Position numbers and translations under genes: made by a program | Source: a virus | Length of the DNA: 35,496 nt | IMG/VR virus record: IMGVR_UViG_3300042914_000555 | Coordinates: 1 to 35,496 of that record | Direction: 5' to 3' (one strand) | Notes under the pieces: model-generated | What the model was told of the DNA's origin: nothing | Databases searched by the model: none | Seen by the model: only the letters and a program-made list of their open reading frames with translations | Shown: piece by piece, positions 1 through 35,496 of the stretch | Layout: the number at the start of each line of letters is the position of its first letter | Position numbering within the stretch: position 1 is the first letter of the stretch

Positions 1-1228
1 CATGGTCAAGTAGGATATAGCGGCAATTAAGTCCACGAGCAAAGTAGCGAACCCGATTGATAATGTTGTCAATAGCAGTAGAGCCAAAGCAATCATAAAA
101 ATAGAGTCTATGCGATCCGAGTGTTTTGTCGAATGCCTCTTTCTTTTGAGTGTCATCAATTTCTACCTCGCTTAGGTGTAAAGGCTTATTGACAGCTAGC
201 GACATGATCGATAGAGCAGTGCGCTTGACTGATTCCTCCAGGAACATCACACCGATGTTGTCCTGAGTTTCACACAGTAGCTGCCATATCACTTCACGCA
301 TGAATTGTGACTTGCCAAGACCGGAGCCAGCAGTGACTACCACCATCTCTTGCTGCCTGATGCCGCCTGTCATCTGATTTAGGCCAAGATAAGGATAGTG
401 CGCCTGTGCCTTTGGTAGAGGCTGCATCACCAATTCAAGCAGGTCTGCACCATCGATAATGCCATCAGGGACATACTTCTCAGCGGCCCACCACTGCTTC
501 ACAAACTCGGCAGACTTATTGTCCTTGAGATAGTCGCAAGCATCTTTGAAGCCTTGCTGCATCTTCATAATCCTGACTTTGCTGCCGAACAACTCAGCAA
601 CCTTAGAGGCAGCTTCGGAGCCAGCTTCATCAGCATCAAAGGCTAGGACTATAGTCTCAAAGCTGTCGAGCCACTCATACTGTGCCTGACAGTCTTTGAC
701 GGCTGACGCTGCGCCATTCTTAATGCTGACAACAGGATACTTTGATCCCATCATCTGAAATGCCGCAAGCGCATCTAACTCGCCTTCGGTGATGGTCACA
801 AATTTACCACCTGCATTCCAGTTAGCTTGTCCGAACAAGATAGCATCCTTGATGTTGCCTTGAGATCGGAACTGTTTATTAGGGACATCTCTAATCTTCC
901 ATGCCACATCGTTGCCTTTGGCATCAGTGTAGGGATAAAAATGCTGTGTACCTGACTGCATGACACCGTAGGATTCACAGGTGGCTTTAGTGATACCACG
1001 ATCAGGTATCGATAAAACTTGACCGCTAATGGCCTTAATTTGGTCTACAGCAGGTTTTTGCACCATAGGTAATACCTTACCCCCTCCTGAGGCATCAGAA
1101 GCCTTAAAATAAGTCCTACAATTGATGTTGAAACAGTAGCCAGTGCCATCGGCATATTCTGCCTTTGAGTCACTGCTGCCACAAGCCTCACATGGCGCAT
1201 GGCGTAGAAACTTACTCTGAGTCTGCAT
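1..1228 (-). CDS. T7 gp4-like primase-helicase (partial, C-terminus off the left edge)
   Basis: Replicative primase-helicase: it makes RNA primers and unwinds DNA at the phage fork. The open frame runs from an ATG at 1228 to the window edge, 409 codons. Visible in order: an N-terminal zinc motif (C13, C16, C32, C37); a TOPRIM primase core with TEGELDALA near residue 145 and LAFDADEAG near 195; a RecA-like helicase with Walker A GSGLGKS near 298; and a Walker B-like ILLDH just before the cut. This is the domain order of phage T7 gene 4 protein. The remaining helicase motifs are missing only because the sequence stops. The start overlaps the end of the next upstream gene by 17 bp. The right edge of the window may carry its last codons. 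Confidence 0.93.
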   Translation of the reverse strand, partial: MQTQSKFLRHAPCEACGSSDSKAEYADGTGYCFNINCRTYFKASDASGGGKVLPMVQKPAVDQIKAISGQVLSIPDRGITKATCESYGVMQSGTQHFYPYTDAKGNDVAWKIRDVPNKQFRSQGNIKDAILFGQANWNAGGKFVTITEGELDALAAFQMMGSKYPVVSIKNGAASAVKDCQAQYEWLDSFETIVLAFDADEAGSEAASKVAELFGSKVRIMKMQQGFKDACDYLKDNKSAEFVKQWWAAEKYVPDGIIDGADLLELVMQPLPKAQAHYPYLGLNQMTGGIRQQEMVVVTAGSGLGKSQFMREVIWQLLCETQDNIGVMFLEESVKRTALSIMSLAVNKPLHLSEVEIDDTQKKEAFDKTLGSHRLYFYDCFGSTAIDNIINRVRYFARGLNCRYILLDH

Positions 1229-1457
1229 CTAAGACCTCTCGCACGATTATGTTTGCTTTCTCTCGGTCGTCTAATTCGCTAAAGTAGGCAAGAATGCCTA
1301 ACATTTGTGCTGCCTGTCTGCTATCAGGACTAACACGCAGAACCGAATCTAACACATCACCTAGGAATGTGTCAACATCAGTGTTGTGATAAACCAACAG
1401 ATCGGTAACATCATTCACAGTTGTCCAATACATCTGCTCTTGTTCATGGATTTCCAT
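1212..1457 (-). CDS. hypothetical acidic protein upstream of primase-helicase
   Basis: An 81-residue acidic protein of unknown function. I chose the Met at 1457 (MEIHEQEQ) rather than the Met six codons earlier at 1475, because an AAGGTAGGG Shine-Dalgarno stretch lies between the two. It contains an Asp-rich central segment (NTDVDTFLGDVLDSV) and is probably helical, with no membrane segment or cysteine motif. Its stop overlaps the helicase start, so the two are probably translationally coupled. I do not recognise the family. Confidence 0.7.
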   Translation of the reverse strand: MEIHEQEQMYWTTVNDVTDLLVYHNTDVDTFLGDVLDSVLRVSPDSRQAAQMLGILAYFSELDDREKANIIVREVLDADSE

Positions 1458-1568
1458 CGTTGCCCTACCTTTCATTGTTCATTGTTAATGTTGTTAAAGT
1501 CTTTAAATAATTATAAATCATAAGCACTATAGTGTTAATAATGATAATATTAGCAAGAATCGTGCCAA

Positions 1569-1811
1569 CTATCTGTCATAGTAGCGATCATTATGGGAAT
1601 CATCAGCAAAAGGATCATCATCATAAGATTCCATTGTAGTGTCCCCAATATCGTCCATCTCTGTCATGAGTGAGATATTGCCGACAACAATCACTTGATC
1701 TGAGACAGTGTTAAGGCAGTGTTTACATAATCCTATGTATTCCCTAGTGTGAATAGACCGCACTGTGGATTCATAGTCTGTCATTACGTCATTACAGGCT
1801 CTACAACGCAT
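1569..1811 (-). CDS. small zinc-finger-like phage protein
   Basis: An 80-residue protein with two CxxC pairs, CRAC (residues 3-6) and CKHC (residues 29-32), which probably bind one zinc ion. The C-terminal half is Asp-rich (DDDPFADDSHND). The start is supported by a GGGAGG Shine-Dalgarno about 6 nt upstream of the ATG. Similar short proteins occur in many podophage early regions, but none has a function I can name. It lies in the leftward early operon, 3 bp from the next upstream gene. Confidence 0.75.
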   Translation of the reverse strand: MRCRACNDVMTDYESTVRSIHTREYIGLCKHCLNTVSDQVIVVGNISLMTEMDDIGDTTMESYDDDPFADDSHNDRYYDR

Positions 1812-1813
1812 TT

Positions 1814-1996
1814 TTAGCCTCCCTGTGCCGTTGTTGATGTCTTGGGAATACCTGGACCTATGCCATCCTTTTTGAGAGGCTCTGAGGCCTTATTTTCAGA
1901 AGGCGGCACAAAGCCATGTTTGCGCCATGTTCGCATGACATCGGTTTTAGCTGAGTCAATGTAAGGTTTTTCGGGGTTACTTAGTAGCCAAGACAT
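1814..1996 (-). CDS. hypothetical small protein (MSWLLSNP...)
   Basis: A 60-residue protein of unknown function. The start chosen is the ATG at 1996, which has AAGGA 7 nt upstream; an in-frame TTG at 2011 would add five residues but has no such site. The conserved-looking core is DVMRTWRKHGFVPPSE, followed by a Gly/Thr/Lys-rich tail ending in QGG. There is no membrane segment. It sits in a tightly packed run of leftward early genes. Confidence 0.65.
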   Translation of the reverse strand: MSWLLSNPEKPYIDSAKTDVMRTWRKHGFVPPSENKASEPLKKDGIGPGIPKTSTTAQGG

Positions 1997-2007
1997 AATT
2001 AGTTCCT

Positions 2008-2223
2008 TCAATGTAGTTTATCGAAACACTTGTCCCATAATACTTCAGGGAAAAGCTCTTGTAATAATTCAAGGTCTTGGTCTGACAGTGCTTCGCCATT
2101 GTCCTCATAAAAGGCGCTGCAGAAATAGGCGTCACAAAAGTCGGGATAGTCCCTGCTATCGACTCCATCGACTTCAGCATCGACTACAGGCCTGCCGTTA
2201 AGTAATAGGGTATTTGTCATCAT
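2008..2223 (-). CDS. hypothetical acidic phage protein
   Basis: A 71-residue acidic protein (core YFCSAFYEDNGEALSDQDLE) of unknown function. Two adjacent ATGs begin the frame (2223 and 2220), and GAGGAA just upstream fits the second slightly better. Its start overlaps the end of the upstream gene by 26 bp. The acidity and small size recall phage proteins that bind host factors, but nothing in the sequence identifies a target. Confidence 0.7.
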   Translation of the reverse strand: MMTNTLLLNGRPVVDAEVDGVDSRDYPDFCDAYFCSAFYEDNGEALSDQDLELLQELFPEVLWDKCFDKLH

Positions 2224-2389
2224 AAAGTTCCTCTAGGTTAAGTTTAATTACGATTCCGATCTGCTGAGTCAGAATAGGATCATTCTCTGCTAACACTCCG
2301 AAAAGATAACCAATCTCAGATTGCGTCAGCTTTTTTAATTCTAACGCCACTGCGCTTGCCGTTATTGCCATTGCATCGTAATGATTCAT
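2198..2389 (-). CDS. hypothetical small helical protein
   Basis: A 63-residue protein (MNHYDAMAITASAV...) that looks helical and slightly acidic at its C-terminus. It overlaps both neighbours: 26 bp with the gene downstream and about 74 bp with the possible gene upstream at 2316-2537. The Shine-Dalgarno region is weak (AAGAAAG). The function is unknown. Confidence 0.6.
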   Translation of the reverse strand: MNHYDAMAITASAVALELKKLTQSEIGYLFGVLAENDPILTQQIGIVIKLNLEELYDDKYPIT

Positions 2390-2537
2390 TTTTGGACTTT
2401 CTTAGTTTAGTAATCGATAGTTTAGCGGCCCTCATTGTAGCGAAGATTCTGACAGAGCCATCAGCGGCTTGTCGAATGGTTTCGCCACTGCCAGCGTGCC
2501 AATGCAGCAAATAACCTCGATGTTCAAGTGTCGGCAT
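2316..2537 (-). CDS. possible small basic protein (MPTLEHRGYLLHW...)
   Basis: A 73-residue basic ORF that fills the gap between two better-supported small genes. The ATG at 2537 sits next to the stop of the tiny membrane ORF upstream (TAAAATG), consistent with coupling. The N-terminal part (RGYLLHWHAGSGETIRQ) looks like a real protein. The C-terminal third overlaps the 2198-2389 gene and is low in complexity (Arg/Lys/Asn). There is no clear Shine-Dalgarno site, and I do not recognise the family. Confidence 0.45.
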   Translation of the reverse strand: MPTLEHRGYLLHWHAGSGETIRQAADGSVRIFATMRAAKLSITKLRKSKNESLRCNGNNGKRSGVRIKKADAI

Positions 2538-2538
2538 T

Positions 2539-2628
2539 TTAGTCAATATCCCAGGGTTTTAAAATCGACACAATAGCAGCCAGTGCAAGTAAAAGCAATG
2601 CAATTTGAAAAGCAATATAGTAGTCCAT
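2539..2628 (-). CDS. 29-residue single-span membrane peptide
   Basis: A very short ORF, MDYYIAFQIALLLL..., with one hydrophobic segment (about residues 5-23) followed by KPWDID. A good Shine-Dalgarno (GGGGA, 9 nt spacing) precedes the ATG. Its TAA sits directly before the ATG of the next ORF. Membrane topology is the only functional hint: it could be a small inner-membrane early protein, for example a host-modifying or superinfection-related peptide, but this is inference. Confidence 0.5.
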   Translation of the reverse strand: MDYYIAFQIALLLLALAAIVSILKPWDID

Positions 2629-2662
2629 AGGTTTAATTCCCCATTCAAAGGCCAATATTAGC

Positions 2663-2694
2663 CCTATAGTGCCCCTGATAAGAGACACTATAGG
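2663..2694. repeat. inverted repeat CCTATAGTG / CACTATAGG
   Basis: Two perfect 9-bp arms (2663-2671 and 2686-2694) flank a 14-nt spacer in the gap between the 2706-3116 gene and the small membrane ORF. As RNA it would form a hairpin without a U tract, so it is not an obvious terminator. The half-site CACTATAG recurs in two other gaps of the leftward arm (1525-1534 and 4382-4391, both as the full palindrome CACTATAGTG). Confidence 0.6.
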
Positions 2695-2705
2695 ATAATA
2701 CTAGG

Positions 2706-3116
2706 TCAGTCTAATCTATCGCCTGCATGGGCTTTAATGCCGTTATCTCGCAAGACTTTAGCGTATGCGCCGGCATAGGCTGCTTTTCGCTCTACCGATT
2801 GCCCAAAGCCCCTTACCCATATCATTACACCGCCACCATAAGCGGATCGTGCTAGTCCCTGCTTTTTGGCCCATATGGCAAAACTTGAGTTAGCAGGCGT
2901 TATCGTTACCCAGGCGAATCCGCAGGCCCCATCGTCCACAATGTCGATTAGATTGCCTGCAGTATCGGAAATACCCATAGGCAAAGGCCGGCACTCAATG
3001 CCTGCTTTTTCGCCTGCTTCGTGCGCCTGCTGCACTATCTCCGAAAACTTGGAATATCGTGCGAGTCTTTCAGTCTTTTCGGCGCTGATCTTTTCCCTAA
3101 GTGTAGAGTATTGCAT
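2706..3116 (-). CDS. conserved hypothetical phage protein
   Basis: A 136-residue protein with a clear AAGGGG Shine-Dalgarno 7 nt before the ATG. The middle (DDGACGFAWVTITP, then FAIWAKKQG) and the C-terminal half (GGGVMIWV, QSVERKAAYA, AGDRLD) look like a compact alpha/beta domain. I associate this type of sequence with phage and plasmid proteins of unknown function. It is 2 bp from the upstream gene in the leftward operon. No catalytic motif is evident. Confidence 0.75.
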   Translation of the reverse strand: MQYSTLREKISAEKTERLARYSKFSEIVQQAHEAGEKAGIECRPLPMGISDTAGNLIDIVDDGACGFAWVTITPANSSFAIWAKKQGLARSAYGGGVMIWVRGFGQSVERKAAYAGAYAKVLRDNGIKAHAGDRLD

Positions 3117-3118
3117 TT

Positions 3119-3430
3119 TTAAGCCCCTTTGATAGCGTTGATGATTCGATTGTAGATTCTGGCCTTGCTTTGATAGTACTGATAATCCCGATCAATAGGC
3201 GTGAAATTGAGCCATTGATTAATTCTAGCATTGTCTAATAAATCTTGCTTAAGTTTACCCTCCCGATTGTAATACGATATAAACCCCTGATGATTGTAAT
3301 GGGCTATAAACCCGCTGCATAAATACAAGTACTTGTATGCCTGCTTTGATAGTTTAGCCGGATCATTGATCGCCTTTATTACATTATTGACGATCATAGT
3401 GGATTGTTTTTCGGTGTACGGTGTGATCAT
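3119..3430 (-). CDS. hypothetical basic, tyrosine-rich protein
   Basis: A 103-residue basic protein unusually rich in Tyr, Asn and Ile (SKQAYKYLYLCSG, FISYYNREGK). The start has an AGGGG site about 7 nt upstream. It is probably cytoplasmic, with no membrane span or metal motif. It lies between the conserved hypothetical gene downstream and the GP88-like gene upstream and is probably cotranscribed with both. The function is unknown. Confidence 0.7.
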   Translation of the reverse strand: MITPYTEKQSTMIVNNVIKAINDPAKLSKQAYKYLYLCSGFIAHYNHQGFISYYNREGKLKQDLLDNARINQWLNFTPIDRDYQYYQSKARIYNRIINAIKGA

Positions 3431-3460
3431 TGTAAAGCCCCTATTGTGATTAAAATTAGA

Positions 3461-4258
3461 TTACGCAGCAAGTTTTAAGGGAATGACCTTTTTGCCTGCA
3501 TCAATGACAAAACCGGAAAAGTCTTTTTTTGCTGGGCCTTTAGCATATAACGCAACAACAACCCCATGCGGATCTAAATGACGGATGTCGGAATCGTCCC
3601 CGTCAACGCATTGCATATTTAAAAATGTTTCAGGAATTGTCTTTTTATCCCTAAATACTACAGCAACCCGCATTCCGGATTCTATGGCCTTTTCCGCATA
3701 TTTTTGAAACCCTAAAACGCCGGAATATGAAAACGTTAGATCGTAATTTTTAGGCAAGTCTTTTCGATTCGGAATTTTAGTGTAATCGTAAAACTGTACA
3801 TTCGGGAAAACTTGCATAATGTTTCGATACTCTCTCGCCTGCATCCCTAAAACTTTGGCAAGCTTAGGCGACAAAGTAAAGCTTTGATTTTCCCATCGAA
3901 TATCGGACGTGCCGTTTAATCGGATCAATAGCTCGAATCCGTCCCGCTTTGCTTTGCTTTGCTCTAGTACTATTTCCCGGATCAATTGATTAATAAAATC
4001 GTTTTTTGCCTGCAGGAAATAGGCTGTCTTATTTAATCGGCCTTTTCGTTTCGTTTCGGCATAAGCCGGATTTCCTGCTTCGTTTAGGCAAGCTTCAATG
4101 CAATGCGCTGCTTCGGCCATAGGACAGATGTTAACGCCTGATAGTTTATAAGGTGCAAGGTAGAGCACTAAGGTGCGGAAACCGTATTTTTGACCTTTGA
4201 TAGTCTTGGCGTTTTCGTCAACGTTAAAAAGCTTTGACGGTTTATAAAATGCCTGCAT
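3461..4258 (-). CDS. GP88-like phage protein of unknown function
   Basis: A 265-residue protein that I place tentatively with the phage 'gene product 88' (GP88) group. The basis is its N-terminal layout: a Cys-containing segment (ICPMAEAAHCIEACL), then an Arg/Lys-rich segment (AETKRKGRLNKTAYF), a helix ending in REIVLEQSKAK, and a beta-rich second half. The biochemical role of that group is unknown to me. The ATG at 4258 is preferred because GGAG lies 6 nt upstream; an ATG at 4270 lacks such a site. It is the first gene of the leftward early operon, facing the control region, so it is probably among the first products made. Confidence 0.6.
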   Translation of the reverse strand: MQAFYKPSKLFNVDENAKTIKGQKYGFRTLVLYLAPYKLSGVNICPMAEAAHCIEACLNEAGNPAYAETKRKGRLNKTAYFLQAKNDFINQLIREIVLEQSKAKRDGFELLIRLNGTSDIRWENQSFTLSPKLAKVLGMQAREYRNIMQVFPNVQFYDYTKIPNRKDLPKNYDLTFSYSGVLGFQKYAEKAIESGMRVAVVFRDKKTIPETFLNMQCVDGDDSDIRHLDPHGVVVALYAKGPAKKDFSGFVIDAGKKVIPLKLAA

Positions 4259-4377
4259 GATTTTCTCCATAGGTTTAAGTTAAGACAGTGATAATTCTAT
4301 CCCCTATGACGGACAGAATTGCAAAAAGATACTTAGGGAAAACCCTTAACTTGACTACAGTGCTAAGGTATTCCAGT

Positions 4378-4500
4378 GGTGCACTATAGTGGTGCAATGC
4401 AGGACTAGGATGCACTGTAAAGGTGCAACACCGCCCCATGCACATCATTGGTGCACAACACTGGTCAATATTTAACCACTGGTCAATAATTGATCACTAG
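4378..4500. repeat. iteron-like short repeat cluster
   Basis: GGTGCA occurs at 4378, 4391, 4422 and 4450, with opposing ATGCAC at 4410 and 4439. A second family, ACTGGTCAATA, is repeated exactly at 4460-4470 and 4478-4488 (18-bp period), followed by a related TTGATCACTAG. The palindrome CACTATAGTG at 4382-4391 lies between the first two GGTGCA copies. The density is much higher than in the adjacent coding sequence and suggests protein-binding sites, either an operator array or a replication origin. Confidence 0.6.
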
Positions 4501-4574
4501 TGCTGCATAGCAACACTGCTAGCGAAGTGTGCACTGACTAACATGACCGGGGGGGTGGGGTAGGCAATGGTGAT

Positions 4575-4603
4575 ATAATATTGTTGCATCACCACAGCTA
4601 CAA
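4575..4603 (-). promoter_or_regulatory. candidate leftward sigma70 promoter
   Basis: Read on the minus strand this is TTGTAG, a 17-bp spacer, then TATTAT. The -10 matches consensus at 5 of 6 positions and the -35 at 3 of 6. It points at the leftward early operon, whose first gene starts 317 bp away. Its -35 overlaps the first copy of the 19-bp direct repeat, which could make it a regulated promoter. It is the best leftward candidate I found, but moderate. Confidence 0.4.
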
Positions 4604-4649
4604 AAAAGAGTAGAATTGAAGCAATACCGATACAAAAAAGAGCAGAATT
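4599..4649. repeat. 19-bp direct repeat, two copies
   Basis: The sequence TACAAAAAAGAG(T/C)AGAATT occurs at 4599-4617 and 4631-4649 with one mismatch. The 32-bp offset is close to three helical turns, so both copies face the same side of the DNA, as expected for cooperative protein binding. The first copy overlaps the -35 of the candidate leftward promoter. Confidence 0.65.
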
Positions 4650-4655
4650 AGCACT

Positions 4656-4674
4656 AATGAGAACTATTCTCAAT
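4656..4674. promoter_or_regulatory. Fur-box-like palindrome 1
   Basis: AATGAGAACTATTCTCAAT is a near-perfect inverted repeat (TGAGAAC-T-ATTCTCA, one mismatch between arms). From memory, proteobacterial Fur operators are of the type AATGAGAATNATTCTCATT, and this site differs at only two defined positions. It could bind host Fur or an unrelated dimeric repressor. Confidence 0.4.
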
Positions 4675-4716
4675 TGCAATAAAGATATAATGTTATCAAT
4701 GACTTAGCTAAATAAG

Positions 4717-4729
4717 AATGATTATCATT
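4717..4729. promoter_or_regulatory. Fur-box-like palindrome 2
   Basis: AATGATTATCATT is a perfect 6-1-6 inverted repeat. In 19-bp context it matches the enterobacterial Fur consensus (three GATAAT-type hexamers) at 15 positions by eye. It lies 42 bp downstream of palindrome 1, with a TATAAT at 4686-4691 between them. Confidence 0.4.
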
Positions 4730-4841
4730 AACTATAAAGAAATTGGCTATGGCTTCGGTGCTGAGTAGCACAGATCCTATGATGGAAAACGAGCACTGCG
4801 TTAGGTCGCTAACGGCAATAAAGAGGAACTAAAAAAAGAAC

Positions 4842-4870
4842 TTGACAAAATAGAAAAAATATGCTATAAT
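4842..4870 (+). promoter_or_regulatory. perfect consensus extended -10 sigma70 promoter
   Basis: TTGACA (4842-4847), a spacer of exactly 17 bp, and TATAAT (4865-4870), with TGC immediately before the -10 (extended -10). The predicted start is 4876-4877. It should be among the strongest promoters in the genome for host RNA polymerase, and it drives the structured leader and then the packaging and virion genes. An inverted repeat CGTTAG/CTAACG lies 28 bp upstream of the -35. Confidence 0.9.
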
Positions 4871-4875
4871 CACCT

Positions 4876-5036
4876 CTATATTGCAACATTAGCGAACATT
4901 AGCGTGGGAGGTTATAGATAAAAACCTCCCTCTAAGTTACCCACGAACTTGTTAGCGATGTACACAATATAGATACAAAAAGCACACTGTTGTGGGTATT
5001 AAATATTTATTATTTGTGTCCCTTTAGGGTGCTTTT
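4876..5036 (+). ncRNA. structured leader RNA, possibly a conditional attenuator
   Basis: Starting at the predicted transcription start, CTATATTG (4876-4883) pairs perfectly with CAATATAG (4965-4972) and closes a rod of about 97 nt. Inside are ACAT/ATGT (4886-4889/4958-4961), AACA/TGTT (4895-4898/4950-4953), CGTGGG/CCCACG (4903-4908/4940-4945) and AGGTT/AACCT (4909-4913/4923-4927). A second module pairs AAAAGCA (4978-4984) with TGCTTTT (5030-5036) around a small CCC-TTTA-GGG hairpin. An exclusive alternative fold exists: GGGAGGTT/AACCTCCC (4906-4913/4923-4930) frees TACCCAC (4938-4944) to pair with GTGGGTA (4992-4998), which crosses the 3' module. This could be a small RNA or a 5' regulatory element of the 5066 gene. 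I recognise no known family. Confidence 0.5.
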
Positions 5037-5065
5037 AACAATATTGACTATATAAGGAAAACAGT

Positions 5066-5287
5066 ATGAAACCACTGAAAAATGCTATTCGTAAAGTTGT
5101 TTCTGGTGCTGGCATCAAACCCAGGTCTCCAGTAAAGCCTATCACTGGTGGCATGGCTGGTGGTGTCCGTTCTGTTGTATCAAAGCCGACTATGCCTACT
5201 CGTTTAACATCAAAGCCTGCAATGCCGGGACGTGCTGCAGCCGCACCGAAAGCAATCGCTAAAGCAAAACAAATGAAGAAGAAGTAA
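5066..5287 (+). CDS. small highly basic protein
   Basis: A 73-residue protein rich in Lys, Arg, Pro and Ala, ending in KQMKKK, with no acidic residue. A local repeat is visible (SKPTMPTR, then SKPAMPGR). AAGGA lies 7 nt before the ATG. It is the first gene after the strong promoter and structured leader and sits just before the putative small terminase. The composition suggests DNA or RNA binding, perhaps as a virion or packaging component. No family is recognised. Confidence 0.7.
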   Translation: MKPLKNAIRKVVSGAGIKPRSPVKPITGGMAGGVRSVVSKPTMPTRLTSKPAMPGRAAAAPKAIAKAKQMKKK

Positions 5288-5295
5288 GGACAATA

Positions 5296-5709
5296 GTGGA
5301 AACAAAGACAGAGGATAAAACCGAAGTCTCTTCCGTAGTAGTAAAAAATAAGAATGGCGCTGGCCGTCCAAAGAAGTCAGCTATTGAGGCCAAGAAGAAG
5401 AGAGAACTTCGTGGTAGACCGCCTGGTGAAGCAGCACGCATAAGGGAGTTCCATGCAAGGCTGCTGACCACCAAAGGCGATCACATCATTGAGACAATTA
5501 TTAAGAAAGCCTTAGATCCCACCGATAAGGATCAGGCCGCGATGTTGAAGATGTGTGCCGATCGCCTGTTACCGCTGTCTTACTTTGAGAACAGCAAGAC
5601 TGAAGGCAAATCTGGCATTACCATTAACATCAGCGGTATCGGCGCTACTGTTAGCGCAGAAGACAACATAATTGAAGCTGAGGACGTAGACTTTGAATCT
5701 GGACATTAA
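5296..5709 (+). CDS. putative small terminase subunit / DNA-packaging protein
   Basis: A 137-residue protein starting at GTG (5296) with AAGGA 5 nt upstream. The N-terminal third is basic and carries two GRP cores resembling AT-hooks (GAGRPKK and LRGRPPG), suited to DNA binding. A helical middle follows (IIETIIKKALDPTDKDQAAMLKM), then an acidic C-terminal tail. Position is the main support: it lies directly before the large terminase and overlaps it by 17 bp, as small terminases commonly do. The sequence alone does not prove the function. Confidence 0.65.
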   Translation: METKTEDKTEVSSVVVKNKNGAGRPKKSAIEAKKKRELRGRPPGEAARIREFHARLLTTKGDHIIETIIKKALDPTDKDQAAMLKMCADRLLPLSYFENSKTEGKSGITINISGIGATVSAEDNIIEAEDVDFESGH

Positions 5710-6946
5710 GCTACTACCTTGGCAACAAGATGTCTGGAATGACCAGACCAGGTTTAAAGTAGTTGCTGCTGGCCGCCGCACTGGTAAAAGTAGATTAGCG
5801 GCATGGATGCTCATAGTTGAGGCACTACAGGCAAACAAAGGTAATGTCTGGTATGTTGCTCCTACGCAAGGCCAAGCCAGAGACATTATGTGGCTCACGT
5901 TGTTGGAACTAGGACACCCCGTTATTGAGTCCAGCCATGTAAACAATATGCAGATCAAACTGGTCAATGGCGCGATGATTAGTCTTAAAGGCGCTGATAG
6001 ACCAGAAACAATGCGTGGTGTCTCATTGAGGTTTGTTGTGCTTGATGAGTACGCTGACATGAAGCCTGCCGTGTTTGAGCAGATCTTGAGGCCAGCACTG
6101 GCAGATTTAAAAGGCAAGGCACTGTTCATCGGTACTCCGATGGGACGAAACCATTTCTATGAACTGTACGAATACGGAAACCGTGGAGAAGACAAAGATT
6201 ACAAATCCTGGCACTTTACCAGTTTTGACAACCCGCTCCTCGATCCAGCAGAAATTGAAACCGCAAAGAAAAGTATGTCTTCTTTTGCGTTCAGAACCGA
6301 GTTCATGGCCTCCTTCGAAGCAGCCTCTGGTGGCATCTTCAAAGAAGAGTGGTTAAAGTTTGATGACATCGAACCTGACAATGGCCGTTACTTTATCGCA
6401 GTAGACTTGGCTGGCTTTGAAAATGTAGCTGCTGCCACAACAGCAAAAAAGAAGAGATTAGACCAATCAGCTATCGCAGTTGTAAAAGTAACATCAGATG
6501 GCTGGTATGTCAAAAGCATTGAATACGGTAGATGGGACATTAAAGAGTCAGCACAAAGAATCTTTGATGCTGTAAGAGATTATGAGCCTGTGTGTGTTGG
6601 CATCGAAAGAGGCGCACTAAAGAATGCTGTGTTGCCTTACCTTAGCGACTTAATGCGTAAGTACAACACTTACTTTAGGGTTGAAGACCTAACACACGGA
6701 AATAAGAAGAAAACAGACAGAATTACTTGGTCACTGCAGGGCAGGCTTGAACACGGAAAGATCGTGTTTAACAAAGGCGATTGGAACAGCGAAGTGGTAG
6801 ATGAACTACTTAACTTTCCTAACCCACAAGTCCATGATGACCTTATTGATGCCTTGTCGTACATTGACCAGATTGCCATAGCAGAGTATGTGCAATACTA
6901 CGATGAAGAAGATTTTAGACCAATGGATGCCGTTGCTGGCTACTAA
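5693..6946 (+). CDS. terL: terminase large subunit
   Basis: DNA-packaging motor: an ATPase that pumps phage DNA into the procapsid, joined to a nuclease that cuts concatemers. The N-terminal ATPase has Walker A AGRRTGKS (26-33) and Walker B FVVLDEYAD near residues 112-120. The C-terminal RNase H-like nuclease shows VDLAG near 229 and HDDLIDAL near 381-388, with metal-binding aspartates. At 417 residues it is on the short side for the family. The most likely start is TTG at 5693, preceded by GAGGA 8 nt upstream; no ATG is available nearby. It overlaps the putative small subunit by 17 bp. Confidence 0.95.
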   Translation: MNLDIKLLPWQQDVWNDQTRFKVVAAGRRTGKSRLAAWMLIVEALQANKGNVWYVAPTQGQARDIMWLTLLELGHPVIESSHVNNMQIKLVNGAMISLKGADRPETMRGVSLRFVVLDEYADMKPAVFEQILRPALADLKGKALFIGTPMGRNHFYELYEYGNRGEDKDYKSWHFTSFDNPLLDPAEIETAKKSMSSFAFRTEFMASFEAASGGIFKEEWLKFDDIEPDNGRYFIAVDLAGFENVAAATTAKKKRLDQSAIAVVKVTSDGWYVKSIEYGRWDIKESAQRIFDAVRDYEPVCVGIERGALKNAVLPYLSDLMRKYNTYFRVEDLTHGNKKKTDRITWSLQGRLEHGKIVFNKGDWNSEVVDELLNFPNPQVHDDLIDALSYIDQIAIAEYVQYYDEEDFRPMDAVAGY

Positions 6947-6955
6947 GGAGTAGGT

Positions 6956-7258
6956 ATGTTTATTGAAATGTATTCCAAAGAAGACTATGTGCCCCTTAAC
7001 TGGGACAAGTTAGTTTCTAATCCTGATGTGTTTGAAACCATCAAAGAAGAGATGGAAAAGAAGTTTAGTGCTGAGTGCTTGATGACAATCATCACTTCTG
7101 CTAAAGAGGCTGGCCTTAAAGATGCAGACATCTTCTTGCCTGTTGCTGATGTAGAAGAAGACTCTGAAGAAGAGGACCTTGAAGAAGATATGGCAGAAGG
7201 TATGCCTGAGTACGAAAGCCTTGACGAAGACTCCATTGGCGATACAACCGAGGAATAA
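6956..7258 (+). CDS. acidic hypothetical protein between terminase and portal
   Basis: A 100-residue protein with a very acidic C-terminal half (runs such as EEDSEEEDLEED). It starts 10 bp after the terminase stop, with AAGGAG upstream, and ends 2 bp before the portal start. Proteins in this position could be packaging or portal-assembly factors or DNA mimics, but no motif supports a specific role. Confidence 0.75.
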   Translation: MFIEMYSKEDYVPLNWDKLVSNPDVFETIKEEMEKKFSAECLMTIITSAKEAGLKDADIFLPVADVEEDSEEEDLEEDMAEGMPEYESLDEDSIGDTTEE

Positions 7259-7260
7259 TA

Positions 7261-9204
7261 ATGGAAACCAATAGCCGCAACATGAAGATTGCTGAGTGGG
7301 TTCTGTCCCGCTGCGAGAACTGGCGTAACCACCGCGATGAGAACTACCTAGACTATTGGGAGTCCTATGAGCGTCTTTGGCGCGGTATCTGGGCTGGTGA
7401 GGATGTTCACCGTGAGAGTGAGCGTTCACGCATTGTAACGCCAGCACTACAACAAGCCATTGAGACTTCTGTTGCTGAGATTGAAGAGGCAGTCTTTGGC
7501 CGTGGCGAGAAGTTCTTTGACATTGACGATGATCGTCTAGACACAGATCGTGTTGACGTTGAGCAAATCAAGCGTCAGATGACTGAAGACTTTAAGAGAA
7601 ACCGTGTTCGTAAAGACATCAGCGATATTATTCTGCTTGGCGCTGTTTACGGAACTGGTGTTGGCGAGATTGTTGTATCAGAAAAGACTGAGAAGACTCC
7701 GGCATCACGCCCCATTGCAGAGATGGGCATCACTGCTGTTGGCGTAGAAGAAAGAGTTAAGTTCAATGTTGGCCTAAAGCCAATCAATCCTAAGAACTTC
7801 TTAATTGACCCAGTATCCACCAACATTGAGGACGCACTCGGATGTGCAGTAGAAGAGTATGTATCTATTCACAGTGTTGTTGCTGGCATGGAAAGTGGTG
7901 TCTATGAGAAGGTAATGAACCTTGGCCCCACCGCTGTTGACACAGATCTTGAGCCTGTGCAAGAAGAGATTGACTATCAACAAGATAAAGTTAAGGTATT
8001 GCGGTACTACGGTTTGATACCTAAGTTTCTTATTGAGGCTTCTGACTCTGAAGAAATTACATCTCTGTTTAATGAAAAGACAGAAGAGTACGGCACTGAA
8101 GCTGCAGACTACACAGAACTGGTAGAAGGCATTGTTGTTATCGCTAATGACCAGTATGTGCTAAAGGCTGAGTTGTCGCCTTACATGATGCAGGATCGTC
8201 CTATCGTAGCTTTCCAGTATGACTCCATGCCCAATCGTTTCTGGGGCCGTGGCATTGCTGAAAAAGGCTACAATATGCAAAAGGCCGTTGATGCACAGAT
8301 TCGTGCTCACTTGGACAGCCTTGCACTGACCACTGTACCAATGATGGGCATCGATGCTACTCGCTTGCCTCGCGGTGCTAAGTTTGAGATTCGTCCTGGC
8401 AAAACCATTCTGACCAACGGCAACCCAAATGAAGTGCTACAGCCGTTTAAGTTTGGTGTTACTGACCCAGGTAATTTACAAACCGCTGGCGAGTTTATGA
8501 AGATGATGCTGATGGCAACATCTACCATTGACAGCACCACGCCTACGGCTGATGGCGGTGGCCTAAATCCTGCTCTATCGGCAATCATCAAAAAGAATAA
8601 GCGTACTCTGGTGAACTTCCAAGAGCAGTTCCTTATTCCTTTTGTAACAAAGGCTGCTTATCGCTTTATGCAGTTTGACCCTGATCGCTATCCTGCACAG
8701 GACTTTGTGTTTGTGCCGACCAGCAATCTTGGTATTGTTGCACGCGAATACGAGCAGATGCAGTTTATGAACCTGCTGAAGACGCTTGGACCAGATAGTC
8801 CCATTGTGCCGATGGTCATGTCAGCGATCATTGAGAATAGTGGTCTATCCAATAGGGAAGAACTGCTTCAGCAGATGGCAGAAATGACACAGGCAAATCC
8901 GATGGAAGATGCCGCAACTCAGCTACAACTACAACAAGCACAGCTACAACTTGCTGATTTACAAGCAGATGTGACGTTAAAACAGGCCAAAGCACAAAAA
9001 GAAATTGCTGAAACTCAATTGATGCCTGCTGAACTACAAGCAAGCATTGCTGCATCGGCCTCTAAGTACCTTGGAACTGGTCCCAACGCTACTGATGACT
9101 TTGAAAGACGAGTAAAAGTAGCAAACTTAGCCCTAAAGGAGAAAGACATTGATACTCGTAAAGAAATTGCAAACCTTCAAGTCGTGGCTTCTCGCCAAAA
9201 TTAA
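7261..9204 (+). CDS. portal (head-tail connector) protein
   Basis: A 647-residue portal protein that forms the ring at the capsid vertex through which DNA enters and leaves and on which the tail is built. Support comes from its place after the terminase, its size, an N-terminal region typical of podophage portals (LDYWESYERLWRGIW, then RIVTPALQQAIE), and a Gln/Ala-rich C-terminal region (about 545-645) predicted to form the helical barrel (QLQLQQAQLQLADLQ). GAGGAATA lies before the ATG. A new promoter begins 30 bp after its stop. Confidence 0.88.
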   Translation: METNSRNMKIAEWVLSRCENWRNHRDENYLDYWESYERLWRGIWAGEDVHRESERSRIVTPALQQAIETSVAEIEEAVFGRGEKFFDIDDDRLDTDRVDVEQIKRQMTEDFKRNRVRKDISDIILLGAVYGTGVGEIVVSEKTEKTPASRPIAEMGITAVGVEERVKFNVGLKPINPKNFLIDPVSTNIEDALGCAVEEYVSIHSVVAGMESGVYEKVMNLGPTAVDTDLEPVQEEIDYQQDKVKVLRYYGLIPKFLIEASDSEEITSLFNEKTEEYGTEAADYTELVEGIVVIANDQYVLKAELSPYMMQDRPIVAFQYDSMPNRFWGRGIAEKGYNMQKAVDAQIRAHLDSLALTTVPMMGIDATRLPRGAKFEIRPGKTILTNGNPNEVLQPFKFGVTDPGNLQTAGEFMKMMLMATSTIDSTTPTADGGGLNPALSAIIKKNKRTLVNFQEQFLIPFVTKAAYRFMQFDPDRYPAQDFVFVPTSNLGIVAREYEQMQFMNLLKTLGPDSPIVPMVMSAIIENSGLSNREELLQQMAEMTQANPMEDAATQLQLQQAQLQLADLQADVTLKQAKAQKEIAETQLMPAELQASIAASASKYLGTGPNATDDFERRVKVANLALKEKDIDTRKEIANLQVVASRQN

Positions 9205-9233
9205 AGAAATTAACGAAAAAGTCAAGAAAACTA

Positions 9234-9262
9234 TTGACAAATTACTAAAATAGTGGTATAAT
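9234..9262 (+). promoter_or_regulatory. perfect consensus extended -10 sigma70 promoter, internal
   Basis: TTGACA (9234-9239), exactly 17 bp, TATAAT (9257-9262), with TGG before the -10 (extended -10). It lies in the only sizeable gap between portal and scaffold genes. The predicted start, 9269-9270, coincides with the A of the next ATG. It would boost expression of scaffold and capsid genes. Confidence 0.9.
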
Positions 9263-9269
9263 ATACGCA

Positions 9270-9506
9270 ATGTCGCCAGAATTACAACAATATTACGAAG
9301 ACAGACTATCAATGATGTCTAGCAGAGCCTGGACACAACTCATTGAAGACCTTCTGGATATGCGTACTAACTACGAAAATATCCGAAACTGCGACAAAGA
9401 CACAGTAGAGTTCCGAAAAGGACAAGTAGACATCCTAGACTACTTAATTGGATTAAAGGATCTGTCTGAAAAAGCCTACGAGGAGCTAAATGAAAAGATA
9501 TTTTGA
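9270..9506 (+). CDS. hypothetical protein, probably from a leaderless mRNA
   Basis: A 78-residue helical acidic protein (MSPELQQYYEDRLSMM...). The ATG lies 8 nt after the -10 hexamer of a perfect promoter, so the transcript should begin at or one base before the start codon. No Shine-Dalgarno sequence precedes it. Internal Mets at residues 15-16 are possible alternative starts, but they lack a good site too, and the MSPELQ-type N-terminus resembles small phage proteins I recall. The end overlaps the next gene by 17 bp. The function is unknown. Confidence 0.75.
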   Translation: MSPELQQYYEDRLSMMSSRAWTQLIEDLLDMRTNYENIRNCDKDTVEFRKGQVDILDYLIGLKDLSEKAYEELNEKIF

Positions 9507-9735
9507 TTTTCAGTGTGCCAAAGGCCACATAACTGAAAAATATATTGATGATTCTGAGAAAGTCATACAGTGTCCCCACTGTGGAAATGATGCTACCAGA
9601 CTCATCGCCGCGCCTAGAGTTAATCTAGAAGGCATTACTGGTGATTTCCCTGGTGCTGCAATGGCCTGGGAACGCAAACGCCAAGAAAAGATTAACTGGG
9701 AGCGCAAAACTGGTCGTTCTGACCAATGGAAGTAA
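9490..9735 (+). CDS. zinc-ribbon protein (FmdB-like)
   Basis: An 81-residue protein with an N-terminal zinc ribbon: CAKGH (C9, H13) and CPHC (C28, C31), the pattern of FmdB-type regulatory or structural ribbons. The rest (FPGAAMAWERKRQEK, WERKTGRSDQWK) is basic and helical. It overlaps the preceding gene by 17 bp, with GAGGAG upstream inside that gene. It lies just before the scaffold gene. The function is unknown; nucleic-acid or protein binding is plausible. Confidence 0.75.
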   Translation: MKRYFDFQCAKGHITEKYIDDSEKVIQCPHCGNDATRLIAAPRVNLEGITGDFPGAAMAWERKRQEKINWERKTGRSDQWK

Positions 9736-9802
9736 GCGGATAAGGAACCCCCGCACAATTTAAAGGTTCTTTTCTTAATGCTGTTAAGCACGGAGAGACA
9801 TG

Positions 9803-10597
9803 ATGGCTGTTATTATTGAGGAAGGCTCGGAAGAGTCACAAGTACCTGTTGTAGAAACCGAAGACACCAACGAAGTAGCACAAGAAGCTACCGTTGTAGA
9901 AGATGTCCAAGATGATTCTGAGGCGTTACCTGACAAATATAAGGGGAAAAGCGCCAAAGAGATTGCTCAAATGCACATGGAGGCCGAGAGGTTAATTGGT
10001 CGCCAAGGCAGTGAGGTCGGTGAATTACGCAGGATTGTAGACGATTACATACGCGCCCAAGCCGCAGCAAAACAGCAACTGCAAACTGAAACCTCTGAGG
10101 AGGTTGACTTCTTCGCTGATCCGAGGAAGGCGGTAGAAAACGCTATTGAGAACCATCCCAAGATTCGACAAGCAGAACAGTTGACTCTTGAGATGCAAAG
10201 ATCAAAGGCTTTGAATGCTTTACAGGCTTCTCACCCTGACTTTCAACAAGTAGTGGCAGATCCCTCGTTCCAAAACTGGGTTGCTGCATCAAAAGTTAGA
10301 TCTGAGTTGTTTGTAAGAGCCAATCAGCACTTCGACTTTGACTCTGCAAACGAATTGTTGTCGTTGTATAAAGACCGCAAAGGCGCTGTAGAGCAAACCG
10401 TAGCTGCAGAAAAACAAGCACGAAGCCAGGCAGTTCGAGCAGCGACTACCACCGTATCGTCAGGAAGTGATGAAGCACCGACTAAGAAGATTTTTAGGCG
10501 TGCAGACATTATTAAACTCATGCAAACTAACCCTGACAAGTACGATATGATGCAAGAAGAAATCATGTCGGCTTACCGAGAGGGCCGCGTCCGATAG
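9803..10597 (+). CDS. capsid scaffolding protein
   Basis: A 264-residue protein that probably directs procapsid assembly and is lost on maturation. It has an acidic disordered N-terminus (about residues 1-45), helical Ala/Gln/Glu-rich segments (YIRAQAAAKQQLQ, AEKQARSQAV) and a basic C-terminal helix, the usual scaffold layout. It lies immediately before the capsid gene. Two tandem ATGs exist at 9800 and 9803; GGAG is 4 and 7 nt away respectively, favouring the second. A weak GGAACC/GGTTCT hairpin with a U run lies upstream at about 9752-9776. Confidence 0.82.
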   Translation: MAVIIEEGSEESQVPVVETEDTNEVAQEATVVEDVQDDSEALPDKYKGKSAKEIAQMHMEAERLIGRQGSEVGELRRIVDDYIRAQAAAKQQLQTETSEEVDFFADPRKAVENAIENHPKIRQAEQLTLEMQRSKALNALQASHPDFQQVVADPSFQNWVAASKVRSELFVRANQHFDFDSANELLSLYKDRKGAVEQTVAAEKQARSQAVRAATTTVSSGSDEAPTKKIFRRADIIKLMQTNPDKYDMMQEEIMSAYREGRVR

Positions 10598-10650
10598 GAT
10601 ATGGTCGTAGGGGTTAGGTAAACTAACAATATTACGAAAGGAATTTTAAA

Positions 10651-11628
10651 ATGGCTAATACAGCATTCGCTCCAAATAATTCGGTCACCAAGGCCGCTGT
10701 TGATACCGCAGGTTTCGTACCTGAAGTATGGTCTGACGAGATTGTCGCTGCCTACAAGAAGAACCTTGTTGCAGCAAACCTCATTAAGAAGATGAACTTC
10801 AAAGGCAAGAAAGGCGATAAAGTCTACTTTCCTGCTCCTACTCGTGGTTCTGCTTCTGCTAAGACCGCTACCGATGCAGTTACTCTGATCGCTGCTGGTG
10901 GTACGGCTCTGTCGGTCAACATCGACAAGCACTTTGAGTACAGCCGACTGATCGAAGATCTGGCCGAAGTTCAGGCTATGTCTTCACTGCGCCGTTTCTA
11001 CACGGATGACGCTGGTTACGCTCTGGCTACCCAGACCGACACCGACATCATTCGTCTTGGTCGCCTCTCGCAAGGCGGCACTTGGAACGGAACCGATGCT
11101 ACGTTTGCTTATGGCAACGGCTACATCGGTGGTGATGGCTCTACGGCATTTGATGCTACCGCTAACACCAACACTGGTAACGAGACTGCCCTGACGGACG
11201 AAGGCATTCGCCGTGCAATCCAGCGTCTGGATGACCAGGATGTTCCGATGGATGGCCGTTTCTTCATCGTTCCTCCTGTTGCTCGTAACACGCTGATGGG
11301 TCTGGCTCGCTTTACTGAGCAGGCTTTCACTGGTGAGTCCGGCAATGGCAACACGATCCGCAATGGTCAGATCGGTGACATCTATGGCATTAAGGTTTAT
11401 GTTTCGACCAATGCTGATACCGCCACGACCTCTGGAACTGGTGACGTTAACCCCCGCGTCTGCTTGATGGCACATCCTGAGTTTGGCGTGCTGGTTGAGC
11501 AGCTTGGCATCCGTGTTCAGACTCAGTACAAGCAAGAGTACCTTGCTACGCTGCTGACCGCTGACACGCTGTATGGCGTTGGCGAACTGCGTGACACCTC
11601 TGCTGTTGCTCTGGTTATCCCTGGTTAA
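10651..11628 (+). CDS. major capsid protein
   Basis: A 325-residue protein that builds the head shell, presumably with an HK97-type fold. Support: it follows the scaffold, has AAGGA before the ATG, ends in a strong terminator, and shows coat-like sequence (GFVPEVWSDEIVAAYKKNLV near the N-terminus, GKKGDKVYFP near 52, DIYGIKVYVS near 246, and VGELRDTSAVALVIPG at the end). Codon choice shifts towards C-ending codons compared with its neighbours, consistent with very high expression. An inverted repeat GTTAG/CTAAC (10613-10627) lies upstream. Confidence 0.9.
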   Translation: MANTAFAPNNSVTKAAVDTAGFVPEVWSDEIVAAYKKNLVAANLIKKMNFKGKKGDKVYFPAPTRGSASAKTATDAVTLIAAGGTALSVNIDKHFEYSRLIEDLAEVQAMSSLRRFYTDDAGYALATQTDTDIIRLGRLSQGGTWNGTDATFAYGNGYIGGDGSTAFDATANTNTGNETALTDEGIRRAIQRLDDQDVPMDGRFFIVPPVARNTLMGLARFTEQAFTGESGNGNTIRNGQIGDIYGIKVYVSTNADTATTSGTGDVNPRVCLMAHPEFGVLVEQLGIRVQTQYKQEYLATLLTADTLYGVGELRDTSAVALVIPG

Positions 11629-11637
11629 TTTTAACGG

Positions 11638-11658
11638 CCCCGCTACGGCGGGGTCTTC
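11638..11658 (+). terminator. rho-independent terminator after capsid gene
   Basis: CCCCGC (11638-11643) pairs with GCGGGG (11648-11653) around a TACG loop, i.e. a C(UNCG)G extra-stable tetraloop, followed by a T-rich tail (TCTTCTT). It probably gives partial termination, setting a high capsid-to-downstream ratio. Confidence 0.88.
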
Positions 11659-11679
11659 TTAACTAAATAGGAGATAATT

Positions 11680-12006
11680 ATGCCTGCAACTAGCGTTGTT
11701 GTAAAAGAAGGTCGTGAACAGTTTGGTGGTGTTTTTTCTAAAGTCTGGGCTGCTAAAGGAACTATTAACTTTGCTGAAGTCGCCGATGGCGATGAGGCTG
11801 TAGATACGATTGCTGTTCCTGGTGTTGCTCTTGGTGATGTGGTTATTGCTGTTTCTGCATCTATCGATGTAGAAGACTTGGGATTGACTGCCGCTGTTAC
11901 CGCCGCAAACGAAGTAACTGTACAAATATGGAACAATACTGGTGGAGCAATTAACCTTGGTTCTGCTGTGTTTAAAGTTGTCGTAGGTCGTACAATTTTC
12001 GAATAA
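11680..12006 (+). CDS. putative head decoration protein
   Basis: A 108-residue beta-rich, Val/Ala-rich protein (VALGDVVIAVSASIDV, EVTVQIWNNTGGA). Position and size suggest a capsid decoration or fibre-like structural protein: it lies directly after the capsid gene, has its own AGGAG site and is bracketed by two terminators, so it can be made in quantity. It could also be a virion surface protein of another kind. Confidence 0.55.
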   Translation: MPATSVVVKEGREQFGGVFSKVWAAKGTINFAEVADGDEAVDTIAVPGVALGDVVIAVSASIDVEDLGLTAAVTAANEVTVQIWNNTGGAINLGSAVFKVVVGRTIFE

Positions 12007-12019
12007 ACCTAACGGTTTT

Positions 12020-12042
12020 GCCCCCACAAGGGGCTTTTCTTT
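12020..12042 (+). terminator. rho-independent terminator
   Basis: GCCCC (12020-12024) and GGGGC (12030-12034) form a hairpin with a CACAA loop, followed by TTTTCTTT. It is the second terminator within 400 bp, closing the highly expressed capsid/decoration pair. No clear promoter follows, so downstream genes probably depend on read-through. Confidence 0.88.
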
Positions 12043-12084
12043 AGCGTCTTCGTTGAGGATGTTAAAGAAAATACAGGAGTTACT

Positions 12085-12471
12085 ATGGTTCCTCAAACCT
12101 TTCCATCAGTATTTGCAACATCTAATGGAAAAACAGCAATGGTTGTTTATGCCATTACTGACACTACAGGATTAACTCGTTGGGTTGATTATATCCCTGT
12201 AAAATCTTCCCCAGATACTGATACAATCAATTCTTATAATAATGATGGCACACTTATGGTGAGCCAGATTTTTAGTACTACAGGACTTCAGGCAGGAAAA
12301 GATTATATTCGTGTTTACGAAGACGCATCAGCTACAAAGCGATGGGTTATTTCCTCTGATGGCTTTATTCCTGTTTATAAATTATCCGACTATATTTATG
12401 ATAACTTGTCTCTAGAGGACGGCGATAACGTGCTTCTAGAAAACGGCGAACTATTTCTTTTAGAGGGCTAA
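12085..12471 (+). CDS. hypothetical virion-associated protein
   Basis: A 128-residue beta-rich protein with a good AGGAG site 5 nt before the ATG. It contains a run of aromatic beta strands (TRWVDYIPV, KDYIRVYEDAS, KRWVISSDGFIP) and an acidic C-terminal repeat-like end (SLEDGDNVLLENGELFLLEG), reminiscent of surface-exposed phage head or tail fibres. It ends 1 bp before the next structural ORF. No family is recognised. Confidence 0.7.
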   Translation: MVPQTFPSVFATSNGKTAMVVYAITDTTGLTRWVDYIPVKSSPDTDTINSYNNDGTLMVSQIFSTTGLQAGKDYIRVYEDASATKRWVISSDGFIPVYKLSDYIYDNLSLEDGDNVLLENGELFLLEG

Positions 12472-12472
12472 A

Positions 12473-12661
12473 ATGGCTGACAAAAAAGTATCCGACTTAA
12501 CTGCACTGACTGGTTCTAGTCTTGCATCAGGAGATCTGTTCTATGTGGTTGACATTAGTGAGCCTGCAGCGGCAGACAAAAGCAAAAAGATTACTTATTC
12601 TGAACTATCAACAGTATTTTTAACATCTTCCTCTACCATCAGTGGTGGAACTTACTCTTAA
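12473..12661 (+). CDS. short fibre N-terminal-like protein
   Basis: A 62-residue protein matching a common phage pattern in which a fibre N-terminal module begins DLTALTGSSLASGDLFYVVD and continues KKITYSELST. Here it stops after SSTISGGTYS, so only the attachment-type module is present. The same ending (TISGGTY) closes the 19593-19853 protein. It may be a small stand-alone fibre or adaptor protein. Confidence 0.65.
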   Translation: MADKKVSDLTALTGSSLASGDLFYVVDISEPAAADKSKKITYSELSTVFLTSSSTISGGTYS

Positions 12662-12673
12662 TCGGAGATATAA

Positions 12674-13318
12674 ATGGCAACAATTCTGACCAAGAAAAAA
12701 GATACCACTGGCGCTCCTGGTGCAGGTGATTTAACCAACGCTGCTGGCGGTGCTGAATTAGCAGTCAACACTGCTGATAAACGCCTCTATACTAAAGATA
12801 GTGGTGGCAACGTAGTTGAGATTGGTACTAATCCTACTATCCTTAACGTAGACAATCTGCGTCTTGACTCAAGCACGCTGTCATCTACTGATACCAACGG
12901 CAATATTAACATTACGCCTAACGGCACTGGCTCTACAGTAGTTACTAAACTGTCTGCCTCTGCTGCTGCGCTAACTGATCCTGTCATCACTGGTGCTATC
13001 ACAGAAGACGTATACACCATCTCTGACGGAGCAGCCTTTGAAATTGATCCTGGCAACGGCTCGATCCAGTTGATCACTCTTGGTGCAAGCCGCACACCTA
13101 AGGCAACGAACATGGCTGCTGGTGAGTCTGTGACTCTGATGGTCGATGATGGCACTGCTTACACGCTGACTTGGACTGACTCAACCTTTGGTGGCTCTGG
13201 CGTGGTGTGGAAGACTGATGGCGGCGTCGCTCCAACACTCAATACAAGCGGTTATACCGTTATCGTGCTGTGGAAAGTCTCTACACAGGTCTATGGCGCT
13301 CGTGTTGGTAACGCCTAA
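12674..13318 (+). CDS. putative tail-fibre / surface structural protein
   Basis: A 214-residue Gly/Thr/Asn-rich protein of beta-structured appearance. The N-terminal half has features of trimeric fibre shafts (KRLYTKDSGGNVVEIG, SSTDTNGNINITPNGTGS). The C-terminal half (ESVTLMVDDGTAYTLTW, GYTVIVLWKVSTQVYGA) looks like a compact beta domain common in virion surface proteins. It lies in the fibre cluster after the capsid gene, 9 bp before the large fibre gene. Confidence 0.68.
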   Translation: MATILTKKKDTTGAPGAGDLTNAAGGAELAVNTADKRLYTKDSGGNVVEIGTNPTILNVDNLRLDSSTLSSTDTNGNINITPNGTGSTVVTKLSASAAALTDPVITGAITEDVYTISDGAAFEIDPGNGSIQLITLGASRTPKATNMAAGESVTLMVDDGTAYTLTWTDSTFGGSGVVWKTDGGVAPTLNTSGYTVIVLWKVSTQVYGARVGNA

Positions 13319-13327
13319 GGAGTAATT

Positions 13328-15220
13328 ATGCTTGCTAAAAAAGCACTAGGCTGCGCTCCAGCGGCAGTGGCAGAGTATGTTGAGGACGTTTTCTCAACGT
13401 ATCTTTATACTGGAAACGGTTCTACACAGACAATTACTAATAATATAGACATTTCCGGTGAAGGTGGAATGGTTTGGATTCGTAGGAGAGGATCTGCCAC
13501 AGACAATCATTTAGAAAATACCGTTAGCGGTGCAACTAAATATCTGATAAGCAATACAACTAACGCAGAACAAACAAACGCAAATGCAATAACTTCTTTT
13601 AACAGCACTGGATTCTCTCTAGGTTCATTTTCAGATGTAAACAGCAACAATGGTAGTTTTGTTTCTTGGACATTTCGCGAAGCAGAGAAGTTCTTTGATG
13701 TGGTGACGTTTACCGGAACTGGTTCTAACTCTCAGGTAAATCATAATTTAGGAAGCACACCAGGTTGCATAATTGTTAAAAATACTTCTGCTACTCAAGC
13801 GTGGTATGTATACCATCGTTCTTTATCTACACCAGCAGATAATTATTTAGTATTAAACACTACTGCCGCGTCTGCATCAATTACAGGATTATGGGGTACT
13901 GTTAATTCAACTCAGTTTGGATTTTCAGGAAATAATGGTGAAAACTACGTCGCCTACCTTTTCGCCCACGACGCTGGTGGCTTTGGTGATGCTGGCGATC
14001 AGAGTGTGATTAAGTGTGGCTCCTATACTGGCAACGGTTCTGCAACTGGGCCGACAATTACACTTGGATATGAACCTCAATGGGTGCTGATTAAGCAAGC
14101 AACAGATGCAGGTACTCGCTGGACAGTTACCGACAATATGCGTGGTTTCCCAGTTACATCTTCTGCCGGACAACAAATCCTTCAGCCAAATGTAACCGAT
14201 GCAGAAGTTGGGGTTATGTACATTCAACCAACCGCAACCGGATTTAAAGTTGTAGATGTTGATGCTGATGTAAATACAAGCGGAAAAACCTACATCTACA
14301 TCGCCATTCGCCGTGGGCCGATGAAGACTCCTGAGGTTGGTACTGATGTGTTTGTTCCAATTGCGGGATCTAGTTCAGGTACAACATATCCATCAGGGAT
14401 AGTTACAGATTCAGTATTAGCGCTGTACCGACCAGGAGACACAATTTATCCTGAATTTGGTGCTAGATTGCTTGGAACAAACGTACTAACAACTTCAAGC
14501 ACAGCAGCACAAACGTCTTATTCCAGTCGTGTGTGGGATAAAATGAATGGCGCTTATAATTTTTCTGCCGATTCTAACTATCACGGGCTGTGTTTCCGCC
14601 GTGCCCCAGGCTTCTTTGATGTGGTCTGCTATACAGGCACAGGCTCTAACAGAACAGTCAGCCATAACTTAGGTGTTGCTCCTGAGTTGATTATTGTTAA
14701 GCGCAGAAGCACTGTTGCGGAGAATTGGGCTGTCTATTCAGCAACAACTGGAAACACAAAATTTCTTAGACTTAATTCAACATTGGCAGCAACAACGGAC
14801 CCAGACCGATGGAACAATACGTCCCCAACGTCTTCTGTCTTTACTGTTGGTATTGATTCTGAAGTAAATGCTTCTGGTGAAACATACGTTTCTTACCTTT
14901 TTGGGTCTGTAACTGGTGTAAGCAAAGTAGGTTCCTACACAGGCACCGGTACAACGCTTCAAGTCAACTGCGGATTTACTGGTGGCGCACGCTTTGTACT
15001 AATCAAGCGCACAGACTCCACAGGTGATTGGTATGTTTGGGATACTGCTCGTGGCATAGTAAGTGGTAACGATCCTTACTTATTACTTAACAGCACAGCA
15101 GCAGAAGTTACCAATACTGACTATATTGACACCTACTCGTCTGGGTTTGAGATTAGTAGCACAGCGCCAGCGGCAATCAATGCCAACGGTGCAACCTACA
15201 TCTACTTGAGCATAGCCTGA
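13328..15220 (+). CDS. multi-repeat tail fibre protein (DUF7483-like domains)
   Basis: A 630-residue probable receptor-binding fibre. I see about five copies of one domain of roughly 95 residues: 24-116, 122-214, 227-328, 429-526 and 532-630. Each copy carries variants of YTGTGS...V.HNLG..P..IIVK, then W.VY, then LNST, and ends in G.TYV.YLF. This resembles the DUF7483-type repeats I associate with phage fibres. A non-repeat segment (about 330-425) separates copies 3 and 4. AAGGAG precedes the ATG. A homing-type endonuclease gene follows 2 bp later. Confidence 0.75.
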   Translation: MLAKKALGCAPAAVAEYVEDVFSTYLYTGNGSTQTITNNIDISGEGGMVWIRRRGSATDNHLENTVSGATKYLISNTTNAEQTNANAITSFNSTGFSLGSFSDVNSNNGSFVSWTFREAEKFFDVVTFTGTGSNSQVNHNLGSTPGCIIVKNTSATQAWYVYHRSLSTPADNYLVLNTTAASASITGLWGTVNSTQFGFSGNNGENYVAYLFAHDAGGFGDAGDQSVIKCGSYTGNGSATGPTITLGYEPQWVLIKQATDAGTRWTVTDNMRGFPVTSSAGQQILQPNVTDAEVGVMYIQPTATGFKVVDVDADVNTSGKTYIYIAIRRGPMKTPEVGTDVFVPIAGSSSGTTYPSGIVTDSVLALYRPGDTIYPEFGARLLGTNVLTTSSTAAQTSYSSRVWDKMNGAYNFSADSNYHGLCFRRAPGFFDVVCYTGTGSNRTVSHNLGVAPELIIVKRRSTVAENWAVYSATTGNTKFLRLNSTLAATTDPDRWNNTSPTSSVFTVGIDSEVNASGETYVSYLFGSVTGVSKVGSYTGTGTTLQVNCGFTGGARFVLIKRTDSTGDWYVWDTARGIVSGNDPYLLLNSTAAEVTNTDYIDTYSSGFEISSTAPAAINANGATYIYLSIA

Positions 15221-15222
15221 GC

Positions 15223-15753
15223 ATGAGAGATCTATTCCGCAAAGCCTACACGCAGCACAAGTCAAACGCTAAAACGCGAGGCATAGAGTTTCGCTTGACG
15301 TTTGATGAGTGGAAGCAGATCTGGATTACTTCTGGCAAATGGGATCAACGTGGTCGTGGCGCAGACAAATACTGTATGTGTCGCATAGGCGATCAAGGCT
15401 GCTATGAGGTTGGTAACGTGTTCATCGGCCTAGGCAAGATCAATGTTCGTGATGGAAACCTGGGCAAACTTGATAGCGAAGAAACAAAGCGCAAAAAATC
15501 TAATGCATTAAAAGGAAAAGCAAAGCCTTGGTTTGTTGGTGACAAGAATCCAATGCACAAACTAGAAGTAAAAGCAAAGATGTCTGTCGCTGTTGGTGGT
15601 AGCAATAACTACCGAGCGAAAACCGTAGTCAGTCCCTTTGGTGTCTTTGGCTCTACAACCGAAGCAGCAAAGGAATTAAACATTCCAGCCGTGACGATCC
15701 AATGGCGTTGTCTCCATAACAAGTCTGGCTGGTCTTACTTAGCAATCGCTTAA
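15223..15753 (+). CDS. free-standing homing-type endonuclease with NUMOD-like modules
   Basis: A 176-residue probable mobile DNA endonuclease. The N-terminal part (WDQRGRGADKYCMCRIGDQG then YEVGNVFIG) resembles the degenerate HNH-like region of phage recombination or homing nucleases. The middle (SEETKRKKSNALKGK, then NPMHKLEVKAKMS) fits NUMOD3-type DNA-binding repeats. The end (SPFGVFGSTTEAAKELNIP, then WRCL and GWSYL) fits a NUMOD1-type helix-turn-helix. It is wedged between the fibre gene and its presumed assembly factor, with no strong Shine-Dalgarno. A role in DNA mobility rather than virion structure is most likely. Confidence 0.75.
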   Translation: MRDLFRKAYTQHKSNAKTRGIEFRLTFDEWKQIWITSGKWDQRGRGADKYCMCRIGDQGCYEVGNVFIGLGKINVRDGNLGKLDSEETKRKKSNALKGKAKPWFVGDKNPMHKLEVKAKMSVAVGGSNNYRAKTVVSPFGVFGSTTEAAKELNIPAVTIQWRCLHNKSGWSYLAIA

Positions 15754-15763
15754 AGGAGCAACC

Positions 15764-16213
15764 ATGTATCGCATTAAATCAAGCGGAGAAGTCAAAACTC
15801 AAGGCGAAATCCGTCAGATGTATCCTAATACCTCGTTTCCTAAAACTTGGTCAAACGAACTTGTAGCAGAACTTGGTTTGGAAGTAGTGTTTGAGACACC
15901 AGCGCCTAGCACCACAGTCTACCAAACCGCCTTCAAAGACGGTGTTGAGCAAGTAGATGGTAAGTGGGTGTGGAAGTGGTCTATCTCTGAAATGGACGAC
16001 GATGCCAAAGCAGCCAAGGATGCTGAAGCAGCAAAGAATGTGCGTACTACTCGTGATAAACTGATTGCAGAGACTGACTGGATTGTAATTAAAAACCTAG
16101 AACTAAATCAGAATGTTCCTGGTGTCTGGGAAGTCTATCGACAGAACTTGCGTGATGTCCCAGCACAGGCTGGCTTTCCACACAATGTTACTTGGCCTAC
16201 AAAACCGGAGTAA
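15764..16213 (+). CDS. tail-fibre assembly / Caudo_TAP-like protein
   Basis: A 149-residue protein whose C-terminal region (RDKLIAETDWIVIKNLE..., then EVYRQNLRDVPAQAGFP) matches the pattern of phage tail-fibre assembly proteins: a helix with W, then YRQ.LRD.P.Q.GFP, ending near WP. The N-terminal half (GEIRQMYPNTSFPKTWSNELVAELG) is also typical. These act as chaperones or minor parts of fibres. AAGGAG precedes the ATG. Its location after the fibre gene, interrupted only by the endonuclease, supports the call. Confidence 0.72.
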   Translation: MYRIKSSGEVKTQGEIRQMYPNTSFPKTWSNELVAELGLEVVFETPAPSTTVYQTAFKDGVEQVDGKWVWKWSISEMDDDAKAAKDAEAAKNVRTTRDKLIAETDWIVIKNLELNQNVPGVWEVYRQNLRDVPAQAGFPHNVTWPTKPE

Positions 16214-16216
16214 CCG

Positions 16217-16411
16217 ATGGCGGCGCATATTTCTGAAACCACAAAACACGCCGTAGACGCAGTTTCTGTTGTAACGGTTGTTGGTACGTTGGCACAATTG
16301 TTGCCAGCAATAGCTGCATTATTTACAATTATTTGGACTGGATTTCGGATCTACGAAACACAGACTGTACAAGGTTGGCTTGGTAAGGTAAAGGATAAGG
16401 ATGTCTCGTAA
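16217..16411 (+). CDS. putative small holin-like membrane protein
   Basis: A 64-residue protein with two closely spaced hydrophobic segments (about residues 16-30 and 31-44) and a charged C-terminus (GKVKDKDVS), the layout of small class II holins. It lies among structural genes, far from the endolysin, so it could instead be a minor virion or membrane protein. It overlaps the next gene by 11 bp. Another, better-placed holin candidate lies at 26701-27183. Confidence 0.55.
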   Translation: MAAHISETTKHAVDAVSVVTVVGTLAQLLPAIAALFTIIWTGFRIYETQTVQGWLGKVKDKDVS

Positions 16412-16748
16412 AGTCACTGCTGCTATCACCAGGACAGTTACAGATAAAGTAACTCTGTATACAGTCCCGACACGCAACCGTGCTGAGTGGGAGTTGTTGT
16501 ATGTCATCTCATTGACTGGTAACGACACTCCTGCTGTCTATTGGTATGATGCCTCTGCCAACGTAGAGTATCAAGTCTTAGGCGCTAAGAACTTAGGCGC
16601 TGGTGACTATGTGTTGTTAAGTAATGCTTTAGTTGTGATGGAAGAGGATGACCAGATTCGTGTTAAGAACAGTTCTACTAATACTGTAACTTATATTGCT
16701 ACCGTTAATCTAGTACAAAACACTGCCGTAAGTTATCATCAAAATTAA
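16401..16748 (+). CDS. hypothetical beta-rich structural protein
   Basis: A 115-residue protein starting inside the end of the holin-like gene, with AAGGAT upstream. The sequence (WELLYVISLTGNDTPAVYWYD, GDYVLLSNALVVMEEDDQIRVKN) looks like a single beta-sandwich, as in small phage head or fibre proteins that bind another virion subunit. The function is unassigned. Confidence 0.7.
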   Translation: MSRKVTAAITRTVTDKVTLYTVPTRNRAEWELLYVISLTGNDTPAVYWYDASANVEYQVLGAKNLGAGDYVLLSNALVVMEEDDQIRVKNSSTNTVTYIATVNLVQNTAVSYHQN

Positions 16749-16757
16749 GGAGCTTTT

Positions 16758-16916
16758 ATGCCTCTAAAAAAAGGTTATTCAGACAAAACTGTTAGCACCA
16801 ATATTAAGAAACTAAAGAAAGAAGGCTATCCGCAGAAACAGGCAGTAGCTATCTCTCTTAGTAAAGCTGGCAGATCTAAGCCGATGATGATGAAGAAAGC
16901 TGGCCGTGGTCGCTAA
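16758..16916 (+). CDS. 52-residue basic protein with KQAVAIxLS motif
   Basis: A short Lys/Arg-rich protein: [20 protein letters not shown], then [19 protein letters not shown], then [10 protein letters not shown]. The helix KQAVAI.LS..G is a recurring motif in small phage proteins of unknown function. AAGGAG lies 7 nt before the ATG. Its 3' end overlaps the next small ORF by 11 bp. It is probably a nucleic-acid-binding virion or packaging accessory, inferred from composition. Confidence 0.72.
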
Positions 16917-17055
16917 AAAAGGTCTTTATTACAACATTCAAGCTAAACGCAAGCGTATCGCTGAAGGCTCCGGCGAGAAAATGCGTAAGCCTGGAACCAA
17001 AGGCGCTCCTACTGCTAAAGCCTTTAAAGAGGCTAAGAAGACTGCGAAGAAATAA
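16906..17055 (+). CDS. 49-residue basic protein
   Basis: A short Lys/Arg/Ala-rich protein starting at GTG (16906), inside the end of the preceding gene. Core: [20 protein letters not shown], then [15 protein letters not shown]. Its TAA shares an A with the ATG of the next gene (TAATG), indicating coupled translation. I recall similar short phage proteins containing this [10 protein letters not shown] segment, without known function. Confidence 0.7.
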
Positions 17056-17303
17056 TGGTTAAGAAAGTCTATCAGAACCCTGAAGGTGGTCTTAATGCCA
17101 AAGGTAGAGCCTATTTTAAGCGTACTGAAGGCGCTAATCTCAAACCACCAGTATCGGCCAAGACAGCAGCAAAGTCACCCAAAGCAGCAGCACGCCGTAA
17201 GTCCTTCTGTGCTCGTATGTCAGGGGTTGATGGACCACTTAAAGATGAAAAAGGCAGGCCAACAAGGAAAGCCCTAGCACTGAAGAAATGGGATTGTCGT
17301 TGA
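17055..17303 (+). CDS. 82-residue basic protein with CARMSG motif
   Basis: A Lys/Arg-rich protein with a conserved-looking N-terminus (GGLNAKGRAYFKR) and C-terminal half (ARRKSFCARMSGVDGPLKDE, ending in KKWDCR). The RKSFCARM...KKW.C pattern recurs in small phage proteins of unknown function. It is the last of three overlapping basic genes, coupled by TAATG to the second. An RNA hairpin GAGTA/TACTC follows the stop. Confidence 0.72.
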   Translation: MVKKVYQNPEGGLNAKGRAYFKRTEGANLKPPVSAKTAAKSPKAAARRKSFCARMSGVDGPLKDEKGRPTRKALALKKWDCR

Positions 17304-17335
17304 GTAGTGCTTTTTACTCTACCGGAATATAAACA

Positions 17336-17992
17336 ATGGCTACTACATATTTACAATTAGTGAACGATGTCTTAACTAGGCTAAGAGAGCCTGCTGTAGC
17401 GTCTGTAACTGAGAATGACTACAGTGCTTTGATTGGCAAGCTAGTTAATGATTCTAAGCGTGAGGTTGAAGACGCATGGGATTGGGAAGCACTGGCAACA
17501 ACATACACTATCTCTACTTCTAACGGTACAACATCTTATTCTATTACTGGTGCTGGCGATGCCTCTAGGATTCACCGTGTCTACAACACCACTAATCGTA
17601 TTTATTTAGAAGAAAGACCGCACGATTTTTTTATTTCTAATATCGAATTAGCTGCTCAAACAACATACGGAATACCTGCTTATTGGAGTACAGATGGTAT
17701 TGATGGTAGCGGTGATCTAAAGATTCAGATCTTTCCTGTGCCAAACACAACCTATACCATTAAAGTTGATGCCTATACTCCAGAAGCAGAACTAAGTACT
17801 AACTCAAGCTCAACTAAGTTACCTAAAATTCCTATTGTTGCACTTGCTTGGGCTAAGGCTATTGAAGAGCGTGGTGAGGACGGTGGTGTCAATGTTAGCA
17901 GCCAGTATGCTGTTGCTAAACAAGCACTAGCAGACAGGATTGCTGTTGAGGCAAACCGTAGACCTGATGAGTTCTCTTTCTATTCAGTATAA
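17336..17992 (+). CDS. tail tubular protein A-like (head-tail adaptor)
   Basis: A 218-residue adaptor that probably joins the portal to the tail tube, as T7 gp11 does. The opening ATTYLQLVNDVLTRLREP, the DSKREVEDAWDWEAL helix and the C-terminal helix (PIVALAWAKAIEERGEDGG) are typical of this family of podophage adaptors. The stop overlaps the next gene's ATG by one base (TAATG), so adaptor and tube protein are coupled. Confidence 0.82.
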   Translation: MATTYLQLVNDVLTRLREPAVASVTENDYSALIGKLVNDSKREVEDAWDWEALATTYTISTSNGTTSYSITGAGDASRIHRVYNTTNRIYLEERPHDFFISNIELAAQTTYGIPAYWSTDGIDGSGDLKIQIFPVPNTTYTIKVDAYTPEAELSTNSSSTKLPKIPIVALAWAKAIEERGEDGGVNVSSQYAVAKQALADRIAVEANRRPDEFSFYSV

Positions 17993-19593
17993 TGCCTAAC
18001 AAACCACTACAAGCATCATCCCTTACGTCACCAGGATTCTTTGGACTAAACAGTCAAGACTCTGGTGTCAATATGGACCAGTCATTTGCGCTGACAGCTA
18101 ACAACGCTGTTATTGACAAATCTGGTCGTATTGCCGCTCGTAAAGGATGGTCATACCGTACATCGTCTGGTGGCACATCATCGTCACCAGAGGCTATGTT
18201 TGAGTTTAGAGCAGACAACACTACCTATACTATTATCAGCACAGGCAACAATAAACTGTTTACTGGTGAAACCACCATGACAGAGATGCCTGTACGTAAC
18301 AGTACTAACTCTGCTAATCTGACTTACACAATCACAGACAATAACTGGCAGATCGTACAGGGTGAATACGATACTGGATTAAGCCGCTCTTCTCATGCTT
18401 ATCTGGTACAGGCTGGGCATCCAGTACTGACTTACCATAAATTAGGTTCTACTGCTCATGCACACACAGGCTCCTATGGCTTTCAACGATTAGGTGACAT
18501 TGGAACTGTGCCTACTGGCTACACTACTACTACCTTTACTCCTAACTGTGCATTAGCTGCTTATGGTCGTTTATGGGTAGCCACAATTGGATCTGATGAT
18601 CTTACTGTTTATTATTCAGTTTTACTTGACAACAGTAACTTTAGTGGTGTAGGATCTGGTTTTATAAACCTAGAACAAGTTATTCCTGGTGGCGACAGCA
18701 TTGTTGCTCTTGCAGAACATAATAATGGACTTATTATCTTCTGTCAAAATAACATCGTTATTTATTCTAACGCCAACGATATTGACAACATACAGTTACT
18801 AGACGTTATTACTGGTGTTGGTTGTGTAGCAAGAGACTCTGTTCAAAACATTGGAACTGATATTCTGTTCTTGTCTGATTCTGGTGTTCGTAGCATTGGT
18901 CGTACAATTCAAGAAAAGTCTGCTCCTGTGAGAGACATTAGTCGTAATGTTCGTGACCAGTTGTTATCCTACATATCAGCAGAAGACATGAAGACTGTAC
19001 GAAGTGTCTACTTTGAGCCAGATGCTTTCTATTTATTGACGATGCCAACCAGTGGTTTTACATTCTGCTTTGACTTGCGTCAGTTCCTACAGGATGGATC
19101 TGCTAGAGCAACTATATGGGATAGTGTTTCTCCATTATCTTTGTGTGCCACAGAAAACCGTAGGCTTCTGTTAGGCAAAACCAATGGGATTGCTTTATAC
19201 AATGGATATAACGATAACGCAGCAGCATATACTTTTTCTTATTATACTCCTTATCTTGACTTTGGGGCCCCATCTGTAATTAAGATGCTAAAGAAGATAG
19301 GAATAGTTATTGTTGGCGCTAGTTCTACTACATTTGATATTCGTTGGGCTTTTGACTACGCAACCAACTATAAAACTGCTCGTGTAGTTACACCTGCTGC
19401 AGACGTATCTGAATATGGTATTGCTGAATACGCCATTGCTGAATATTCTTCTTCTATTACAATTGAAAGCCTGAAGAGGCAATTATCTGGCAACGGTAAT
19501 GTTGTGCAAATTGGTATTGACGCTGAAGTAGATGGCTACCCAGTGTCTGTTCAAAAACTTGACATCTATGCTGTAACTGGAAGGACAATCTAA
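17992..19593 (+). CDS. tail tubular protein B-like (tail nozzle)
   Basis: A 533-residue beta-rich protein that probably forms the tail tube or nozzle below the adaptor. The N-terminal NNAVIDKSGRIAARKGW segment and beta-propeller-like repeats (AAYGRLWVATIGSDDL, EHNNGLIIFCQNNIVIYS, IGTDILFLSDSGVRSIG) resemble podophage tail tube B or nozzle proteins. It is coupled to the adaptor upstream (TAATG) and its stop abuts the short fibre-like gene downstream. T7 gp12 has an equivalent position. Confidence 0.75.
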   Translation: MPNKPLQASSLTSPGFFGLNSQDSGVNMDQSFALTANNAVIDKSGRIAARKGWSYRTSSGGTSSSPEAMFEFRADNTTYTIISTGNNKLFTGETTMTEMPVRNSTNSANLTYTITDNNWQIVQGEYDTGLSRSSHAYLVQAGHPVLTYHKLGSTAHAHTGSYGFQRLGDIGTVPTGYTTTTFTPNCALAAYGRLWVATIGSDDLTVYYSVLLDNSNFSGVGSGFINLEQVIPGGDSIVALAEHNNGLIIFCQNNIVIYSNANDIDNIQLLDVITGVGCVARDSVQNIGTDILFLSDSGVRSIGRTIQEKSAPVRDISRNVRDQLLSYISAEDMKTVRSVYFEPDAFYLLTMPTSGFTFCFDLRQFLQDGSARATIWDSVSPLSLCATENRRLLLGKTNGIALYNGYNDNAAAYTFSYYTPYLDFGAPSVIKMLKKIGIVIVGASSTTFDIRWAFDYATNYKTARVVTPAADVSEYGIAEYAIAEYSSSITIESLKRQLSGNGNVVQIGIDAEVDGYPVSVQKLDIYAVTGRTI

Positions 19594-19853
19594 TGAGCAA
19601 TTACGTTAAGACTACTAACTTCACAGCGAAGGACTCGCTGACCACAGGCGATCCGGCAAAGGTTGTTCGTGGCTCTGAGATTGATACAGAGTTTACTAAC
19701 ATTGCTACTGCTGTTGCAACTAAGGCAGATACAGCAAGCCCAACATTCACTGGAACTGTTACAGCAGGCACAGTATCAGCAGGCGCTGTTACAGTAACTA
19801 GCCTTACTAATAGCGGTGATTACACTGGAACGATCAGCGGAGGTACATACTAA
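19593..19853 (+). CDS. short fibre-like protein ending TISGGTY
   Basis: An 86-residue protein resembling a fibre N-terminus (VVRGSEIDTEFTNIATAVAT, then SPTFTGTVTAGTVSAGAV) that stops before any receptor domain, at TISGGTY. It may be a compact tail adaptor, or a fibre stub whose distal part is supplied by another gene. The same C-terminal heptapeptide ends the 12473-12661 protein. Start and stop each share one base with their neighbours. Confidence 0.68.
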   Translation: MSNYVKTTNFTAKDSLTTGDPAKVVRGSEIDTEFTNIATAVATKADTASPTFTGTVTAGTVSAGAVTVTSLTNSGDYTGTISGGTY

Positions 19854-22495
19854 TGGCTACGAAAGCAGAAAAAGAAGCCGCTAAAGTTGCTAAACAAGAA
19901 GCTAGAGCAGAAAAAAAGGCAGAAAAAGAAGCAGTAAAAGCAGAGCGATCTGAACTTGCAAGGATAGACGCTGCACAGAAAGCTGAAATCAATGCGCTAA
20001 AAGCAGAAGGCGTAAAAGGTAAGGCATTATCAGCAGAGAGAAAAGCAAACACTGCTGAGTATAAGAACGCTGAAAATCTCTTTAGTGCTTCAGGCCGTCA
20101 AACGCTTTTGACTGGTGGACAGCCACGATTCTTCTCTAATGCTTCTACATATTCTGGTACAACTGCCGAGGGTGTAAATCAGAGACTGCAAACTGCAGCT
20201 TCTAAATATGACACACTAGGTATTGCTGATTTATCAATGGCTGGTAAAACCAAGGTTGGTCTTGGATTAGATAAGTTAGTCCGATATGATCTTGGTAAGG
20301 CAGGACAAACAGCAACAACAACAATTCAAAGAGCAGAAAAGTTTGTTGGAAATACTTTTACTCCTGAACAGTTACAACAAGAAGGCATCAAAGTTAAGGA
20401 AGTTAAAGGCGCTCCTGGTCTCTTTAGATATAAAACTGGTAGCGAAGGCAACAATATTTACACTTTCTTCCGTAAAGACGCTGATGGCAACTTTGTAGGC
20501 ACTGGTGTAAACAGAACTGCTACTCCTCAAGATGATGGTGGCTTTTTTGGTTCTGATTTAGGCAAAGCACTAATGATTGCTGGTAGTATTGCTCTTACAT
20601 TTACTCCTGGCGGTCAAGCATTTGCTGGAAGTATAGGATCTGCTCTTAGTGGTGGTACTTTATCTGGCTTGTCTGCACAGGCTCTCGGCAGCGCAGTTGT
20701 TCGCGGTGTCTCTACTGGCCTAATTACTGGTGATGTAGAGAAAGGCTTAATTGCTGGCGCTCTTAGTGGCGCTGGTTCAGCATTAAACTTGTCCGGCGAA
20801 CTAGGAAATGTTTTTGATTCTGTTGGCCTTGGTGATTACAAAGATGCTTTTGGTGTTATTGGTGGTCAAGCCAGCCAAGCATCAATGGCTGCTGCTGATG
20901 CTGTTAGTCAAGCTGCCTCCGGTCTTGGAGCAGATCAGATTGCTTCTAATCTAGTTGCTGCTGGTATTGATCCTGCAATTGCTCAAAATGCAGCGTCTTT
21001 GGCACTACAGGGTGGAACAACAAGTGCTATTACATCTGCACTAAACAGTCAAGGTGCTGGTGGTGTTTCATTAGCAGATTTGGGTATTCAAGAGGCAGGA
21101 GAAGAAGCAGTAACTCCGGTTTCTAATATGCTGACTCAGGGAGAAGCTGCTAATTTAGGTATGCTTGATGGCGGCGGAGCAACCGTGCCAAGTGCCTTTG
21201 ACCAAGCAGTAGAAAGTGCCTTAGGCGGTGGATCAAACTTAGGACAGTTCGGCAACATCAATACTCTTGGCTTTGGAGATGCATTGCCAACCACAGACGC
21301 ATTAACGCAGTCTTTGATTGCTGCTGGTCTATCTCCAGGAACTGCTGCTAACTTAGCAGGGGCTACTCTTGCTGGTGTTGGCGGTGCTGGAGGCGCTGCT
21401 GCTGGCTTATTAGGTACAGGTGCGTTGGAAAGCCTTGCTGCAGGCGCTGGTGCTGGCCTTACAGCAACTCAGATTGCAAACCTAGCAAGAACTGGTGCTG
21501 GCCTCTTAGGTGGTGGTGGTGCTGGTGGTGGCGCTGGTGGTGGTTTTAATTTAGGTGGTCTAAACCTTGGCGGTATGCTTGGCGCTGGCATCGACTTGGC
21601 AGCCCTTTCAGCATTACAACAAGAAGCCACTGGCCTTGGTCGTCAACTAGGTGCTGAGGCTGCTCAGATTGGCCGTGAAGCCGCTGTTCCGTTTACGCCA
21701 TATACTGTTACCACAGGCGCTGGAACAGGCACTGTAGCCCCTGGAGCCGCTACTGCAACGGCTGCTCCCGCTTATGAGGCACTTCGTCAGCAACAACTTG
21801 GACTTGCTGGTCAGACATTCGGTGCTATCAATCCTGCCCAAGCAGCACAGACACTGTACGCACAGGCAGAGGCATTAGCTGCCCCTGGTCGTGCTCGTGA
21901 GCAAGAGGCTTTATTGGCTGATTTACAACGCCGTGGTCTAGGTGGCTTTGGTCAGAATCTGCCCACTGTTGGCGGTGCTGTTAGAGGAGTAAATCCACTG
22001 TTTGAGTCGCTCCTGTCTGCACAAGAGACTGCTCGTGCTCGTCAAGCACTAGAAGCACAACAGTTTGGTACTCAAGAGGCAACAAGGCAGGCTGCTCTTG
22101 GTCAAAGTCTTGTTAGAGGCGCTCAAGGAATTGATTTACAGGCACTTGAATCACTCAATACTGCTGCTACATTAGGACAGCAAGAAAGAGCACTAGCAAG
22201 TCGAAATGCTGCAATTGGAGCCGAAGCTGCTCTGCAAGGTCTTGGTATGCGTAGTCCTTATGAAAGAATTGGTTTGGCGGCAACAGGACAGGCATTGGCG
22301 GGATTGGGTGGCGCAACTAGGGGTTTGTTTGGTCTACCGACAGAACAAGGTAATGTTGGGGGCGGCAACCTTAACCTCAGTAATATATTAGGTTTATTTG
22401 GTAGTGCCCCTTCAATATTTAATAATCCTGCAGCAACTGGTGGTTTTGGCTCTGGTTACATTTTTGGTAACGAAGATTTAGGACAGTATTTCTAA
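19853..22495 (+). CDS. internal virion (ejection) protein, Ala/Gly-rich
   Basis: An 880-residue protein, probably packed in the capsid and ejected into the host to help DNA entry. Residues 1-60 are a charged Ala/Lys/Glu coiled coil (KAEKEAAKVAKQEARAEKK). The middle (about 230-560) is highly Ala/Gly-rich with hydrophobic helices (ALMIAGSIALTFTPGG, GGAGGAAAGLLGTG) that could insert in membranes. The last third is Gln/Ala-rich and helical. No lytic enzyme motif is seen. It is the first of three large genes in this position, as in podophage ejection-protein clusters. Confidence 0.72.
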   Translation: MATKAEKEAAKVAKQEARAEKKAEKEAVKAERSELARIDAAQKAEINALKAEGVKGKALSAERKANTAEYKNAENLFSASGRQTLLTGGQPRFFSNASTYSGTTAEGVNQRLQTAASKYDTLGIADLSMAGKTKVGLGLDKLVRYDLGKAGQTATTTIQRAEKFVGNTFTPEQLQQEGIKVKEVKGAPGLFRYKTGSEGNNIYTFFRKDADGNFVGTGVNRTATPQDDGGFFGSDLGKALMIAGSIALTFTPGGQAFAGSIGSALSGGTLSGLSAQALGSAVVRGVSTGLITGDVEKGLIAGALSGAGSALNLSGELGNVFDSVGLGDYKDAFGVIGGQASQASMAAADAVSQAASGLGADQIASNLVAAGIDPAIAQNAASLALQGGTTSAITSALNSQGAGGVSLADLGIQEAGEEAVTPVSNMLTQGEAANLGMLDGGGATVPSAFDQAVESALGGGSNLGQFGNINTLGFGDALPTTDALTQSLIAAGLSPGTAANLAGATLAGVGGAGGAAAGLLGTGALESLAAGAGAGLTATQIANLARTGAGLLGGGGAGGGAGGGFNLGGLNLGGMLGAGIDLAALSALQQEATGLGRQLGAEAAQIGREAAVPFTPYTVTTGAGTGTVAPGAATATAAPAYEALRQQQLGLAGQTFGAINPAQAAQTLYAQAEALAAPGRAREQEALLADLQRRGLGGFGQNLPTVGGAVRGVNPLFESLLSAQETARARQALEAQQFGTQEATRQAALGQSLVRGAQGIDLQALESLNTAATLGQQERALASRNAAIGAEAALQGLGMRSPYERIGLAATGQALAGLGGATRGLFGLPTEQGNVGGGNLNLSNILGLFGSAPSIFNNPAATGGFGSGYIFGNEDLGQYF

Positions 22496-22509
22496 GTTAG
22501 GGTGAAAAT

Positions 22510-23574
22510 ATGGCAAATGTAATGCAATCTTTGTTTGGCCTATCAACAGATTCTGTTGCAGAGGCTTCTAGGCCAGTAGATCCGTTACAGGCATATACTG
22601 GTCTGATTATGGGTACTGGTAGATCTCTTCAGCAGAACATTGCTAATGCTTTTGGTCAGCAAACACCAAAACAGGCTCTGAGTGCAATCATTCAGCAAAC
22701 GCAACAACAGGCAGATTTGGGAACTCCAAATGGTTTAATTACGTTAGCTAATAATCTAAACCAGATACCGCAATTTAGTGGTATTGCTTTGGCAATGCGT
22801 CAAGAGGCAGCACAGTTAGCACAACAATCTGAATTGACTAGGGCTAGGACATTCCAAGCAACTGCACAAGGAATGAAGGCTTTACAAGAAAAACCTGAGC
22901 CAGCAGTTAAGACGCCTGCTGATTTTGCCTCTGTTGCTGGTCAGTTAGGCTTTGGAGTTAAGGCAAACCTTGCTGATTATACGCCGGAACAATATGCTGC
23001 AGTCAATGCAGAATTAGAGCGCAAAGGAGTTAGGAGAGCAGAAGCTGGCGCTCCAAAACCTGAAAAACAATTTGGTGCAGAAGTCGGATTAAGAACAGAT
23101 TTTCTAAAAGAAGTAAAACCAATTGATGATGCTTTAAGTTCATTAGACAGAACAGAAGCACTACTGAACGAACAATCTGGGCTAGCAGACGCTGTTGCAA
23201 AGCGTCAGTTTTCTAAATTTGCAGGTGATAGAGACATTAGCAATAGAGATGTGGCTGCTTTTGGTAATTTTGGACCTCTTGGTCAAAGACTTGGTGGAAT
23301 TTTGTCACAATTTTTTGAAGGAACTTATTCCGATGCTCAAAGAGAAGAGGCACTAAGAATTGTACGAAATTTAAGAAATCCTTTAGATCAACAAAGAATA
23401 GCAAAAGAAAGAGATTTTTCAGAGGCAGCAAGAAGGCAGCAACTTCCAGAAGAAGCTATTCGATTTGTAGCTCCTCAAAGAACAAGAGGACTAAGGTCAA
23501 TACCAGCACAGGAAGGCACTACAGCGCCTGCTATAATTACGCTACCTTCTGGAAATAAAGCAAGACCACTGTAA
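22510..23574 (+). CDS. internal virion protein, Gln-rich helical
   Basis: A 354-residue, largely helical, Gln/Ala-rich protein (PKQALSAIIQQTQQQADLG, ALAMRQEAAQLAQQSE) with a C-terminal half that looks globular (DISNRDVAAFGNFGPLGQRL). It lies between the two largest genes and ends 10 bp before the next, so it is presumably a second ejection-type protein. No catalytic motif is recognised. Confidence 0.68.
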   Translation: MANVMQSLFGLSTDSVAEASRPVDPLQAYTGLIMGTGRSLQQNIANAFGQQTPKQALSAIIQQTQQQADLGTPNGLITLANNLNQIPQFSGIALAMRQEAAQLAQQSELTRARTFQATAQGMKALQEKPEPAVKTPADFASVAGQLGFGVKANLADYTPEQYAAVNAELERKGVRRAEAGAPKPEKQFGAEVGLRTDFLKEVKPIDDALSSLDRTEALLNEQSGLADAVAKRQFSKFAGDRDISNRDVAAFGNFGPLGQRLGGILSQFFEGTYSDAQREEALRIVRNLRNPLDQQRIAKERDFSEAARRQQLPEEAIRFVAPQRTRGLRSIPAQEGTTAPAIITLPSGNKARPL

Positions 23575-23584
23575 AGGAATAAAC

Positions 23585-26260
23585 ATGGCTGTTGTAAAAA
23601 CTATTGATGGTCAACAAGTACAGTTTGACACTGAGCCAACCGCTGCTGACATAGAGGAATATCGCAGGCTAAGTCAAGGACAGCGAAGTCCTGCTCGTGT
23701 AGGTATTGGTGGAATCTCTGATTTTTTACAGTACCAATATCAACAAGCTGCAGAAGGTCTAAAAGATATTGTTAGGTCTGGTTTTACGGTTGGACCAAGC
23801 GCACAAGAAATTGCAGCATATAAAGCAAAAGGACTGACTGACCAACAAATTGCAAATATTTATAAAACTGGTGAAGAGCAATTTCAAGCATTGACTCCTC
23901 CAGGTGTGCAACAACGTGTTGTTCCACGAAGAGATGAATATGCCACTAGATTTCTAGGCGCAGGGACAAGAGCCTTAACAGGAACTTTAGGTATTGGTGG
24001 TCCTGGGATGATGTTTGCTGCTGGCACTACTGGAGAAATTGGTGGGGATGTTGCACAAGCTCTTGGCGCTCCTAGAGTTGCAGGTGAATTTGTTGGCGCA
24101 CTTTCTCCACTTGCAACAGGTTTGGTTGGAGGTAAAAAAGCGGTTGTTCAAGCGGCAGAAAGTAGTCCACAAATAACAAACCGACTATCTGATTTGCAGA
24201 TTAAACAAGGTGTAAATGCGATTGCTGAAGAAGTTCCTGATCTCGGACAAAGACTGCAAACAGTAGAGCAATTAAAGGCCATTAACCCTGCTTTTAAACC
24301 AACACTTCCACAAGTTACTGGTAGTGCTGCTGCTGAATCTATGATGAAACAGCAATTTGCTCGTGATCCAGGATTTGCTGGAATGATAACAAAACAGCAA
24401 AAAGATACTGAAGAAGCAATAAATAAGATATTATTAAAAACCCTTCCTGTTGGTAGTTCTTTTGAAGAAGCAACTAGAACAGAGTTATCAAAATCTTTGC
24501 GGCCTATATTAGAGAACAAAGCAAAATACGAAAGTACTCTTGTTAATCTTGGACTTGCAATAAAAAATCAAACAGGAAACGAGCAGGTAATAGGATCGCA
24601 ACTTAGAAAGGCTTTTGAAGAAAATTTAAAGTCTGCAACAAGTGTAAAAAATAATCTTTACAATGTGGCAACAAAATATTCTTCTGATAATGGATTAACT
24701 ATTTCTAATGCAGATTCTCAAAGAATTTACAATACTATTTTAGATAGCGGACAAGATCCTGCTCAGTTATTAAATTCTTTATCGTCAAAAGAACAAAAGA
24801 TTTTACAAAAATTATACCCAGATGGTCCAGCAACAGAGACAAATAGTTTTGCATCTGTTGATGCTAATGATGTAGATGGGATGATTAAGTCTTTAAATCA
24901 AAGAATTTTTAGGTTAAGAGGTTCTGCAGATCCCGAATCATTGACAGAGGCTGTTCGTCTATCAGAGGTTAGAAATACTATGGTAGATGCTTTAAAAGCT
25001 GTCCCAGATCAAAAATATCAGAGTCTTTTAGGACTTGCTGATGATTTTTATCGAACTGAATTTAAACCCACTTTTAGACAAGGAATGGGATATCGACTTT
25101 CTAAATACGGACAAGAAGGGTTTAACGTAGCTAACAGCGAAGTTGTTCGTGAGTTTTTAAAGAAGCCTGAAAATTTAGACGATTTTATAAAAATTTACGG
25201 TGGTGCTTACGGCGATAAAAAAGATGCCTTTGATTTATTTGAACAAGGCGTTTTTACAGTTTTATTTAGAGACTCAAAACAGATACCGTCAGCAGAGGAT
25301 GTTACACGGTTCTTAAATAATTATGATGATGGTTTAAAAAAGTTTCCTAGTATTAGAGATAAATTGGTAAATACTCAATCTTTGCTACAAGAAATTGAAA
25401 AGCAAAGCTTAACTCTTACTAAAGCACAAGATGATACTTTAGCTTCTGTACTAGGAAAAAACAAAGACAAATATGTGTCAGTAGATGAGCGTGGAATTAT
25501 AAGTTTAAATGCTCCGGAATTATCCGATTCAATTAGAAAAGCATTTATTGGCGCTGCTGGCGAACGCCGTTCTGCTGTTGATCGTAATGAATTTCTTGCT
25601 CTTAGAAAAATAGCATTAACAGATAAAGATGCTACTGAATCTTTTAGAAATAATGTTATGCGTATTGTGGCAGAACAACCTAATCCTTTGGACTTTTTAA
25701 AATCTAATAGAGATTTAATAATGCCTTTGTATAGAGGAAATGCAAAAGAATTAAAATTTGCAGAAGATGTTCTTCGTGGTATTGAGATGGCTGGAGTAAC
25801 ACCAGCTAGAGGAATACCTGTTACAACAGCAGTCCCTGAAATTGGAGCGGGTACTGGGATTGGGGCATCACAAATTATTAGTAAACTAACTAATCCAATT
25901 CTTAGTGGTAGCACTGCTACGGCACAAGTATTTAGTAAAGTATTAGCAAAACAGATTGAGTTATCAAAAGACAAAGCTACAAGACAAATTTTAGCAAACC
26001 CTATGGAGTTTAAACAGTCTTTGGAAAAGGCATCTAAAATAAAAGATGATCCAAAAACAGTGGCTAAAGAACTTATTGGTGCAATCGACTTTTCACCTGT
26101 TGCTAATTTCTTTGCTAAGGCTGGTTTAAGATCAGGAATTGTTGCAATTCAGCCAAATGGTAGTGTTGTTGTCAATGTAAACGGACAAAACTATGAAATG
26201 CCTATAGAAGAAATAACAAAAGAAAACATTGAGTTTATAAGACAACAACAAGGACAATAA
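23585..26260 (+). CDS. large internal virion protein
   Basis: An 891-residue protein, the largest in the window. It opens with a small domain (MAVVKTIDGQQVQFDTEPTA, then ADIEEYRRLSQGQ) typical of phage or particle-associated proteins. Helical Lys/Asn/Leu-rich stretches follow, with a Gly/Ala-rich hydrophobic segment near 130-190 (GIGGPGMMFAAGTTGEIGG). Base composition is more A/T-rich than the capsid genes. It is the last of the three internal-protein genes and directly precedes the lysis cassette. I see no transglycosylase motif. Confidence 0.7.
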   Translation: MAVVKTIDGQQVQFDTEPTAADIEEYRRLSQGQRSPARVGIGGISDFLQYQYQQAAEGLKDIVRSGFTVGPSAQEIAAYKAKGLTDQQIANIYKTGEEQFQALTPPGVQQRVVPRRDEYATRFLGAGTRALTGTLGIGGPGMMFAAGTTGEIGGDVAQALGAPRVAGEFVGALSPLATGLVGGKKAVVQAAESSPQITNRLSDLQIKQGVNAIAEEVPDLGQRLQTVEQLKAINPAFKPTLPQVTGSAAAESMMKQQFARDPGFAGMITKQQKDTEEAINKILLKTLPVGSSFEEATRTELSKSLRPILENKAKYESTLVNLGLAIKNQTGNEQVIGSQLRKAFEENLKSATSVKNNLYNVATKYSSDNGLTISNADSQRIYNTILDSGQDPAQLLNSLSSKEQKILQKLYPDGPATETNSFASVDANDVDGMIKSLNQRIFRLRGSADPESLTEAVRLSEVRNTMVDALKAVPDQKYQSLLGLADDFYRTEFKPTFRQGMGYRLSKYGQEGFNVANSEVVREFLKKPENLDDFIKIYGGAYGDKKDAFDLFEQGVFTVLFRDSKQIPSAEDVTRFLNNYDDGLKKFPSIRDKLVNTQSLLQEIEKQSLTLTKAQDDTLASVLGKNKDKYVSVDERGIISLNAPELSDSIRKAFIGAAGERRSAVDRNEFLALRKIALTDKDATESFRNNVMRIVAEQPNPLDFLKSNRDLIMPLYRGNAKELKFAEDVLRGIEMAGVTPARGIPVTTAVPEIGAGTGIGASQIISKLTNPILSGSTATAQVFSKVLAKQIELSKDKATRQILANPMEFKQSLEKASKIKDDPKTVAKELIGAIDFSPVANFFAKAGLRSGIVAIQPNGSVVVNVNGQNYEMPIEEITKENIEFIRQQQGQ

Positions 26261-26701
26261 ATGTCTGATCCAGCAGCCACCGCAAGAGCTGCGCTAGGGG
26301 GTATCAAAGAAGCCGTTGCTGTAGGCCGTGAAATAAAGGAAACAGCAAAAGAAGTAAATGCTTTCTTGGACGAGGAAGCAAAGGCTCGTGTTGCCTGGAA
26401 GCGCAAACAACAGCAGATTGAACGCCGTGGAGACATGATGTTCATGAACGCCTATGAAGAGTATAAAATCATTAGGCAAATTCGTGACGCAGAAGCCGAA
26501 ATGTACAGACAGATAGAACAAGAATACGGTAGATCGGCAGTCTCCGAGGTTAAATCTCTTATCACTCAGATGCGTAAACAACATCTGGAACTCAATGATG
26601 AAATGTATAGGAAACGCATGGAAACTAGGCGGGAGATGTTATGGATTATTGCGGCATCAACTGTGGTTTACGGAATCTTTAAAATGATGGGGCTGATGTA
26701 A
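26261..26701 (+). CDS. coiled-coil protein with C-terminal membrane anchor
   Basis: A 146-residue protein with a long charged helix (about residues 30-120; EEAKARVAWKRKQQQIERRG, KSLITQMRKQHLELNDEMY) and one C-terminal transmembrane segment (MLWIIAASTVVYGIFKMMGL). It lies between internal virion proteins and the holin/endolysin pair, sharing one base with each adjacent ORF. It could be a lysis accessory (spanin-like, although the anchor is at the wrong end) or a membrane-associated virion protein. Confidence 0.7.
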   Translation: MSDPAATARAALGGIKEAVAVGREIKETAKEVNAFLDEEAKARVAWKRKQQQIERRGDMMFMNAYEEYKIIRQIRDAEAEMYRQIEQEYGRSAVSEVKSLITQMRKQHLELNDEMYRKRMETRREMLWIIAASTVVYGIFKMMGLM

Positions 26702-27183
26702 TGATTACACTATTATCTACACTAATCTCTTTTCTTATGGGCGGTTTGCCAAAGATCCTAGACTTTTTCCAAGATAGGTCTGATAAGTCGCATGAACTTG
26801 AATTGGCAAGAATGCAGACTGAGCGTGAGTTACAGATGATTCAATTAGGCTTTGTTGCACAAGCTAGAATTGAAGAGATTAGAACAGACCAAGTAGCAAT
26901 GCAAACAGCGGTGCAAGAACGAGAAGCACTGTATGCACATGACATTGCCATTGGAAAAGGAGCAGCACAATGGGTTACAAACTTGCGTGCTTCTGTTAGG
27001 CCAGTCATCACTTACGGTATGTTTCTGATGCTGTTGTTTGTGAACATCTTTGGTTTTTTCTATGCTTGGAAGACTGGAGTGCCGTTTGACGTAGCTATGC
27101 AAATTTTGTGGGATGAAGACAGTGCAATTATCTTCTCCTCAGTTATTGCATTCTGGTTTGGTACTCAGTCATTTAAGAAATGA
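26701..27183 (+). CDS. 3-TM holin
   Basis: A 160-residue membrane protein matching the 3-TM holin type seen in gene-transfer-agent and phage lysis cassettes (GTA_holin_3TM-like). It has a weak N-terminal hydrophobic segment (residues 2-18), a long charged helix (about 25-85; ARMQTERELQMIQLG), a strong segment near 100-122 (YGMFLMLLFVNIFGFFYAW) and a last one near 140-156 (AIIFSSVIAFWFGT). It would permeabilise the inner membrane and free the endolysin encoded immediately downstream with ATGA overlap. Confidence 0.8.
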   Translation: MITLLSTLISFLMGGLPKILDFFQDRSDKSHELELARMQTERELQMIQLGFVAQARIEEIRTDQVAMQTAVQEREALYAHDIAIGKGAAQWVTNLRASVRPVITYGMFLMLLFVNIFGFFYAWKTGVPFDVAMQILWDEDSAIIFSSVIAFWFGTQSFKK

Positions 27184-27656
27184 AAGTATCAAAAGAATGT
27201 ATCGACATGATAAAACATCATGAAGGAGTCCGATTTCGTCCGTATCGCTGTCCTGCTCTATTGTGGACTGTTGGTGTTGGCCACGTTATTGATCCCAATC
27301 ATATCAAGGTTCCTCTAAATGACAGAAAAACACTACCAATCCCTGATGGATACGACAGACAACTTACTGCAGCAGAGGTTGATGCCATTCTTGCCGCAGA
27401 CTTGGCTACGTTTGAGCGAGGCGTACTACGATTGTGTCCTACTGGTCTTACTCAGTCTCGCTTTGACGCACTCGTATCCTTCTCTTTCAATGTTGGCCTC
27501 GGCAATCTCCAACGCTCTACAATAAGGATGTGCCACAATCGTGGTGATTTTGAAGCCGCTGCTGAAGCCTTTATGCAATGGACTAAAGCTGGCGGCAAAG
27601 AACTTCCTGGCCTTGTAAAGCGTCGCAAAGACGAAAGAGCTTTATACTTACGATAA
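27180..27656 (+). CDS. endolysin, T4-type lysozyme (GH24)
   Basis: A 158-residue muramidase that cuts peptidoglycan for host lysis. The catalytic pattern E-8-C-5-T of the GH24 phage lysozymes is present (E15, C24, T30) in HHEGVRFRPYRCPALLWTVG; Cys in place of Asp at the middle position is known for this family. Other family features are GVGHVIDPN, SRFDALVSFSFNVG and the C-terminal GLVKRRKDERALYL. There is no signal or SAR-type anchor, so release depends on a holin. The ATG overlaps the holin stop (ATGA). Confidence 0.93.
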   Translation: MKVSKECIDMIKHHEGVRFRPYRCPALLWTVGVGHVIDPNHIKVPLNDRKTLPIPDGYDRQLTAAEVDAILAADLATFERGVLRLCPTGLTQSRFDALVSFSFNVGLGNLQRSTIRMCHNRGDFEAAAEAFMQWTKAGGKELPGLVKRRKDERALYLR

Positions 27657-27707
27657 TGTCGGACTTTATTTATAACTGCCGACAAAACAGTACAATAACT
27701 TAGGTAT

Positions 27708-27733
27708 AAAAAAAAGAGCCTCCGAAGAGGCCC
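27708..27733 (-). terminator. leftward rho-independent terminator with UUCG loop
   Basis: On the minus strand GGGCCTC pairs with GAGGCTC (one G-U) around TTCG, followed by eight T residues (complement of 27708-27715). It ends the replication operon, 22 bp after the small gene at 27755-27877. The plus-strand side lacks a U tract, so it is a poor stop for the virion operon arriving from the left; another hairpin, TGTCGG/CCGACA (27657-27684), directly follows the endolysin stop but also lacks a U tract. Confidence 0.9.
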
Positions 27734-27754
27734 TGTTAAGTCCAACGCCCTAGA

Positions 27755-27877
27755 CTACCAGAAAATCATTGTGCGAAGTACAAAAAGGTCTATGACCAGT
27801 GCGTTACAGTCTTCGATCTCTGATACAAACTCAATACCGAGCATCATGCCAGAGATAAGGTGAAATTCAATAACCAT
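27755..27877 (-). CDS. 40-residue conserved small phage protein
   Basis: A short acidic/hydrophobic protein (MVIEFHLISGMMLGIEFVSE, then CNALVIDLFVLRTMIFW). Its ATG shares an A with the TAA of the ribonucleotide reductase gene (TAATG), implying coupled translation, and the terminator follows 22 bp after its stop. I recall short phage proteins of the form FxLISGxxxGIEF...IDLxxxRIxF, usually with no function assigned. Association with nucleotide metabolism is suggested only by location. Confidence 0.75.
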   Translation of the reverse strand: MVIEFHLISGMMLGIEFVSEIEDCNALVIDLFVLRTMIFW

Positions 27878-29766
27878 TATATCTCGCAGTGACCAGCAAC
27901 GCAGGCCAGTGTTTGAGCACCTTCGACATTATCGTCTTTCTCACTGAGTAGATTCCAGTCAATGTGTGCAGGCATCTTTGATAGCAGTTCTTCGTAAGCC
28001 TCTTTAGAGCACTCCTCATACGGAGCTTGACGATATGTACCACCATCCCACGGCAGGAACGACACACCAGAAACTTCATCAAAGTGTCGCCATACCCATG
28101 CGCCAACATCCATCCACTCATCTTCTTTGACACTAATAGTCACTGACGGCTTATGCTCGCACCAGTGACGCTGATACATCAACCATAGGTCGAGGTGTTG
28201 CAATGCTGTTAGATCGTCACGCAACCGTGCTCCTTCTGGAGCCTTCATCGGAAAGGAAAAGACTACTGTGCTGTCTGGTCGCATTACGCAATCTTCGGCA
28301 GGCACACCGGCAACAGTCAGAAATGTCGAGAGAGGATCTTTCTTATCTCCACGAACACGGCGTATGTAATAGCTGCTATGTCGAGCATGAATACCAGAGG
28401 CAGAATCAACAAGTTGAGACACAGTGCCGCTAGGCTTGACACAAGTGATAGCAGTAGACCTAGGGATGCCAAGACTATCTGCAAACTCAGAATTGGCATC
28501 AATGGCGATACTTCGTAACTGTCTAAGATTCTCCGCAGTGCTTTCATTAACCTCGCCCATCCAATGATTATCTAAAATACCTGTCAGTGAGACACCCAAG
28601 AGGCGCTCTTCTTCTGTGTTCTTTTGCCAGATCTTACGCAGATACGGGAAGTGTGTCATCGTAGACTGGAATGTACCTAAGATAGTGGCAATGCGTACCT
28701 TGCGTGCAAGTGACTCTACGGTGTCTTCTGCTCTGACGACAACTTCAGTGAGATTACAGAACTGGTACGGTCTAAGTATGATTTCAGAGCAGGGATTAGT
28801 TCCGAAATCATAATTCTTATCCCTTCGTCCGTTTTTTCCAGCCTGAGCAATCGATGCTGCTCTTGAGAAAATCCCGCGTTCTCCAGAATGAGAGTTGTAG
28901 AGGCTTGTCCATTCTTGTAAAAACTGTCCAATATCTGGTTTAGTGTTATAAGTTGCTGAGTTGTTAGCCAATGCTCGTTGGCCGTTGTGTTCCCACCATT
29001 GTCCTGATTTTGCATTCCTCATCCTATCGTCTTCTAAGTCTGACAAAGAGATCATTGCTGATCTGCGTACTCCACCCACAACAACAACTTCCCCGATCTT
29101 GCACAGAATATCATGGCATTCGAGCGATGTAAGTTTCCTACCTGCGGCTGCTCTAAATTTGGCAGTAGTGAATTTAAAAAGTTCATCCAGAGGTCCTGGT
29201 CCAGAGGCACGTCCACCAAAGGTTTTGAGCCTTGCTCCTGCAGGTCTAATTCTGGATAAGTCATACCTTGCCACTTCCCCAGAGTACAGTAAAGCGATGA
29301 GTTGGCGTAATGCCTTTGCCCATCCTTCTTTCGAATCTGCAACCGAAATAACAGTTTCAGAATCAAACAACTGGTCTGGGACTTCAGGTAACTGATCGAC
29401 ATATTTGTGCTCCACAGAAAAGCCTACGCCAGTACCACAGAGTAGGATATACATGGCCTCATCAAATGCCTTTGGGTCATCGATGGGCAGATAGCTGCAG
29501 TTGTATCCAGCAGTGTTGTCTCGCTCCAGTGCCTTGCCAGCGGTCATAATAGCACGCATGGACGGCATCACTTCCAGGTTTAGGATAGCATTTTTTATTT
29601 CATCATACAGCGCATCAGGCATTTTATAGTCGTGCTTCTCTTTTAGGTGGTTGTCTATGAAAGCACAGTACCGAGCCACTGTCTCATTCCAATGCTCACG
29701 CCTGCCAACATCAGGCAGAAAACGGCTATATCGACTTTTAGCAATAAATTCTGAGTAGTTATTCAT
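27877..29766 (-). CDS. nrdJ: adenosylcobalamin-dependent (class II) ribonucleotide reductase, monomeric
   Basis: Reduces ribonucleotides to deoxyribonucleotides for phage DNA synthesis, using adenosylcobalamin and no oxygen. The key cysteines map onto the Lactobacillus leichmannii RTPR pattern: radical Cys in TNPCSEIIL (C326), active-site partners C90 (AGYNCSYLP) and C337 (QFCNLTE, 11 residues on), and the shuttle pair C622/C627 in ACVAGHCEI (5 apart, as in RTPR). At 629 residues it is about 110 shorter than that enzyme. Being B12-dependent, it may need host or environmental cobalamin. Its start overlaps the small gene upstream by 8 bp and it couples to the small gene downstream. Confidence 0.93.
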   Translation of the reverse strand: MNNYSEFIAKSRYSRFLPDVGRREHWNETVARYCAFIDNHLKEKHDYKMPDALYDEIKNAILNLEVMPSMRAIMTAGKALERDNTAGYNCSYLPIDDPKAFDEAMYILLCGTGVGFSVEHKYVDQLPEVPDQLFDSETVISVADSKEGWAKALRQLIALLYSGEVARYDLSRIRPAGARLKTFGGRASGPGPLDELFKFTTAKFRAAAGRKLTSLECHDILCKIGEVVVVGGVRRSAMISLSDLEDDRMRNAKSGQWWEHNGQRALANNSATYNTKPDIGQFLQEWTSLYNSHSGERGIFSRAASIAQAGKNGRRDKNYDFGTNPCSEIILRPYQFCNLTEVVVRAEDTVESLARKVRIATILGTFQSTMTHFPYLRKIWQKNTEEERLLGVSLTGILDNHWMGEVNESTAENLRQLRSIAIDANSEFADSLGIPRSTAITCVKPSGTVSQLVDSASGIHARHSSYYIRRVRGDKKDPLSTFLTVAGVPAEDCVMRPDSTVVFSFPMKAPEGARLRDDLTALQHLDLWLMYQRHWCEHKPSVTISVKEDEWMDVGAWVWRHFDEVSGVSFLPWDGGTYRQAPYEECSKEAYEELLSKMPAHIDWNLLSEKDDNVEGAQTLACVAGHCEI

Positions 29767-29917
29767 CTAGGTCAATCTCCAATTCTTCAAACTTGTCTTC
29801 AATCTTATCAGCAAACCGTTCAATGATTTCTTCTGACGATATGTTCAATACCTCCAGCAATGTTATTTCATCTAGCTTCGCCATCCTTTCCATTATGTCC
29901 CTCAGTGTCAATGACAT
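29759..29917 (-). CDS. 52-residue acidic small phage protein
   Basis: A short, very acidic helical protein (MSLTLRDIMERMAKLDEITL, then EVLNISSEEIIERFADKIED). The ATG at 29917 is just after the stop of the DUF3310 gene, and its own end overlaps the reductase start by 8 bp (ATGAATAA), so it is probably coupled to it. Small phage proteins of the type DIMERM..LDE.TL.EVL.ISSE..IERF are familiar, but I know of no function. Confidence 0.75.
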   Translation of the reverse strand: MSLTLRDIMERMAKLDEITLLEVLNISSEEIIERFADKIEDKFEELEIDLDE

Positions 29918-29919
29918 AC

Positions 29920-30177
29920 TTACCCCTTATAATAAATTTCTTTAATCTTGTCGTAATTCGCAATTGCAAACTCTAGATAATGCTGTGCCTTCTTTAAGTC
30001 CTCAATGCCGTTCTTTCTGTTGTGCCGCTGCACATACTTTATCACATTACATAGCCAAGGATCAAGCTCCCAATCTAGGAACACATCCCAAGGCTGGATT
30101 GCTGTTTTGTAGTGACTTCCTCCTATCTGTTTGTTAGCAATGTAATCGCCTAATGTTTTATGTTGCTGCTGCGACAT
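29920..30177 (-). CDS. DUF3310 family protein
   Basis: An 85-residue member of the DUF3310 family, widespread in phages and sometimes labelled nucleotide kinase-like, without firm biochemistry. The diagnostic core is present: IGGSHYKTAIQPWDVFLDW, then LCNVIKYVQRHNRKNG and EDLKKAQHYLE. It lies in the replication/nucleotide cluster and overlaps the end of the DEDDy exonuclease gene by 20 bp. Its location next to a ribonucleotide reductase is compatible with a role in nucleotide metabolism. Confidence 0.85.
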   Translation of the reverse strand: MSQQQHKTLGDYIANKQIGGSHYKTAIQPWDVFLDWELDPWLCNVIKYVQRHNRKNGIEDLKKAQHYLEFAIANYDKIKEIYYKG

Positions 30178-30892
30178 CGGCGTGCTCCTTTATTGCTTTG
30201 GTGGATTTGGACCAACTTCCGCAATTCGTGCATTGGAATCTTTGGAAGGTTCCTGTGGTTGTGTAGGAGAAACCTCGTTTTTGCAGTCGATGGCTACCGC
30301 AGTTGGGGCAACCGTCACCTCCGTAGAGGTTATGGTTAGGATGAGACTTAATCCAAGGAAGCAGACGATCATAAACTTTCTCCAATAACACAACATCCTG
30401 TTTGTTGTACTTCTCCATTACTTTCCAAGCAGCAGGATCTTTGTTCATGCACTTGACCCAAAGCTGATAGCCTTCATGGTCAGTTTTCTTTCCTAGACCC
30501 AATCTCTGTGCGATGTAGTCAAGTTTGTTGCTAGGGAAGCGAAACTCTTTACGAACTACTCTTAATAGGTCAATCTGTTTGTATGGCGCTGGTGGTGCTA
30601 AATGCTGAAGCAAGAATTCTTTGTTGAGCACTGGTATGTCAAACCGAGTTCCGTTGTAATGAACAACTGCGTCAGCCTCAGAGATAAGATCGTGGATCTT
30701 TCGCAGCATATATTTAGGCTGTGTGTTGTGTACGGAAGAAAACATAATCTCCTTCTTGCCGTGCCACTTAGCAGCCCAACACAGAACATAGGAAGACTCT
30801 AGCAAATGCTCTGGGCTAATATACTGATCTCGAAGGCCCCAGATGTGTGCAGTGTTGGGGCTTGTTTCGATGTCTAGCATTAGTAGTTTCAA
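30158..30892 (-). CDS. DEDDy 3'-5' exonuclease with C-terminal zinc ribbon
   Basis: A 244-residue DnaQ/RNase H-like exonuclease. Catalytic residues are visible: D7 and E9 (LDIETSP), D85 (HYNGTRFDIPVLN), and Y162/D166 (KYNKQDVVLLE), the DEDDy set. The C-terminus carries a zinc ribbon with CPNC (C195, C198) and CTNC (C221, C224), which may guide nucleic-acid or protein binding. The start is TTG at 30892, chosen because GAGGA lies upstream and MKLL.LDIET is the normal beginning; the next ATG is four codons later. It overlaps the upstream stop (TTGA). Confidence 0.88.
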   Translation of the reverse strand: MKLLMLDIETSPNTAHIWGLRDQYISPEHLLESSYVLCWAAKWHGKKEIMFSSVHNTQPKYMLRKIHDLISEADAVVHYNGTRFDIPVLNKEFLLQHLAPPAPYKQIDLLRVVRKEFRFPSNKLDYIAQRLGLGKKTDHEGYQLWVKCMNKDPAAWKVMEKYNKQDVVLLEKVYDRLLPWIKSHPNHNLYGGDGCPNCGSHRLQKRGFSYTTTGTFQRFQCTNCGSWSKSTKAIKEHADVAAAT

Positions 30893-31182
30893 GATTGCTC
30901 TTCCTCAGTGTAGTCAAAGTCTTCATCGATTTCTTCTTCTTTCTTACCGAATGTCTCAAAGCCACAGTCGGAATGAAATCCAAAACGATCTTCAACTTGG
31001 ACCTTCTTTGTAACATCAACATAGCCAGTGCTCTCTAGGAACTTGACAAACTGATACAGCACCGGAACCCAAGTAACAGCATCGTCAAATTCGTGTTTTG
31101 CCTTGATTGTGGTTGTGTTAGGCCAGTCGCCACTGTCGCCAACATATTCGATATCTTCGTATGTAAATTTAAAGGTTTTCAT
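30889..31182 (-). CDS. hypothetical acidic protein
   Basis: A 97-residue acidic protein with a strong GAGGAG site 5 nt before the ATG. Core: IEYVGDSGDWPNTTTIKAKH, then FVKFLESTGYVDVTKKVQVE, ending in an Asp/Glu-rich tail (EEEIDEDFDYTEEEQ). It overlaps the nuclease gene upstream by 14 bp and the exonuclease gene downstream by 4 bp. No motif suggests a function. Confidence 0.72.
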   Translation of the reverse strand: MKTFKFTYEDIEYVGDSGDWPNTTTIKAKHEFDDAVTWVPVLYQFVKFLESTGYVDVTKKVQVEDRFGFHSDCGFETFGKKEEEIDEDFDYTEEEQS

Positions 31183-31516
31183 TGCTTCTCCTCAGTAGGT
31201 CAAAAAAGTAATTACAGTCTACCACAACCAGGGGCTTATCTCTGTTTTGCTTGATGACGAGGACTGGCTCGTATCCTCGACTGTTGTCCTTCGCTTGTTG
31301 ATAATGCCCATATACAGAGATTGTTGCTCTGGACTTGCATTCCACACTGATTGGTAGCTTCCGTCTTGCTGCTGGACTAAGAAGCAGGTCTTCCCCCGAC
31401 ACGCCCATGCTAACTGAACGAACATCGTCAGGCTCCAGTCCGAACTTTGCGATTATAAGGTCTCTTACCGTTTGCTGTAGAACTCTTCCCTTTGCTTTCG
31501 CTGATGATGGCTTCAA
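31169..31516 (-). CDS. PD-(D/E)XK-like phage nuclease
   Basis: A 115-residue probable endonuclease. Motifs compatible with the PD-(D/E)XK fold are SGED (D43) and VECK (E59-x-K61), with basic helices at the N-terminus (KPSSAKAKGRVLQQTVRDL). It may act as a Holliday-junction or restriction-type nuclease in replication and recombination, but the substrate is not visible. The start is TTG at 31516: AAGGA lies 9 nt upstream and the family-like beginning is MKPSSAKAKGR; longer readings of the frame run through the neighbour. It overlaps the upstream gene by 89 bp. Confidence 0.78.
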   Translation of the reverse strand: MKPSSAKAKGRVLQQTVRDLIIAKFGLEPDDVRSVSMGVSGEDLLLSPAARRKLPISVECKSRATISVYGHYQQAKDNSRGYEPVLVIKQNRDKPLVVVDCNYFFDLLRRSNENL

Positions 31517-31766
31517 TGTCGATTTCCTTCCTTGTTTTAATCCACGACTTCGGTATGTGCATCCTAGCGTTGCTGGAGTCCATGCTGACCGTGCTGGCGA
31601 CACAGATCGCATCATCTGCCTCTGAGACAACCCATCCAATCGTGTAGCATTTGTGGATCTCTGTTTTGGTGCTTTCTTGCCAGCCTGCATCTGCTACTGC
31701 ATCAACCCATTCAATATAAACTATCGGGGCTTTTTCCAGACCTGATTTGGTTTTCTTCGAATCCAT
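31428..31766 (-). CDS. hypothetical phage protein with an N-terminus read from displaced exonuclease tail
   Basis: A 112-residue protein. The core after residue 14 (VYIEWVDAVADAGWQE, CYTIGWVVSEADDAICVAST, ARMHIPKSWI) resembles small phage replication-region proteins of unknown function. The first 14 residues (MDSKKTKSGLEKAP) are the +1 reading of a sequence that, in another frame, encodes the last residues of the flap exonuclease. Its Shine-Dalgarno, AAGGA, overlaps the TAA of the HNH gene upstream. The true ancestral start may have been inside the exonuclease gene. Confidence 0.75.
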   Translation of the reverse strand: MDSKKTKSGLEKAPIVYIEWVDAVADAGWQESTKTEIHKCYTIGWVVSEADDAICVASTVSMDSSNARMHIPKSWIKTRKEIDIEAIISESKGKSSTANGKRPYNRKVRTGA

Positions 31767-31768
31767 AA
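31721..31768 (-). pseudogene. displaced 3' end of the flap exonuclease gene
   Basis: Read on the minus strand this segment encodes LWIRRKPNQVWKKPR followed by TAG. The intact exonuclease ends LWIRRKPNQVWRKPR and TGA at 32179-32226, exactly 458 bp away. Of fifteen residues only one differs (K/R), although at least six codons differ silently (for example ATC/ATT, GTT/GTC, CCT/CCC). The HNH endonuclease gene lies between the two copies. This is the expected scar of an endonuclease gene that inserted with its own version of the exonuclease 3' end and displaced the resident one. Confidence 0.85.
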
Positions 31769-31774
31769 TTTTCC

Positions 31775-32182
31775 TTAGTAGTTGTCAGCATTGTGTCTAA
31801 TTCTATGACAGTTTGCACAAAGTAAATCACACTTTTCAATTTCTTTTATTATTTTGTTCCAAGACCGATGAAGCATTGTTTTAAAGTTATTATCTTTTTC
31901 TTCTGGATTTCTATGATGTAAATCATAAACTGAAGGATGAAACACTCCACCGCAATCATTACATTTACCACCAAAATAATCTATTACAAGTTTTTTATTA
32001 TTTCTTATCCTATCAAGTACTTGTTTCTGTCTTTTTTGTTTATTTTCAACTTTCTTATGATACCACTCATTTTCTTTTTTGTTTTTACATATTCTACACC
32101 AAGATTGATAACCTTTTTTTGTGTGTTTTGATTTATTAAATTGTAATATATCTTTTTCTTCTTTACATTTAGAACATATCAT
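31775..32182 (-). CDS. HNH homing endonuclease (free-standing)
   Basis: A 135-residue HNH nuclease. The N-terminus has two zinc-binding pairs (CSKC, CRIC) and a Lys-rich linker. The C-terminal HNH domain shows CNDCGG, the catalytic-type YDLHHRNP, and CDLLCANCHRIRHN. The start is the ATG at 32182 (MICSKCKEEK), preceded by GGAGG 8 nt upstream and overlapping the exonuclease stop (ATGA); a longer reading from TTG at 32224 would just translate the exonuclease tail out of frame. The gene is very A/T- and Lys-rich compared with both neighbours, a sign of recent acquisition. Confidence 0.88.
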   Translation of the reverse strand: MICSKCKEEKDILQFNKSKHTKKGYQSWCRICKNKKENEWYHKKVENKQKRQKQVLDRIRNNKKLVIDYFGGKCNDCGGVFHPSVYDLHHRNPEEKDNNFKTMLHRSWNKIIKEIEKCDLLCANCHRIRHNADNY

Positions 32183-32856
32183 CGAGGTTTCCTCCAAACC
32201 TGATTTGGTTTTCTTCTGATCCAAAGCAACGAAGCCTGCTCCGTTAAATAGGTTTCATCATTGTCGTATGCCTTCAGTACAGCTTCAAACATCTCATCCT
32301 CAGTCTTACAGCCTTTAAGTATCTTTTCCGCTTTCTTGGGTCCGATTCCTTTAAGGCCAGGAATGTTATCAACACGATCACCAGTCAGCACTTGTGTGTA
32401 GAAGTTATACAATGTCTCGTCTTCGTCAACCCAAACCTTTTCATTGCGCTTCATATTGTAGTGCCAGCCTCGGATCATGTTTAGATCTTTGTCTGTGGTA
32501 CAAATAACATAGTCTTCCGGTTCCATCGAATAAGCAGCGATGCCTATTGCGTCATCAGCCTCCTGATACTGCTCGATCTCAAACTTCCAAGCAGAGTTAA
32601 GATATTGACGCAATAAACCCAAGTGCTTGGGTTTCTCTTGTGTTCTGGTTCCTTTGTAAGGCTTTGTCTTTGCTAGCTGGATACGAAAGTTCTGATGGCC
32701 TGTAAGCCAACCATTAGCATCGTCACAACCAGCATGAACATAGACAAGTTCTTCAAGGTATTCAGAGCACTTGCGGAGAGCCACACTTTCGTCATAGTCC
32801 TCACAACCAGCAGCGAGGGTATAAGCGATAATGTCGCCATCCACAAGTGCAATCAT
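32179..32856 (-). CDS. 5'-3' flap exonuclease (T7 gp6-like)
   Basis: A 225-residue FEN-family nuclease that removes RNA primers and degrades host DNA. D6 and D8 of the metal site lie in LVDGDIIAY; further acidic motifs are EADDAIG and CTTDKDLNMI. The helix-hairpin/H3TH element is GDRVDNIPGLKGIGPKKAE. The last 15 codons (32179-32226) are duplicated 458 bp downstream beyond the HNH gene, so the present C-terminus was probably imported with that gene. It starts 3 bp after the stop of the small gene upstream. Confidence 0.92.
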   Translation of the reverse strand: MIALVDGDIIAYTLAAGCEDYDESVALRKCSEYLEELVYVHAGCDDANGWLTGHQNFRIQLAKTKPYKGTRTQEKPKHLGLLRQYLNSAWKFEIEQYQEADDAIGIAAYSMEPEDYVICTTDKDLNMIRGWHYNMKRNEKVWVDEDETLYNFYTQVLTGDRVDNIPGLKGIGPKKAEKILKGCKTEDEMFEAVLKAYDNDETYLTEQASLLWIRRKPNQVWRKPR

Positions 32857-32859
32857 CAG

Positions 32860-33018
32860 TTAGACCCGCGAGATAGAGTAACCGAGTTGTCCGTGAATAC
32901 GGCTCAGTCCTTTACTACGCAGATACTTACGGAGTGCGTTTCGAGCCTGCTCATACTTTGTCAGTCCAGCAAACGCTTTCAGTGATAGCTTACGACCATT
33001 AAATTTAACAACGTACAT
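32860..33018 (-). CDS. 52-residue basic small phage protein
   Basis: A short basic protein (MYVVKFNGRKLSLKAFAGLT, then YEQARNALRKYLRSKG, ending GYSISRV). An excellent AAGGA site lies 5 nt before the ATG. The stop is 3 bp from the exonuclease start. Similar small proteins (basic helix with AR.ALRKYL, C-terminal GYSI) occur near the exonuclease in other podophages as far as I recall. The function is unknown. Confidence 0.78.
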   Translation of the reverse strand: MYVVKFNGRKLSLKAFAGLTKYEQARNALRKYLRSKGLSRIHGQLGYSISRV

Positions 33019-33035
33019 AATTGTCCTTTCGGTTA
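33016..33035 (-). repeat. duplicated ribosome-binding-site block, copy 1
   Basis: On the minus strand this is TAACCGAAAGGACAATTATG, including the start codon of the 52-residue gene. A second copy (33453-33472) with one mismatch covers the SSB start codon. Both place AAAGGA at the same spacing, so the two genes probably have matched, high translation rates. Confidence 0.8.
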
Positions 33036-33038
33036 TGT

Positions 33039-33455
33039 TTACAGAACTTCGTCAGCGGCTTCTTCTGCTTCAGCAGCATCATAGGCCACAAGATTATCAA
33101 CAACCAGCTTAGTCAAGGTCGCGGAAGTGCCAGACTTATTCTTCCAAGACCAAGCATAAGCACCAACTACAGCCGTAGCCGTAGATCCGTTACCAATGGC
33201 AACATTGTTCAAGTCATTGCCATTAGCATCGAATACTTTCATTGGAACAGTGCTCTTGCAAGTGATATAGAAGCCTTTCTCTGGCTTATCTTCACGCTTA
33301 CGCACTTCCAACCCAAGCGACTCCAATGCCTTCACAGCATTGTCTGACAGGTTGCACAGATCCATCTGGAACTTACCTGACATTTCGTTTGGTTTATTAT
33401 GGAAACACCACATCACTGTGGCTTTTACTTTTACTGGTTTTGCTAGATCGTTCAT
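33039..33455 (-). CDS. single-stranded DNA-binding protein (T7 gp2.5-like)
   Basis: A 138-residue probable SSB. It has a beta-rich OB-fold-like body (VKVKATVMWCFHNKP, KFQMDLCNLSDNAVKALESL, KGFYITCKSTVPM) and ends in an acidic tail (AAEAEEAADEVL) with a hydrophobic last residue. Such tails contact polymerase and helicase in T7. AAAGGA precedes the ATG. It lies between polymerase and exonuclease genes, as expected of a replication factor. Confidence 0.82.
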   Translation of the reverse strand: MNDLAKPVKVKATVMWCFHNKPNEMSGKFQMDLCNLSDNAVKALESLGLEVRKREDKPEKGFYITCKSTVPMKVFDANGNDLNNVAIGNGSTATAVVGAYAWSWKNKSGTSATLTKLVVDNLVAYDAAEAEEAADEVL

Positions 33456-33472
33456 AATTTTCCTTTCGGTTA
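33453..33472 (-). repeat. duplicated ribosome-binding-site block, copy 2
   Basis: TAACCGAAAGGAAAATTATG on the minus strand, overlapping the SSB start codon. It is 19/20 identical to the block at 33016-33035. Confidence 0.8.
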
Positions 33473-33658
33473 GTGAACATTTGATACAGACTGCTGATTA
33501 TTATTCTGCTCGTTCAAAACCATTTTAGCAGCAGTTTCTAAAATGTCAAGCATATTATCATAGTCTTCAGATAAATCTTTGCTGTAGGCAATGTGTACTG
33601 CACCATCGATTACGGCGATAAAGATTGCTGATTCTGGGTCTTCAAAGTCTTCTGTCAA
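33470..33658 (-). CDS. hypothetical acidic protein downstream of DNA polymerase
   Basis: A 62-residue acidic protein. I chose TTG at 33658 as the start: AAGGA lies 6 nt upstream and the codon overlaps the polymerase stop (TTGA); an in-frame TTG five codons earlier has no such site. Core: DFEDPESAIFIAVIDGAVHI, DLSEDYDNMLDILETAAKM. It is probably coupled to polymerase translation. The function is unknown. Confidence 0.68.
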   Translation of the reverse strand: MTEDFEDPESAIFIAVIDGAVHIAYSKDLSEDYDNMLDILETAAKMVLNEQNNNQQSVSNVH

Positions 33659-35373
33659 TGTGTTTCCTTCCAATTGTTGCCAATCTTGTATTCACCGTCT
33701 AGTTGACACCGCATCCCCAATACTACACCAGCTTTTCTAATGCTGTCAACCCCTAATTCCCCTACAGTTTGTGCGTCTTTTTCCAAGACTTCTAGCTGCC
33801 ACTCATCGTGGACATTGGCGCAAAACTTAGCATCTAAGCCTTTCTTCCTGATGCCTTCGTCAAACAGAACCAACGCCTGCTTCATCACTATCGCACCAGC
33901 ACTCTGCAGTAGCGTGTTAAGTACTGCGTGTGCGGAACGAATGTGTAGTTGCCTACCGTCAATACCTGGTATCGATCCCCGTACCGATAACTTTTCAATC
34001 TTGTTGCGAAGTGCTTGCAAAGCTGGCGTGTTCCGAAGAAAAGTATCGATGAGTTTCTGACCTTCCTTTGCCGAACCACCAACAATCTTCCCGATTTTGG
34101 CAGGCCCTGCACCGTACAGTAAAGCGTAGATAAATGTTTTCGCTTGCGCTCTTGTTTGAAGACCTGCTGCATTCTGGTTTTTGGTATGGATGTCACCCTC
34201 AACGACTTCTTTAGCATAATCTTTATCCTTCATATAGTGTGCCAACATCCGCAACTCCAGTGACGAAGCATCGATGCCAACAAGTTTGTAGCCATCTGGC
34301 ACGGTAAACAACTCACGACACTCACTGCCATACTCTGAACCTACTGACGGTACCTGAGCCATGTTAGGGCTGTGGTGCGTCATTCTCCCTGTGACTGCTC
34401 CATTGGTGATGACCTTACCGTGAATCCGCTGGTTTTTAGATACACCATCAATCCAGGACTCAACCATAGCCACCCTTTTCTGAACGAGTAAGTATTCAGC
34501 AATGGCTTTTGCTTCTGGTATATCAACTCCTGCCAGAGTGGATTCATCTACAACTACTTGGCCTTTTTCGGTGAACTTTTTTGGTTGCCAGCCTTTTTCT
34601 TGGAGCCTCTCGGCGATTTGCTGCCTTGAGCCTGGGTTAAAGACTTTAACACTGTCCTTGAGTCTTTTTCCAGTTTTTGTTGAATAACGCTCGGTTGTGA
34701 TTGTAGGAAAGATGACCTGTAGGGATGCCTGAATTGGAGCCATTTTATCTTTAAGTCCTGCCAGAAGTACCATAGCTTTAGGCAAATCGAATCTAAAGCC
34801 GTTGCGCTCTTGTCTAGCAATGATGATAGCCACTTTATGTTCAAGATCGACACTTTGTTGCGAGAATCCATATCGCTTCTGCTCCTGTAAAAGTTCGTTA
34901 TAGGCTTTCTCTAATACTTCGACATCTCTTCTGCAATACTTTTCTAATAACTTTAAATGAGGCTGATCAAAAGGAAGGGTGCTATCTTCATCATACTTAA
35001 GTTTATTGATTCTGAACCAGACTCTTTTATAGTCAATCTTTTTCTGTCCTAGTTTTGCTCCCCAAGCTGCGAGGCTGTGTCCGTTTTCTCGGTTTGGACT
35101 CATCAGCCTTGACATGACTAGGGTATCTACGCACATCGATGCTTTGATTTTCGTATTCCATAGCCTGTTCAATATCGGGAAGTCGAAGAAGATTCCGTTG
35201 TGCGCTACTACTAACGGATTGTCCTCTAATGTTTTTAATAAAGTGTCGGCCTTGTGATGACATTCAATCTTTCCGTTTCTTTGATCCTTTGTTACGCACA
35301 ACCAGATCTGGCTTGCTTGGCTGTTCGTTTCTATATCCAAGAACACTACTGACCTCTGACCATCGTTGTTCAT
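33655..35373 (-). CDS. family A DNA polymerase with 3'-5' exonuclease (T7-like)
   Basis: A 572-residue replicative polymerase. The N-terminal proofreading domain has D13/E15 (FLDIETNS), D64 (AHNGIFFDFPILN) and Y146/D150 (KYCRRDVEVLE). Polymerase motif A is GIDASSLELRM (D368), motif B RAQAKTFIYALLYG (R408, K412, Y416), and motif C VHDEWQLE (D523). Y416 corresponds to T7 Tyr526 and E. coli Phe762; Tyr at this site is typical of T7-like lytic phages. It is shorter than T7 polymerase (704), and no 5' nuclease domain is present; the flap exonuclease is a separate gene. The ATG has AAGG 6 nt upstream. Confidence 0.96.
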   Translation of the reverse strand: MNNDGQRSVVFLDIETNSQASQIWLCVTKDQRNGKIECHHKADTLLKTLEDNPLVVAHNGIFFDFPILNRLWNTKIKASMCVDTLVMSRLMSPNRENGHSLAAWGAKLGQKKIDYKRVWFRINKLKYDEDSTLPFDQPHLKLLEKYCRRDVEVLEKAYNELLQEQKRYGFSQQSVDLEHKVAIIIARQERNGFRFDLPKAMVLLAGLKDKMAPIQASLQVIFPTITTERYSTKTGKRLKDSVKVFNPGSRQQIAERLQEKGWQPKKFTEKGQVVVDESTLAGVDIPEAKAIAEYLLVQKRVAMVESWIDGVSKNQRIHGKVITNGAVTGRMTHHSPNMAQVPSVGSEYGSECRELFTVPDGYKLVGIDASSLELRMLAHYMKDKDYAKEVVEGDIHTKNQNAAGLQTRAQAKTFIYALLYGAGPAKIGKIVGGSAKEGQKLIDTFLRNTPALQALRNKIEKLSVRGSIPGIDGRQLHIRSAHAVLNTLLQSAGAIVMKQALVLFDEGIRKKGLDAKFCANVHDEWQLEVLEKDAQTVGELGVDSIRKAGVVLGMRCQLDGEYKIGNNWKETH

Positions 35374-35470
35374 CTTCTGCCTTTTTCAGAATTGTGCCGT
35401 CATCCATTAGTACATACAATGTTAATACGCCGTTCTTATTGAGTGCCGAAGTAACGCTTAATGGGTTCAT
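35264..35470 (-). CDS. possible small protein overlapping the polymerase start
   Basis: A 68-residue ORF. The segment LYVLMDDGTILKKAEDEQRW resembles short phage proteins with a beta-strand DDG.I turn. It starts ATG at 35470 with GAGGAGG 10 nt upstream, sharing ATGA with the stop of the gene cut by the right edge. It then overlaps the first 110 bp of the polymerase gene. The basic end (RNKGSKKRKD) is read out of frame with polymerase. It is probably real but short and unassigned. Confidence 0.55.
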   Translation of the reverse strand: MNPLSVTSALNKNGVLTLYVLMDDGTILKKAEDEQRWSEVSSVLGYRNEQPSKPDLVVRNKGSKKRKD

Positions 35471-35496
35471 CCTTTGGAAACCTCCTCGACAATGCG
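35467..35496 (-). CDS. C-terminal end of a gene cut by the right edge
   Basis: The minus strand reads RIVEEVSKG then TGA, the stop overlapping the ATG of the next gene (ATGA). Only nine codons are present, so the product cannot be identified from sequence. In T7-like order the gene before polymerase is primase-helicase, and that gene is cut at the other end of this window, so these may be its last codons. Confidence 0.45.
   Translation of the reverse strand, partial: RIVEEVSKG

Follow-up and report, generated by a model that had tools for sequence, protein, structure and literature searches.

The late mRNA of this phage very probably begins with a structured leader RNA, a branched rod of about 97 nt that is closed by its own 5' end and stops short of the ribosome-binding site of the first gene. 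As for the main role of this leader, the reading that we favor, with a probability of roughly 0.45, is that it may protect the 5' end of the late mRNA, following a logic similar to that of the ompA leader.

The leader and its genomic setting

The window, i.e., the whole stretch of 35,496 bases analyzed here, is an IMG/VR virus record, and its source is an uncultivated aquatic phage. The virion genes occupy the + strand (5066-27656), while genes for primase-helicase, DNA polymerase, exonuclease, and ribonucleotide reductase are found on the − strand on both flanks of the virion block. Since no RNA polymerase family was matched among the window proteins scanned, the late mRNA is presumably made by the host polymerase. 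No isolated phage is close, with no DNA match to the window; the best TerL identity to isolated phages (Pelagibacter, Roseobacter, and others) is 29%, and portal identities are 21-26%. Bacterial genomes contain a single TerL relative (62%), in a MAG labelled Euryarchaeota, which is uninformative on the host.

The features of the leader region and of the genes that follow it are listed below.

4842..4870, + strand: extended −10 sigma-70-type promoter, TTGACA-N17-TATAAT with TG before the −10 (12/12 match)
4876..4972, + strand: rod-shaped leader RNA closed by its own 5' end (minimum-energy fold, z-score, covariation in 18 homologues)
4876..4883, + strand: 5' terminal arm CTATATTG, at the predicted start, pairing with 4965-4972
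4886..4898, + strand: 5' strand of the middle helices (ACATT, GC, AACA), pairing with 4950-4961
4906..4930, + strand: apical hairpin GGGAGGTT-ATAGATAAA-AACCTCCC, near-invariant in 12 close rods
4965..4972, + strand: 3' arm of the closing helix, CAATATAG (fold and covariation)
4978..5036, + strand: second hairpin module (minimum-energy fold), complete in no sequences but the window, L037, and L212, with part of the 3' half shared by others
5039..5054, + strand: ribosome-site-side element CAATATTG-A-CTATATA, third CTATAT-type copy and alternative partner of the 5' arm
5054..5058, + strand: Shine-Dalgarno (SD) sequence AAGGA, predicted unpaired (~0.7-1.0 per base; mean of 0.90 over −14..−4)
5066..5287, + strand: 73-aa basic protein with no assigned function, first gene past the leader, found only in the window, L037, and L212
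5296..5709, + strand: probable terminase small subunit (gene order and position; N-terminal similarity among relatives)
5693..6946, + strand: terminase large subunit (phrog_2, E-value of 2e-46)

Neither the 73-aa protein nor the putative TerS has a match in Pfam or PHROG. The gene for the former, KP-rich and located between the leader and terS, is fast-diverging, with 75% DNA identity beside 97% for the leader. Elsewhere in the window, the GC skew turns near the leader region, where gene direction turns as well. The intergenic stretch before the early genes (4340-4494) contains several short repeats (GGTGCAC, CACTGGTCAATA) of operator- or origin-like appearance. Upstream of the promoter (4584-4647), repeats with the core GATACAAAAA resemble the rod end at 4965-4981 (88% over 17 nt) and could possibly be binding sites. 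On the − strand, a good terminator, AGGGCCTCTTCGGAGGCTCT followed by a T run, lies at 27715-27734, close to where the late and early gene blocks converge.

The sequence-only reading had placed the leader directly at a perfect promoter, which is borne out by the 12/12 match, and we infer from this promoter a transcription start at 4876-4878. In most relatives in which terS-terL opens the late operon, a strong promoter is found ~0.5-2 kb upstream of terL. By itself, the promoter pattern does not mark the clade, as it occurs in unrelated contigs too. The leader was also said to stand before all virion genes. Its position indeed holds, but the statement has to be qualified because the virion operon contains, at 9234-9262 between the portal gene and a 78-aa ORF at 9270, another perfect promoter of the extended −10 type (12/12). 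To judge from its position, an mRNA made from this second promoter would be leaderless, with a predicted start within 1-2 bases of the ATG. A promoter of this type is found at the same place in L004, L006, L012, and L040, and the equivalent promoter in the more distant L091, L115, L122, and L158 has a leader of variable length, which in L115 carries a 5' hairpin.

When folded, the RNA 4876-5040 reaches −47.1 kcal/mol, compared with −30.9 ± 3.7 for its shuffles (z-score of −4.4), none of 200 being as good. The predicted transcript had been described as starting with an 8-nt arm that pairs with 4965-4972 and encloses inner helices, followed by a second module at 4978-5036. All of these are present in the minimum-energy fold, including the closing helix 4876-4883/4965-4972 (pair probability of ~0.86), the absence of which was to count against the description. 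No known RNA class had been recognized in the leader, and Rfam concurs, with no match above the gathering threshold and only chance-level matches at a relaxed threshold.

Homologues, covariation, and conservation

Homologues were collected from IMG/VR through a TerL search, which gave 80 related loci, a search with the hairpin core, which gave 17, and a search with the promoter pattern, which gave 120 matching stretches, many of them from relatives. Among TerL relatives of 86-95% identity, the leaders fall into three sequence groups that follow a common plan (transcription start, rod, ribosome site, terS). Group A is window-like and has the core hairpin. Group B differs in sequence, its rod starting with ATATTGATAGCAC and ending with GTGCTGATCTATATTGG, adjoining the ribosome site, and group C has only the outer arms in common.

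In the 11 group A rods aligned by plain MAFFT, 92.8% of the cells pair and three pairs are double-changed, and 7 of 500 shuffles reach the covariation score. A covariance model built from group A recovers L048/L049, L043, and four group C loci (E-values of 2e-10 to 3e-4), model R1 scoring at ~1e-23 or better in close members and ~3e-4 in distant ones. The arms of L043 are swapped, with TCAATATAG/CTATATTGA in place of the CTATATTG/CAATATAG of the window, which led to its misalignment by sequence alignment and was handled through the covariance model. In the resulting alignment of 18 distinct loci, 89% of the cells pair and double changes occur at 10 of 27 pairs (32 cells), compared with 10.3 ± 2.3 cells in shuffles, 0/500 of which reach 32, and 0-8 cells in slid controls; this alignment was fitted to the structure and is biased towards it, and kinship inflates the contrast with the shuffles. 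Although the structure-fitted alignment leans towards the fold, an alignment-free arm-swap test agrees with it, native arm pairs binding better than swapped ones in group A (p ~0.005) and group B (p ~0.007), with no signal in group C alone (five sequences). Covariation in homologues was the deciding test that the sequence-only reading had named, and its outcome supports the rod.

The changes are distributed over the rod. In the closing helix, partner changes covary at one pair (A-U/U-A), L043 having A-U for U-A, and in the middle helices we see compensatory changes from A-U to G-C and from C-G to U-A. In the apical hairpin, a single loop position varies (T/A) among the 12 close rods, and this hairpin is unique to the clade among the viral contigs searched; in L048/L049 and group C, it is replaced with compensatory pairs.

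Promoter and rod are 98.5% identical between the window and L212 or L037, for which the 73-aa gene and terL show 75% and 78-84%, respectively, and 90-95% identical between the window and L044, L002, or L050, for which terL shows 78-88%. That a noncoding stretch is better conserved than terminase coding DNA argues for promoter and rod being functional, as far as sequence comparison goes, and mosaic exchange, in view of a portal gene with 96% identity in L037, may add to their identity. Farther away, a TerL group of ~68% identity, of which L070 was examined directly, is without a comparable leader and has terL in another gene order. There is no strong long-range 5' pairing in L028, L059, L074, L094, and L164. 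A small GTATT/AATAC stem opens even the short leaders (31-34 nt) found in a distant clade.

Pairing of the 5' end and competing explanations

Many leaders contain CTATAT-type elements in three places: at the transcription start (+1), near +90, and 16-19 nt upstream of the start codon. The 5' arm is predicted to pair with the second of these, i.e., the rod arm, in the window, and with the third, on the SD side, in L001, L002, L003, L044, and L048. Whichever the partner, the 5' end is paired at a probability of 0.57-1.0 in 16 relatives. The SD region, unpaired at 0.90 in the window, is unpaired mostly at 0.6-0.98 in relatives and at 0.34-0.52 in three of them. Across 40 divergent leaders, the pairing of nt 3-10 is 0.63, compared with 0.46 in shuffles (p = 0.001), while that of the SD region is slightly below the shuffled value (0.39 vs. 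0.44, p = 0.06). As modeled, the conserved property is thus a paired 5' end with a ribosome site that is usually open. These are two of the features of a 5'-terminal stabilizing stem-loop: the helix begins at the predicted start (4876, ~0.86), and the ribosome site is single-stranded by prediction.

The sequence-only reading had seen in the leader the logic of a riboswitch or attenuator, in which CGTGGG/CCCACG (4903-4908/4940-4945) gives way to GGGAGGTT/AACCTCCC (4906-4913/4923-4930), freeing TACCCAC (4938-4944) to pair with GTGGGTA (4992-4998), the 3' module acting as terminator. The complementary segments all exist, and RNAs ending at about 5000-5010 have the GTGGGTA state as their lowest-energy fold. 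However, the first two folds, described as mutually exclusive, are near-equal rearrangements within one rod (−46.9 vs. −47.1 kcal/mol for the leader 4876-5065), and in the full leader, the GTGGGTA state costs 8 kcal/mol. The switch itself fails on comparison: its driving pairing occurs only in the window and the near-identical L037 and L212, CGTGGG/CCCACG is lost in most relatives, and the 3' module is lineage-specific, the ribosome site of L038 directly following the rod. The two alternatives are consequently not conserved among relatives as exclusive folds. The short U tract (four T), conceded from the start as a weakness, is reduced to three in L037/L212, where the outer pair of the module is also broken, and no terminator was called in the 3' module or at 5036. 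Neither termination nor SD sequestration is apparent, the SD being open in most relatives whichever the state, and no leader peptide with codon runs is seen in the sequence. A riboswitch or attenuator is thus very unlikely. Less probable still is that processing or termination yields a separate small RNA from the leader. The compact closed rod and the good hairpin that follows it in the window would fit such an RNA, but no strong terminator was detected, and where the ribosome site lies directly 3' of the rod, as in L038 and in groups B and C, there is no room for one. In our models, competition for the 5' arm between the rod arm and the ribosome-site element is more widespread than the proposed switch. 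By exchanging one partner for the other, the arm could make the first late gene more or less accessible, perhaps with a phage protein in control. This is suggested by the CTATAT-type elements, of which there are three (at +1, at +90, and at −18 from the start codon), and by a favored partner that varies among close relatives (the rod arm in the window; the SD side in L001, L003, L044, and L048). Such a translation switch is improbable: in most relatives, the SD remains open whichever partner is used, the 5' arm and the SD-side element show slight covariation on inspection, and L038 does not have this element at all. The autoregulatory mRNA operators of T4 genes 32 and 43 are likewise structured leaders ahead of a phage gene, but they lie on or beside the ribosome site, which they block, whereas the site next to the rod is predicted to be open.

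The late promoters of lambdoid phages (Q system) carry, within the first bases to be transcribed, a −10-like element that causes pausing. The promoter discussed here is also a late one, with a TATAT-like sequence at +2 to +7; unlike in the lambdoid system, no Q-like gene was identified, and a 3' arm that is paired is not accounted for by pausing. The most attractive alternative to protection is put-like processive antitermination, in which the nascent rod would bind the elongating host polymerase, which would then read the 22 kb operon through terminators. The putL RNA of HK022 starts at nt 3 of the transcript just downstream of PL, is ~70 nt long, and has an effect that extends for 10 kb or more (PMC9378689). 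The rod resembles it in being structured, within a few nucleotides of a phage transcript start, and ahead of a long operon, and its apical hairpin is near-invariant in the close group. Still, put RNAs consist of two adjacent stem-loops, ~70 nt of conserved sequence (PMC9378689), joined in a V with specific contacts, whereas we find one branched rod, the sequence of which is largely replaced between groups. Moreover, put acts in early operons, through the zinc-binding domain of the polymerase, and the rod precedes a late operon in which terminator-like sites are at chance (11 vs. 9.2; 8 vs. 9.2) and in which the second perfect promoter at 9234 lowers the need for long read-through. This explanation is therefore weakened, and we consider it unlikely. 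Slightly less probable, in our judgment, is that the inverted repeat acts at the DNA level, as a replication origin, a packaging site, or an operator for a repressor, in the region of the divergent promoters and with half-sites of the CTATATAG type. CTATATAG is palindromic and recurs in many relatives at the transcription start, at the end of the rod, and at the ribosome site; the z-scores of the fold are similar on both strands, G-U and A-C counts (12 vs. 10 cells) do not distinguish RNA from DNA, and the GC skew turns near the region, though so does gene direction. On the other hand, the pairing profile across leaders is highest over the predicted +1 to +8 rather than in the −35 region, a partial test since the −10 element is a second high region, and the arms change together, middle helices included, which a protein site need not do.

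Proposed protection of the late mRNA

Protection of the 5' end remains the reading that we favor. Both RppH and RNase E depend on single-stranded 5' ends, and 5' structures stabilize mRNA (PMC3997798), so a conserved combination of paired 5' end and open ribosome site is best fitted by protection. In the mechanism that we propose, a host-type RNA polymerase acting at a very strong promoter would produce the main late (virion) transcript with its structured 5' leader, the first 6-8 nucleotides of which would be paired once the rod is complete. The rod would stop short of the ribosome-binding site and leave it open. The late mRNA of ~22 kb would be shielded from 5'-end-dependent decay (pyrophosphate removal by RppH, 5'-tethered RNase E), and translation of the first gene would stay efficient through the open site. 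In addition to the transcription start, we infer here that the late genes depend on this transcript and that the rod protects it.

The closest known systems are leaders of the ompA type and bla with an added 5' hairpin, which, like the rod, have structure from the 5' end itself, an open ribosome site, and a sequence that is free to vary. The rod differs from them in being ~97 nt long and branched, in having two possible partners for the 5' end, and in belonging to a phage late operon, its stabilizing effect being a prediction. The large apical part of the rod speaks against protection since it exceeds what 5'-end protection requires. So do the relatives with no strong long-range 5' pairing, the distant TerL group with no comparable leader, and the folding statistics and G-U counts, which do not single out the RNA strand. 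The near-invariant hairpin loop in the close group suggests, from sequence, that something may bind it.

A bolder view is that the leaders form a new phage late-leader RNA family, with the three short CTATAT-type elements, one each at the start, the end of the rod, and the ribosome site, in competition for the 5' end and providing a device, protein-free or controlled by a phage protein, that would couple 5'-end protection, elongation, and first-gene translation; this we hold to be unlikely. Although uncatalogued in Rfam, the leader is a variant of a known sort of element; a new riboswitch would have been more of a surprise. The rod nevertheless represents a well-defined RNA family, better conserved than terminase coding DNA and with clear covariation. 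If protective, it shows how a phage with no detected RNA polymerase and one very strong host-type promoter could keep a late transcript of 22 kb alive.

Follow-up and report, generated by a model that had tools for sequence, protein, structure and literature searches.

A Homing-Type HNH Endonuclease Gene Probably Inserted, Together with a Foreign Exonuclease 3' End, at a Gene Overlap of a Phage Genome

Introduction

Free-standing homing endonucleases of bacteriophage T4, encoded by the mob (HNH) and seg genes, are described as bringing about co-conversion of flanking sequences (PMC2988022). The mobE gene next to nrdA resembles the case reported here in being a free-standing gene amid core genes of a polycistron, with a start overlapping the upstream stop; the passages of PMC2988022 drawn on here describe neither a duplicated overlap nor a replaced 3' end for mob and seg genes, unlike the present locus. 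According to the same passages, the HNH domain of the T4 mob proteins is N-terminal, whereas in the protein described below the HNH motif, judged by eye, is C-terminal, behind a part with CxxC pairs.

A second related system consists of mobile open reading frames with a replacement C-terminus in fungal mitochondria, as outlined in PMC3630166 for atp6, atp9, cox2 and nad3 of Glomus and atp6 of Allomyces. There, as here, the endonuclease gene is flanked on one side by a foreign 3' end, joined to the resident gene, and on the other by the native 3' end, now displaced. In the fungal atp6 and cox2 cases the displaced end is described as not expressed, whereas here it is the start of an overlapping gene; the fungal enzymes are mitochondrial and of the LAGLIDADG or GIY-YIG type (PMC3630166), while the present record is that of a virus and its enzymes are of the HNH type. 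As far as can be read from its sequence, the phage element works like a mobile open reading frame of the fungal kind with a replacement C-terminus, and is not classed as one. In ICP1 and other phages, genes for homing-type nucleases are said to mark the edges of exchanged segments beside core genes; these are islands of more than 10 kb flanked by nuclease genes (PMC10448857), as opposed to the tracts of about 185 to 600 bp beside one gene, with a doubled overlap, reported here.

Co-conversion by T4 mob and seg enzymes, and a foreign C-terminus with a displaced native end in fungal mitochondria, are already known. The apparent novelty here lies in the displaced end serving, still live, as the beginning of the following gene, in the resulting separation of overlapping genes, and in the occurrence of this twice with unrelated HNH enzymes; in literature searches, judged by titles and the beginnings of abstracts, no report was recognised of a homing gene that had entered a phage genome along with a doubled overlap. 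The DNA analysed is a stretch of 35,496 nucleotides from a virus (IMG/VR record IMGVR_UViG_3300042914_000555, positions 1 to 35,496), called the window in the following. It appears likely that a homing HNH gene inserted itself where two genes of the replication region overlap, accompanied by the exonuclease 3' end of a related phage, and that the overlap was left doubled.

Arrangement of the Locus

On the minus strand of the window the order of genes is exonuclease (32179-32856), HNH gene (31775-32182) and ORF112 (31428-31766). The features, all on that strand, are:

32179..32856, minus: gene for a 5'-3' (flap-type) exonuclease of 225 aa (phrog_107, E = 3.1e-56; Pfam 5_3_exonuc, E = 1.8e-9, slightly under its cut-off)
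32179..32363, minus: exonuclease nt 494-678, a putative foreign 3' tract (22.3% mismatch to L003, as against 5.1% in the part 5' of nt 494)
32179..32226, minus: upstream overlap copy, used as the end of the exonuclease; in it the ATG of ORF112 is gone, being TTG (from the sequence)
32191..32195, minus: GGAGG, 8 bases 5' of the ATG of the HNH gene and probably the ribosome site of that gene (predicted pairing -9.3 kcal/mol)
31775..32182, minus: gene for a 135-aa HNH endonuclease, probably of the free-standing homing type; its ATG overlaps the exonuclease stop (phrog_2255, motif, GC)
31772..31776, minus: AAGGA, probable new ribosome site of ORF112, in the end of the HNH gene (predicted pairing -6.0 kcal/mol)
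31721..31768, minus: downstream overlap copy, in which ORF112 has its live 5' end and which is also the displaced exonuclease end (from the sequence and relatives)
31428..31766, minus: ORF112, 112 aa, without an assigned function; overlap of 46 nt with the exonuclease end in uninserted relatives (from relatives)

An earlier note on this DNA, made from the sequence alone, had reported that the end of the exonuclease gene is present twice with the HNH gene between the copies. This was confirmed: the last 15 codons and the stop (32179-32226) recur at 31721-31768, at a distance of 458 bp. In the exonuclease frame the upstream copy reads LWIRRKPNQVWRKPR and the downstream copy LWIRRKPNQVWKKPR, each followed by the stop; 37 of the 48 bases agree, as do 15 of the 16 positions of this reading (stop included). 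A chance repeat was rejected in view of the latter agreement and of the recurrence of the arrangement in two other contigs. The start codon of the HNH gene and the stop of the exonuclease overlap as ATGA. Since the identical arrangement is found in L002 and L082, which come from other metagenomes, it is not a one-off assembly error; an assembly artefact was rejected for the window, as both copies and the HNH gene, with identical HNH DNA, are present in three contigs.

The Native Gene Overlap

In uninserted relatives ORF112 starts inside the intact end of the exonuclease gene in a different frame, and this stretch therefore codes for two proteins; the ATG spans a Leu codon with final A and the Trp codon. 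In the window ORF112 starts at 31766, within the downstream copy, likewise in a frame other than that of the exonuclease. The view of the earlier note that the downstream copy is the displaced native end needs to be qualified accordingly: it is a displaced exonuclease end, but it is no mere leftover, being the live 5' end of ORF112, and its survival is accounted for by its being the coding start of that gene. A functionless relic was rejected on the same ground. The upstream copy carries TTG in place of the ATG both in the window and in L053, the second inserted locus described below, and in both inserts a purine-rich site precedes ORF112 (predicted pairing -6.0 and -6.7 kcal/mol).

Among 49 uninserted near relatives the A of the ORF112 ATG is invariant, and the variability of the overlap is 0.078, compared with 0.188 for the preceding exonuclease sequence and 0.199 for the following part of ORF112; of 394 intervals of 46 nt, the overlap is the third least variable. 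These values were obtained with the set from the exonuclease search, the set from the pattern search being biased in that its pattern fixes bases of the overlap.

ORF112 gave no match to Pfam or PHROG families and none among GenBank phages. It was modelled (mean pLDDT 74.6) as a small beta-barrel, for which a fold search yielded weak matches only, many of them to Sm-like Hfq barrels (best E 0.07). ORF112 is absent from L247, L267 and L278 (near position 3190), where a resolvase-like gene directly follows the exonuclease, and thus would appear to be dispensable in some relatives. In the window a gene for a RusA-like resolvase (phrog_244, 31169-31690) overlaps ORF112, as listed, by 263 nt; to judge by its relatives in L247 and L267, the true start may be a later one. 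Both HNH genes, of the window and of L053, were read by eye as sharing the frame of the former start of ORF112 in the upstream copy, which is now TTG; that start might be used by them, and such a coincidence would occur by chance in one case of nine. The contig L081 begins (positions 1-2) a single base ahead of the ORF112 ATG, which is precisely the border of the duplicated stretch, as though the assembly had broken between inserted and uninserted versions.

Occurrence among Relatives

Scanning viral contigs with the exonuclease identified 80 relatives. All of these, together with 79 of 80 and 10 of 48 loci from two further searches (L062 being already included), made up a pool of 169 loci. 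Both ends could be placed in 163 of them (155 distinct contigs, by contig name), of which 161 were without insert and two, L002 and L053, with insert, many of the counted contigs being probably the same viruses recovered from several metagenomes. L278 was counted as placed on a spurious match and appears to be without ORF112 as well. The six unplaced loci were L001, which is inserted and cut off, L052 and L056, which end inside the exonuclease, L236, and L247 and L267, in which ORF112 was not found. In L236, with 140 bases left, adapter-like sequence extends from about position 3130 to the end of the contig, which we take to be Illumina adapter.

A gap between exonuclease and ORF112 was seen among the placed loci in L002 and L053 only, and a second copy of the exonuclease end without an HNH gene, which would have spoken against the account of the earlier note, was not encountered among them. 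The pattern search yielded 56 matches, 52 of them uninserted, three inserted and one assigned to neither class. The HNH gene is thus sporadically present at one site beside uninserted relatives, in the manner of free-standing phage homing endonucleases. A DNA search of GenBank phages gave two short matches only.

Origin of the Two Copies

It had been anticipated in the earlier note that the copy at 31721-31768 should match uninserted relatives. It is indeed the closer one in all 49 contigs of the exonuclease search, with 40-47 of 48 bases matching versus 37-40 for the upstream copy, and in 52 of 52 uninserted contigs of the pattern search. By itself this good match does not prove nativeness, since the two-frame overlap is conserved across clades.

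Importation of the upstream copy, also proposed there, agrees with its position in an apparently foreign 3' tract of the exonuclease which adjoins the HNH gene, a feature that is far sharper in L053. In comparison with L003, the nearest uninserted contig, the mismatch of the window exonuclease rises from 5.1% up to nt 494 to 22.3% thereafter (0 of 5000 permutations), and the tract, upstream of the HNH gene, comprises about 185 bp of exonuclease sequence. Most of the additional mismatch is silent: codons 151-210 contain 22 silent and 6 replacing changes in 60 codons, as against 18 and 5 in the 150 codons before. The tract shows no shift in GC. The window ORF112 is 86-87% identical to that of its nearest relative and the next gene is back at 97-98%; because the rest of ORF112 has diverged too, both flanks may have been imported in the window, and the downstream copy is clearly native, by sequence comparison, in L053 only.

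Ordinary mosaicism of phage genomes would be another source of such a tract: the HNH gene would have been a passenger in recombination, and the doubled overlap would have been selected for keeping both genes. Patches of low identity to L003 do occur away from the HNH gene, e.g., in the 5' part of the polymerase and in the stretch before the exonuclease; they are common, about one fifth of the 60-nt bins being below 85% identity (counted by eye). Since these patches exist, the tract of the window alone is not specific for the HNH gene. The stretch before the exonuclease (32857-33038) is 64-66% identical to L003, L004 and L005 and 85-87% to the L009/L018 group, and marks another mosaic boundary.

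The HNH gene of the window recurs in other contigs. In L001, which ends 30 bases past the exonuclease stop, the left side is 97-100% identical to the window. L002, with the same HNH DNA, is window-like from about nt 61 of the exonuclease through the HNH gene; on the left it shares 94-98% identity with the uninserted L009/L011 group, a value that falls to only 80% further into the exonuclease. L052 is identical to L002 on the left and ends before the junction, inside the exonuclease. Judged by these identities, one cassette is present in two left backgrounds, those of the window and of L002.

An Independent Insertion in L053

In L053 this same junction is occupied by a different endonuclease (190 aa; HNH_3, E = 4.3e-17; phrog_99; AP2, E = 0.0019, under its cut-off), and two unrelated HNH families are consequently represented at this one junction. 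L053 is a single contig from one metagenome and could be a chimera. Upstream, its identity to L041 is 89-99% in 50 bins of 60 nt and drops to 68-79% in the final five, which extend to the stop of the exonuclease and adjoin the HNH gene. Over its last 288 nt the exonuclease consists of A/T-rich, apparently foreign sequence, with GC3 falling from 52.3 to 26.3 at nt 390, whereas 48.4 is maintained in three relatives; a donor of the tract was searched for and not found. ORF112 is identical to that of the uninserted L036 in 337 of 339 positions, and the displaced copy matches L036 in 46 of 48 bases, the upstream copy in 31 of 48. The arrangement of a foreign 3' end, an endonuclease gene and a displaced native end is therefore clear in L053 and less certain in the window.

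The foreign tracts begin at about nt 494 of the exonuclease in the window, nt 61 in L002 and nt 390 in L053, and all three reach the HNH gene. Three different left ends are what co-conversion of variable extent would leave. Flanks of the co-converted kind are thus found in the window, L002 and L053, with less weight for the window taken alone, given its other mosaic patches. Mosaicism as the whole explanation has become unlikely at this point: in L053 the five bins abutting the HNH gene form the sole low run among the 55 upstream bins, and it would have to account for two unrelated HNH genes at one junction and for three tracts with different left ends which all extend to the HNH gene.

A doubling of the overlap in place when the HNH gene was inserted, after which the upstream copy, freed from the ORF112 frame, would have drifted, could account for the changes in that copy, most of which, by eye, leave the exonuclease reading unaltered and replace residues in the former ORF112 frame, and for the loss of the ORF112 ATG from it in both cases. 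The divergence, however, extends beyond the repeat, by about 137 nt in the window and by about 240 nt, with the shift in GC3, in L053. Local duplication alone was rejected for this reason, the foreign tract being longer than the repeat, and this origin is regarded as very improbable.

Proposed Course of the Insertion

Entry of a homing gene together with a foreign exonuclease end, the reading preferred here, could have proceeded as follows. A free-standing HNH homing endonuclease gene would enter the junction of the overlapping exonuclease and ORF112 genes, arriving with the 3' end of the exonuclease of a related phage. Repair of the cut or nicked recipient would copy the foreign exonuclease end and the HNH gene into the resident exonuclease gene, the copied tract ending upstream at variable points in the exonuclease and downstream at the ORF112 start codon or beyond. 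Because ORF112 starts inside the exonuclease end, a viable product would contain the shared stretch twice, the upstream copy serving the exonuclease and the ribosome site of the endonuclease, the downstream copy serving ORF112. Of these elements, the gene order, the native overlap, the duplication, the foreign tract, the cassette in two backgrounds and the independent second case are read from the sequences compared.

In addition, the cleavage site may be lost with the foreign 3' tract in place, so that the carrier would be protected. Against such protection it could be argued that a recognition site wholly within the overlap would leave the intact downstream copy open to cutting. Cleavage of the uninserted site, homing as the driving process and protection by the tract are inferences, drawn from how the T4 enzymes behave (PMC2988022).

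A selfish gene could in this way enter a genome without intergenic space, by bringing a copy of the sequence which would otherwise be broken, and the mechanism known from fungal mitochondria would be extended to phages. Natural pairs of overlaps before and after separation should make the constraint of two-frame coding measurable. More tentatively, gene overlaps could perhaps be hot spots for homing endonucleases in compact phages, as coding in two frames conserves the target and settling requires a spare copy of the overlap; this is considered possible rather than probable. If true, neighbouring genes would become separated, and each copy of the overlap would be free to evolve under one reading frame.

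The HNH Endonuclease Gene

The protein of 135 aa matches the profile of phrog_2255 ("HNH endonuclease"; E = 3.9e-35); there was no credible match in Pfam, and a sequence search of the PDB gave nothing useful. H89, H90, N124, H126, H130 and the CxxC pairs are invariant in three aligned HNH proteins (motif assignment by eye), and the conserved His-Asn-His and zinc-binding residues are accordingly present in the window protein. The structure model (mean pLDDT 58.9, below 50 over the HNH part) was too poor for checking the beta-beta-alpha metal fold. The GC content of the gene is 26.2%, that of the window 43.5%; of 702 stretches of 400 bp examined, those with the lowest GC lie over the HNH gene.

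According to the earlier note, a single K-to-R change creates the GGAGG ribosome site of the endonuclease. The spelling GGAGG is specific, occurring in none of 10 distinct uninserted overlap sequences compared, and its predicted anti-Shine-Dalgarno pairing is -9.3 kcal/mol versus -3.3 or -6.4; but the replacement itself is not specific for the endonuclease, since Arg (as AGA) is found at this position in uninserted clades as well.

That the HNH gene is a regular, resident recombination or packaging nuclease can hardly be maintained: annotated endonuclease genes do follow the exonuclease directly in the GenBank phages CRP-5, CRP-6 and MW202697, but in CRP-5 and CRP-6 the family is a different one (phrog_945), the MW202697 protein fits far better in other HNH families (phrog_3106; phrog_2255 at E = 1e-4 only), and the gene of the window is missing from nearly all near relatives and has a GC content far under that of the genome.

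A relative of the window HNH protein (41%) is encoded in L129 (2992-3417), where its start overlaps the stop of a different preceding gene; the gene 3' of it looks, in our reading, like a 5'-truncated exonuclease.
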